A DNA stretch of 34,357 nt from a virus. The stretch covers positions 1-34,357 of IMG/VR virus record IMGVR_UViG_3300032294_002866, one strand, 5' to 3'. Both the position numbers and the translations under genes were made by a program. The notes under the pieces are model-generated. The model saw only the letters and a program-made list of their open reading frames with translations, searched no databases and was not told the origin of the DNA. Below, piece after piece: positions 1 to 34,357 of this stretch (its first letter is position 1; each line of letters begins with the position of its first letter).

Positions 1-1
1 A

Positions 2-1099
2 AACGCGGCGGAAACGAATGCGCGCAGCTTCAGTGCCGCTTTCGGCGCGTCTTCCCGCCGCATCCTGTATATGATTCAATTCGCGACCGGCTATGAATTG
101 GGCCTTGGCGATTTCGACGGCGGTTCGCCCGGTAGCCTGACCCGCGCGACGGTGCTGGCGTCTTCCAATGCGAATGCTTTGGTCACGCTTGCGGGAGGCA
201 CTAAAGATGTCTTTGCCGTGTTTGACCCGGCGGCGCGGGAGGTCATTTCAATATCTGCCACGTCAACGCTGGCGCTCGCGGATTTGGGCAATGCGGTAGT
301 GTTCACGGGCGCCAGCGCTGCCACGCTCAATCTGCCCGCCGTGGCGACCGCGCCAACTGGATCGGGCTGGATGGTCCGCAATGCTGGCACGGCTGCGCTG
401 ACGATTGACCCGAGCGGCGCAGAGACGATCAACGGCGCTTCCACGCTGGTATTGCAGGCGGGGCAGGCAGCGTTCGTATTTGATGGCGGCACGGCTTGGG
501 AATGCGTTATTGCTGGGCAGGCTGTGAATAGTGCGGTTATCGCTGACAGCGCCAGCGGTGCGTCGGTGGATATTGCCAGCGCTGCCACCACGGATATTGG
601 TGCTGCCACTTCGCCGAATGTGCGGATTACTGGCACAGCGACCATCACTGGCCTTGGCACGGCTCCGGCGGGCACGCGGCGCTTTCTGACCTTCGCGGCG
701 GTGCTGACCATTACTTATAACGCGACCAGCCTAATCACGCCGGGCGCGGCGAACATCACTACGGCGGCGGGCGATACGGCGGTGGCGCGATCGTTTGGGT
801 CTGGTAATTGGGTCTTGGAAAGTTACCAGCCGAGCACTACGGCAGGAATGAGGTTGTTGGCCGGAGCATCGCCATTGCCTATTCTCGCGACCGGAATCGG
901 CAATTTCACCGCAATCAGTTCTCTTGTAGGCAACGCGGCGGTTCTGCCGTCGGGCGGTACTTGGGCATGGTTTATCATTCGCATTTCTGCCACAGGAACG
1001 GTTACAAGTTGGTCCGCTGCGGTCGCCGCAGGTGGCGCGACCATCGGCGGCGCGGTTGGCGGTGAACAACATCTGGGATTTTGTTGGAGGATATCGTAA
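2..1099 (+). CDS. Phage tail fibre protein, 5'-truncated by window edge
   Basis: At least 365 residues, open to the left edge. An ATG exists at 71, but the frame upstream of it (positions 2-70) has no stop and reads as plausible fibre sequence (residues like ARSFSAAFG before YMIQFATGYELG), so the true start lies outside the window. The protein is rich in Ala, Thr, Gly and Ser with repeated short beta-type segments (for example TINGASTLVLQAGQ and TIDPSGAETI), as in receptor-proximal fibre or tail-decoration proteins of siphophages. No catalytic motif is visible. The stop overlaps the next start as TAATG at 1097-1101. Expected role: virion adhesion or tail-tip decoration. Family assignment is by overall pattern; function is inferred. 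Confidence 0.65.
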   Translation, partial: NAAETNARSFSAAFGASSRRILYMIQFATGYELGLGDFDGGSPGSLTRATVLASSNANALVTLAGGTKDVFAVFDPAAREVISISATSTLALADLGNAVVFTGASAATLNLPAVATAPTGSGWMVRNAGTAALTIDPSGAETINGASTLVLQAGQAAFVFDGGTAWECVIAGQAVNSAVIADSASGASVDIASAATTDIGAATSPNVRITGTATITGLGTAPAGTRRFLTFAAVLTITYNATSLITPGAANITTAAGDTAVARSFGSGNWVLESYQPSTTAGMRLLAGASPLPILATGIGNFTAISSLVGNAAVLPSGGTWAWFIIRISATGTVTSWSAAVAAGGATIGGAVGGEQHLGFCWRIS

Positions 1100-1518
1100 T
1101 GTTTATTCTTCGTCACCGCCGCAATGACGGTTCTTTTGTGATCGAACTCAACGGACTGCCTTATCATGTGATCCAAAGCGATCCGCTGTTTGCTGAGGTC
1201 TCCGCATCTGCTGAAGGCGTTGAATTGCTGCCTGAACCGGTGCCGCCCGCTCCGCCGCCCGTTGGCCCGCGTGAAGTTACCAACTTCCAAGCCCGCGCCC
1301 TGCTTATGAGCATGCCGGGCAGTGCGGAAGGGCGCAGCCTGTTTGATGATGTGGATGACGCGTTGCGCGCTATGGGCGGCGTTCCGTGGCAGGCGTGGGA
1401 ATACACCACAGTCTTCCCGCGTCATTCCGCCTTGATCGCGACAATTGCGGCGCAGCTTTCGCTTACTGAAGAACAGATAGACCAGATGTTCCTCGCGGCG
1501 GCGGCGATTAGCGTCTGA
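1099..1518 (+). CDS. Hypothetical tail-fibre-associated protein (139 aa)
   Basis: The start is taken as ATG 1099, which overlaps the preceding stop and has a GGAGG Shine-Dalgarno at 1086-1090; a TTG at 1081 in frame is less likely. The N-terminal third starts MFILRHRRNDGSF. A proline-rich linker (PEPVPPAPPPVGP) leads to a predicted helical C-terminal domain with the pattern VTNFQARALLMSMPG and LSLTEEQIDQMF. This layout resembles small proteins encoded directly after fibre genes that are thought to be fibre-associated or chaperone-like. I do not recognise a named family. It is coupled to the next gene by TGATG at 1516-1520. Confidence 0.6.
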   Translation: MFILRHRRNDGSFVIELNGLPYHVIQSDPLFAEVSASAEGVELLPEPVPPAPPPVGPREVTNFQARALLMSMPGSAEGRSLFDDVDDALRAMGGVPWQAWEYTTVFPRHSALIATIAAQLSLTEEQIDQMFLAAAAISV

Positions 1519-1913
1519 TGAAAGCGCTGCGCCTTATCCTAGCCGAACTCAATACGCCATCGTCGCAGCGTGACAGTTGGTTTGCCTGGGCATCGGGGCA
1601 GATGGCGCATACCATGATCGGCGCGATTATCGCAGGCACCTTGCTATTTGTGCTGGCGCCCGGCTGGGCCTTTGCGCTGGCAACGCTGGGCTATGCGCTT
1701 GGCAAAGAACTGCCTGATTTCCTGCGGAACCGCACATGGGCCAATGCGCGTGATTGCGTGCAAGATGCGCTTTTCGTGGCCGCTGGCGCCGCCTTGGTGG
1801 TTGCTATCGCAGGCAAGCATGAGCGACTATTCATCGTGGCAGTGCTGGCCGCTGGCATTGGCCTATGGCTTGGCGTTTCCGCGCGACTGAAAGGCGCCGG
1901 CAATGCTCGGTGA
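1518..1913 (+). CDS. Small multi-pass membrane protein (131 aa)
   Basis: Starts at ATG 1518 overlapping the previous stop. Hydrophobic segments lie near residues 30-60 (HTMIGAIIAGTLLFVLAP, then WAFALATLGYALG), 85-99 (ALFVAAGAALVVAIAG) and 104-122 (RLFIVAVLAAGIGLWLG), so three or four membrane spans are predicted. The segment between the second and third (KELPDFLRNRTWANARDCVQD) is polar. Proteins of this shape are found among phage tail or lysis genes and are often annotated as putative membrane or holin-like, but neither its size nor its sequence fixes a function. It sits between fibre and tail-tip genes rather than in the main lysis cassette. Confidence 0.6.
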   Translation: MKALRLILAELNTPSSQRDSWFAWASGQMAHTMIGAIIAGTLLFVLAPGWAFALATLGYALGKELPDFLRNRTWANARDCVQDALFVAAGAALVVAIAGKHERLFIVAVLAAGIGLWLGVSARLKGAGNAR

Positions 1914-2061
1914 TGACGCGCCAGGAATGGATGCGCCAGCCATATTATCGGCTTCCATGGCAACTGCCGCGCCCGCGTTCCGCCCGGCCTTGACGCTCGG
2001 GCCGCAGCCCGGCGCCACGGTGTTGTTGCTGGAAATCACCGCGAAGGCGCCTGACGCATGA
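1903..2061 (+). CDS. Possible 52-aa coupled small protein
   Basis: ATG 1903 lies inside the end of the membrane-protein gene. The frame runs 52 codons to a TGA at 2059-2061 that overlaps the ATG of the tail-tip gene at 2058 (ATGA). The product begins MLGDDAPGMDAPAIL and ends LLLEITAKAPDA, Ala/Pro-rich with no recognisable domain. Support comes from the exact coupling to the downstream gene and from filling an otherwise empty 144-base gap. A shorter alternative (26 codons from ATG 1913) does not reach the next gene. It could be a real phage microprotein or only a translational bridge. Confidence 0.45.
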   Translation: MLGDDAPGMDAPAILSASMATAAPAFRPALTLGPQPGATVLLLEITAKAPDA

Positions 2062-3617
2062 TGGCTTTCGACGCCCCCGCGATGATCGCTCCGGCCTTCC
2101 TGCCGGCGGCTTTTGTTTCGCCGCAGAATGTCGACACGCTGCGCCTTGCCTCTGCCGGTTTTGTCTCGGCTGCCAGCGATAGCCCGGCGCTGGCCTTTTA
2201 TGAACCGCGCATCATGGGTGAGATTGAAATAGGCCAATCCGCCGCTGATGCGGTTGGCGTGGGCGGGCGCGTGGCGCTTACTGTGTCTGAGATTGCCTTA
2301 GCCGATGCTGATGGCTTCAGCGCTGATCTGGCGCGGTTTGGCGGGGCAGATGGCCGGGCGGTTCGGGTGTTATCCCTGCCGGTGGTGGACGCTCGCGCCA
2401 GTGACTTCGGCGCTACGCTCGCCAGTGCAGCGGTGCCCTTTGTTGGTGTGCTTCGCAGCATAGATTGCATTGGCGATTTCACGTCGCGCATCGCCCTGAA
2501 TGACCTGACCGAACGCATGGCCACGCCATTGCAGCCGACGCTCTATCAAGGCGCGGGCGGGCAGGAAGGCGGCGCAGAATTGAAAGGCCGCCCGAAGCCC
2601 GTGACGCTTGGGCAGGTGTTCAATATCGCGCCGGTGTTTCTGGGCAATGTGGATCTGGGCGCGGGTAGCCTGCCGACCTATCAAAGCCACTGGCGCGCAA
2701 TGGCCGGGCATGACGTTATTCGCATTCGCGGCGTGGCGCAGGCCATCATCACCAGCGGCACGCCTACGGTGGGCCAGGCGCGAGACTTTCCGGCGCTCGG
2801 CCTATTTCAGCTTGGCGGCGCGCCGGATGGCGATGTCACCGCCGATGCGCGTGGCGATGTCGTGCCGGTCTATCAGAACACGACTGGCGCTATTCTGCGC
2901 CGAATGCTGGAAAGCCTCGGCGGTGCTTTCACCTTTGCGGAATTTGACGAAGACGCGTGGGGCTTTGCGGAACTGGACCTGCCGGGCGTTGTTGGTTTTC
3001 ACCAAGGCGCCGGCGCAGTCAGCACGATTGCCGCCGTTGAAGAAGTACTTGCAGGGTCTGGCGCCATGCTTTCGGGCACGCGAGGCGGTAAGCTGCGCTT
3101 GGCTGATCCGCTGGCGACGGACGCCGCGCAATTCGATCTGCCTTCATCCTGCATTTTAGAATGCGAACCTTTACCCTTACCGGCGAGCCTTCGCCCCTTG
3201 CCGCGCGCCATAGCGGTGCGCTGGCAACGCAACCATGCGCCGCTGTCCAATATCGCGGGCGCGGTATCTGCCGCTGATCGGCAGCGCTTGGGGCAAGAAG
3301 GTAACTTTGCGCGGGCGGAAAGCGCCTTGATTACGTCCCGCGTGGCGCAACAACGGGAAATATCCTTCCCGGCGGCTTATTGGAATGAAAGCGAAGCGCT
3401 GGCGCGTGCCGAAAAATGGCGAGTACTGCTGGAAGCCGGGCCGCGCATGGTGCGGGTTGTGGCGGATCGACTGCTTGGGCAAATTGAAATCGGGCACATC
3501 GGGCGCATTACATACCCGGCATTCGGGCTTGATAACGGCTTCGCAGGCGTTGTGGTCGGCTGGCGCGAAAGCCTTTCGGCGCGGCGCCTTGAAATCAAAT
3601 TATGGGGGGCAGGCTGA
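2058..3617 (+). CDS. Tail-tip (baseplate-type) protein, 519 aa
   Basis: Overlaps the small upstream frame by ATGA and starts MMAFDAPAMIAP. Around residues 175-200 it has RPKPVTLGQVFNIAPVFLG, a segment typical of a siphophage tail-tip protein family in which a short 'PVTYG.VFN..P.L' stretch precedes a description of tail geometry. The C-terminal third (RWQRNHAPLSNIAGAVSAAD, then GQIEIGHIGRITYPAFGL and VVVGW near the end) fits the same family, which is usually encoded near the end of the tail module and thought to form part of the tip that contacts the receptor. No enzyme motif is seen. The product acts in the virion. Family recognition is from memory of sequence pattern. Confidence 0.6.
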   Translation: MMAFDAPAMIAPAFLPAAFVSPQNVDTLRLASAGFVSAASDSPALAFYEPRIMGEIEIGQSAADAVGVGGRVALTVSEIALADADGFSADLARFGGADGRAVRVLSLPVVDARASDFGATLASAAVPFVGVLRSIDCIGDFTSRIALNDLTERMATPLQPTLYQGAGGQEGGAELKGRPKPVTLGQVFNIAPVFLGNVDLGAGSLPTYQSHWRAMAGHDVIRIRGVAQAIITSGTPTVGQARDFPALGLFQLGGAPDGDVTADARGDVVPVYQNTTGAILRRMLESLGGAFTFAEFDEDAWGFAELDLPGVVGFHQGAGAVSTIAAVEEVLAGSGAMLSGTRGGKLRLADPLATDAAQFDLPSSCILECEPLPLPASLRPLPRAIAVRWQRNHAPLSNIAGAVSAADRQRLGQEGNFARAESALITSRVAQQREISFPAAYWNESEALARAEKWRVLLEAGPRMVRVVADRLLGQIEIGHIGRITYPAFGLDNGFAGVVVGWRESLSARRLEIKLWGAG

Positions 3618-5536
3618 TGCCAGGCGCTTTTCTGTATGACAACGCAATGCGCGGCGCCACGCTTTCCAGCGCGCAGGCGACCGTGGGCAGTATGCCGCTT
3701 TCTAATCTTCAAGACCCTCAGCCGCGCCGTCGCACGCGCTTGATGGGAAGCAGCGCCAGCATCATTGCCGATATGGGCGCGAATGTGTCTGTTGATTGTG
3801 TGGCGCTGATTTCAACTACGCTAGGCGCCGGCGCCACGGTGCGGACGCGGGTGGGTAGCGAAGCGGGAATTGTAGAAGCCGTGCCGCTGGTCGGCCTGGA
3901 TTTTCTCCAAGCAACGCCTTCAAGCATGGCCGCCTGGTCCGCCGCGCGTGGCGGTGCGGGTGGCGCGGGTGAGGCAACCTATTTCGACGCGGCGGGCAAT
4001 TTGGTCATAGCGGCGGCAGGCGAGTGGCGCATTGACCATGACCCGATCACGCGCGAACGGCGTGGCCTGCTGTTGGAACCAGCCCGGACGAATATCGCCT
4101 TGAGGTCGCGCGATTTTACGCAGGCCGCATGGGTGAAGACAGGCATCACCGCTGCGCTTGACGTGGCGGGCATCGATGGCACTTCCAGTACCGCATCGCG
4201 CCTTACCGCCACGGCGGCCAATGCAACGGCGCTGCAAGCCATTACGTCGGCAAGTGCCGCGCGCGTCACTTCCTTTTTTGTGCAGCGCATCACCGGCAAC
4301 GGCACGATTGAAATAACACAGGACAACGGCGCGACGTGGACCGCCATCACGCTTACCGCCGCGTGGCAGCGGTTTATCATTCCAGTGGCGACCATCACCA
4401 ACCCTGTGATTGGGGTTCGCATAGTCACCAGTGGCGATGTCATCGCGGTGGATGCGGCCCAGTGCGAGGTTGGGACATTTGCGACAAGCCCCATACTCAC
4501 TGGCGCGTCCGCAGTAACCCGCGCGGCGGATGGCGGAACGCTTTCTATCGCGGAGCTGGGCAACTTCACGTTCTTTACTGAATCGCGGCACGTGGTCTTC
4601 AACAATGAGGCAGGTCTAAATTTTCCAAGCTTTTTTTTGGTGAATGAACCAAGCGGGCTTCTCGGGAGATTGGAGCATCGAGTTTACGGCGCTTCTGGTA
4701 CGTTTGTCGCAGACAGTTTTTCGTCCGCTTCAGGTTCAGGAATTGCGGACTTCGGCGACATCGGAATATCCGCCGGCCAAGTACTGGCTCAGGTCAGCGC
4801 CTATGCAGCTAACGACATGGCTTATTCTGCAAATGGTGGCGCCATTCAAACGGATTCTTCAGGCGTGTTGCCCACACTTTCGCAACTTCAAATAGGCCAG
4901 GGTCTGGCTGTCACACACCTTCGGCGGCTTCGCCTTTACGGCAGCAGGCTTTCAAACGCGCAGCTTGTCGCGCTTTCCGGCACCGGTTCAACGCTTGTGC
5001 CTGCTGAAATCACTGGCGACACCGGTATCATTTCGGCAGAAGCAGAAGACGCGAACCAGGGCAATGTGATCCTGACACTGCCAGCGCTTGTTGTGGGGCG
5101 GTATCTGCGGGTCGACATTACAAACCCAACCGCATCCTTCACGGATATTGGCGTGCTGGCGGCGGGCGCGCTTTGGCGGCTGCTGCGCGGCACGGCCTAT
5201 GGCATCCGCGAAGGGCGCGTGATGCTGGACAGGCGCGACCGCAACCCCTTCACCGGGGCTGAATTCCCGGTGCCGGCCATCGCCAACCCGCGCATGGTGG
5301 CCTTCACGCTGCCTTCGCTTTCGGTAGCGGAAGCCCGCAATCAGCACCGCGCGCTGTTGCGGCTGCTTGGAGCGGCTGGTGATGCGCTTTGGATTGCAGA
5401 GCTTAGTGATAGCATGGCTGAGCGGAACCGCCGTGCCATTTGGGGCGCGGTCAACGTGCCCGGCGAGGATGCCGCTGTTTCGCGTGACAGCTTCCCGCTT
5501 TCATCCCGCGCTTTCCGCATCGTCGAACGCCTTTAA
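3617..5536 (+). CDS. Tail-tip/receptor-binding protein with inserted carbohydrate-binding-like region (639 aa)
   Basis: ATG 3617 overlaps the previous stop (TGATG) and is preceded by a G-rich ribosome site; an in-frame ATG at 3602 would add five residues. The first ~110 residues and the last ~160 look like one conserved tail-tip scaffold (LYDNAMRGATLSSAQATVG at the front; VGRYLRVDITNP and DRRDRNPFTGAEF at the back). Between them, about residues 110-460, is a variable beta-rich block starting near LLLEPARTNIALRSRDF, a signature of phage sugar-binding or LamG-like tail proteins. This suggests a host-range domain placed within a conserved frame. Expected role: binding host surface glycans. Confidence 0.6.
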   Translation: MPGAFLYDNAMRGATLSSAQATVGSMPLSNLQDPQPRRRTRLMGSSASIIADMGANVSVDCVALISTTLGAGATVRTRVGSEAGIVEAVPLVGLDFLQATPSSMAAWSAARGGAGGAGEATYFDAAGNLVIAAAGEWRIDHDPITRERRGLLLEPARTNIALRSRDFTQAAWVKTGITAALDVAGIDGTSSTASRLTATAANATALQAITSASAARVTSFFVQRITGNGTIEITQDNGATWTAITLTAAWQRFIIPVATITNPVIGVRIVTSGDVIAVDAAQCEVGTFATSPILTGASAVTRAADGGTLSIAELGNFTFFTESRHVVFNNEAGLNFPSFFLVNEPSGLLGRLEHRVYGASGTFVADSFSSASGSGIADFGDIGISAGQVLAQVSAYAANDMAYSANGGAIQTDSSGVLPTLSQLQIGQGLAVTHLRRLRLYGSRLSNAQLVALSGTGSTLVPAEITGDTGIISAEAEDANQGNVILTLPALVVGRYLRVDITNPTASFTDIGVLAAGALWRLLRGTAYGIREGRVMLDRRDRNPFTGAEFPVPAIANPRMVAFTLPSLSVAEARNQHRALLRLLGAAGDALWIAELSDSMAERNRRAIWGAVNVPGEDAAVSRDSFPLSSRAFRIVERL

Positions 5537-5547
5537 GGAATTCCGGC

Positions 5548-5850
5548 ATGTCTGATGATTCGATTGGCTTTATCGCCAAGGTCGCGGCGGCGGCGGCCGG
5601 CATGGGCGCGGTTGTGCGCATGGCCTTTGCTGCGCAGGGCGGCGCGCGTGGCTGGCGGCTGGTGATTGAAGCCTTTGTGGGGGCGGCCCTTGGGGTTATC
5701 GCCGCCGCCGCTGCGGTGTGGCTTGACCCGGCCTTGAAGGCGGATTCCTGGGCGATCTTCATTACCTGCGGCTGCGCTGGCCTTGCCGGTGCCATGGGCA
5801 CGCGCGTGCTGGATTTATTGACTGAATGGCTTTCCCGGAAAGCGAAGTAA
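5548..5850 (+). CDS. LydA-like holin (100 aa)
   Basis: ATG 5548 follows an AAGGAA ribosome site. Three hydrophobic segments are visible: residues ~8-29 (AKVAAAAAGMGAVVRMAFAA), ~38-62 (VIEAFVGAALGVIAAAAAVWL) and ~68-90 (SWAIFITCGCAGLAGAMGTRV), ending in a charged tail (EWLSRKAK). The order, length and the CGCAGLAGAMGTRVLDLL stretch match the LydA/phage_holin_3 type, whose members oligomerise in the inner membrane and open it at lysis time. It is separated from the rest of the lysis cassette by five tail-associated genes. The next start follows its stop directly. The family call is by pattern. Confidence 0.55.
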   Translation: MSDDSIGFIAKVAAAAAGMGAVVRMAFAAQGGARGWRLVIEAFVGAALGVIAAAAAVWLDPALKADSWAIFITCGCAGLAGAMGTRVLDLLTEWLSRKAK

Positions 5851-6066
5851 ATGGCTAACCAAACCGTAACCACCGTTGTCAATTACGATGATCCAACCAT
5901 CAGCGGCTTGCTGAATGGCGAGACTATCACAATCAACGGCGGCAGTAGATACAGTACCCGCTCCCGACCACGCAGAATACCGGCACGGTCTCTAACATTC
6001 AGGTGGGGTCGCGGATTCAGGTCTATAACTCAACAACGGACACAGAAATCGCTAACGAGATCGTAG
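5851..6066 (+). pseudogene. N-terminal fragment of a tail protein, out of frame with its continuation
   Basis: ATG 5851 directly follows the holin stop. The first ~31 codons (MANQTVTTVVNYDDPTISG, then ETITINGG) read as a normal phage tail-protein N-terminus. After about position 5943 the frame turns Arg/Ser-rich and low-complexity (SRYSTRSRPRRIPARS) and stops at 6066. The -1 frame instead becomes well-coding from about 5949 onward (PLPTTQNTGTVSNIQVG). The simplest reading is a one-base loss, or a deletion fusing two genes out of frame. No slippery heptamer is present, so programmed frameshifting is unlikely; a sequencing error remains possible. Confidence 0.5.
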
Positions 6067-6797
6067 CCGCTACGCCTTGGGTCTATCCCTATGATGAGGG
6101 CACGGACTTCACCACTGGCGACTTGATCCGGGTTCGGCTGGCCTATCAAAGCGGCGTGACTGCCAAGGTGGGGTTTGAAAGTTTCGCCGTGGCGAGCGCT
6201 TCCGGCTGGTCGCTTCTGGCTAATCAAGTAACCGATAGCGTCTATGCTGCGATTGCGGTGGACGGCAGCACGGTTTCCGAATTTGCCCCGGACTATCCGA
6301 ATGTGGAAGTGAATATCAACGATCCAGATGGAGTGACCAGTATCAATCGGCTTTACGCATGGTTCTCGCATATCTGCACAACCGAAGACGGTATTCGAAA
6401 TTGGCTGGGCGGTATTGTTGCTGAGGACAATGCCAATTTCAAAATCATCACTTCAAAGCTTAATCTCAGACTTGATAATGTTTCGACATTAGGCGTTCAA
6501 TTCGTTGGGGGAATCAGGCTGTATCGTGACGATGGCGCTGCGCCTGTTGTGGCAGCCACCACGGGCGGTGGGAGTATCACGATATATGCGGATAAGGTGT
6601 ATGTTGTCAGCACCGGGGGGAGTGCCTTGACGCCTTCGGAAAGCGCGAAGCTGATGGGCCTGCCGGATAGCGCGGCAAACGCCACTGCGGTTCTGACCGC
6701 CGCACAAGCGGCGCCGATCCATGCGGATATTCGCAAGGTGAACGCGGTCACTGTGGATGGCGCTGGCACTGAAGCTGACCCCTTCGGGCCGGTGTGA
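6003..6797 (+). CDS. Tail protein, C-terminal part of a disrupted gene (264 aa from GTG)
   Basis: The reading frame is open from about 5949, just after a TAG at 5946-5948. The only usable start nearby is GTG 6003, which has no Shine-Dalgarno, so this is best seen as the continuation of the gene begun at 5851. The sequence is a recognisable phage tail-associated pattern: SNIQVGSRIQVYNSTTDTEI, RVRLAYQSGVTAKVGFE, SVYAAIAVDGSTVSEF, then RLYAWFSHICTTEDGIRNW and a beta-rich end with GGGSITIYADKVYVV. It probably forms part of the tail tip or fibre. It ends in TGATG with the next gene. Confidence 0.55.
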   Translation: MGSRIQVYNSTTDTEIANEIVAATPWVYPYDEGTDFTTGDLIRVRLAYQSGVTAKVGFESFAVASASGWSLLANQVTDSVYAAIAVDGSTVSEFAPDYPNVEVNINDPDGVTSINRLYAWFSHICTTEDGIRNWLGGIVAEDNANFKIITSKLNLRLDNVSTLGVQFVGGIRLYRDDGAAPVVAATTGGGSITIYADKVYVVSTGGSALTPSESAKLMGLPDSAANATAVLTAAQAAPIHADIRKVNAVTVDGAGTEADPFGPV

Positions 6798-7201
6798 TGG
6801 CTTCCGTCTGGGGTGCGGCATGGGGCAATTCTTGGGGTAATGCCTGGGGCCCGCTTGACGGCGTTGCGGGTCTTTCCGCTGCCCGGCGTGCCTTGGTGCC
6901 TGGCGTGGTGCGGCGCGCCAATATCCCCCCTGGGCGGCTGCTTTCGGCGGTTGCGGCGGAGCTGCGGGGTGGCCGGATTAGCGCCGCAGCGCGGGTGGCG
7001 GTGTTTGAAGCCGTGCGGCGCCAGGTTGCGATCTCCGGGATTATTCGGGCAGTTGATGTGCCAGGCGCGCCGCGCGATGCGGCGGCGGCGGCTGATCTGC
7101 GCGCCGTGTCTTTGACGGCGGCTGAACGCCAAGCGCGGGTTGATGCCCTGCGCCGTGCTTTGGCGATACGTGCTGCGCGCCGCGCGGCCATTCCAAGCTG
7201 A
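6797..7201 (+). CDS. Minor structural protein with Trp-Gly repeats (134 aa)
   Basis: ATG 6797 overlaps the previous stop. The N-terminus carries a WG-type repeat (ASVWGAAWGNSWGNAWG), a motif often seen at the front of small virion proteins encoded after tail-tip genes. The remainder is Ala/Arg-rich and predicted helical (GLSAARRALVPGVVRRANI, then LSAVAAELRGGRISAAARV, and ADLRAVSLTAAERQARV). No enzymatic motif is present. Function is unknown; a tail or fibre accessory is most likely from position. A weak AAGGAA-type ribosome site lies upstream of the following gene, 18 bases downstream. Confidence 0.6.
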   Translation: MASVWGAAWGNSWGNAWGPLDGVAGLSAARRALVPGVVRRANIPPGRLLSAVAAELRGGRISAAARVAVFEAVRRQVAISGIIRAVDVPGAPRDAAAAADLRAVSLTAAERQARVDALRRALAIRAARRAAIPS

Positions 7202-7219
7202 ACAGAAGGAATTCACACC

Positions 7220-7528
7220 ATGGCGATTGTGCCGTTGCAGTGGCCCGATAAGCGGCCCGGCGATAGGGCTTACTGGCAGTTGGATTGGACTGACCAGCTT
7301 GCGCTGGAAAGCCCTGTGGACACTGTCGCAACCGTTTTATGGGTGGTGCCGGCCGGTATCACGCGCGTCACGGCGGGTAAGCTTGATAAGGACGCGGCTT
7401 CAAAGATAGCGCTGATTTGGCTGGAAGGTGGCACGGCGGGGCAGACCTATGCCTTTGTCTGCACCATCACCACGGCCAATGGCATCACGCTGGAACGCGG
7501 TGTCAGCCTTTACGTGCGGCAACCATAA
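7220..7528 (+). CDS. Small Ig-like fibre-tail adaptor-type protein (102 aa)
   Basis: The start has an AGAAGGAA ribosome site about 7 bases upstream. The sequence starts MAIVPLQWPDKRPGDRAYW, then alternates short beta-type segments (DTVATVLWVVPAGITRVTAG, SKIALIWLEGGTAGQTYAF, TITTANGITLERGVSLYV). This is the shape of a family of ~100-aa phage proteins whose signature is a W-P-x-K start, a conserved 'WLEGGTAGQTY' middle and a final beta strand, sometimes named fibre-tail adaptor. It is expected in the virion tail. It ends the tail segment; the lysis genes follow with a two-base gap. Confidence 0.6.
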   Translation: MAIVPLQWPDKRPGDRAYWQLDWTDQLALESPVDTVATVLWVVPAGITRVTAGKLDKDAASKIALIWLEGGTAGQTYAFVCTITTANGITLERGVSLYVRQP

Positions 7529-7529
7529 C

Positions 7530-7775
7530 ATGGGGCCGCCGGAAAGCAGCCTGGGTGGGCGATTGAATGATGTGGAACGTCGCCAAGCCGTGCATGAAGC
7601 GGTGTGTGAGGAACGGTATAAGGGCATCAATGAAGGCATCGCGCAGATCAGGATTGATCTGGCGCAGCGCGGCGTGAAGATGGAAGGCCTGGTGCGCGCT
7701 TGGGCTATCGTCATCACCGCTTTCGTGATGGCGTTTCAGATGCTGGTGTCCTTCGTGAAATTCTCTTGGCACTGA
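7530..7775 (+). CDS. XhlA-like coiled-coil/membrane protein (81 aa)
   Basis: ATG 7530 begins two bases after the previous stop. The N-terminal ~50 residues are charged and heptad-like (NDVERRQAVHEAVCEERY, then EGIAQIRIDLAQRGVKMEG). They are followed by one hydrophobic segment (AWAIVITAFVMAFQMLVSF) and a short tail (VKFSWH). This topology, coiled coil then C-terminal anchor, is that of haemolysin XhlA-type proteins that help holins permeabilise the inner membrane. It lies at the head of the main lysis cassette and is joined to the next gene by an overlapping stop/start. The family assignment rests on topology. Confidence 0.5.
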   Translation: MGPPESSLGGRLNDVERRQAVHEAVCEERYKGINEGIAQIRIDLAQRGVKMEGLVRAWAIVITAFVMAFQMLVSFVKFSWH

Positions 7776-7984
7776 TGAATTCATGGCAGGAAAGCCGCGA
7801 TGCCATTGTGCGCGCGGCCATCACCGCTATGGCTGAGGCCGGTGGTGGGTTGGATTTTTTGGCAATGCAGGCCGCGCTTGAAGCGGACTTCAAGGAAGCG
7901 GCGCGCCAGCGCTTGCAGGAAGCGGGTTCCGATGTTGCCTGGTTTGTGTTGGCGCGCCATCGCAGCCGCATGGAAGCGCCCTGA
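7775..7984 (+). CDS. Hypothetical 69-aa protein in lysis cassette
   Basis: ATG 7775 overlaps the previous stop (TGATG). The product is soluble and helical: NSWQESRDAIVRAAITAMAE, then GLDFLAMQAALEADFKEAAR and a basic end (VLARHRSRMEAP). I do not recognise a family. It lies between the XhlA-like and a small holin-like gene, separated from the latter by 49 bases, so it is expected to be co-transcribed with lysis genes. It could modulate holin timing, but nothing in the sequence shows this. Confidence 0.55.
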   Translation: MNSWQESRDAIVRAAITAMAEAGGGLDFLAMQAALEADFKEAARQRLQEAGSDVAWFVLARHRSRMEAP

Positions 7985-8033
7985 TCGCGCCGATCGGCGC
8001 CTTGCTGACAATTTGGATGAAAGGGAAATCGTG

Positions 8034-8213
8034 ATGAAAGCGATTGACTATCTGCGCGCGCGCCTGGCTGAGCCCGGCACCATGCGCAGCCTGATCTGGG
8101 TGTGCCTTTCCGTGGCCGGCCTGGACACGGGGGATACGGCGGTGACGCATATCGCGCTTTCGTGCGGGGTGTTGCTGGGTTTGGCTTCCGCGCTGTTGCC
8201 GGAGCGGAAGTGA
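8034..8213 (+). CDS. Small holin-like membrane protein (59 aa)
   Basis: ATG 8034 was chosen because of the AAAGGGAAA ribosome site just upstream; a GTG one codon earlier is possible. The product has a short polar start (MKAIDYLRARLAEPGTM) followed by two hydrophobic stretches (LIWVCLSVAGL and THIALSCGVLLGLASALL) and a charged tail (PERK). Short phage proteins with an 'EPST-type' lead, two membrane spans and a terminal PER/PDRK are commonly holins or holin partners. This would make it the second holin candidate in the genome besides 5548-5850. It is coupled to the spanin gene by GTGA overlap at 8210-8213. Confidence 0.5.
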   Translation: MKAIDYLRARLAEPGTMRSLIWVCLSVAGLDTGDTAVTHIALSCGVLLGLASALLPERK

Positions 8214-8542
8214 TCGCCTTCCTGCTTTCCCCCATTGGCCGCTGGCTAGCCGTGGCTGGGGTGCTGGCTGCGCTTTCCGGCTGGGCTTGGCTGGAACGTG
8301 CCGGGCGGCAGGCTGCCAATGCCCGGGCGGAATCCGCTGAAGCGCAGGCGGAATCAAAAGCCCGCGCCATTACCGCGCTGGAAGCGCAGGCGGCTGAAGC
8401 CGCTGCCCAGGCCGCGCGAATCGAACCAATCCGAAGGGTGATCTATGCCGCACCGAAAACCACTGCCTGCGCTGATAGCCCTGCTATTCGCGCCGTTCTG
8501 GACGGGCTGCGCCAAGGCGCCGGCGGTGACCGTGCCCGATAG
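8210..8542 (+). CDS. Inner-membrane spanin (Rz-like), 110 aa
   Basis: GTG 8210 overlaps the previous stop. Residues ~8-24 are hydrophobic (PIGRWLAVAGVLAALSGWAW), giving one N-terminal membrane anchor, followed by a long Ala/Glu-rich coiled coil (ANARAESAEAQAESKARAI, then EAQAAEAAAQAARIEP) and an end with ADSPAIRAVLDGLR. This is the classic i-spanin layout: anchored in the inner membrane, spanning the periplasm to meet the o-spanin and fuse the two membranes at the last step of lysis. Nearly a third of the gene is shared, in another frame, with the o-spanin gene at 8445, as for lambda Rz/Rz1. Confidence 0.7.
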   Translation: MIAFLLSPIGRWLAVAGVLAALSGWAWLERAGRQAANARAESAEAQAESKARAITALEAQAAEAAAQAARIEPIRRVIYAAPKTTACADSPAIRAVLDGLRQGAGGDRAR

Positions 8543-8684
8543 CCTGCTGGTGTGCCGGGATGAACCGCGCCTGGCCGGGCAGGTAAATGATCCGCTGCTT
8601 GGCGAATTCATTATAGACCTGGTGGAAGCCGGGGCGGATTGCCGCGGGAAGCTGCGCGCCGTGCGCGGCCTGGTGCGGCCATGA
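8445..8684 (+). CDS. Outer-membrane spanin lipoprotein (Rz1-like), 79 aa
   Basis: Starts inside the Rz-like gene in the +1 frame and runs past its end. A signal sequence (PALIALLFAPFWTGC) leads to a lipobox-like FWTGC, with Cys as the predicted lipidated residue; Trp at -3 is unusual for a lipobox. The mature part (VPDSLLVCRDEPRLAG, then LLGEFIIDLVEAGADCRGKL) resembles the P2 LysC/Rz1 group with its conserved Cys and Lys-Leu. It is expected to be anchored in the outer membrane and to pair with the i-spanin. The stop overlaps the endolysin start (ATGA at 8681-8684). Confidence 0.65.
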   Translation: MPHRKPLPALIALLFAPFWTGCAKAPAVTVPDSLLVCRDEPRLAGQVNDPLLGEFIIDLVEAGADCRGKLRAVRGLVRP

Positions 8685-9451
8685 AGTGGTGGCCCTTTGG
8701 CCAGCGCGCCAGTGAAAATTCACCGGCGCCCGCGCCCCTGCAGATCCCGCCATCCAGCGCAGCCCCGGTGCCTGCCAGTGAATATTCACCGCCGCCCAAG
8801 CGGCCCGCCCCGCTGCTTTCGCGTGGTTTCGTGGCTAAGGTTTTCCCGCGCGCGGATGCCAGCGCCTATGCTGAGGCACTTTCCGCCGCCATGGCCGCCT
8901 ATCACATCACCAGCCGCTTCCGCATCGCGCATTTCCTGGCGCAGGTCGGACATGAAAGCGCCGGCCTGACGCGCCTGGTTGAAGACCTGACCTATTCCAC
9001 CCCGGGGCGCATCTGTGCCACCTGGCCCAAGCGCTTTCCGCTCGATGCGGATGCCATGCCTTTCGTTCGGCAGCCTCAAGCGCTGGCGAATCGGGTTTAT
9101 GGCGGGCGCATGGGGAATGTGTTTCCAAATGATGGTTGGCGCTTCCGGGGCCACGGGCTGATCCAGGTAACGGGCCGCGAGAATCATGAGCGCATGGCCC
9201 ATGCCCTTGGCTGGGGTGAAGCTGAAGACGCGCCGGCCCGCCTTGCCACGCCAGCCGGTGCCGCGCTGGGCAGCGCCTGGTGGTGGGCCGATGCTGGGCT
9301 GAATGAGATGGCGGATCAAGGCGGCGGGGTGATGGTGGAAGCCGTCACGCGGCGCGTGAATGGTGGCTTGCATGGTCTGGTAGATCGGCGCGCGCTGTTT
9401 GCGCGGGTGCTGAATGCGCTGGATGCATGGAAGGTGGGATTTCCGGCATAA
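8681..9451 (+). CDS. GH19 (chitinase-type) endolysin, 256 aa
   Basis: ATG 8681 overlaps the o-spanin stop. Residues ~1-45 form a Pro/Ser-rich linker without a signal peptide or membrane anchor, carrying a duplicated ASE(N/Y)SP segment. The catalytic domain, ~46-256, is GH19: LAQVGHESAGLTRLVEDLTY, with Glu92 in HES as the predicted acid, then YGGRMGNV and GWRFRGHGLIQVTGRENH (about 152-169), and QGGGVMVEAVTRRVNGG near the end. Phage GH19 enzymes cleave the glycan strands of peptidoglycan. With no secretion signal, release to the periplasm depends on a holin, in keeping with the neighbouring membrane genes. It is the last gene of the rightward late region. Confidence 0.85.
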   Translation: MKWWPFGQRASENSPAPAPLQIPPSSAAPVPASEYSPPPKRPAPLLSRGFVAKVFPRADASAYAEALSAAMAAYHITSRFRIAHFLAQVGHESAGLTRLVEDLTYSTPGRICATWPKRFPLDADAMPFVRQPQALANRVYGGRMGNVFPNDGWRFRGHGLIQVTGRENHERMAHALGWGEAEDAPARLATPAGAALGSAWWWADAGLNEMADQGGGVMVEAVTRRVNGGLHGLVDRRALFARVLNALDAWKVGFPA

Positions 9452-9517
9452 TTTCGGCAAAGCTTATACGGTAGCCGGTTAAGTGTAGGAAATAAGGCGA
9501 CAATTTACAAAAACCAC

Positions 9518-9567
9518 CGGCACTCATAATGCCGGGGTCAGCGGTTCAAGTCCGCTCGCCGCTACCA
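9518..9567 (+). other. attP core: 3' half of a CAU-anticodon tRNA gene
   Basis: The bases fold as the 3' part of a tRNA: a 5-bp anticodon stem CGGCA/TGCCG (9518-9522, 9530-9534) around loop CTCATAA with anticodon CAT (9525-9527), a 5-base variable loop, a perfect T-arm AGCGG-TTCAAGT-CCGCT (9540-9556), acceptor strand CGCCGCT and discriminator plus CCA ending 9567. No matching 5' acceptor strand or D-arm precedes it, so it is not a complete tRNA gene. Such fragments are the identity cores by which tyrosine integrases insert into host tRNA genes and rebuild them. It sits between the endolysin gene and the integrase 3' end. The target would be a tRNA with CAU anticodon (Met or Ile2). Confidence 0.75.
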
Positions 9568-9598
9568 ATTTTTCCTTAGAATATAAAAGGACTTTGCA

Positions 9599-9627
9599 AA
9601 ATGGCCCCGAAATACAAAGGGCCATTT
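9599..9627. terminator. Candidate bidirectional terminator between endolysin and integrase
   Basis: A perfect 9-bp inverted repeat, AAATGGCCC (9599-9607) and GGGCCATTT (9619-9627), with an 11-base loop. A- and T-rich ends on both sides make it usable from either strand, which fits convergent transcription of the lysis genes and integrase. It could instead be a protein-binding site in the att region. Confidence 0.4.
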
Positions 9628-9744
9628 GAGGCCAGTTTTGCCCGGTTTTTGCCTGTTTTGGCCATCTCAACCCGGCAAAATCTCGGCAGTGATTCGGCAC
9701 CATTTTCCTGAAATCGGGAAAAAAAATGCAGAAAAAATGTTACC

Positions 9745-10770
9745 CTAGGCCAGCCGGGCAATTGCTTCCCGGCGATGGTCTGCCCGGATCGTCGCATAGC
9801 GCTGGACCATGGCCAGCGACTGCCAGCCCCCGATTTCCATCAGCGTCACCAGATCCACACCGGCCAGCACCATGCGCGCGGCCCAGTCATGGCGCCAGTC
9901 ATGCACCCTGAAGCCTTTTACGCCAGCCTTCCGGCAGGCGGTGCGGTGTGCGGCTGCCAGGGGATTGCCGCCTATGTCGCGGGTGTCCGCATAAGGTTCG
10001 CCCCGCGCGCTCAGGAACACAGTGCCGGCCTGGGGTTCGCCGGCGGCACACCACAAGCCGTAAAGCAGCATCCTGGCGCGCGGGTGCATTGGTACGGCCC
10101 GCGCGCGGCCTGCCTTGGCGCGCTGGGCAGGTATCCGTAGGGTCTCTGTGGCCCAATCCACATCGCGCCAGTCCAGCCTAAGGGCTTCCCGCGTGCGCAT
10201 CCCCTGATAGGCCAGAAGCAGCACCGGGCAGGCGGCGTGAGGGTTGTAAGACCGCAGAAGGGCCGCGCGTTCCGTATCGGTCAGGTGTGCCAGGATTTCC
10301 CGCTTGCGGTGCCGCACGGCGGGCAGCGCGGGCGCATCGGCGCCTATGCCGGCGCAGGCGGTGCGGATGGCAGCGGTCAGCAGCGCGCGGTAGCGGGTGG
10401 CGGTGGCGGGGCTATGGGTGGGGTTTTCTGCCTGCCATGCTGCCCAGGCGGCGGCGGTATCAGCCAGGGTGAAGGCGCCTATGGCGTCATTCACGCGGGC
10501 CAGCTTTTGCACATCCTGCCGCGCGACGCCCCCGGGGCGGGTCAGATAGGCTTGGATCGCCGCGGCTATGGTGAGGCCGCGCGCCCGCCCGGCAGGGCCT
10601 GCAAGCGCGGCTTGCCTGATGCGCGATTCTTCGGCTGCTGCAACAGCCTCTGCGTCAATTCGCGCACTTGCTCCTGTGCTGAATTCCCGGACCGCATGGC
10701 TTTCCCGCCCGACCCTGACGGTGCCAGACGCATACCAGATCGCGCCGCGTTTTCGGAGGTGCATCGCCAT
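9745..10770 (-). CDS. int: Tyrosine integrase (341 aa)
   Basis: The catalytic domain shows the full tyrosine-recombinase set: Arg192 in YQGMRTREAL, the beta-hairpin Lys219 in AQRAKAGRARAV, His290-x-x-Arg293 in RVHDWRHDWA, Trp316 at the His/Trp position (GGWQSL) and nucleophile Tyr325 in VQRYATI. The N-terminal ~60 residues (MHLRKRGAIWYASGTVRVG) match the arm-binding region and ~65-155 the SAM-like core-binding domain. It catalyses integration and excision at the adjacent tRNA-derived core 180 bases past its stop. Its 5' 205 bases lie inside the excisionase-like gene, and it is the last gene of the leftward operon. No clear ribosome site is seen; an in-frame ATG two codons downstream is the alternative start. 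Confidence 0.9.
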   Translation of the reverse strand: MAMHLRKRGAIWYASGTVRVGRESHAVREFSTGASARIDAEAVAAAEESRIRQAALAGPAGRARGLTIAAAIQAYLTRPGGVARQDVQKLARVNDAIGAFTLADTAAAWAAWQAENPTHSPATATRYRALLTAAIRTACAGIGADAPALPAVRHRKREILAHLTDTERAALLRSYNPHAACPVLLLAYQGMRTREALRLDWRDVDWATETLRIPAQRAKAGRARAVPMHPRARMLLYGLWCAAGEPQAGTVFLSARGEPYADTRDIGGNPLAAAHRTACRKAGVKGFRVHDWRHDWAARMVLAGVDLVTLMEIGGWQSLAMVQRYATIRADHRREAIARLA

Positions 10771-10949
10771 TGGAGAGCTTGAATTACCCGGTGAAATTGC
10801 TGGTCAGTAAATAGAATGGTGCGTCCCCGGCGCGTGACATGCAAGCCGAGGTCCTTCACCATGGCGTCATTCAGCCGCCGGCGCGCTGTTTTTGGGGCGC
10901 ATTGGAGAAGCGCGGCCAGGTCTGCCATGGTGCGGAGGCGGTCAGTCAT
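10566..10949 (-). CDS. Excisionase-like DNA-binding protein (127 aa)
   Basis: The first ~60 residues form a winged-helix/MerR-like DNA-binding unit (RTMADLAALLQCAPKTARRR, then VTRRGRTILFTDQQFHRVI), the pattern of phage excisionase or helix-turn-helix proteins, including the 'GRTILFTDQQ' wing. The C-terminal half is basic and low-complexity and overlaps the integrase gene in another frame, which accounts for its composition. Position directly upstream of and overlapping int supports a role in directionality of integration. It is coupled to the preceding gene by ATGA (10946-10949) and begins with the MTDR start shared by several operon genes. Confidence 0.65.
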   Translation of the reverse strand: MTDRLRTMADLAALLQCAPKTARRRLNDAMVKDLGLHVTRRGRTILFTDQQFHRVIQALQWRCTSENAARSGMRLAPSGSGGKAMRSGNSAQEQVRELTQRLLQQPKNRASGKPRLQALPGGRAASP

Positions 10950-11329
10950 AGGTTTGCCTCCTTTGCCGCACGGATGCGGGCCAGTGCCTCCGCGCGGCGC
11001 GCTTCGTCGCGGGCTTCCCCTTCTGCAATGGCATCCTCTAGGCGGCGGCGCACCACGTCTGGCAGATCGAAGGCATCCAACGGGTCGCCGCTAGCCGTAA
11101 TTTCTTCAATCAGGCTGTCCCGGCCTTCATCTTGGATGTCCATCTCCGTCGCCAGCGCCATGCCAGCGTCAGCGCATTCCACATGCGCCTTGATAGAGTA
11201 GGTGCGGCCTTCATACGCTGTGAGGTCCACACGATAAAGGGTTCCGGGTTCAATCTGCCTGGTGCATTCCCAGCACTGGTGCTGCTTGCGTGCTACCGGA
11301 TGGCGGGTGATTATGTGACGCGGGCTCAT
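10946..11329 (-). CDS. Putative zinc-ribbon phage protein (127 aa)
   Basis: ATG 11329 was chosen because it overlaps the upstream stop (ATGA) and the 51 residues before it in frame are shadow sequence. Residues ~10-60 hold KQHQCWECTRQIEPGTLYR followed by a conserved H-x-x-C (AHVECADAG), making a C-x2-C...H-x2-C zinc site. Phage proteins with this N-terminal fold are widespread and of unknown role. The C-terminal half is helical and charged (DLPDVVRRRLEDAIAEGEAR, then RAEALARIRAAKEA), possibly a coiled coil. It acts in the cytosol; function is not known. Confidence 0.6.
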   Translation of the reverse strand: MSPRHIITRHPVARKQHQCWECTRQIEPGTLYRVDLTAYEGRTYSIKAHVECADAGMALATEMDIQDEGRDSLIEEITASGDPLDAFDLPDVVRRRLEDAIAEGEARDEARRAEALARIRAAKEANL

Positions 11330-11550
11330 GGCCGTTTCCTCACAAGCTCGTCCGGGTCCAGCCCAGCCCATCGGCAAAGCGCGGCGGAATAGGTGCTGCC
11401 GTGCGCTGTGACCCGCGAAACGATAGACCAGCGCGGTTCGCCTAAAGCTCGATTGTTGGGTGGAGGAATTGGCACCGCGCAATTCCTGATCACGTTTCGG
11501 ACTGTTTGTTCTGGCGATTCGTCAATCGGCCATTCGGGGCGGTCAGTCAT
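11326..11550 (-). CDS. Hypothetical 74-aa protein
   Basis: ATG 11550 has a strong AGGAGG site upstream on the minus strand and overlaps the previous stop (ATGA). The sequence begins MTDRPEWPIDESPEQTVRNV and has a segment PRWSIVSRVTAHGSTYSAAL, then CRWAGLDPDELVRKRP. The later part resembles a phage helix-turn-helix motif ('VTAHGSTYSAALCRWAGLDPDEL'), so a DNA-binding role is conceivable. I do not recognise a named family. Confidence 0.55.
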   Translation of the reverse strand: MTDRPEWPIDESPEQTVRNVIRNCAVPIPPPNNRALGEPRWSIVSRVTAHGSTYSAALCRWAGLDPDELVRKRP

Positions 11551-11963
11551 AGCGGCATCACCTCCTGGCGCGGTGACGGCGCAGTCTTCGGCTGCGCTGG
11601 CGTAAAATCCGGTCTGAAAAAACCAAGGGCACCACGGCACGGGCGAAAAGGCAGCGGGCGGGCGTTGCGGATCACCAGGCCGTAGCGGCCATGAAACCAG
11701 GGCGAGGGGCTGTCAGTCACTACGTCAACGATCTCAGCCTCGCCCACAATGCCGCCGGTGTGCATTTCGTCAAAGCATGGCTCGATGGCAGGCCAGTGCC
11801 AGTCCATCTGCGGGTCGAAGTCAAACTTTTTGCCGGCATGTATCAACACTGGTCCGCGAAAGCGCAGGCCAGGATTGTTCGACTGCCACGCGCGGTTCTC
11901 AATGTCTTTGTGACCATGGACAATCAGCCACGCCCAAGGCTGCATGATGCTCAACGCTTTCAT
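11547..11963 (-). CDS. ASCH-domain protein (138 aa)
   Basis: The start at 11963 gives MKALSIMQPWAWLIVHGHKD and is ATGA-coupled to the preceding gene. MQPWAWLIVHGHKDIENRAW followed by RGPVLIHAGKKFD is the signature of ASCH (PUA-fold) proteins. Further C-terminal elements (GGIVGEAEIVDVV, HGRYGLVIRNARPL, then FRPCRGALGFF) complete the fold. ASCH proteins are thought to bind RNA or modified nucleosides; some cleave N4-acetylcytidine. In phages they often sit in early operons. A second protein of possibly related fold is encoded at 12375. Confidence 0.75.
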   Translation of the reverse strand: MKALSIMQPWAWLIVHGHKDIENRAWQSNNPGLRFRGPVLIHAGKKFDFDPQMDWHWPAIEPCFDEMHTGGIVGEAEIVDVVTDSPSPWFHGRYGLVIRNARPLPFRPCRGALGFFRPDFTPAQPKTAPSPRQEVMPL

Positions 11964-12193
11964 TCCCGATCCTCCTTCGCGGCTGCAAGCACGGCTTCGG
12001 CAAGCCAAATAGCGCGCGGCCATTTGGAACTATTGACGGCGTAAAGGAACTTGGTGATGGCATTGGCTGCTTTTCCTATCTCCTTTTCGCATGGCCCGTG
12101 CATCATGCCGTGGCGCGTTTCAAAGCACTCGCCCTCGCAGATGCAAATGGCACAAGCCGCCTTGTTCAGCGCGGCGCGGATGGGGTTAGTCAT
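11960..12193 (-). CDS. Hypothetical Cys-rich 77-aa protein
   Basis: Starts ATG 12193 with the shared MTNP beginning and is ATGA-coupled on both sides. An N-terminal cluster of cysteines (ALNKAACAICICEGECFE, then HGMMHGPCEKE) could bind a metal. The remainder is helical (AANAITKFLYAVNSSKWPRA, then IWLAEAVLAAAKEDRE). No family recognised. Confidence 0.55.
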   Translation of the reverse strand: MTNPIRAALNKAACAICICEGECFETRHGMMHGPCEKEIGKAANAITKFLYAVNSSKWPRAIWLAEAVLAAAKEDRE

Positions 12194-12378
12194 GGCTTCG
12201 CCCCGTGCATCGCAACGTGTGTGAGGTATGCGACGATAATACTGCGAACCATGTTCGGCACCTCATGCTCAGGCACCGCGCGCCGTCGCCCTGTTACAGA
12301 TCGCATCCACATCGCCGCTTCCGTGTCTGCCACGGCGAGGGCTTCCTGAGTAATCGAAACGCAGATGGGGTCAGTCAT
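12190..12378 (-). CDS. Hypothetical 62-aa protein
   Basis: ATG 12378 is preceded by the bases GAAGCC, as is the start of the downstream gene at 12193; both also continue into CCCCATC. The product starts MTDPICVSITQEALAVAD and ends with hydrophobic IIVAYLTHVAMHGAKP, which may be a weak membrane or amphipathic helix. It has no recognised family and is placed only by its tight ATGA coupling on both sides. Confidence 0.55.
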   Translation of the reverse strand: MTDPICVSITQEALAVADTEAAMWMRSVTGRRRAVPEHEVPNMVRSIIVAYLTHVAMHGAKP

Positions 12379-13085
12379 GGCTTCACCCTTTCAAACGACA
12401 CCACCCAAACCCAGGGGTTTGCGTCCCAGGCGCCGGGGCCGTTGATCTTGTTCCAGAGGCTGGCGAAGGTGGTTTTCCGGGTGCCGCAATCAACCGCGCC
12501 GTCCGGGTGAACGACTGGATCGCACCCCTCCGCCCGAGCATCATCCTCAGTGATATCCTGCAACCGCTCCACGCGAATATCCGTGATGCGGAGCGTGATG
12601 CGGCTTGCCCAGCGCGGCATGTAGATGGAAGGGCGCCAGCGGCAAGGGCTGTCGCCCCGGTCCCACTTCCACCCATCGCCGTCTCGCCGTGTGCTGCCCA
12701 ACCCCGCCTCGCCCGCACGCCGAGCGTCGTCACTGCTTTGCTGCCATAGGCGGCACCATTGATCGTCGGGCACCGTTACCCAAGGCGTCCGCACGTTTTC
12801 AGGGCTTGCTCTGTAATCAACGGCGATGTGACCGCATTCCTTCCACGCCGCGACGCGCCAAGTCTCCCGCAAGCAAAGCAGGTCGCCTTCCTTGCCATAT
12901 TTGCAAGTCTTTGGAAAAACCCAATGCGGTTCAACGTAATCCAACTCGCCACCGCCATAGTCAAGAATGGGACCGCCGCTGTTAAATGATGGCTGCGGCT
13001 TCATCACCCGCCGCGTTTGCGTTTTCCTGCCATCCAGAATGGCGCGGACCATTTCGCCACTGAACAGTATCGGGCGGTCAGTCAT
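12375..13085 (-). CDS. Phage 'morphogenetic protein'-type, ASCH-like (236 aa)
   Basis: ATG 13085 overlaps the upstream gene (ATGA). The N-terminus, MTDRPILFSGEMVRAILDGR then KTQTRRVMKPQ, and the motif GDLLCLRETW mark a family widespread in phages of Proteobacteria and often called morphogenetic protein. Further conserved parts are IYMPRWASRITLRITDIRVE, RLQDITEDDARAEGCDP and the end SLWNKINGPGAWDANPWVWV. The fold is believed to be PUA/ASCH-like. Despite the name, its place in the early leftward operon argues against a virion role. Function is unknown. Confidence 0.7.
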   Translation of the reverse strand: MTDRPILFSGEMVRAILDGRKTQTRRVMKPQPSFNSGGPILDYGGGELDYVEPHWVFPKTCKYGKEGDLLCLRETWRVAAWKECGHIAVDYRASPENVRTPWVTVPDDQWCRLWQQSSDDARRAGEAGLGSTRRDGDGWKWDRGDSPCRWRPSIYMPRWASRITLRITDIRVERLQDITEDDARAEGCDPVVHPDGAVDCGTRKTTFASLWNKINGPGAWDANPWVWVVSFERVKP

Positions 13086-13507
13086 GGACAATCCCTTTCC
13101 ACCTCGTCCGCCATTTCGCGAATAGCAATGGCGCATATCCCTGGCGTGTGTTCCGATAGCTGGTCGCATAAATCCGCTGCTTCTCTCAGCGCGTCGCGCT
13201 TGGTCTCCGCCACCAGATAAGCGGCAGAGTCCGACACTGCGGGATCGTTGAAGGAGCGCTGTTCAAATTCAAGTAAGCGAAGCAACGCATCGTGCGGTTC
13301 TTCTCCATCTTTGATCGGGGCCATCCAGCTAGTGAGCCGGTTGTTGATTGTCTCGCGCCATTTCAACGCGCTGGCGATTTGTGCCTCAACCGCACACTCA
13401 ATGGCGTCCAATGCAACATCCAGGTCGCGCGGCCCCGGAAGGCCATCGCGCGCCACGGTTTCCAATACCTCGGCGGCTTCATCGCGCCAGTTGTTATCTT
13501 CGCCCAT
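13082..13507 (-). CDS. Hypothetical helical protein (141 aa)
   Basis: ATG 13507 overlaps the preceding stop in TGATG; a GTG one codon upstream is also in frame. The sequence is acidic and largely helical: WRDEAAEVLETVARDGLP, ALDAIECAVEAQIASALKW, LLRLLEFEQRSFNDPAV, then REAADLCDQLSEHTPGIC. No family recognised. It sits between a helix-turn-helix protein and the ASCH-like gene, in the same polycistron. Confidence 0.55.
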   Translation of the reverse strand: MGEDNNWRDEAAEVLETVARDGLPGPRDLDVALDAIECAVEAQIASALKWRETINNRLTSWMAPIKDGEEPHDALLRLLEFEQRSFNDPAVSDSAAYLVAETKRDALREAADLCDQLSEHTPGICAIAIREMADEVERDCP

Positions 13508-13740
13508 CACGCCGCCCCCTGCTTTGCTTTAGGGTTCATCCGTTTATACCGCACCACCCGCACAAGGCCGAGGGCGTCAAGGATTTTGTCGCCCGCGTCC
13601 CTCCGCCACTGCAGCACGTCATTCACGTAAGTGCTGGATAGGCAGTGCGTATCGGCGAATGCCTTCTGGCCGCCGGCGCGCTTGCAGGCGGCGGCAAGGG
13701 TGCGGTGAACGTCTATTGCATCCAGGTAAATGTCAGCCAT
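13507..13740 (-). CDS. Helix-turn-helix protein (77 aa)
   Basis: ATG 13740 overlaps the upstream stop (TGATG). Residues ~10-60 have the pattern of a Cro/YdaS-like phage regulator: TLAAACKRAGGQKAFADTH, LSSTYVNDVLQWRRDAGDKI and LDALGLVRVVRYKR. It is expected to bind DNA in the cytosol, perhaps tuning early-operon transcription. It is one of at least four small DNA-binding proteins in the window besides integrase. Confidence 0.65.
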   Translation of the reverse strand: MADIYLDAIDVHRTLAAACKRAGGQKAFADTHCLSSTYVNDVLQWRRDAGDKILDALGLVRVVRYKRMNPKAKQGAA

Positions 13741-14462
13741 CACGCGGCCTTCCTTTGCGCTGCCTGGTTGCGATATTCGCCAAGCAGGCGGCAGGCTTCG
13801 CGCAGCGGCACCTTGATGCTGGCGGATACAGCCTCGGCCGATTTGCCTTGGGCGAATAATTCCATCGCGCGGGCGTGTTTGCGCGCCCATGCGTCCGCCA
13901 CGGCGGCTTCCTGTTCTTCGGGCGTCAAGGGCTCCGGTTCTGGTTCCGGCGCTGGTGTTACGGGCCAGGCGCGCGGCGGCCTGGGCGCGGGTGGTGGCGC
14001 TGCCTTGCTTGGCACCAAAAGGCGCGCGCTTTTAATGTGGAAGCGCGCGGCTGCGCGGCGGAGTGAATCCACGCTTTCAATGCGCTGCCCTGGTAGGGCG
14101 TTGATCGCTTCCAGCAATAGTTGCGGCTTCATGCGGCCATATTCGGCGCGGAGTAGCGCCTGCCGTTCCTGATGCCAGACTGTGGTGGCGGGATCGGATA
14201 AGGTAGCCGCCTTCCAGCCTTCCGGCCTTTTCAAGTGCAGCTTCATGGCGCGCGATGTCACGGCTTGCACGCTGGCCACTGGCGCCGCGCCGGGTAGCGC
14301 GTTCAGGCGCGGCAGGATTTCCGTGGCGCGCTTGCCTGCCTGCCAATCCTGCGTCAGCAGTGCATCGCGTTCCGGCGTGAATACGCGGGCGATGGTGCGC
14401 GGCGCCACCAACGCCGCCACCTGGGCTTCCAGGCGCGCCACGCGTTCTTCAAGGCTGATCAT
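13740..14462 (-). CDS. GcrA-like repeat DNA-binding protein (240 aa)
   Basis: ATG 14462 is ATGA-coupled to the upstream gene. After a short coiled coil (MISLEERVARLEAQVAAL), two similar Myb/GcrA-type units follow: ~27-85 (FTPERDALLTQDWQAGKRA ... SRAMKLHLKRPEGW) and ~95-150 (WHQERQALLRAEYGRMKPQ ... RRAAARFHIKSAR). Each carries 'LNALPG'/'INALPG' before the recognition-like helix. A Pro/Glu linker leads to a third helix-turn-helix-like segment (ARAMELFAQGKSAEAVSASI, then REACRLLGEYR). GcrA in alphaproteobacteria reads methylated GANTC sites together with RNA polymerase. This protein may compete for such sites, which is inference. Confidence 0.6.
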   Translation of the reverse strand: MISLEERVARLEAQVAALVAPRTIARVFTPERDALLTQDWQAGKRATEILPRLNALPGAAPVASVQAVTSRAMKLHLKRPEGWKAATLSDPATTVWHQERQALLRAEYGRMKPQLLLEAINALPGQRIESVDSLRRAAARFHIKSARLLVPSKAAPPPAPRPPRAWPVTPAPEPEPEPLTPEEQEAAVADAWARKHARAMELFAQGKSAEAVSASIKVPLREACRLLGEYRNQAAQRKAA

Positions 14463-14740
14463 GCGGCGCCCCCATGATGGATAGGTATGTGCCGCACGGG
14501 GCGGATGGGCACCACATTCGGCGGCAGATCGGCCAGGGCTACCGGCTGCTGGCGCCAGTGCGCGGGGATGGGGGAATGTTCCATGGCGGAAACACGCTCA
14601 GCCGCCGCTTCCATGGCTTGCAGCGCCAGGCTGGCGCGGCGCAGGTGGAGAAGCTGCGTCATGCGGTTTGGTTCGCGTTCCGCCGCTGCCAGCGCATCAT
14701 AGGCTATGGCGATCGCGCCGCGAATATCGGGCGCGATCAT
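14459..14740 (-). CDS. Hypothetical 93-aa protein
   Basis: The start at 14740 (MIAPDIRGAIAIAYDALAAA) was chosen for its ATGA coupling with the membrane microprotein upstream; an ATG four codons earlier (14752) is possible. The product is helical to about residue 55 (REPNRMTQLLHLRRASLAL, then QAMEAAAERVSAMEHS) and ends in a Pro/His-rich tail (NVVPIRPVRHIPIHHGGAA). No family recognised. Confidence 0.55.
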   Translation of the reverse strand: MIAPDIRGAIAIAYDALAAAEREPNRMTQLLHLRRASLALQAMEAAAERVSAMEHSPIPAHWRQQPVALADLPPNVVPIRPVRHIPIHHGGAA

Positions 14741-14868
14741 GCCAGCCACCATGCGGCGAAGATCAGGCCCATGCTGATGGTGGCGCTGGCTGCCATGGCG
14801 GCGATGCCCCATAGCGGGATAGGGTCGCGTGCGGGCAGATCGCCCGGGTAGAAGCCGCCGGTGATCAT
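14737..14868 (-). CDS. Membrane microprotein (43 aa)
   Basis: A small gene with a GGAGG ribosome site (plus-strand CCTCC 14876-14880) seven bases upstream of ATG 14868. The product is MITGGFYPGDLPARDPIPL followed by one hydrophobic span (WGIAAMAASATISMGLIFAA) and WWLA. Its start and stop both overlap neighbours as ATGA (14865-14868 and 14737-14740), which is the strongest sign that it is translated. It would be a single-pass inner-membrane peptide of unknown role. Confidence 0.6.
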   Translation of the reverse strand: MITGGFYPGDLPARDPIPLWGIAAMAASATISMGLIFAAWWLA

Positions 14869-15179
14869 GATGTTGCCTCCGGATCTGCGTAGAATTCCAG
14901 GTCGTTGATGATGTCGGCCAGATCGCGCAGGAAGGCTTCATCATCCTGATCCAGGGGCTTGGACTGGTCTTGGCTAATCAGGTCATCCTGCGCCTGGCGC
15001 AGCAGCGTCAGCGCCATGTGGGCCATGCTGCGCGGGGTGTTGCGGCCGGCGTAGTGGGTGATGAAGCCGGTGGCATCCTGAGTGACCGCACACACCACCA
15101 CGCCGCCGCCTTTGGTGAGGGTGTTGCTGATGATATCGGTGGTCATTTCCATGACGCTGGCGGTTGATTCCGGGTTCAT
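14865..15179 (-). CDS. Hypothetical 104-aa protein
   Basis: ATG 15179 is ATGA-coupled on both sides. The sequence has a beta-rich N-terminal half (TDIISNTLTKGGGVVVCAVT, then ATGFITHYAGRNTPRS) and a helical second half (AHMALTLLRQAQDDLISQD, then DEAFLRDLADIINDLEFYA), ending acidic. No family recognised. It is most likely a cytosolic early protein by position. Confidence 0.55.
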   Translation of the reverse strand: MNPESTASVMEMTTDIISNTLTKGGGVVVCAVTQDATGFITHYAGRNTPRSMAHMALTLLRQAQDDLISQDQSKPLDQDDEAFLRDLADIINDLEFYADPEATS

Positions 15180-15328
15180 GAATGCACATCATGGCCCGCC
15201 GGGCCGGTGCCGGTTTCGGTTTCGGAGAAATCCCAAGGGATGGCTATGGTAATGGCGCCAAGTTCGGCGCCGGCTTCGTCGCGTGTGCGATGATGCCCAA
15301 GGGTCTGCGGAACGTCAGCCCAGGTCAT
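15176..15328 (-). CDS. Hypothetical 50-aa protein
   Basis: A short gene starting ATG 15328 that bridges its neighbours with ATGA overlaps at both ends (15325-15328 and 15176-15179). The product begins MTWADVPQTLGHHRTRDEAG and has a central AELGAITIAIPWDFSE, then GPAGHDVHS. No family recognised. The double coupling and complete filling of the gap support expression. Confidence 0.55.
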   Translation of the reverse strand: MTWADVPQTLGHHRTRDEAGAELGAITIAIPWDFSETETGTGPAGHDVHS

Positions 15329-15588
15329 GCCGCGGCCCTCCGCTCAAATAGGGGCGCGGCTTCGCGGGCCAGATTGGCTAGGGCGCGCCAGTCATTCGTG
15401 GTGGCGTGGCTGATGGCATCCAGTTCCCGCGCGGCTTCATCGGCGGCGTCGGCCAGAATCAGCGCGGCGTCCGGCATGGGGTGCGCGGTGTTCAGGAAGC
15501 GCAGCGCGAAAGCCGCGATGGGTGGCGGCAAGTCTTCAATCTTGGCTTGGATTTCCGCCCATGTGGGCGGGGGTAAAAGCGTGAGCAT
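15325..15588 (-). CDS. First gene of leftward early operon, 87-aa hypothetical
   Basis: ATG 15588 has a GAGGGG ribosome site six bases upstream on the minus strand; a TTG at 15603 would add five residues but lies within that site. The product (MLTLLPPPTWAEIQAKIEDL, then IAAFALRFLNTAHPMPDAAL, and ADEAARELDAISHATTNDW) is helical and of unknown function. It is the leader gene of the chain that ends in integrase, about 30 bases downstream of a repressor-controlled promoter. Confidence 0.6.
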   Translation of the reverse strand: MLTLLPPPTWAEIQAKIEDLPPPIAAFALRFLNTAHPMPDAALILADAADEAARELDAISHATTNDWRALANLAREAAPLFERRAAA

Positions 15589-15617
15589 TTTCGGCCCCTC
15601 CAATGTTGGATGGGGCG

Positions 15618-15646
15618 AATATGCAGAAATCCTGCATCGTGATCAA
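15618..15646 (-). promoter_or_regulatory. Leftward early promoter (PL-like)
   Basis: On the minus strand, TTGATC (plus 15641-15646) and CATATT (15618-15623) are separated by exactly 17 bases, a sigma-70-type match of medium strength. The spacer and the edge of the -10 are occupied by operator O1, as expected if the repressor blocks this promoter. It lies upstream of the gene starting at 15588. Confidence 0.55.
15621..15637. promoter_or_regulatory. Operator O1 (ATGCAG-N5-CTGCAT)
   Basis: A perfect 6-bp dyad, ATGCAG and CTGCAT around AAATC. The same 17-base sequence recurs at 16105 and, with two changes at its end, at 15654. It lies within the leftward promoter, so it is the likely repressor site controlling the 16-gene operon. 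Confidence 0.7.
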
Positions 15647-15653
15647 GCGCAAA

Positions 15654-15670
15654 ATGCAGAAATTCTGCTA
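15654..15670. promoter_or_regulatory. Operator O2
   Basis: ATGCAGAAATTCTGCTA, an imperfect copy of the operator: left half-site intact, last two bases of the right half differ. Its start is 33 bases from that of O1, about three helical turns, which would suit cooperative binding. It directly abuts a rightward -35-like TTGACG at 15671. Confidence 0.6.
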
Positions 15671-15698
15671 TTGACGTGTTTTCTTGTTTTGTTCTAGT
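15671..15698 (+). promoter_or_regulatory. Candidate rightward promoter antisense to the repressor
   Basis: TTGACG (15671-15676), 16-base spacer, TCTAGT (15693-15698). Transcription would start near 15705, one or two bases before ATG 15707, and run antisense through the repressor gene. Operator O2 abuts it, so the repressor could control it. This is sequence similarity only; T-rich spacers can mimic promoters. Confidence 0.4.
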
Positions 15699-15706
15699 CT
15701 TGCGAC

Positions 15707-15856
15707 ATGTTCCCTAATGAAATAAAAAAGCCGTTCAGGGAGCCGGGGGCGCCCATCCCATCCAAGCCGCCTATCATGCCGGCGCCGCCACCCGCAAATG
15801 CTCCGCCACGCCGGCGGCCACGCCCGCGCGAACGCCCCGATAAAACCAATCCGTAG
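15707..15856 (+). CDS. Possible leaderless 49-aa basic protein
   Basis: A 49-codon frame starting ATG 15707 (MFPNEIKKPFREPGAPIPSK), then Pro-rich and increasingly Arg-rich (NAPPRRRPRPRERPDKTNP). The last ~80 bases are antisense to the repressor 3' end, so part of the composition may reflect that gene. Support: a -35/-10-like pair places the expected start of transcription directly at the ATG. There is no ribosome site. It is listed as tentative and may be only an antisense-transcript by-product. Confidence 0.3.
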   Translation: MFPNEIKKPFREPGAPIPSKPPIMPAPPPANAPPRRRPRPRERPDKTNP

Positions 15857-16046
15857 TAAAGCCGAATTCATCACAAACGCGAGATAGCCAAAGGGGGTCC
15901 GGGTAGTTATCGCCTCGCAGATAGTTGTGTAGCTTATTGGTGGCGATTTGGGTTCGGCGGGCAAATTCAGCCTGGGAAAGCCCAAGCGCATCTATGGCGA
16001 GCCGGAGGTTATTCCCAACGAAGACTTTGTGCGGGGTTGGACTCAT
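15774..16046 (-). CDS. XRE-family phage repressor (90 aa)
   Basis: ATG 16046 yields MSPTPHKVFVGNNLRLAID, followed by a helix-turn-helix of the XRE/CI type (ALGLSQAEFARRTQIATNKL, then HNYLRGDNYPDPLWLSRVCD) and a tail (FGFTTDWFYRGVRAG). It lacks a peptidase domain, so it is a short repressor not expected to be induced by RecA-stimulated autocleavage; another signal would be needed. It is divergent from the Cro-like gene with 84 bases between, and its likely operators flank it on both sides. The assignment as lysogeny repressor is by position and motif. Confidence 0.75.
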   Translation of the reverse strand: MSPTPHKVFVGNNLRLAIDALGLSQAEFARRTQIATNKLHNYLRGDNYPDPLWLSRVCDEFGFTTDWFYRGVRAGVAAGVAEHLRVAAPA

Positions 16047-16094
16047 GGCGGAAATATTGCCTGCCGCGGCGTGCGAGTTCCATGCAGAAGGTGG

Positions 16095-16124
16095 TTGACA
16101 TACCATGCAGAAATCCTGCATGGT
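16095..16124 (+). promoter_or_regulatory. Rightward early promoter (PR-like) for the Cro-like gene
   Basis: A consensus TTGACA (16095-16100) followed after 18 bases by CATGGT (16119-16124), a weak -10. Operator O3 fills the spacer and -10. Transcription would begin near 16131, the first base of the Cro-like ATG, so the message may be leaderless. The -35 match is perfect; the -10 is poor. Confidence 0.5.
16105..16121. promoter_or_regulatory. Operator O3
   Basis: Same 17 bases as O1 (ATGCAG-AAATC-CTGCAT), here extended to 8-bp arms by flanking CC and GG. A single half-site ATGCAG stands 23 bases upstream at 16082-16087. It lies in the divergent interval between the repressor and the Cro-like gene, so it can regulate both. 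Confidence 0.7.
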
Positions 16125-16130
16125 GGTGCC

Positions 16131-16343
16131 ATGTCTGATCCTCTCTCTCGTGCAATTGAAGCTACTGGTGGTCTGCAAGCCTTCATTGGGGGGCTTGGGA
16201 TTTCCCGCAGAACCCTGGCGGATTGGCGCCGTTTCGGCGTGCCCGATACCCGGTGCCTTGCGGTTGAAAAGGCGGCGAAGGGCGCTGTGACGGCCCAGGA
16301 ATTGGCTGTGGATCGAGTGCAGCGCTTGCGGGGTGCCGCCTAA
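16131..16343 (+). CDS. Cro/YdaS-like regulator (70 aa)
   Basis: The first rightward gene after the repressor. The product, MSDPLSRAIEATGGLQAFIG, then LGISRRTLADWRRFGVPDT and RCLAVEKAAKGAVTAQEL, has the YdaS/Cro antitoxin-type helix-turn-helix. Phages use such a protein to shut the repressor promoter and favour lytic growth. No Shine-Dalgarno precedes ATG 16131, in agreement with a leaderless transcript. The stop lies two bases from the stop of the opposing membrane module. Cro function is inferred from position. Confidence 0.7.
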   Translation: MSDPLSRAIEATGGLQAFIGGLGISRRTLADWRRFGVPDTRCLAVEKAAKGAVTAQELAVDRVQRLRGAA

Positions 16344-16345
16344 TG

Positions 16346-16819
16346 TCATTGGGGCGCTACGATGGTGCCAGGGCTGGTGGCCGCGCGGGCACAAAGGTCC
16401 GCGAAGTAATGGTGGATTTCGCCCCGAAAGCGCAGCGGTTCTTCCTGGCTGGGCAGGTACAGCGTTTGAATTCGGTGCACCATGAAGGTGCGGTAGCCCC
16501 GGCGCAGGTGGCAGAAGGCACGCATTTTGGAAGGGTGATATCGGCCCTCCGCGTCTCTCGTGGCGTCAAGCTGGATGATGGAAATCTGGCGCTCTGTCAG
16601 CACTCCGAAGGCGTCGGCATATTCCATGCGCAGCCGGGCCATTGCCTTGTCCGGCGGCGGAATGGTCCGCGCCAGGCGCTGGCGTCTTTTCGGGGGTGCC
16701 TCTCCGATTCTTTCCCTTTGGCGCGCTTGGCCGTTTTCCCGGCGGCGCGCCTTCAGGCTGACCACAAGGATCAGCCCGATGAAAAGAATGGTGAAAAAGA
16801 CGGCGGCGCCGCTGCTCAT
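16346..16819 (-). CDS. Membrane-anchored WYL-like protein (157 aa), candidate moron
   Basis: One N-terminal membrane span (AAVFFTILFIGLILVVSL, residues ~5-22) is followed by a strongly basic stretch (KARRRENGQARQRERIG). From ~78 to 125 there is a WYL-like small beta domain (RQISIIQLDATRDAEGRYHP, then MRAFCHLRRGYRTFMVHRIQ); the 'CHLRRGYRTFMVHRI' core is the giveaway. WYL domains bind nucleic acid or a ligand and regulate defence systems. The membrane anchor on one is unusual. It is opposite in direction to its surroundings and ATGA-coupled to 16816. Role: perhaps lysogenic conversion or superinfection exclusion; inference only. Confidence 0.6.
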   Translation of the reverse strand: MSSGAAVFFTILFIGLILVVSLKARRRENGQARQRERIGEAPPKRRQRLARTIPPPDKAMARLRMEYADAFGVLTERQISIIQLDATRDAEGRYHPSKMRAFCHLRRGYRTFMVHRIQTLYLPSQEEPLRFRGEIHHYFADLCARAATSPGTIVAPQ

Positions 16820-17295
16820 TTGGTGTTGCCGCGCGCGCGGCGTTCCGCTTCTTCGGCGGCCAGTTTTGCCTCGGCGGCGGCGCGCGCGGCGCGTTCCGCC
16901 TTCAAGTCTTCTTGCGCCTTCAGTGTTTTCAGCCGCGATGTTTCTCGCGAAATGATTTCCTCATCGCGCGTGCGGGGTAGCGCATCAGGCCGTGCCCGCT
17001 GGAATTGGCGGATGGTGAAGCCAAGCGAAAGCAGCGCCATGATTCCCCCGAAGCCCGCCGCCAGAAGCTGGCCCATGTGCCAATCGGCCACGGGTTGCGG
17101 GCAGTCACCCCAGACGCGCCCGGCCACGGCTTGGCCGGCTGCCCAGGTGGTGCATGCCGCGAAATGCTCCATCCGCTTCGTGGGGTCGATCGGCGCGTTG
17201 ATTGCTTGGTGCAGCGTAGTTGCTGACAGGATGGTCAGAATGACCGTGAGCACCAAGGCTAACCAGGCCACGGTGCGATCCATTGATTTATCCAT
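16816..17295 (-). CDS. Two-span membrane protein with C-terminal coiled coil (159 aa), candidate moron
   Basis: ATG 17295 is preceded by GGGAA; an ATG four codons later (17283) is an alternative. Membrane spans lie near residues 8-27 (TVAWLALVLTVILTILSATT) and 76-95 (QLLAAGFGGIMALLSLGF). Between them is a loop of about 47 residues containing two Cys (C48 and C65) that may face the periplasm. The tail, ~105-157, is a charged coiled coil (LKTLKAQEDLKAERAARAA, then EAKLAAEEAERRARG). It heads a two-gene leftward module. Topology resembles small sensor or exclusion proteins, but no family is recognised. Confidence 0.6.
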   Translation of the reverse strand: MDKSMDRTVAWLALVLTVILTILSATTLHQAINAPIDPTKRMEHFAACTTWAAGQAVAGRVWGDCPQPVADWHMGQLLAAGFGGIMALLSLGFTIRQFQRARPDALPRTRDEEIISRETSRLKTLKAQEDLKAERAARAAAEAKLAAEEAERRARGNTK

Positions 17296-17307
17296 GATGT
17301 TGATTCC

Positions 17308-17377
17308 CTTCCCGTTCCTTTTCGGGAAGCGGATCATATTCGCCGGCGCAACGCAAATCAGCGGGAAGCCTTCCCGC
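17308..17377. promoter_or_regulatory. Paired palindromes around a candidate -10 for the membrane module
   Basis: Two dyads share the half-site CGGGAAG: CTTCCCG-N8-CGGGAAG at 17308-17329, and CGGGAAG-C-CTTCCCG at 17362-17376 inside the larger GCGGGAAG/CTTCCCGC palindrome 17361-17377. Between them on the minus strand is TATGAT (plus 17333-17338), a good -10 without a clear -35. Such an arrangement would suit control of the leftward membrane module, the rightward CII-like gene, or both. Confidence 0.45.
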
Positions 17378-17397
17378 GCCATTCATGGGGGGAAAGC

Positions 17398-17850
17398 ATG
17401 AATTTGGCCTCGGCTGATGGTATCGGCCTGAAGACAGTCACGCGCGCCTTGGTGCAGGCCTGTGGCGGGGTGGAAGCGGGCAGCGCTGCGGCGCGGCTTT
17501 CCAAAACCAGCCTGGCCGCGTGTTATGATCCGCATACGCCAGACCGCTTCATGCCAATTGATTGCATGCTGGCGCTGGAACGTGCGGCGGGTGATCCGGT
17601 GCTCACGCGCCACCTGGCGGCGTTGCAGGGTTTTGCGCTGGTTCAGCAGGCGGCGCTGGGTGGGGATTTCATCAGCCAGGTGGTGAAGCTTTCCCGCGAA
17701 TATGGGGAGCTCAGCGCGGCATTCGCGCAGGCCCATGCGGATGGGAAGCTTTCGGCGGAAGATTTCCAGGGGCTGGCGCTGGAAGCGCTGCAGGTGGCGG
17801 GGTTGGCCATGTCTGTTGCTGCCATCGCCAAGGAAAGGGCGGCGGCATGA
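17398..17850 (+). CDS. CP76/CII-type phage regulatory protein (150 aa)
   Basis: ATG 17398 follows a GGGGGGAAAG ribosome site. The sequence MNLASADGIGLKTVTRALVQ, then ACGGVEAGSAAARLSKTSLA and PDRFMPIDCMLALERAAGDP is characteristic of the phage regulatory CII (Phage_CP76) family, with a helix-turn-helix in the first half. The second half (GGDFISQVVKLSREYGELSA, then LSAEDFQGLALEALQVAGLA) is helical and may mediate multimerisation. Members tune the lysis-lysogeny choice. It lies downstream of the opposing membrane module and is coupled to the next small gene by ATGA. Confidence 0.75.
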   Translation: MNLASADGIGLKTVTRALVQACGGVEAGSAAARLSKTSLAACYDPHTPDRFMPIDCMLALERAAGDPVLTRHLAALQGFALVQQAALGGDFISQVVKLSREYGELSAAFAQAHADGKLSAEDFQGLALEALQVAGLAMSVAAIAKERAAA

Positions 17851-17960
17851 AGGCGCGGTTTTGGCGGATGGTGGAAAGCGCGCTGCGCAGCGTTGGTTTC
17901 GCGGTGCTGGATGCTTCGGATTGGGCTGATCGCCGGGCGCGGAAGGCGCGGCGCGCATGA
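17847..17960 (+). CDS. Basic microprotein (37 aa)
   Basis: A 37-codon frame starting ATG 17847, overlapping its upstream and downstream neighbours as ATGA. The product is MKARFWRMVESALRSVGFAV then LDASDWADRRARKARRA, with an amphipathic or weakly hydrophobic front and a basic end. No family. The double coupling and lack of a gap support translation. Confidence 0.5.
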   Translation: MKARFWRMVESALRSVGFAVLDASDWADRRARKARRA

Positions 17961-18580
17961 GTGGCGAAAAATGGCCTCAGCCGAAGGATGATCTGCTGCG
18001 CCAGCTTTGGCTGCGTGGGGATACCAGCACGCAAATTGCGCAGCACATGGGTATCACGAAAAACGCCGTGGTGGGCAGGGCGCATCGGCTGCGCCTGCCT
18101 GCGCGCCCTTCGCCTATCAAGGTGGGGCAGCGGCAGAATAGCGCGCCGCGCCATGGGGGTGTTGTGGTGCGGCGCGCGGCGGCGGGTGTTGTCATTCCTC
18201 CGGCGCCCGCCGCCACAACAAGCTTGGGCGCCACGGGTGCCCCAAGGCCGGGCGCGGCGGCTTTCTCCGCGCAGCATGACGTTTCCTCCCTGTCCAACTT
18301 CCCCGCGCTGGCGGCGCGCTTAACGAACCCGTCGCCAGCGCGGGGCTTTTTGGATGGGGCAGAGGCGAAGCGGGAAAAGGCGGCGGCGCAGCCCAGGCCG
18401 CAGGTGTTTCAGGTGCGGGGCTGTCAGTTTCCGTTGTGGCCGCATGGGGTGCGCGTGGCGCTGGAAAATATGCGCTTCTGTGATGCGGCCCCGCGACGCA
18501 ACAAGGAAGGCCGTCAGGATAGCGCGTATTGCGAAGCGCATCATGCGCGGTGTTTTGCCAAGATGAAGGAAGCGGCGTGA
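17957..18580 (+). CDS. GcrA-family cell cycle regulator (207 aa)
   Basis: The N-terminus, DLLRQLWLRGDTSTQIAQHM then GITKNAVVGRAHRLRLPARP, is the GcrA DNA-binding domain. A long Ala/Pro linker leads to the conserved C-terminal part with its Cys/His set: CQFPLWPHGV, then MRFCDAAPRRN and DSAYCEAHHARCF. GcrA binds RNA polymerase sigma factor and methylated GANTC sites in Caulobacter and relatives. Phage copies are thought to redirect host transcription. Its presence is a strong pointer to an alphaproteobacterial host. ATGA-coupled upstream; the next start overlaps the stop. Confidence 0.85.
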   Translation: MSGEKWPQPKDDLLRQLWLRGDTSTQIAQHMGITKNAVVGRAHRLRLPARPSPIKVGQRQNSAPRHGGVVVRRAAAGVVIPPAPAATTSLGATGAPRPGAAAFSAQHDVSSLSNFPALAARLTNPSPARGFLDGAEAKREKAAAQPRPQVFQVRGCQFPLWPHGVRVALENMRFCDAAPRRNKEGRQDSAYCEAHHARCFAKMKEAA

Positions 18581-18675
18581 TGGAGGGTGTGGGGTTTTCC
18601 GTTGGGGTGGTGGTGGCGATTTGCGCCGCCGCTGTGGTGATCAATCGTCTGGCTCAGTGGGCGGTGTTTTCATGA
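18580..18675 (+). CDS. Membrane microprotein (31 aa)
   Basis: ATG 18580 overlaps the GcrA stop (TGATG) and the stop at 18675 overlaps the next start (ATGA). The product, MEGVGFSVGVVVAICAAAVV then INRLAQWAVFS, is nearly all hydrophobic, one predicted span. No family. Support is from the coupling and from the hydrophobic composition. Confidence 0.5.
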   Translation: MEGVGFSVGVVVAICAAAVVINRLAQWAVFS

Positions 18676-18863
18676 CTGCTGAACTGGAGACCTCCGCGCT
18701 GGCCAACGGCATGGCCCGCTATGATCAGCAGGTGCAGGAACGGGACGCAAAGCTGTTGACGTTCCTGACCTTGGCTGAAGTGTATATGAAGATTGGCGCC
18801 ATGGCTGATGTGCGCCAGGCGCATAAAGACATGCGCGCGCTGCTGAAGGGTGCGGAAGCTTGA
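18672..18863 (+). CDS. Hypothetical 63-aa protein
   Basis: ATG 18672 is ATGA-coupled to the microprotein before it. The product (MTAELETSALANGMARYDQQ, then VQERDAKLLTFLTLAEVYM and KIGAMADVRQAHKDMRALLK) is helical. No family is recognised. It is coupled to the next gene by TTGA at 18860-18863. Confidence 0.55.
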   Translation: MTAELETSALANGMARYDQQVQERDAKLLTFLTLAEVYMKIGAMADVRQAHKDMRALLKGAEA

Positions 18864-19360
18864 GCGCCGCTTTGGCCTTGCCTTATCAACGCCCTGCGCA
18901 TGGCCTGGACACCGGCATTTACGCGCCGCCACCCAAGCGTGGCACCAAGGCGGGTGATGCGCCGGCCTGGGTATTCGCTGAAGAAGTCACGCGGTTTTCG
19001 GATGCTCATCTGGCGCGCGCCTTTGTCGCCATGGGCTTCACGCGCAAGATTTCGGAACATGCGCGCATTGCCACGCCGCTTATGGATTTCACGGCGCCGC
19101 TCAGCCGCTTGTCTTCCCTCAAATTGCAATTGGACAAGCTGGAATGGCGCGTGCTGCTGATGGCGCGGCCTGATGCCTCGGCCATTTATGTCTGCACTGT
19201 GTCCGGTAACTGGATCACGGAAACGGGCGGCGCGCGCGGTGAACGCTTTGCCAGCCTGATGGCCTTCATGAAGGACTTGGACATTTATCAGGCCTGCGCC
19301 GCGCTGCTGCGCGCCAATGGCTACAGGAGGGTGCCGCGTGTCGCAGAGCTCAGCCGCTGA
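18860..19360 (+). CDS. Hypothetical early protein (166 aa)
   Basis: The start is TTG 18860, which overlaps the previous stop and has a GGAAG-like ribosome site; no in-frame ATG lies near. The protein has a Pro-rich front (LPYQRPAHGLDTGIYAPPPK), then a helical mid-section (WVFAEEVTRFSDAHLARAFV, KISEHARIATPLMDFTAPLS, then LSSLKLQLDKLEWRVLLMA) and a basic end. It directly precedes and overlaps the replication ATPase by 23 bases, so a replication-accessory role is plausible. No domain recognised. Confidence 0.6.
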   Translation: MSAALALPYQRPAHGLDTGIYAPPPKRGTKAGDAPAWVFAEEVTRFSDAHLARAFVAMGFTRKISEHARIATPLMDFTAPLSRLSSLKLQLDKLEWRVLLMARPDASAIYVCTVSGNWITETGGARGERFASLMAFMKDLDIYQACAALLRANGYRRVPRVAELSR

Positions 19361-21224
19361 GGTCATTGACCCCTTCAATGCTGCGATGGCGGATGCCCAG
19401 CGGCAAAAGGAATCGGGCGCAAAGAAGGCCAGCAAGAAAGCGGCGGGCGATGGCGCGCCAGTGCGGCTGCCGCCGCCTGCGGATGCGATGGATTTTGAAG
19501 GCTCGCCCATTGTGCCGATCGGCGTGGCGCCGGGGTTTTATTACCTGGTGGATGCCGGGGGGAATTTCCGCGCGGTGCCGGCGCGGGACATGATGAAAAA
19601 GGAAACGTTGCTTGACCTTTTCGGCGCGGATGATTCCTGGCTGGCACAACGTTTCGGCGTGACTGATGAATATGGTGTGCTCGTGGTGAAGGGGTGGGAT
19701 AAGGTCGGCAAGGCCATCATGCGCGCATGCTTCCTGCTTGGGCCTTATGATCCGGTGGGCAATCCGCCGCGCCGCACGGGTATTTGGGCGGATGATAAGG
19801 GCGCGCCGCTGTTGCATTTGGGCGGGCGCCTGGTTTTTGCCGATGGCCGGGCGGAAGCCGCTGGCATTGTGGTGAATGTGGAAGTGGAAGGGGCGACCGA
19901 ACGGCACGTTTATGTGCGCGAACCTTCCGTGCGTCGCCAGCCTGCGCCCCCATGCCCCCCGGCGGATATTGATGATCTGCGCCGCGATATTGCGGATTTA
20001 TGGGTGTTCCGGGATGGCCCGGCGGCGGCCATGTTGGCGATGGGCTGGTGCGCGGTTGCGTCACTTGGGGCTGCCGTGCGCTGGCGGCCGAATTTGGTGG
20101 TGTTGGGTGGTACCGGCACGGGCAAGACAAGCCTGATTCGCGTGCTGCAAGGCTTGCTGCCGGTGCATGCCTATTCGAATGACACCACAAAGGCTGGGCT
20201 TGAAGCGCGGGTGACGGATCGGCCAGGGCCCATCATTGTGGATGAAGCGGCGCAGGGGGATCGCTCGGGCGCCGCAGCGTTGTTTGATATGATGCTGCCG
20301 GCGTCAGGTGGTGAAGGGTCGCGTGGGTTGCGGGGCAGCCCGGATGGGCGAGGCCGGTCCTTCAGTGTTTTGGGTGCGGTTTGCTATGCGGCCATTCATC
20401 CGCCGGTGCTGAAGCCTGAGCACATGGGGCGCTTTACTGAAATCACGCTGATGCCAGCGGGGCGCGACAATAAGGACGCGATCGAGGCTATTCAGGCGCG
20501 GGCCCATGGTTTGGGCGCGGCCATGCTCGGGCGCGTCATCAAGGGTTTTGCAAGGTGGGATGGCAATCTGCGCGCCATGCGATCTGCGCTCGTGCTGGCT
20601 GGCGCCACGGCGCGCGAAGCGGACCAGGTGGGCGCGCTGCTGGCGGGTTGGTGGTTGCTGGCCAGTGATGCTGTGGCGACGGATGCTGAGGCATCGGCCT
20701 TGGTGCGTGAAGCGTCGGCTTTCATCGGCGGCGCAGCGGCGCAGCGGGAAGATAGCGCCGGGCGGCGGGCATGGGTGATGTTGGCTTCCACCAGCATCAC
20801 GCGCGCCGCTGGGCAGGTGCGCGTCCCGGTTGGCGACCTGGTGCGGGAATGCTTCGATCATGACGCGGCTGGTGACCCGGAAGGGGAGCTTAGGCGTATT
20901 GGGCTGAAGGCTCAGCAATTGTCACCCGATGATGCGGTGAAGCTGCTGCGAGATGTCTGGACCGATGATGATGCCAAGGCGCTGGGCGGGCTGCCGTTGA
21001 AGGTGGTGTGGTTTGCGCGCCAGCACCAGGAATTGCGGCGGCTCTATGCTGGGACAGAATTTGCGGGGGAGGCTTGGTGGCGCGCCATGGAACAGATGCC
21101 GCATGCCAAGCGAAGTATCGGGAATCTGCGCATGGGCAAGGCATATTCGGGGCGCGCATTCTGCGTGCCCGTGGCGGTATTGGACCCTGAAGAACCGGAG
21201 CATCCCCCCGCGCCCCCCTCCTGA
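19338..21224 (+). CDS. AAA+ replication ATPase/helicase-like protein (628 aa)
   Basis: GTG 19338 has AGGAGG seven bases upstream (19325-19330); an ATG at 19317 would place that site inside the gene. The ATPase core has Walker A GGTGTGKTS (~257-265) after RWRPNLVVL and Walker B PGPIIVDEAAQ (~297-306). An SNDTTKAGLEARVTDRPGP stretch lies between, a layout close to the DUF927-type helicases encoded next to phage primases. The N-terminal 200 residues carry no recognised primase motif. A C-terminal ~200-residue region is helical (VWFARQHQELRRLYAGTEF). It presumably unwinds the phage origin. An iteron array follows. Confidence 0.65.
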   Translation: MSQSSAAEVIDPFNAAMADAQRQKESGAKKASKKAAGDGAPVRLPPPADAMDFEGSPIVPIGVAPGFYYLVDAGGNFRAVPARDMMKKETLLDLFGADDSWLAQRFGVTDEYGVLVVKGWDKVGKAIMRACFLLGPYDPVGNPPRRTGIWADDKGAPLLHLGGRLVFADGRAEAAGIVVNVEVEGATERHVYVREPSVRRQPAPPCPPADIDDLRRDIADLWVFRDGPAAAMLAMGWCAVASLGAAVRWRPNLVVLGGTGTGKTSLIRVLQGLLPVHAYSNDTTKAGLEARVTDRPGPIIVDEAAQGDRSGAAALFDMMLPASGGEGSRGLRGSPDGRGRSFSVLGAVCYAAIHPPVLKPEHMGRFTEITLMPAGRDNKDAIEAIQARAHGLGAAMLGRVIKGFARWDGNLRAMRSALVLAGATAREADQVGALLAGWWLLASDAVATDAEASALVREASAFIGGAAAQREDSAGRRAWVMLASTSITRAAGQVRVPVGDLVRECFDHDAAGDPEGELRRIGLKAQQLSPDDAVKLLRDVWTDDDAKALGGLPLKVVWFARQHQELRRLYAGTEFAGEAWWRAMEQMPHAKRSIGNLRMGKAYSGRAFCVPVAVLDPEEPEHPPAPPS

Positions 21225-21236
21225 AAGGGGGAAGGA

Positions 21237-21471
21237 TCACACCCTTCACACCCTGCTTCACACCTTCTTTCGTTGAAAATACTCAGGGTGTGAAGGTGTG
21301 AAGAGTGTGAAGCAATTTTCCTCACGTGCGCGTGAGGTATCAAGCGGTAACCCTATAGGAGAAGTGTATCATGGTCCCGCGTGTATATTCGCCTTCACAC
21401 CCTTCACACTTTCACACCTTCAATGAAATAAAAGAAAAAAGGTGTGAAGGTGGGTGTGAACAGGGTGTGAA
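21237..21471. repeat. Iteron-like array of TTCACACC / GGTGTGAA, candidate replication origin
   Basis: Two clusters, each with forward copies followed by three reverse copies across an A/T-rich centre. Cluster 1: forward at 21245 and 21257 (a partial one at 21237), reverse at 21287, 21295 and 21304 (the last AGTGTGAA). Cluster 2: forward at 21394, 21403 (ending ACT) and 21411, reverse at 21441, 21453 and 21464. Between the clusters is a perfect hairpin (21320-21337). This directional design just after the replication ATPase suits an origin bound by an initiator. Cluster 2 lies inside the coding frame beginning 21371. Confidence 0.6.
21320..21337. promoter_or_regulatory. Perfect hairpin between iteron clusters
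   Basis: CCTCACG (21320-21326), loop TGCG, CGTGAGG (21331-21337): a 7-bp perfect inverted repeat with a four-base loop. It has no T-tract, so it is not a typical terminator. It could belong to the presumed origin or to the leader of the gene at 21371. Confidence 0.4.
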
Positions 21472-22168
21472 GCTGACGGATAGGGTGGGAAGCATTCAAT
21501 CCGGCGGCGCCTGGGTCACTGGCGATGGCATGGCGCAGCGCGTGGTGGAAATGGCCCATGCCCGTGCGATGGCCGAAGAAGCCCGGGCGCTGGCGGCTCA
21601 GTGCCGTCCAGACCCCGCGTTCAGGCTTCCGGTGGGTTATGACCCTGAAGCGGCTGTGCGGGCTGCTGAGGGGCTGGCGCGGCGGGTGGTGCATCAGCGG
21701 GTGGTGCGGGCGGATAAGCTGGCTGGGCTGCGGGATGCGGGCAAGATCACGCCGATCGAGTTTCGCGCGGGTCAGGAAATCAGGCTGGTGGTGGAATACC
21801 TGGATGGAGGGCGCGTGCCGATGGTGCGCAGCCAGTTCGCTGAGCGCTTGGCCAGCGGATCGGACGGCACCGGGGAACTGATGGGGATCGAGGAAGCGGA
21901 ACGTGAGCGCTTCGGCCCCTGGCGCGCCTGGGCGCGGCGCTTGCCGGCGCGGCGCTTGCCTCGGCGGTCAGATGAAACCATCGAAGACCTGACGCGCTTG
22001 GTGGTGGTCAAGGGGCGCGGCGTGCGGCAAGTGGCGGATGCGCTGCGGATTGACCAGCGCAACGCCTTGGCTCGGCTACGGCAAAGCCTGGGCTGGTATG
22101 TGGAAAGGGCTGGCTGGGCAGGCGGTGAAAATACCCGCTTGACATCCCACCACGTTTCGATGCTATGA
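21371..22168 (+). CDS. DUF6456-like helix-turn-helix protein, candidate late regulator (265 aa)
   Basis: ATG 21371 has AGGAG nine bases upstream, so it is preferred although the first ~40 codons lie in the iteron array (HPSHFHTFNEIKEKRCEGG) and a shorter start (ATG 21531) exists. The middle (AHARAMAEEARALAAQ, then DKLAGLRDAGKITPIEFRAG and QEIRLVVEYLDGGRVPM) and C-terminal helix-turn-helix (DLTRLVVVKGRGVRQVADAL, then RIDQRNALARLRQSLGWYV) resemble DUF6456 proteins of alphaproteobacteria and their phages. It is the last gene before the terminase leader, where a late-gene activator would be expected. That role is inferred. Confidence 0.55.
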   Translation: MVPRVYSPSHPSHFHTFNEIKEKRCEGGCEQGVKLTDRVGSIQSGGAWVTGDGMAQRVVEMAHARAMAEEARALAAQCRPDPAFRLPVGYDPEAAVRAAEGLARRVVHQRVVRADKLAGLRDAGKITPIEFRAGQEIRLVVEYLDGGRVPMVRSQFAERLASGSDGTGELMGIEEAERERFGPWRAWARRLPARRLPRRSDETIEDLTRLVVVKGRGVRQVADALRIDQRNALARLRQSLGWYVERAGWAGGENTRLTSHHVSML

Positions 22169-22229
22169 ATACCTATCGCTCAGAAGTGTGCCCGGCGCCT
22201 TCAAGCTTTCAGAAAATCCTTCTATCACT

Positions 22230-22270
22230 TTGGCACGCCGCTTGCGCATCGCGTTGGCACGGCGCTTGCG
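22230..22270 (+). promoter_or_regulatory. Tandem repeats with sigma-54 -24/-12 geometry upstream of terminase
   Basis: TTGGCACGCCGCTTGCG (22230-22246) and TTGGCACGGCGCTTGCG (22254-22270) differ at one base and start 24 bases apart. Each has GG and GC separated by exactly 10 bases, with TTGGCACG and TTGC as in sigma-54 promoters (TTGGCACG-N4-TTGC). The base after TTGC is G rather than A/T. They would start a leader of about 145-165 bases ahead of the small terminase gene at 22423. Alternatively these are terminase-binding repeats of a cos site. Confidence 0.45.
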
Positions 22271-22358
22271 TGGTGCCCCTCGCGGGTCCTTCCGGCCCGA
22301 TTTTGTATGCGGGCGGCTTTGCGCGCCCGGCATTGGTAGTGGGGAAATTGCAGAAGGG

Positions 22359-22387
22359 TGCAACAAAATTCTCTTTGTTGCGCAACA
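22359..22387 (+). promoter_or_regulatory. Terminase leader hairpin and palindrome
   Basis: GCAACAAA (22360-22367) pairs with TTTGTTGC (22374-22381) around a six-base loop, and the last part also forms the perfect 12-bp palindrome TGTTGCGCAACA (22376-22387). A half-site TGCAACA begins at 22359. Placed 36-64 bases before the small terminase start, it may be an operator, an RNA switch or part of a packaging site. Confidence 0.4.
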
Positions 22388-22422
22388 TGAAGCGGCAAAT
22401 CGGTATTGGGAGCGTGGGGTAA

Positions 22423-22920
22423 ATGCCACGGCTCAGCATCACCGATATCGCGAAACACGCCGGGGTGAACAAGTCTACCGTGTCGCGCCAGGTGGCCGCT
22501 TATGGGCTGCGGGGGGCGGACGGCAAAGTTGATTTGGATTCGTACCTTGCGCTTCGCGAATCGGGCCTTGATCCGCTGCTGCAAACCACGGGCCGCGCCG
22601 CGCAGGCCGCTGGCGATGCGGAATCTGGCCTCGCGGCGGAGCGGCTTCGCAAGATGGCCGCTGATGCTCAGCTTGCGGAATTGGAGCTTGGTCGTCAGCA
22701 AGGCAAGCTACTCGAAGCGGCTCGAGTAGAGGCCGAGCAAGAAGACATGGCCCGTAAGCTGCGCGATCGGCTGCTGCAGATCCCGCAGGAAGTGGCTGCG
22801 GATTGCGCCAGGCTGGGTGACGAGATCGCCATCCAGGCCACGATCACACAGGCCCTGCGCCGGGCCCTGGATGGGCTGGCGGGCGAATTGAGCGCGGCAG
22901 ATGTTCCAAGCGCTGCCTGA
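22423..22920 (+). CDS. Terminase small subunit, Nu1-like (165 aa)
   Basis: The N-terminus has a winged-helix DNA-binding motif, ITDIAKHAGVNKSTVSRQVA then AYGLRGADGKVDLDSYLAL, as in lambda Nu1 and DNA-packaging Nu1 relatives. A coiled region follows (LAAERLRKMAADAQLAELEL, then AARVEAEQEDMARKLRDRLL) that would form the oligomer. It recognises the packaging site and recruits the large subunit. The stop at 22920 lies 20 bases inside the large-subunit gene (22901). Its leader holds tandem repeats and a palindrome that may be its DNA target. A weak GTGGGG ribosome site precedes ATG 22423. Confidence 0.8.
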   Translation: MPRLSITDIAKHAGVNKSTVSRQVAAYGLRGADGKVDLDSYLALRESGLDPLLQTTGRAAQAAGDAESGLAAERLRKMAADAQLAELELGRQQGKLLEAARVEAEQEDMARKLRDRLLQIPQEVAADCARLGDEIAIQATITQALRRALDGLAGELSAADVPSAA

Positions 22921-24883
22921 TGCTGGCCCGGTGCTTCGCCGGGCTTGGGCGCGCGGCTTGGCTTCGCCGCCCGAACGTCTGGTTTCGGCCTGGGCCGACG
23001 CAGAGCGCGTCCTGGGCCCGGAAGAAGGGCCTTTCCCGGGCGGCTGGCGTACTGACCGAGTGCCCTATCTGCGCGATGTCATGGATGCCCTAAGCCTTTC
23101 GCATCCGGCGCGGCGCGTGACGCTGATGGCGTCCGCCCAGGTTGGTAAAACAATGGCGCTGCTGAACCTGGCGGGCCAGATCATCGCGGAAACGCCGACC
23201 ACAGTGCTTTGGGTGCTGCCTTCGCTGGATGAAGCGCAGAAGTTCAACCGCGACAAACTGGAACCGATGCTGGCGAATTCCCCGGCGGTATCGGCCAAGG
23301 TGCGGGCGTTGGTGAGCCGGGATGAAACCGGCAGCACCACCAAGCGAAAGATTTTTGCCGGCGGGAACATTGACCTGACGGGGGCGAATTCCTCCAAGGG
23401 CCTGCAGATGGTCACCAAGCGGGTGATCCTGCTGGATGAAGTCTCAGAATTTCCGATGGATGTGGATGGGCGCGGCGATCCGGTTTCCATGGCCGAAGCC
23501 CGCGCCATGGCATGGACGGGGCGGGAGAAAATCGCCGCGGCATCCACGCCCGGCATCAAGGGTCAGTGCCGCATATCGGCGCGGTTCGAAGATGGCAGCC
23601 AAGGCCGGTTCCATGTGGCCTGCCCCGATTGCGGCACAGAGCAACCGCTGATTTTTGAAAATCTGCGCTGGCCGAAGGGGGAGCCAAGCGCGGCGCTCTA
23701 TCATTGTTCAGCGTGCGGCGTCGGGATCGAGCATCGCCAAAAGGCTGCCATGCTGGCCGCTGGCAAATGGGTGCATGAGCGGCCCGAGTTATTGGTGCAT
23801 CACGCAAGCTTTGCGCTGAATGCGCTGTATTCGCCTTTCGTGTCTTGGGCCTGGGTGGCGGAACAGCGCGAGCGCAGCCAGGATGATCCGCTGCTGGATA
23901 AAGTGTTCACTCAGCAGGTGCTCGGCCTGCCTTATGAACCGCGCTACGATTTGCCGAGCCATGAATTGCTGTGGCGCCGGCGCGAAGCCTATCCGCCTCG
24001 GCGCATTCCGCCCGGCGTGTTGTTCCTGACCGGCGCAGTGGACGTGCAAGGTGATCGCCTGGAATGGGGTGTGTATGGCTGGGATCGCCATCTGTCTTCC
24101 TGGTGGGTGGATGGCGGCATTCTGGAAGGTGACCCGGCGCTTGATCCGGTGTGGTTGGCTTTGGATGAAGTGGTCGGCAAAACCTACCGCGACGCCTGGG
24201 GCCGCGAATGGGCACCGATCTGCTACGGGATTGACTCGGGCTATTTGCCGCAGCGGGTTTATTCCTACGCCCGCCGGCACGCCGCGCGGCGCGATCCGCG
24301 CATCATGGCGCTGGATGGCCGGGCGAAGTGGGGTGAACCGCCGCTTGGTATGCCGAAGCCGCAAGATGTGGATTACAACGGCAAGAAAATCGGATCGGTC
24401 CTACTTTGGCCGGTTGGTACCTGGGATCTGAAAACGGAAGTGGCGGCAGCGCTCAGGCTCACGGAAATGGGGCCTGATGCGACCGGCGCCTGGCCGAAGG
24501 GCGCGGCGCATTTTCCGCAAGCTTTGGACCTTGGGTTTTTTGAACAGATCACCGCCGAAGCCTGTGTGGAAATCGGCAACCGCGCGGGCTTCACCAGGCG
24601 GGAATGGCGCAAAGTCCGCCCCCGCAACGAGCAATGGGATATCGCCGTTTATGCCCGCGCCTTGGCCCGGCATGAAACCGCGAACCTGACTGATGCACAT
24701 TGGGAAAAGCTGATCGCGGAACGTGTGGGCAGGCCTGAAGATGCGCAAGCTGATATGGCTGCCCTTTGGCAGCCCGATTTGAAGACCTTGGCCGCTGTGG
24801 CAGCACCGCCACCACCACAAGTAAAGCCCGCCGCGCCCCCCCGAAGTGGTGGCTGGTTTGAACGCCGATCCGACTGGATTTGA
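22901..24883 (+). CDS. Terminase large subunit, GpA family (660 aa)
   Basis: The ATPase domain has Walker A MASAQVGKT (~76-84), Walker B VILLDE (~175-180) and a coupling motif ASTPGIKG (~214-221). A zinc-finger-like insert, C241-x2-C244 to C269-x2-C272, follows. The nuclease part carries the expected acidic residues: D381 in GAVDVQGDR, D445 in YGIDSGY and D580 in QWDIAVYA. The family is phage_GpA (lambda A), which packages DNA into proheads and makes cohesive ends. Overlap with the small subunit is 20 bases. A cos-type packaging mode is therefore expected. The C-terminus is Pro-rich. Confidence 0.9.
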   Translation: MFQALPDAGPVLRRAWARGLASPPERLVSAWADAERVLGPEEGPFPGGWRTDRVPYLRDVMDALSLSHPARRVTLMASAQVGKTMALLNLAGQIIAETPTTVLWVLPSLDEAQKFNRDKLEPMLANSPAVSAKVRALVSRDETGSTTKRKIFAGGNIDLTGANSSKGLQMVTKRVILLDEVSEFPMDVDGRGDPVSMAEARAMAWTGREKIAAASTPGIKGQCRISARFEDGSQGRFHVACPDCGTEQPLIFENLRWPKGEPSAALYHCSACGVGIEHRQKAAMLAAGKWVHERPELLVHHASFALNALYSPFVSWAWVAEQRERSQDDPLLDKVFTQQVLGLPYEPRYDLPSHELLWRRREAYPPRRIPPGVLFLTGAVDVQGDRLEWGVYGWDRHLSSWWVDGGILEGDPALDPVWLALDEVVGKTYRDAWGREWAPICYGIDSGYLPQRVYSYARRHAARRDPRIMALDGRAKWGEPPLGMPKPQDVDYNGKKIGSVLLWPVGTWDLKTEVAAALRLTEMGPDATGAWPKGAAHFPQALDLGFFEQITAEACVEIGNRAGFTRREWRKVRPRNEQWDIAVYARALARHETANLTDAHWEKLIAERVGRPEDAQADMAALWQPDLKTLAAVAAPPPPQVKPAAPPRSGGWFERRSDWI

Positions 24884-24893
24884 AAGGTTCACC

Positions 24894-25091
24894 ATGGCAA
24901 CGCAAGCCGATATTGACGCGCTGACCGCCGCCATGGCGCAGAACGGCGCGGTGATGGAAGTGCGCTTTTCCGATGGCCGATCAGTGAAGTATCGCAGCAT
25001 CACGGAAATGAGCCAAGCCATTGCCGCGCTACGCCGCGAACTTTCCGTGCCGATGAACCGCACAACGCTTTTAGCCTTCAGAAGGGACTAA
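24894..25091 (+). CDS. gpW-like head-tail connector (65 aa)
   Basis: ATG 24894 has AAAGG seven bases upstream. The sequence MATQADIDALTAAMAQNG, then VMEVRFSDGRSVKYRSITEM and SQAIAALRRELS has the gpW pattern: an N-terminal helix, a beta hairpin around SDGRSVKYR, and a second helix. In lambda, gpW closes the portal vertex and prepares the head for tail addition. Its place between terminase large subunit and portal is as in lambda, which supports the call. Six bases separate it from the portal gene. Confidence 0.7.
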   Translation: MATQADIDALTAAMAQNGAVMEVRFSDGRSVKYRSITEMSQAIAALRRELSVPMNRTTLLAFRRD

Positions 25092-25097
25092 CCCGCC

Positions 25098-26660
25098 ATG
25101 TGGTTTGACCGCCTGCTTGCCAACCTTGCGCCGGAAGCCGCGCTGCGCCGTGCGCGCGCGCGCCTGGCGCTGCAGGGCATCCAGGCGGCTTATGATGGTG
25201 CGCGTCGGTCCCGCCGCATGGGGCGGCTTTCCAGCGCCAATGGCCCGCGCGCCGAAGTGCAGGAAGGCTTGAAGACACTGCGCGACCGGTCGCGCGACCT
25301 GGTGCGCAACAATGCCTGGGCGGCTTCCGCGCTGGATACGCTTATCGGCTACCAGATCGGCACCGGCATCACGCCGCGTTCGGCGGTGCCCTTGGCTACG
25401 CGGGAAGAACGCGACCAGATCAATGCGGTGAATGCAGCGGTGGATGCCGCTTTTGAAGCCTGGGCCGCGCGGTGTGACGTTACCGGCCAGATGGATTTTT
25501 ACGGGTTGCAAGCACTGGCCGCCCGCACGCGCGCTGAAGCCGGTGAAGTGCTGATCCAGCTTATTCGTCTGGCGCCCGCCGAACAGCGCCGGCGCGGCTT
25601 GAATGTGCCGCTGGCGCTGCAGGTGCTGGAACCTGACCTGCTTGATGAAACCTACAATGAAGAACGCCGCCGGCCCGAAGACAATCTGATTGCCAATGGC
25701 GTGGAATATAACGCCATGGGCGCGCCCGTGGCGTATTGGCTGTTTGATCGGCACCCCGGCGAAGCCGCCACCTTTGGCCGTGGAACCATGCTGCGCCGTC
25801 GCGTGCCGGCTTCCGACATTATCCACCTGTTCAAGGCCACGCGCCCCGGCCAGGTGCGCGGCGTGCCGGTGGCGGCACCGGTCATTACGCGCTTGATGGC
25901 TTTGGATGAATTGGAAGACGCGGCGTTGCAGCAAGCCAAGGTGCAAGCCTGCCTGGCGGCTTTCATCACCAGTGACGCCGCGCCTGGTCGCGGCCCGCTG
26001 GAAGGGACTGATTCTGAAACCGGCGATGCGTTGAAAACTTTCTCGCCTGGCATGATTGAACGGCTGCTGCCTGGTGAAGATGTTTCCTTCGCCACGCCAT
26101 CCGGCACCGGCGGCTTCAATGAATTGGCGAAGCACCAGCTTCACGCCATCGCCGCCGCTTATGGCCTGACCTATGATTTGCTGACGGGTGATCTTTCCGG
26201 CGCAAATTATTCATCGCTCCGCGCTGGGCGCCTGGCCTTCAAGCGCCAGCTTGAACAAGACCAGTGGCATTTGCTGGTCCCTGGCATGTGTGAACCGATC
26301 TGGCGGGCCTGGGTGGCATCCGCGCTTGGTGCCGGTGTGCTGCCGCCCGCGCCGCACGCCTACCCGGTAGCCTGGGGCCCGCCTGTGTTCGAATTTGTGG
26401 ACCCAATGAAGGACGCGCTGGCGACCAAGGCCATGATCCGCATGGGCCTGAAGACCTGGCGCCAGGCGGTGACGGAACAGGGCTATGACCCAACCATTAT
26501 CGCGCAGCAGATCGCCGAAGACAACGCGCTGCATGATGATCTGGGTCTGATCCTGGATGCTGACCCGCGCCGCGCCAATGCTTCCGGCGGCGCGCAGGAT
26601 GCTGCGGTCAATTCCGCCATTGAAATCGCCGCCACGGGGCTTGCGGCGACAAACGCTTAA
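25098..26660 (+). CDS. Portal protein, lambda type (520 aa)
   Basis: ATG 25098 follows the gpW-like gene after six bases, where the surrounding AAGGGAC is the likely ribosome site. The N-terminal region (SRDLVRNNAWAASALDTLIG, then YQIGTGITPR) and the clusters EAGEVLIQLIRL, PVAYWLFDRHPG, ASDIIHLFKATRPGQVRGVP and LTGDLSGANYSSLRAGRLAF are all hallmarks of phage_portal_2 (lambda B). The product forms the dodecameric DNA channel at one vertex of the capsid. Length is normal for the family. The C-terminal tail is disordered. Confidence 0.9.
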   Translation: MWFDRLLANLAPEAALRRARARLALQGIQAAYDGARRSRRMGRLSSANGPRAEVQEGLKTLRDRSRDLVRNNAWAASALDTLIGYQIGTGITPRSAVPLATREERDQINAVNAAVDAAFEAWAARCDVTGQMDFYGLQALAARTRAEAGEVLIQLIRLAPAEQRRRGLNVPLALQVLEPDLLDETYNEERRRPEDNLIANGVEYNAMGAPVAYWLFDRHPGEAATFGRGTMLRRRVPASDIIHLFKATRPGQVRGVPVAAPVITRLMALDELEDAALQQAKVQACLAAFITSDAAPGRGPLEGTDSETGDALKTFSPGMIERLLPGEDVSFATPSGTGGFNELAKHQLHAIAAAYGLTYDLLTGDLSGANYSSLRAGRLAFKRQLEQDQWHLLVPGMCEPIWRAWVASALGAGVLPPAPHAYPVAWGPPVFEFVDPMKDALATKAMIRMGLKTWRQAVTEQGYDPTIIAQQIAEDNALHDDLGLILDADPRRANASGGAQDAAVNSAIEIAATGLAATNA

Positions 26661-26672
26661 AAGGGGGCTTTT

Positions 26673-28703
26673 ATGCCAGTGCAAATGCGCGCTGCGTCCG
26701 AACAGGCCGCGGTGCTTTCGCTGTTGGGTGATGTTGGTTGGGATATTACGCCCGCCGGTGTCGCTGCGGAGTTGAAAAAGCTTTCGGCCAATCAGCCTTT
26801 GACCATCTCCATTAATTCCTATGGCGGGGATGCGCTGGCGGGTATCGCCATCCATAACATGCTGGCGCGCCATGCCGGGCCAAAAACCGTGATTGTGGAA
26901 GGCATCGCCGCATCAGCGGCCAGCCTTATCGCTATGGCGGGTGACCGGATTGTGATGCCGGGCAATGCCTTTCTGATGATCCATGAAGCCTGGGGCGGCG
27001 CGCTGGGCGATGCGGAAACCATGCGCCAGCAGGCCGATGTGCTGGACCAGATCAGCGGCGCCTATCGCCGTACCTATGCCGGAAAATCCGGCAAGGATGA
27101 AGAAACCGTGGCCGCCTTGATGCGCGCCGAAACTTGGTTTGATGCGGATATGGCCGTGGCGGAAGGTTTTGCCAATGAAGCGGCGGAGCCCGCAGAAATT
27201 CGCGCCTTTGCGGCGCTTGACCCCAATCGTTACGCCGCCGCGCCCGCAGCCTTTTGTGGGCTGGTGCGCGCGGCGCGCGATGCGGTGCCGGTAGCGGCGC
27301 CGGTAGTTTCCAACCCGCCGGCAATTTCGCCGGCAGTAGCCAAGGAGATCGGCATGTCCGAATCCATCGCCCAGGCCGGCGGGAATAGCCCGGCCCAAAC
27401 CCCTGCCCCGGTTGTGCCGGCGGCGGCTTCCATTGCTGAGGTTCGCGGCATTGCCGAACGCAACGGCCTGCCGGCTGAGTTTGCGTTGACGCAGATTGAA
27501 CGCGGCGCCACGCGCGAAGCCGCGCTTGAAGCTGCGCTTGAAGCGGTGGCGGCGCGCAGCCCCGCCCCGATCATGCCGAATTCCGCCGTGGTCAGCGTGA
27601 TCCGTGATGAACGCGATACGCTGCGCGCCCGCTGGACTGGTGCGCTTTCCGCGCAGCTTTCCAACCAGGCGCCGCCGGCGGAAAGCCGCGAATTCGCCAA
27701 TATGGGTTTCCATGGCCTGATGCGTGAAATCGCGGTGGCCAATGGTGTGAAGGACGTGCATCGCATGTCCGGCGCCGATCTGGCGGAAATGGTTTTGTCC
27801 GGGCGGATCAACGCGCAGCATTCCACCAGCGACTTCCCGCTGATCCTTGTCAATTCGGCGAACAAGTCTGTGCAGGGCCTGTTCGGCCAATACCCGAACA
27901 CCTGGGCTTCTTGGACGCGCGAAGTTGATGTGGCGGATTTCAAAACCATCACTTCTGCCTTTGCGGGCCAATTCCCGGAGGTGGCAGCCATTTCTGAAGG
28001 CGCACCCTATACCTACGGCTCGATCGCGGAAGAAGGCCAGACCTATGCGGTGCAGGAACGCGGCCGCCTGGTGGCGCTGACGCGCCAGGCTTTGGTGAAT
28101 GACGATACGCGCGCCTTCCAGGATGTGCTTTCGGGCGCGGCCTTGGCTGGCTACACGGCGCTGCGCCGCGTGGTGTTCGGCATCCTGACCGCCAATGCCA
28201 ACTGGCCGGCAGGCGGCGCCACGGCGCTGTTCGCGGCTGGCCGGAATAACCTGGGCACCGCGGGCAATTTGAGCGCGCCAACTTTCGCTGAACTGCGCGC
28301 GCTGCTGACGAAGCAAACCAGCCCGGCCCGCGCTGGTGAAAGCGCCGCGCCGCTGCCGCCGCCTTCTTCCATGGTGCTGCTGGTTGGCCCGGATGAAGAA
28401 GACATGGCGCTGGAATTGTTGGGCAACCGCATTGTGCCAACCGCGACTGGCGCGGTGCTGCCTGATGCCTACCGCACAAGCACTTCGCTGGTGATGGAAC
28501 CGTTCCTGGATACCGGAAATGATCCTTACTACCTGTGCCGCGGTGATATTCGCGGGGTGGAAATTGCGTATCTGCAAGGCCAGCGCGCGCCCACCATCAC
28601 CAGCGCTGAAGACATCCGGTATTCCGGCATGACCTTCCGTGTGGTGTTCGACTTTGGCGCGGCGGCGGTGCAGCCGCGCGCCATGGCCGCGAACCTGGGC
28701 TGA
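26673..28703 (+). CDS. ClpP-type prohead protease fused to major capsid protein (676 aa)
   Basis: Residues ~1-190 are a ClpP/S14-like prohead protease: SINSYGGDALAGIAIHNML, catalytic Ser81 in GIAASAASLIAMAGD and His104 in LMIHEAWGG. A low-complexity Ala/Pro stretch (~200-300) links to a capsid domain, ~315-676: LILVNSANKSVQGLFGQYPN, EVDVADFKTITSAFAGQFPE, then SEGAPYTYGSIAEEGQTYAV and ALTRQALVNDDTRAFQ. The protease would cleave scaffold and itself during head maturation. An internal ATG at 27354 with a strong ribosome site could yield the capsid part alone, as for lambda C/Nu3 and E. Fusions of this type are known in siphophages. Confidence 0.85.
   Translation: MPVQMRAASEQAAVLSLLGDVGWDITPAGVAAELKKLSANQPLTISINSYGGDALAGIAIHNMLARHAGPKTVIVEGIAASAASLIAMAGDRIVMPGNAFLMIHEAWGGALGDAETMRQQADVLDQISGAYRRTYAGKSGKDEETVAALMRAETWFDADMAVAEGFANEAAEPAEIRAFAALDPNRYAAAPAAFCGLVRAARDAVPVAAPVVSNPPAISPAVAKEIGMSESIAQAGGNSPAQTPAPVVPAAASIAEVRGIAERNGLPAEFALTQIERGATREAALEAALEAVAARSPAPIMPNSAVVSVIRDERDTLRARWTGALSAQLSNQAPPAESREFANMGFHGLMREIAVANGVKDVHRMSGADLAEMVLSGRINAQHSTSDFPLILVNSANKSVQGLFGQYPNTWASWTREVDVADFKTITSAFAGQFPEVAAISEGAPYTYGSIAEEGQTYAVQERGRLVALTRQALVNDDTRAFQDVLSGAALAGYTALRRVVFGILTANANWPAGGATALFAAGRNNLGTAGNLSAPTFAELRALLTKQTSPARAGESAAPLPPPSSMVLLVGPDEEDMALELLGNRIVPTATGAVLPDAYRTSTSLVMEPFLDTGNDPYYLCRGDIRGVEIAYLQGQRAPTITSAEDIRYSGMTFRVVFDFGAAAVQPRAMAANLG
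27342..27356 (+). promoter_or_regulatory. Internal ribosome site and start inside the protease-capsid gene
   Basis: AAGGAG (27342-27347) is followed after six bases (ATCGGC) by in-frame ATG 27354, residue 228 of the fusion. Initiation here would give a 449-residue product with an Ala/Pro-rich N-terminus and the entire capsid domain but no protease. Spacing is ideal for translation, and the site lies exactly in the linker between the two domains. Confidence 0.5.
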
Positions 28704-28709
28704 TCTGAT

Positions 28710-28733
28710 GCGGGTGGCTGAAAGGCCGCCCGC
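28710..28733 (+). terminator. Hairpin after the capsid gene, candidate attenuator
   Basis: GCGGGTGGC (28710-28718), loop TGAAAG, GCCGCCCGC (28725-28733), a 9-bp stem with one G-U pair, followed by TTTCCC. Short T-tract, so termination would be partial. It stands between the capsid and cement genes and may adjust their relative expression or protect the capsid message. Confidence 0.45.
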
Positions 28734-28771
28734 TTTCCCATCCATCCATTCGATCGAAAGGGGTAATTCCC

Positions 28772-29122
28772 ATGGCTACAAATAAAGTTGGTGATGCTGA
28801 TGTTGTCACCGTTACCGCGCCCGCCACTGTAGCTTCCGGCGCTGGTGTTCTGGTCGGCCTTCTGTTTGGGGTGGCAATTCACGCCGCGGCGTCTGGCGCG
28901 AATGTCGCCATCATGACCGAGGGTGTGTTTCGTCTGCCAAAGGCGACTGGCGCTGGCATCAATGAAGGCGTGCGGGTGTTCTGGGACAATGCCGCCGGCA
29001 ATGTCACCACCACTGCCGCCAGCAATAACTGCATCGGCTGGGCCATTGGCCCGGGCAACTATGCCGCCGGCGCCACGGAAATCCTGGTGCGCTTGGGCCG
29101 CCCGAACGCCACGGCCGCCTAA
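28772..29122 (+). CDS. Capsid cement/decoration protein, DUF2190 (116 aa)
   Basis: ATG 28772 follows GAAAGGGG. The product, MATNKVGDADVVTVTAPATV, then ASGAGVLVGLLFGVAIHAAA and SGANVAIMTEGVFRLPKATG with a final WAIGPGNYAAGATEILVRLG, is typical DUF2190, a beta-rich trimer that binds the capsid surface and stabilises it, as lambda gpD does. It directly follows the capsid gene, as in many siphophages. Flanking hairpins (28710-28733 and 29130-29153) may control its amount. Confidence 0.8.
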   Translation: MATNKVGDADVVTVTAPATVASGAGVLVGLLFGVAIHAAASGANVAIMTEGVFRLPKATGAGINEGVRVFWDNAAGNVTTTAASNNCIGWAIGPGNYAAGATEILVRLGRPNATAA

Positions 29123-29129
29123 GGCTCAA

Positions 29130-29153
29130 CCGGGGCGGCATAGCCCGCCCCGG
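29130..29153 (+). terminator. Hairpin after the cement gene, candidate attenuator
   Basis: CCGGGGCGG (29130-29138), loop CATAGC, CCGCCCCGG (29145-29153), then GCTTTCC. A perfect 9-bp GC-rich stem. The following bases are similar to those after the hairpin at 28710 (GCTTTCCCATNN), so the two may have the same role. Weak T-tract. Confidence 0.5.
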
Positions 29154-29161
29154 GCTTTCCC

Positions 29162-29488
29162 ATGGCAGATGCCTTCGCCGCCGCAGCCGCCGTGCTGCAC
29201 GCGGACCAAAACATTTCGGAACCGGCCACCTATTACGCCGGCGGCGCCGGGCCCGGCCAGGCGCTGCGCGTGATCCGCTCAGCGCCCATCGCGCCAGCCT
29301 ATGGCCCGGCGGGCGGCATGGGCAGCCTGCAGCCCGCTTGTGTGGTGGATATGTTGGTTTCCGATGTGCCAACGCAGCCTTCACCCGGCGATCTGCTGTT
29401 GATGGGCAGCGAAACCTTCCGCGTTGAATCAGCGGAACGCGATGATCTGCGCCTGGCCTGGCGCTTGATGCTGGCGGAAGAAGCCTGA
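29162..29488 (+). CDS. Head-tail joining protein (108 aa)
   Basis: Starts ATG 29162, close behind the hairpin. The sequence is Ala/Pro/Gly-rich in front (MADAFAAAAAVLHADQNISE, then ATYYAGGAGPGQALRVIRSA) and has a C-terminal beta-type region (ACVVDMLVSDVPTQPSPGDL, then LLMGSETFRVESAERDDLRL) with the 'PSPGD.L.....F.V' pattern seen in gpFII-like joining proteins. It would sit under the portal and take up the tail. Overlap with the next start is one base. Confidence 0.6.
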   Translation: MADAFAAAAAVLHADQNISEPATYYAGGAGPGQALRVIRSAPIAPAYGPAGGMGSLQPACVVDMLVSDVPTQPSPGDLLLMGSETFRVESAERDDLRLAWRLMLAEEA

Positions 29489-29931
29489 TGCCCACCCCCA
29501 TTCGTGAAGCCGTGCTGGCCGCTGTGTTCACGCGGCTGAAGGCGCAGCTTTCCGGCGTGACGGTGCTGCGTGCGCATCGCGCACCGCTTGATCCGCGCCA
29601 ATGCCCCGCCGTGATCATTACCGGCACCGGCATGGATGCCGATGAAGATATGTCATTCGGGGAATGCCAATGGCGCATTGGCTTTACCGTGGCAGGCTAC
29701 ATCACCGCCGCGACTGACCTGGCGGCGGAACAGGCGGCTTCCGCGCTTCACGCCCGCCTGATCGCCGCGCTGCAGAATTATGATTTGGGCCCCGCCACCA
29801 TCCAGCCGAACATCACCGGCGCGGAATTCGAACTCTACAGCATTGAAGAATCAGCCGCTCCGGCGGGTGAATTCAATGCAAGCTTTGAGGCCTTGGCAAT
29901 GACGCCGGCGGCCAGCCCTTACGCACCCTGA
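29488..29931 (+). CDS. Tail terminator/minor tail protein (147 aa), gpU-like
   Basis: ATG 29488 overlaps the previous stop. PTPIREAVLAAVFTRLKAQL, then VTVLRAHRAPLDPRQCPAVI and DEDMSFGECQWRIGFTVAGY is the alpha/beta pattern of phage tail-terminator proteins (lambda gpU and relatives), which cap the tail tube. A second half (AATDLAAEQAASALHARLIA, then DLGPATIQPNITGAEFELYS) agrees. Its gene order, before the tube gene, is as expected. Assignment by order and pattern. Confidence 0.6.
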   Translation: MPTPIREAVLAAVFTRLKAQLSGVTVLRAHRAPLDPRQCPAVIITGTGMDADEDMSFGECQWRIGFTVAGYITAATDLAAEQAASALHARLIAALQNYDLGPATIQPNITGAEFELYSIEESAAPAGEFNASFEALAMTPAASPYAP

Positions 29932-29948
29932 CCTTGAAAGGATAGAGC

Positions 29949-31127
29949 ATGAGCACGAATCTGGTGCGGCTGCGCAACGCCGCCGTGGCGGTAAAAATTG
30001 AAGTGACGCCTGGCACAGACGCCATCGCCGGCACGCCCGCGAATGCGGATTGGATCGGCGCTGATTGCCAGGTGAGTTTTGACCAGACGGCGGTACCAAA
30101 CAGCGAAATGACCGGCAGCTTAGACCGCGCGCCTGCCATTGTGGGCGGCCTGCGCCCGCGGCTTCGTCTGACCATGCCGCTGCGTGGTTCCGGCACGGCT
30201 GGCACCGCGCCGGAATGGGGGCGCTTGATGCAATGCGCTACCATGCAGGAAACGCTGACGGCCGCCGCCGTGCCTGCCAGCCCGCTTGCATTGAGCGCGG
30301 GTGGTGCTTCCGCCGTGACTCTGGGCGCCACCTTCGGCAGCACGGCGCAGCAATATCGCGGCATGCCGCTGGCCCTTGGCGCCATCACGGGCGACCAGCC
30401 GGCGCTCAGCGCTATTGCGGATTACACCGCGGGCCGCGTGGCTTCGCTGATCCATACCGTGGCCACGGCCTTCACGGCGGCCCAAACCGCGCAGATCCCG
30501 ATCAATCAGCGCTACAGCCCGACTTCGGACGAAGCGGTGTTCAAGACCTGTACCATCTACTTCTACGCGGATGGTATGCGCTGGCGCTTTACCGGCTGCC
30601 TTGGCACTTGGAGCCTTGACCTCACCACGGGCGGCATTGGCCAATTGTCTTTCGACCTGGTTGGCGCCTTTTCGGATTTTACCGCAATCGCGCTGCCCAC
30701 GGGCTGGAATACTGCCATTCGCCCAACCGCGCCGCGTTTTGTGGCGGGCGCCTGCCGCATGAATGGCGCCATTGCCCGCGTGCGCGCGCTTTCGGTGCAG
30801 GCGGGTGTCGCCACGGTATTGCCGGAAAACCCGGAAGCATCTGAAGGCTATGACCCCGCCGTGCCGGTGGAACGTGATGTGGCGGGCAGCTTGGACCCGT
30901 TGATGGATACCACGGTGTCCGTCAGCCGCTTCAATAATTTCCGCAACGGCACCAACATGATCTTGGGGGCCATCCTGGGCAGCACGGCGGGCAATCGCTT
31001 TGCCCTGGTGATGCCTTCCATCCGCGCAACCGCGATGAACCCCGGGGATCGGGGCGGCCTTGGCGTGGATAGCATCGGCTTCCAGGCCGATGGCGCGGAT
31101 AGCCCGGTGTTCCTGACCGCCTTCTAA
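29949..31127 (+). CDS. Major tail tube protein (392 aa)
   Basis: AAAGG stands about ten bases before ATG 29949. The product, MSTNLVRLRNAAVAVKIEVT, then PGTDAIAGTPANADWIGADC, is a typical phage tail-tube front, and it has two related halves (~1-190 and ~190-392): FKTCTIYFYADGMRWRFTGC, later LVMPSIRATAMNPGDRGG. Tubes of this size, with two tube-like domains in one chain, occur in several siphophage groups. It would stack into the inner tube of a non-contractile tail. A structured leader follows before the chaperone gene. Confidence 0.7.
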   Translation: MSTNLVRLRNAAVAVKIEVTPGTDAIAGTPANADWIGADCQVSFDQTAVPNSEMTGSLDRAPAIVGGLRPRLRLTMPLRGSGTAGTAPEWGRLMQCATMQETLTAAAVPASPLALSAGGASAVTLGATFGSTAQQYRGMPLALGAITGDQPALSAIADYTAGRVASLIHTVATAFTAAQTAQIPINQRYSPTSDEAVFKTCTIYFYADGMRWRFTGCLGTWSLDLTTGGIGQLSFDLVGAFSDFTAIALPTGWNTAIRPTAPRFVAGACRMNGAIARVRALSVQAGVATVLPENPEASEGYDPAVPVERDVAGSLDPLMDTTVSVSRFNNFRNGTNMILGAILGSTAGNRFALVMPSIRATAMNPGDRGGLGVDSIGFQADGADSPVFLTAF

Positions 31128-31198
31128 TCCGGTTCCGTCCGACAGCGGAACAAGGCCGCGCGCGCTGCGTTTTCTGCCGGCGCGGCGCGCGTTGCACC

Positions 31199-31224
31199 GG
31201 CGCAGGGGTGTCGGCCCCTGCGCC
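31199..31224 (+). terminator. Strong hairpin between tail tube and chaperone
   Basis: GGCGCAGGGG (31199-31208), loop TGTCGG, CCCCTGCGCC (31215-31224), a perfect 10-bp stem. A smaller one, GTTCCG/CGGAAC, lies at 31132-31151. No T-tract follows, so it may stabilise the abundant tube message or limit read-through, not strictly terminate. Confidence 0.45.
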
Positions 31225-31254
31225 ACCCCAAACCCCTCCGACAAGGGATGCCCC

Positions 31255-31812
31255 ATGAAATCCGAAGAACCCGTTTTGTCCCGCCGATCCATCCGCAAGG
31301 TGGAAGGCCGCCGCGCCATTTATGATGTGGCGCCGCTCACCATTCGCGAACGCGCCGCCTATCGCGCGGATATGGCCGGCGAGGGCTGCCGCCTGCCCAT
31401 GCGGGCAGAGCTGCTGGAAGGCCTGGCCAGCGCCATGAAGGAATTGGCGCCGGATAACCTGGCTGATCTGCTGGCCGTGATCGCCCGCGCTGATGCGGCG
31501 CAGGCCGATGGCGCTGAGCCCCTGGCCAAGGCCGATGAAGATGCGCTGCGCGTGATGGAATCCGCCGCGCGCCAGGTGCCGGCCTATGCCGCCATGCTGA
31601 AGGACCAGGTGCGCTGGTTTTCCATGATGCCGTTGGTGACCGCGCGGCACGCTTTGCGCGGCTGGAATTCGGATTTGCTGCCAGCCTTCCAGCGCGTGCG
31701 CGGCCTGGTGCCGGATGAATTGCTGGAAGAATGCGGCGAAGAAGACCTTTCCATCATCGCCGCCGCCGCGATTGACCTGATGCAGGTAACCAAGGCCCAG
31801 GAAAAAAACTGA
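31255..31812 (+). CDS. Tail assembly chaperone, short form (gpG-like, 185 aa)
   Basis: ATG 31255 is preceded by AAGGGA, whereas the frame upstream (from 31192) looks like shadow. The product (MKSEEPVLSRRSIRKVEGRR, then APLTIRERAAYRADMAGEG, EGLASAMKELAPDNLADLL and AARQVPAYAAMLKDQVRWFS) is helical and charged. The stop follows a slippery AAAAAAC (31803-31809), and the -1 frame continues the protein to 32117. In lambda, gpG and gpGT are made this way at a fixed ratio and chaperone the tape measure while the tube polymerises. Position, just before DUF6441-like and tape-measure genes, agrees. Confidence 0.75.
   Translation: MKSEEPVLSRRSIRKVEGRRAIYDVAPLTIRERAAYRADMAGEGCRLPMRAELLEGLASAMKELAPDNLADLLAVIARADAAQADGAEPLAKADEDALRVMESAARQVPAYAAMLKDQVRWFSMMPLVTARHALRGWNSDLLPAFQRVRGLVPDELLEECGEEDLSIIAAAAIDLMQVTKAQEKN
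31803..31809 (+). promoter_or_regulatory. -1 ribosomal frameshift slippery heptamer
   Basis: A AAA AAC read in the zero frame (GAA AAA AAC), directly before the TGA at 31810-31812. This is a canonical X XXY YYZ site. Slippage lets ribosomes enter the -1 frame at CTG 31809, which is open for 102 codons. Confidence 0.75.
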
Positions 31813-32117
31813 AAGGCGCCCTTGCCGCACTTCACGGCATTGGCGCTGGCGAAAGCCGATTCGCTTCCGATGGGGGCGCATTTCTGATCGGCGATGAAGA
31901 AGTGCAGGAAAACCCGCGCATCACCACGCCGCGGGCATTCATTGAATTTGTGCAGCTTTGGTTCGCGTGCCGCGCTGGCATGGGCGGCTACAGCGCCTGG
32001 CCGGATGCGGGCGGCGTGGCGGACCAGGCGGCCTGGGTTTTCGATGCCTTCCGCACGCTGGGCGGGATTGAAGCGGAAATGGACGCGGCGAAGAAACGGC
32101 GAAGGGGCGGTGAATGA
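31809..32117 (+). CDS. Tail assembly chaperone extension (gpT-like part of gpGT)
   Basis: The -1 frame, entered at CTG 31809 through the slippery site, adds 102 residues: LKGALAALHGIGAGESRFAS, then QENPRITTPRAFIEFVQLWF and ACRAGMGGYSAWPDAGGVAD, ending AAKKRRRGGE. The full frameshifted product would be 287 residues. The sequence has the compact Trp/Phe-rich make-up of gpT-like domains, which contact the tape-measure protein. An independent start at ATG 31902 would give a shorter protein but has no strong ribosome site. The stop overlaps the next start (ATGA at 32114-32117). Confidence 0.7.
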   Translation: MKGALAALHGIGAGESRFASDGGAFLIGDEEVQENPRITTPRAFIEFVQLWFACRAGMGGYSAWPDAGGVADQAAWVFDAFRTLGGIEAEMDAAKKRRRGGE

Positions 32118-32845
32118 GAATCCTGGCGAAAGCTGACAAGCTGATTTCCGATGAAATCAAGCAGCGCCAGGAAATTTTGGCGTCTGGTCTGCGCGATGGC
32201 ATCCATCGCACGGGTGAAGTGCTGCAGGCGGAACTGCGTAGCCAGGTGCGCCGCGCCAATTTGGGGGAAGGGCTGGAAAAAGCTTGGCGCTTGGACAAAT
32301 TCCCCAAGCGCCGATCGAAGCTCAATCTGGACCCGGCGGCGGTAGTGTATTCCAAAAGCACCGTCCTGCACCGCGCTTTTGATGAAAGCCGCACTATTCG
32401 CGCGGCGCGTGTTCAGTATCTGGTGATTGCCCTGCCTGCCGCCATCCATCTTGGCCTTGGCTATTCGCGCAAAAGCCGCAAGGGCGGCACGGTGCCGGCG
32501 GGTGCGCTGCGCAAGGTTTCTGAAATTGATGTGGCGGCCAAAAAGCTGCGCGCGGTGGTGGTTTCCGCCAAGCATGGCAAGCGCGGGCCACGCATCGCCA
32601 AGGCCAAACCCAAGGGCCGCAACGCGCCCATCGAAGGCCGCCGCATCGTCATCATGAAGGCGAAGAAGGGTGAAGGCCTGACGGCGGTTTTTTACGCGCC
32701 AGACCAGAAAAAGGGCCTGCCGCTTTTTGCGCTCCGCCGCCAGGTGGCGGGGCGGAAGCTTTTGGACATTGCAGGCCCGGCGGAAGCCGCCAAGCAAGCC
32801 GTGAAACGTGAAGTGAACGCAGCAATAGCAGGAAGGTTGGCATGA
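32114..32845 (+). CDS. DUF6441-like tail protein (243 aa)
   Basis: ATG 32114 overlaps the preceding stop. The N-terminus is helical and basic (DEIKQRQEILASGLRDGIHR, then EVLQAELRSQVRRANLGEGL and EKAWRLDKFPKRRSKLNLD), followed by ALPAAIHLGLGYSRKSRKG and a Lys/Arg-rich section (KHGKRGPRIAKAKPKGRN). A family of siphophage proteins found between tail chaperone and tape measure (DUF6441) has this pattern. The strongly basic nature suggests interaction with DNA, RNA or the acidic tape measure. The stop overlaps the next start (ATGA at 32842-32845). Confidence 0.55.
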   Translation: MRILAKADKLISDEIKQRQEILASGLRDGIHRTGEVLQAELRSQVRRANLGEGLEKAWRLDKFPKRRSKLNLDPAAVVYSKSTVLHRAFDESRTIRAARVQYLVIALPAAIHLGLGYSRKSRKGGTVPAGALRKVSEIDVAAKKLRAVVVSAKHGKRGPRIAKAKPKGRNAPIEGRRIVIMKAKKGEGLTAVFYAPDQKKGLPLFALRRQVAGRKLLDIAGPAEAAKQAVKREVNAAIAGRLA

Positions 32846-34357
32846 GCGGTTCAGCAGATCAGCGCCTTTCTATCCGGCTTTCCTTTGAAGGCGCGCAAGA
32901 AGCGCGCGCGCAACTGGAACAGCTTGGCCAGGCGGGCGATACCGCCATGCGTCGGCTGGAAACGGGCGGCCAGGCTGCCAGCCGGGGCGTGGCTTCGGTG
33001 GCGGAAGCGGGCAATGCGCTGCGTGCTGGGCTTGGGCAGATCAATGGTGATCTGGCTGCAACGCAGCGCCAGTTTGAAAACCTGGCTAATTCCACTTTGG
33101 CCCTGGCCACTTCAATGCGTGGCGGCGTCGGTTTGGCTGGTTCTATCGGCTTGATTGTGACGGCTGCCACTGCGGCTTATGCCATTTACGAAAACTGGGG
33201 GCGCATCACCGCCAGCTTCACAAGCGCGATGGATTCTTTGACTGGACGTTATAGGGAGAATTCTACTGCGCTGGATCGTGCTAATGAACTATTGAAGGAA
33301 TACAATCTCCTTACTGAAACGGCGGCCCAAAAGACTGCGCGCTTGGCTGGTGAGGCCATTTTTGCGCGGCAAGCGCAGGTGGCGCTCTCTCAAGAAGAAT
33401 TGCGTGGCGAGGTCACCAGAATCCAAGGTGAAATTGATCGCCGTATTGGTTTGACGGAAGGGCGCATTAGCGCCGCCCGTAGCGGCCTTGCCGGTGCAGC
33501 TTTGCAGCCTGATGGCGAAGCGCTGCTGCAACGTGAAATCGCCAGAACCAGGGAAAGGGCAGAATCAAGCCCGGAAATTCAGCGTATGCGCGCGGAAATG
33601 GCGCGCCGGGAAGAAGTGATAGCGCGGTTGGAGCGTGAGCGTCAGCAAATCGCTGGCCAATATGTGGCATCGCAGGAAAATGTCGGTTCCGTTCTGAACC
33701 AGCCCGAAGCCACCCGCGCCACGCGCGAAGCCCGTTCCGCCCGGGCTGAACTCAGCGAGGCCGAACGCGAATACCAGCGCCTGGTGCAATCCGGCATTTC
33801 GCTGGCGGGCAATGCCGCCACGGAACAGCAGCGCTACGCTGAACAGGTGCTCGCCCTCGATGCCGCTTTGGGCGCTGCGCGCATCAGCCAGGAACAATAC
33901 AACCGCGCCGTTGCCGCGCTGGACCCCGCCGCCCGCGCCGCGCGTGAAGCGCAGGAACAGGCCGCGCGCCAGGCTGAACAATTCGCCCGCCGGTCCCGCG
34001 ATGCCCTGGCGCAGATCGGCGAAAACGCTATGGACCGGATTGGCACCGGCCTGGTGAATGCCTTCGTCATGGGTGGCAAGGCCGCGCTGGACTTCCAAAG
34101 CCTGACCAAGGCCGTGATTGCCAGCATCGCTGCGGATTTGCTGAAGCTGGCCGTGGTGACGCCGATCGTCAATTCTGTTTTCGGCACCAGCCGCCCGACG
34201 CTGATGGGGGCTTTCGGCGGTGCGGCGCAGCCTTCCGCGCCTGTGGCAAGCGCATCCGGCATGCCTTCGGTTGGCATTGGGGAGGTCCTGGGCTTTTCGG
34301 GCCTGCTTGGCGGCGGTTCATCCGGTGGCATGTTCTCTGGCCTGGGTGCTTCGCTTG
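32842..34357 (+). CDS. Tail tape-measure protein, 3'-truncated by window edge
   Basis: Open from ATG 32842 to the right edge, 505 codons without a stop. The N-terminus (DQRLSIRLSFEGAQEARAQL, then EQLGQAGDTAMRRLETGGQA) is charged and coiled. A hydrophobic segment lies about residues 95-112 (GVGLAGSIGLIVTAATAAYA), followed by long coiled coils rich in Arg/Glu/Ala (REIARTRERAESSPEIQRM, ARREEVIARLERERQQIAG). The last part (DLLKLAVVTPIVNSVFG, then LLGGGSSGGMFSGLG) matches the end part of tape measures of lambda gpH type. It sets tail length and is ejected with the DNA. Confidence 0.8.
   Translation, partial: MSGSADQRLSIRLSFEGAQEARAQLEQLGQAGDTAMRRLETGGQAASRGVASVAEAGNALRAGLGQINGDLAATQRQFENLANSTLALATSMRGGVGLAGSIGLIVTAATAAYAIYENWGRITASFTSAMDSLTGRYRENSTALDRANELLKEYNLLTETAAQKTARLAGEAIFARQAQVALSQEELRGEVTRIQGEIDRRIGLTEGRISAARSGLAGAALQPDGEALLQREIARTRERAESSPEIQRMRAEMARREEVIARLERERQQIAGQYVASQENVGSVLNQPEATRATREARSARAELSEAEREYQRLVQSGISLAGNAATEQQRYAEQVLALDAALGAARISQEQYNRAVAALDPAARAAREAQEQAARQAEQFARRSRDALAQIGENAMDRIGTGLVNAFVMGGKAALDFQSLTKAVIASIAADLLKLAVVTPIVNSVFGTSRPTLMGAFGGAAQPSAPVASASGMPSVGIGEVLGFSGLLGGGSSGGMFSGLGASL

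What the first reader, a model, noticed from the sequence alone, without database searches (positions are those of the whole stretch)
16346..17295. Leftward membrane module with an anchored WYL-like domain and a coiled-coil partner
Two ATGA-coupled genes run against the early rightward genes. One product joins a single membrane span, a basic linker and a WYL-like domain. The other has two spans, a Cys-containing loop and a long coiled coil. Such oppositely oriented insertions are often expressed from the lysogen and alter the host. A membrane-tethered WYL sensor with a partner that could signal across the membrane has no precedent known to me and may be a superinfection-exclusion or prophage-sensing system.
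Basis: inference. Interest (0 to 1): 0.65.

Follow-up and report, generated by a model that had tools for sequence, protein, structure and literature searches.

The report
Membrane-tethered WYL gene in phage immunity region
Between two control genes of a temperate phage of acetic-acid-type bacteria lie two small membrane-protein genes, one carrying a nucleic-acid-sensing (WYL) domain; the same kind of WYL gene recurs at the same spot in many related prophages, which hints at an undescribed lysogen-protection or lysogeny-sensing gene.

Summary
Two real leftward genes, overlapping by ATGA, lie between cro and cII of a temperate phage; its nearest cellular relatives are prophages in Roseomonas MAGs. 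A (157 aa) is one N-terminal span, a basic linker and a WYL domain. B (159 aa) has two spans, a loop with an invariant Cys and a charged helical tail. The A+B signalling pair is not supported: B occurs without A in six relatives, and A occurs with a lipoprotein in place of B. What is new is the position. WYL proteins lacking a winged helix lie repeatedly in this exact slot: tail-to-tail with cro, reading towards cI, cII/gcrA upstream. Strict count: 10/18 against 0/31 control WYL loci. Arginines that contact ssDNA in other WYL proteins are the family's invariant residues; A keeps four of five. Best reading: A is a nucleic-acid sensor held at the inner membrane, co-expressed with cI, an accessory gene protecting the lysogen; lysogeny control is the main rival. 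Mechanism is inferred. B is a separate, exchangeable envelope protein.

The parts
16346..16819 (-). Gene A: 157-aa protein, N-terminal membrane span, basic linker, WYL domain; ATG overlaps the stop of B (ATGA)
16754..16810 (-). membrane span of A (residues 4-22), basic residues after it, so the WYL domain should face the cytoplasm
   Evidence: hydropathy; helix 3-39 in the AlphaFold model
16460..16642 (-). WYL domain of A (about residues 60-120); keeps Y67, R77, C103, R106, R110, F112, R116; has M113 where other WYL proteins often have Arg
16816..17295 (-). Gene B: 159-aa two-span membrane protein, loop with invariant Cys48, charged helical C-terminal tail of variable length
17296..17397 (.). 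102-bp divergent gap between B and cII with two inverted repeats (17308-17329 and 17361-17377); candidate leftward establishment promoter (pRE-like)
   Evidence: promoter reading is inference (one search found no sigma-70 consensus here; one search found one at the same place in L019)
16131..16343 (+). Cro/YdaS-like HTH gene, tail-to-tail with A (2-bp gap)
15774..16046 (-). cI-like HTH repressor, same strand as B and A, next gene downstream on that strand
17398..17850 (+). CII-like activator (phrog_101, E 7e-16; Phage_CP76, E 1.5e-4, below cut-off)
17957..18580 (+). GcrA-like regulator (PF07750), a neighbour of cII in this phage group
9745..10770 (-). tyrosine integrase (PF00589): the phage is temperate

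Best explanation
The window is a temperate phage whose lambda-type immunity region (cI leftward; cro, cII, gcrA rightward) carries a leftward accessory cassette, B-A, in the slot between cro and cII. SHOWN: both genes are under protein-level selection. A is a membrane-anchored WYL protein whose nucleic-acid-contact residues are mostly kept. WYL genes lacking a winged helix occupy the same slot (3' end against the 3' end of cro, reading towards cI) in many diverse Acetobacteraceae prophages and in phiAP1. The gene in front of A is exchangeable (B or a lipoprotein). INFERRED: B and A are transcribed with cI from a CII-dependent establishment promoter in the B-cII gap. A sits in the inner membrane with its WYL domain in the cytoplasm, binds single-stranded DNA or RNA (or a derivative) such as that of an incoming or replicating phage, and thereby helps protect the new lysogen (superinfection exclusion or abortive defence). 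B and the alternative lipoproteins are separate small envelope proteins, most simply entry-blocking factors.
For: Coding. WYL identity: (PADLOC WYL models, 1e-8 to 4e-5). The only PDB sequence matches of the A profile are WYL proteins CapW and BrxR (E 0.18-0.95); the wider family also finds Pif1-WYL, PafBC and CapW (3e-7 to 9e-4). The ssDNA-contact residues that PMC9964779 lists for DdPif1 (R464, R491, R495, R498, R501) fall on A R77, R106, R110, M113, R116 in the alignment; R77, R106 and R110 are invariant in 12 diverse members and R116 is kept in 11. Slot: (Pfam confirms HTH/cI/cro/CII neighbours). Strict Fisher test 10/18 against 0/31, p=5e-6. Exchangeability. Two-bp A-cro spacing leaves no room for a terminator. 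Literature for WYL binding ssDNA: PMC11804915 (PafBC), PMC9964779 (Pif1; cites DriD).
Against: No expression, binding or phage-challenge data exist. M113 of A replaces one of the two arginines whose joint loss abolished ssDNA binding in PafBC (PMC11804915). A has no effector domain, so how sensing would give protection is unknown. A is absent from 12 of 17 phages of this group, so it is dispensable. The AlphaFold model of A has only 4 sequences and pLDDT 64, and no fold match. The promoter reading rests on a short palindrome and geometry.
Confidence: 0.42

Rival explanations
1. Lysogeny control: the WYL protein senses ssDNA or another damage- or replication-linked ligand and tunes the CI/Cro/CII decision or prophage induction, a phage counterpart of DriD/PafBC signalling held at the membrane.
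For: Strictly fixed position in the cI-cro-cII region in diverse prophages; ssDNA-contact arginines are the invariant residues; known WYL regulators answer DNA damage (PMC11804915).
Against: A is not tied to one repressor: it occurs with two unrelated cI/cro types (window/L002/L021 versus L003/L019), and the window cI type also occurs without A (L017, L029, L031, L034). No DNA-binding domain. Most sister phages lack it.
Confidence: 0.3
2. One reading: A and B form one transmembrane signalling complex (B relays across the membrane, A senses).
For: ATGA overlap in window, L002 and L003; both are predicted inner-membrane proteins.
Against: B without A in six relatives; A with a lipoprotein instead of B in Roseomonas prophages; A 100% identical between window and L002 while B is only 66%. 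No B in 299 Acetobacteraceae genomes, some of which have WYL in the slot (no positive control).
Confidence: 0.08
3. Loose cargo: A and B are unrelated genes in a permissive slot, with roles in host envelope or metabolism unrelated to phages.
For: Slot content is exchangeable: two-span proteins, lipoproteins, WYL, or two copies of B.
Against: The WYL domain recurs at the same place far more often than chance, and WYL biology points to nucleic acids.
Confidence: 0.15
4. The cassette acts mainly as RNA: leftward transcription gives antisense to cro, and the encoded proteins matter little.
For: Genes end against the cro 3' end with almost no gap.
Against: dN/dS 0.20-0.50 for both genes among close relatives.
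Confidence: 0.05

Closest known systems
WYL-domain proteins (PF13280); nearest solved: Pif1 C-terminal WYL (8bnv, 8bns), PafBC (6sj9), CapW (7tb5, 7tb6), BrxR (7t8k)
   Same: Same domain by profile; same conserved Y, R, C, R, R, F, R pattern
   Different: No winged helix or helicase; membrane anchor instead; very little C-terminal extension; M113 in place of one ligand-site Arg; the W-Y-L residues themselves are not kept
Acetobacter phage phiAP1 PhiAP1_190 'WYL domain protein' (LC644972) and Komagataeibacter phage phiKM1 PhiKM1_140 (LC644974)
   Same: Membrane spans plus WYL; gene in the same slot, same strand as cI; both phages are mitomycin C-inducible temperate phages
   Different: Two spans instead of one; low identity in the WYL domain; the paper (PMC8566455) does not discuss the gene
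Yersinia P2-like phage vB_YenM_201.16 hypothetical protein UNA05945
   Same: Membrane spans plus WYL, next to cI on the same strand
   Different: Lies between cI and integrase, unrelated phage family
Prophage superinfection-exclusion proteins of lysogeny modules (Ltp of TP-J34, PMC3952083)
   Same: Small membrane or lipid-anchored product encoded among lysogeny genes; sister phages have lipoproteins in this slot
   Different: A and B have no lipobox; homology was not tested; no phenotype known
Lambda rexA/rexB (from memory, a lead only)
   Same: Two accessory genes read with cI, one proposed to sense DNA, one in the membrane
   Different: Different position (downstream of cI); homology not tested

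Membership tests
WYL domain (PF13280) | Sequence profile match | tested here: met
   E 3e-4 and 21.1 bits (0.7 bit under the cut-off) for A, all 4 homologues match; hhalign 96.7% to YafY-type WYL
WYL domain (PF13280) | Conserved basic residues and Cys lining the ligand groove (PMC4012209, PMC9122588) | tested here: met
   Y67, R77, C103, R106, R110, F112 invariant in 12 diverse members, R116 in 11; M113 is a departure
[quoted passage not shown]
   AlphaFold strand order fits but pLDDT 64 with 4 sequences; no significant fold match
Winged-helix WYL transcription factors (CapW, BrxR, PafBC, YafY) | N-terminal DNA-binding wHTH | tested here: not met
   N-terminus is a membrane span; no HTH family hit, while 26 of 31 control WYL proteins match HTH_11
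Nucleic-acid-binding WYL proteins | Binds ssDNA or RNA | not testable with these tools
   Inferred from residues only
Lambda-type immunity region | Leftward cI, rightward cro then cII, integrase present | tested here: met
Superinfection-exclusion lipoproteins (Ltp, Llp, Cor type) | Lipobox / lipid anchor | tested here: not met
   A and B sequences have no lipobox (by eye); sister phages do encode lipobox proteins in the slot
Superinfection-exclusion systems | Protects lysogen from phage | not testable with these tools
   needs a phage challenge
Known defence systems (PADLOC) | Match to a defence-system component other than through WYL | tested here: not met
   only WYL-containing models hit A; none hit B

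The most novel reading that the evidence does not exclude
A class of temperate-phage genes not described in the library searched: membrane-tethered WYL proteins, fixed between cro and cII, that sense nucleic acid at the inner membrane during establishment of lysogeny and either exclude superinfecting phages or steer the lysis-lysogeny choice.
Probability: 0.35. Interest if true: 0.78.

Novelty: new variant of a known kind. Interest (0 to 1): 0.55.

Why it matters
WYL proteins are known as transcription factors and accessory subunits of host DNA-damage and defence systems. A recurrent, mostly membrane-anchored form built into the immunity region of temperate phages suggests that phages use the same nucleic-acid sensor for their own lysogeny or exclusion. 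The question is directly testable in phiAP1, an inducible phage with a published cured host (PMC8566455).

Tried and rejected
Antisense ORF 16343-17401 (+) as the real gene: rejected by substitution pattern. Genome-contig scan with A: nothing, because the patterns chosen were poor; family-wide profile searches succeeded later. B: no family, weak holin-like and COX4 hits only; no homologue in 299 Acetobacteraceae genomes (no positive control). Fold search with the A model: low-confidence matches, meaningless, WYL chains not listed. Sigma-70 scan of the window gap: none. Viral scans with phiAP1 and L082 WYL proteins: one near-copy and none. The 12-member WYL alignment A7 was too diverse for a viral scan. 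Upstream partner genes in the genome loci could not be called reliably, apart from a lipoprotein in L068/L048. Stenotrophomonas phage hits are small WYL proteins next to DNA primase in lytic-type phages, a different context.

Full report
Check of the observation. A (16346-16819, -) and B (16816-17295, -) are present as described and overlap by ATGA. They run against cro, cII and a GcrA-like gene and on the same strand as a cI-like repressor. Comparison with relatives shows both are protein-coding: dN/dS is 0.25 for A (window/L003) and 0.20 for B (window/L006 and L007), whereas the long antisense frame gives values above 1.2 in the same pairs. Hydropathy gives one span in A and two in B. The phage is temperate: integrase, lambda-type portal and gpA-type terminase are present.

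What A is. Pfam WYL matches at E=3e-4 (21.1 bits, cut-off 21.8), all four A homologues match, PADLOC WYL models match at 1e-8 to 4e-5, and a profile comparison with YafY-type WYL domains gives 96.7% (B as negative control 0.2%). The only PDB sequence matches of the A profile are CapW and BrxR, each weak. A wider profile of 12 diverse WYL proteins that lack a winged helix finds Pif1-WYL, PafBC and CapW at 3e-7 to 9e-4. Aligned to DdPif1, whose WYL arginines R464, R491, R495, R498 and R501 are modelled on ssDNA (PMC9964779), A has R77, R106, R110, M113 and R116. Y67, R77, C103, R106, R110 and F112 are invariant in the 12 members and R116 is kept in 11. The AlphaFold model has the expected strand order but low confidence, and fold searches were uninformative.

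Relatives of the phage. In 17 non-redundant phages or prophages with a readable slot (window included), the leftward slot between cII and cro holds B alone (L006, L007, L009, L017, L018), B twice (L008), B then A (window, L002, L003), a lipoprotein then A (L019/L020, L021, Roseomonas MAGs) or one or two lipoproteins (L029-L032, L034, L036). A is 100% identical between window and L002 while B is 66% identical; A is 84% identical in L003, where cI, cro and B are all divergent. So A, B and the repressor type recombine independently. This argues against an obligate A-B complex and against A being the partner of one repressor.

The slot elsewhere. A family-wide search found many WYL proteins in Acetobacteraceae. 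Those without a winged helix are mostly membrane-anchored: for example L064/L082 (144 aa, one span, WYL above the Pfam cut-off), L048, L049 and L053. Most of those loci lie in prophage-type immunity regions. With profiles for cI-type HTH, cro-type HTH and cII, 10 of 18 independent loci have such a neighbour within about 1.3 kb, against 0 of 31 control WYL loci (mostly HTH_11-WYL, two PIF1-WYL); Fisher p=5e-6. Loci used to build the profiles and near-duplicates were left out of this count. Pfam confirms HTH, peptidase S24, YdaS and CII families for neighbours in independent loci. The geometry is constant: WYL, then cro on the other strand usually starting 3-81 nt after the WYL end, then cI on the WYL strand; cII and/or gcrA upstream on the cro strand where seen. 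The mitomycin C-inducible phages phiAP1 and phiKM1 have the same order (PMC8566455 does not mention WYL). A Yersinia P2-like phage has a two-span WYL protein between cI and int.

Regulation. The 102-bp gap between B and cII holds two inverted repeats (17308-17329, 17361-17377; two such repeats arise in about 2% of mononucleotide shuffles). In the other cII clade a similar repeat abuts a sigma-70-like promoter pointing leftward (ATGACA-17-CATATT). No sigma-70 site was found in the window. A pRE-like, CII-dependent leftward promoter giving B-A-antisense cro-cI is therefore an inference from position, supported by the lack of room for a terminator between A and cro.

Mechanism. The most economical reading is an accessory cassette of the lysogeny operon: small envelope proteins at the first position, and at the second a WYL nucleic-acid sensor held at the inner membrane. 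WYL domains bind ssDNA in PafBC (PMC11804915) and Pif1 (PMC9964779) and are linked to defence (PMC4012209, PMC9122601). Protection of the lysogen is my first choice; control of lysogeny or induction is the main rival. The binding, the topology and the phenotype are all untested.

Novelty. Literature searches for WYL with prophage, Cro/CI repressor, immunity region or membrane anchor gave no report of this association (only open-licence papers are held). The domain is known and phiAP1's gene was annotated as WYL, so I class it as a new variant of a known kind.

Noticed in passing
L029, L030, L031, L032, L034, L036: Sister phages fill the same leftward slot with one or two lipobox proteins (MLKPITAAALGLTLMGC...), candidates for superinfection exclusion lipoproteins; no Pfam family.
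   Followed up: partly
L008:8001-8858: Tandem pair of B-type two-span proteins (the second about 33% identical to window B) in the slot instead of B-A.
   Followed up: no
window 17957-18580: Phage-borne GcrA-like cell-cycle regulator directly after cII, kept throughout this phage group; could tie phage expression to host methylation state.
   Followed up: no
L153:4659-5216 (Yersinia phage vB_YenM_201.16): Two-span WYL protein between cI and integrase of a P2-like phage, annotated hypothetical.
   Followed up: partly
L152:5887-6252 (phiKM1): WYL gene annotated as 'YafY' with a start that cuts off its membrane spans (open frame is 169 aa), and an unannotated cro-like ORF between it and cI.
   Followed up: partly
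L154:3992-4201 (Stenotrophomonas phage Ptah and relatives): Very small WYL-like proteins encoded just before DNA primase in Autographiviridae-type phages.
   Followed up: no
window 17361-17377: Palindrome GCGGGAAGCCTTCCCGC just upstream of cII, with a counterpart GCGGAANNNTTCCGC in the divergent cII clade; possible CII or repressor operator.
   Followed up: partly
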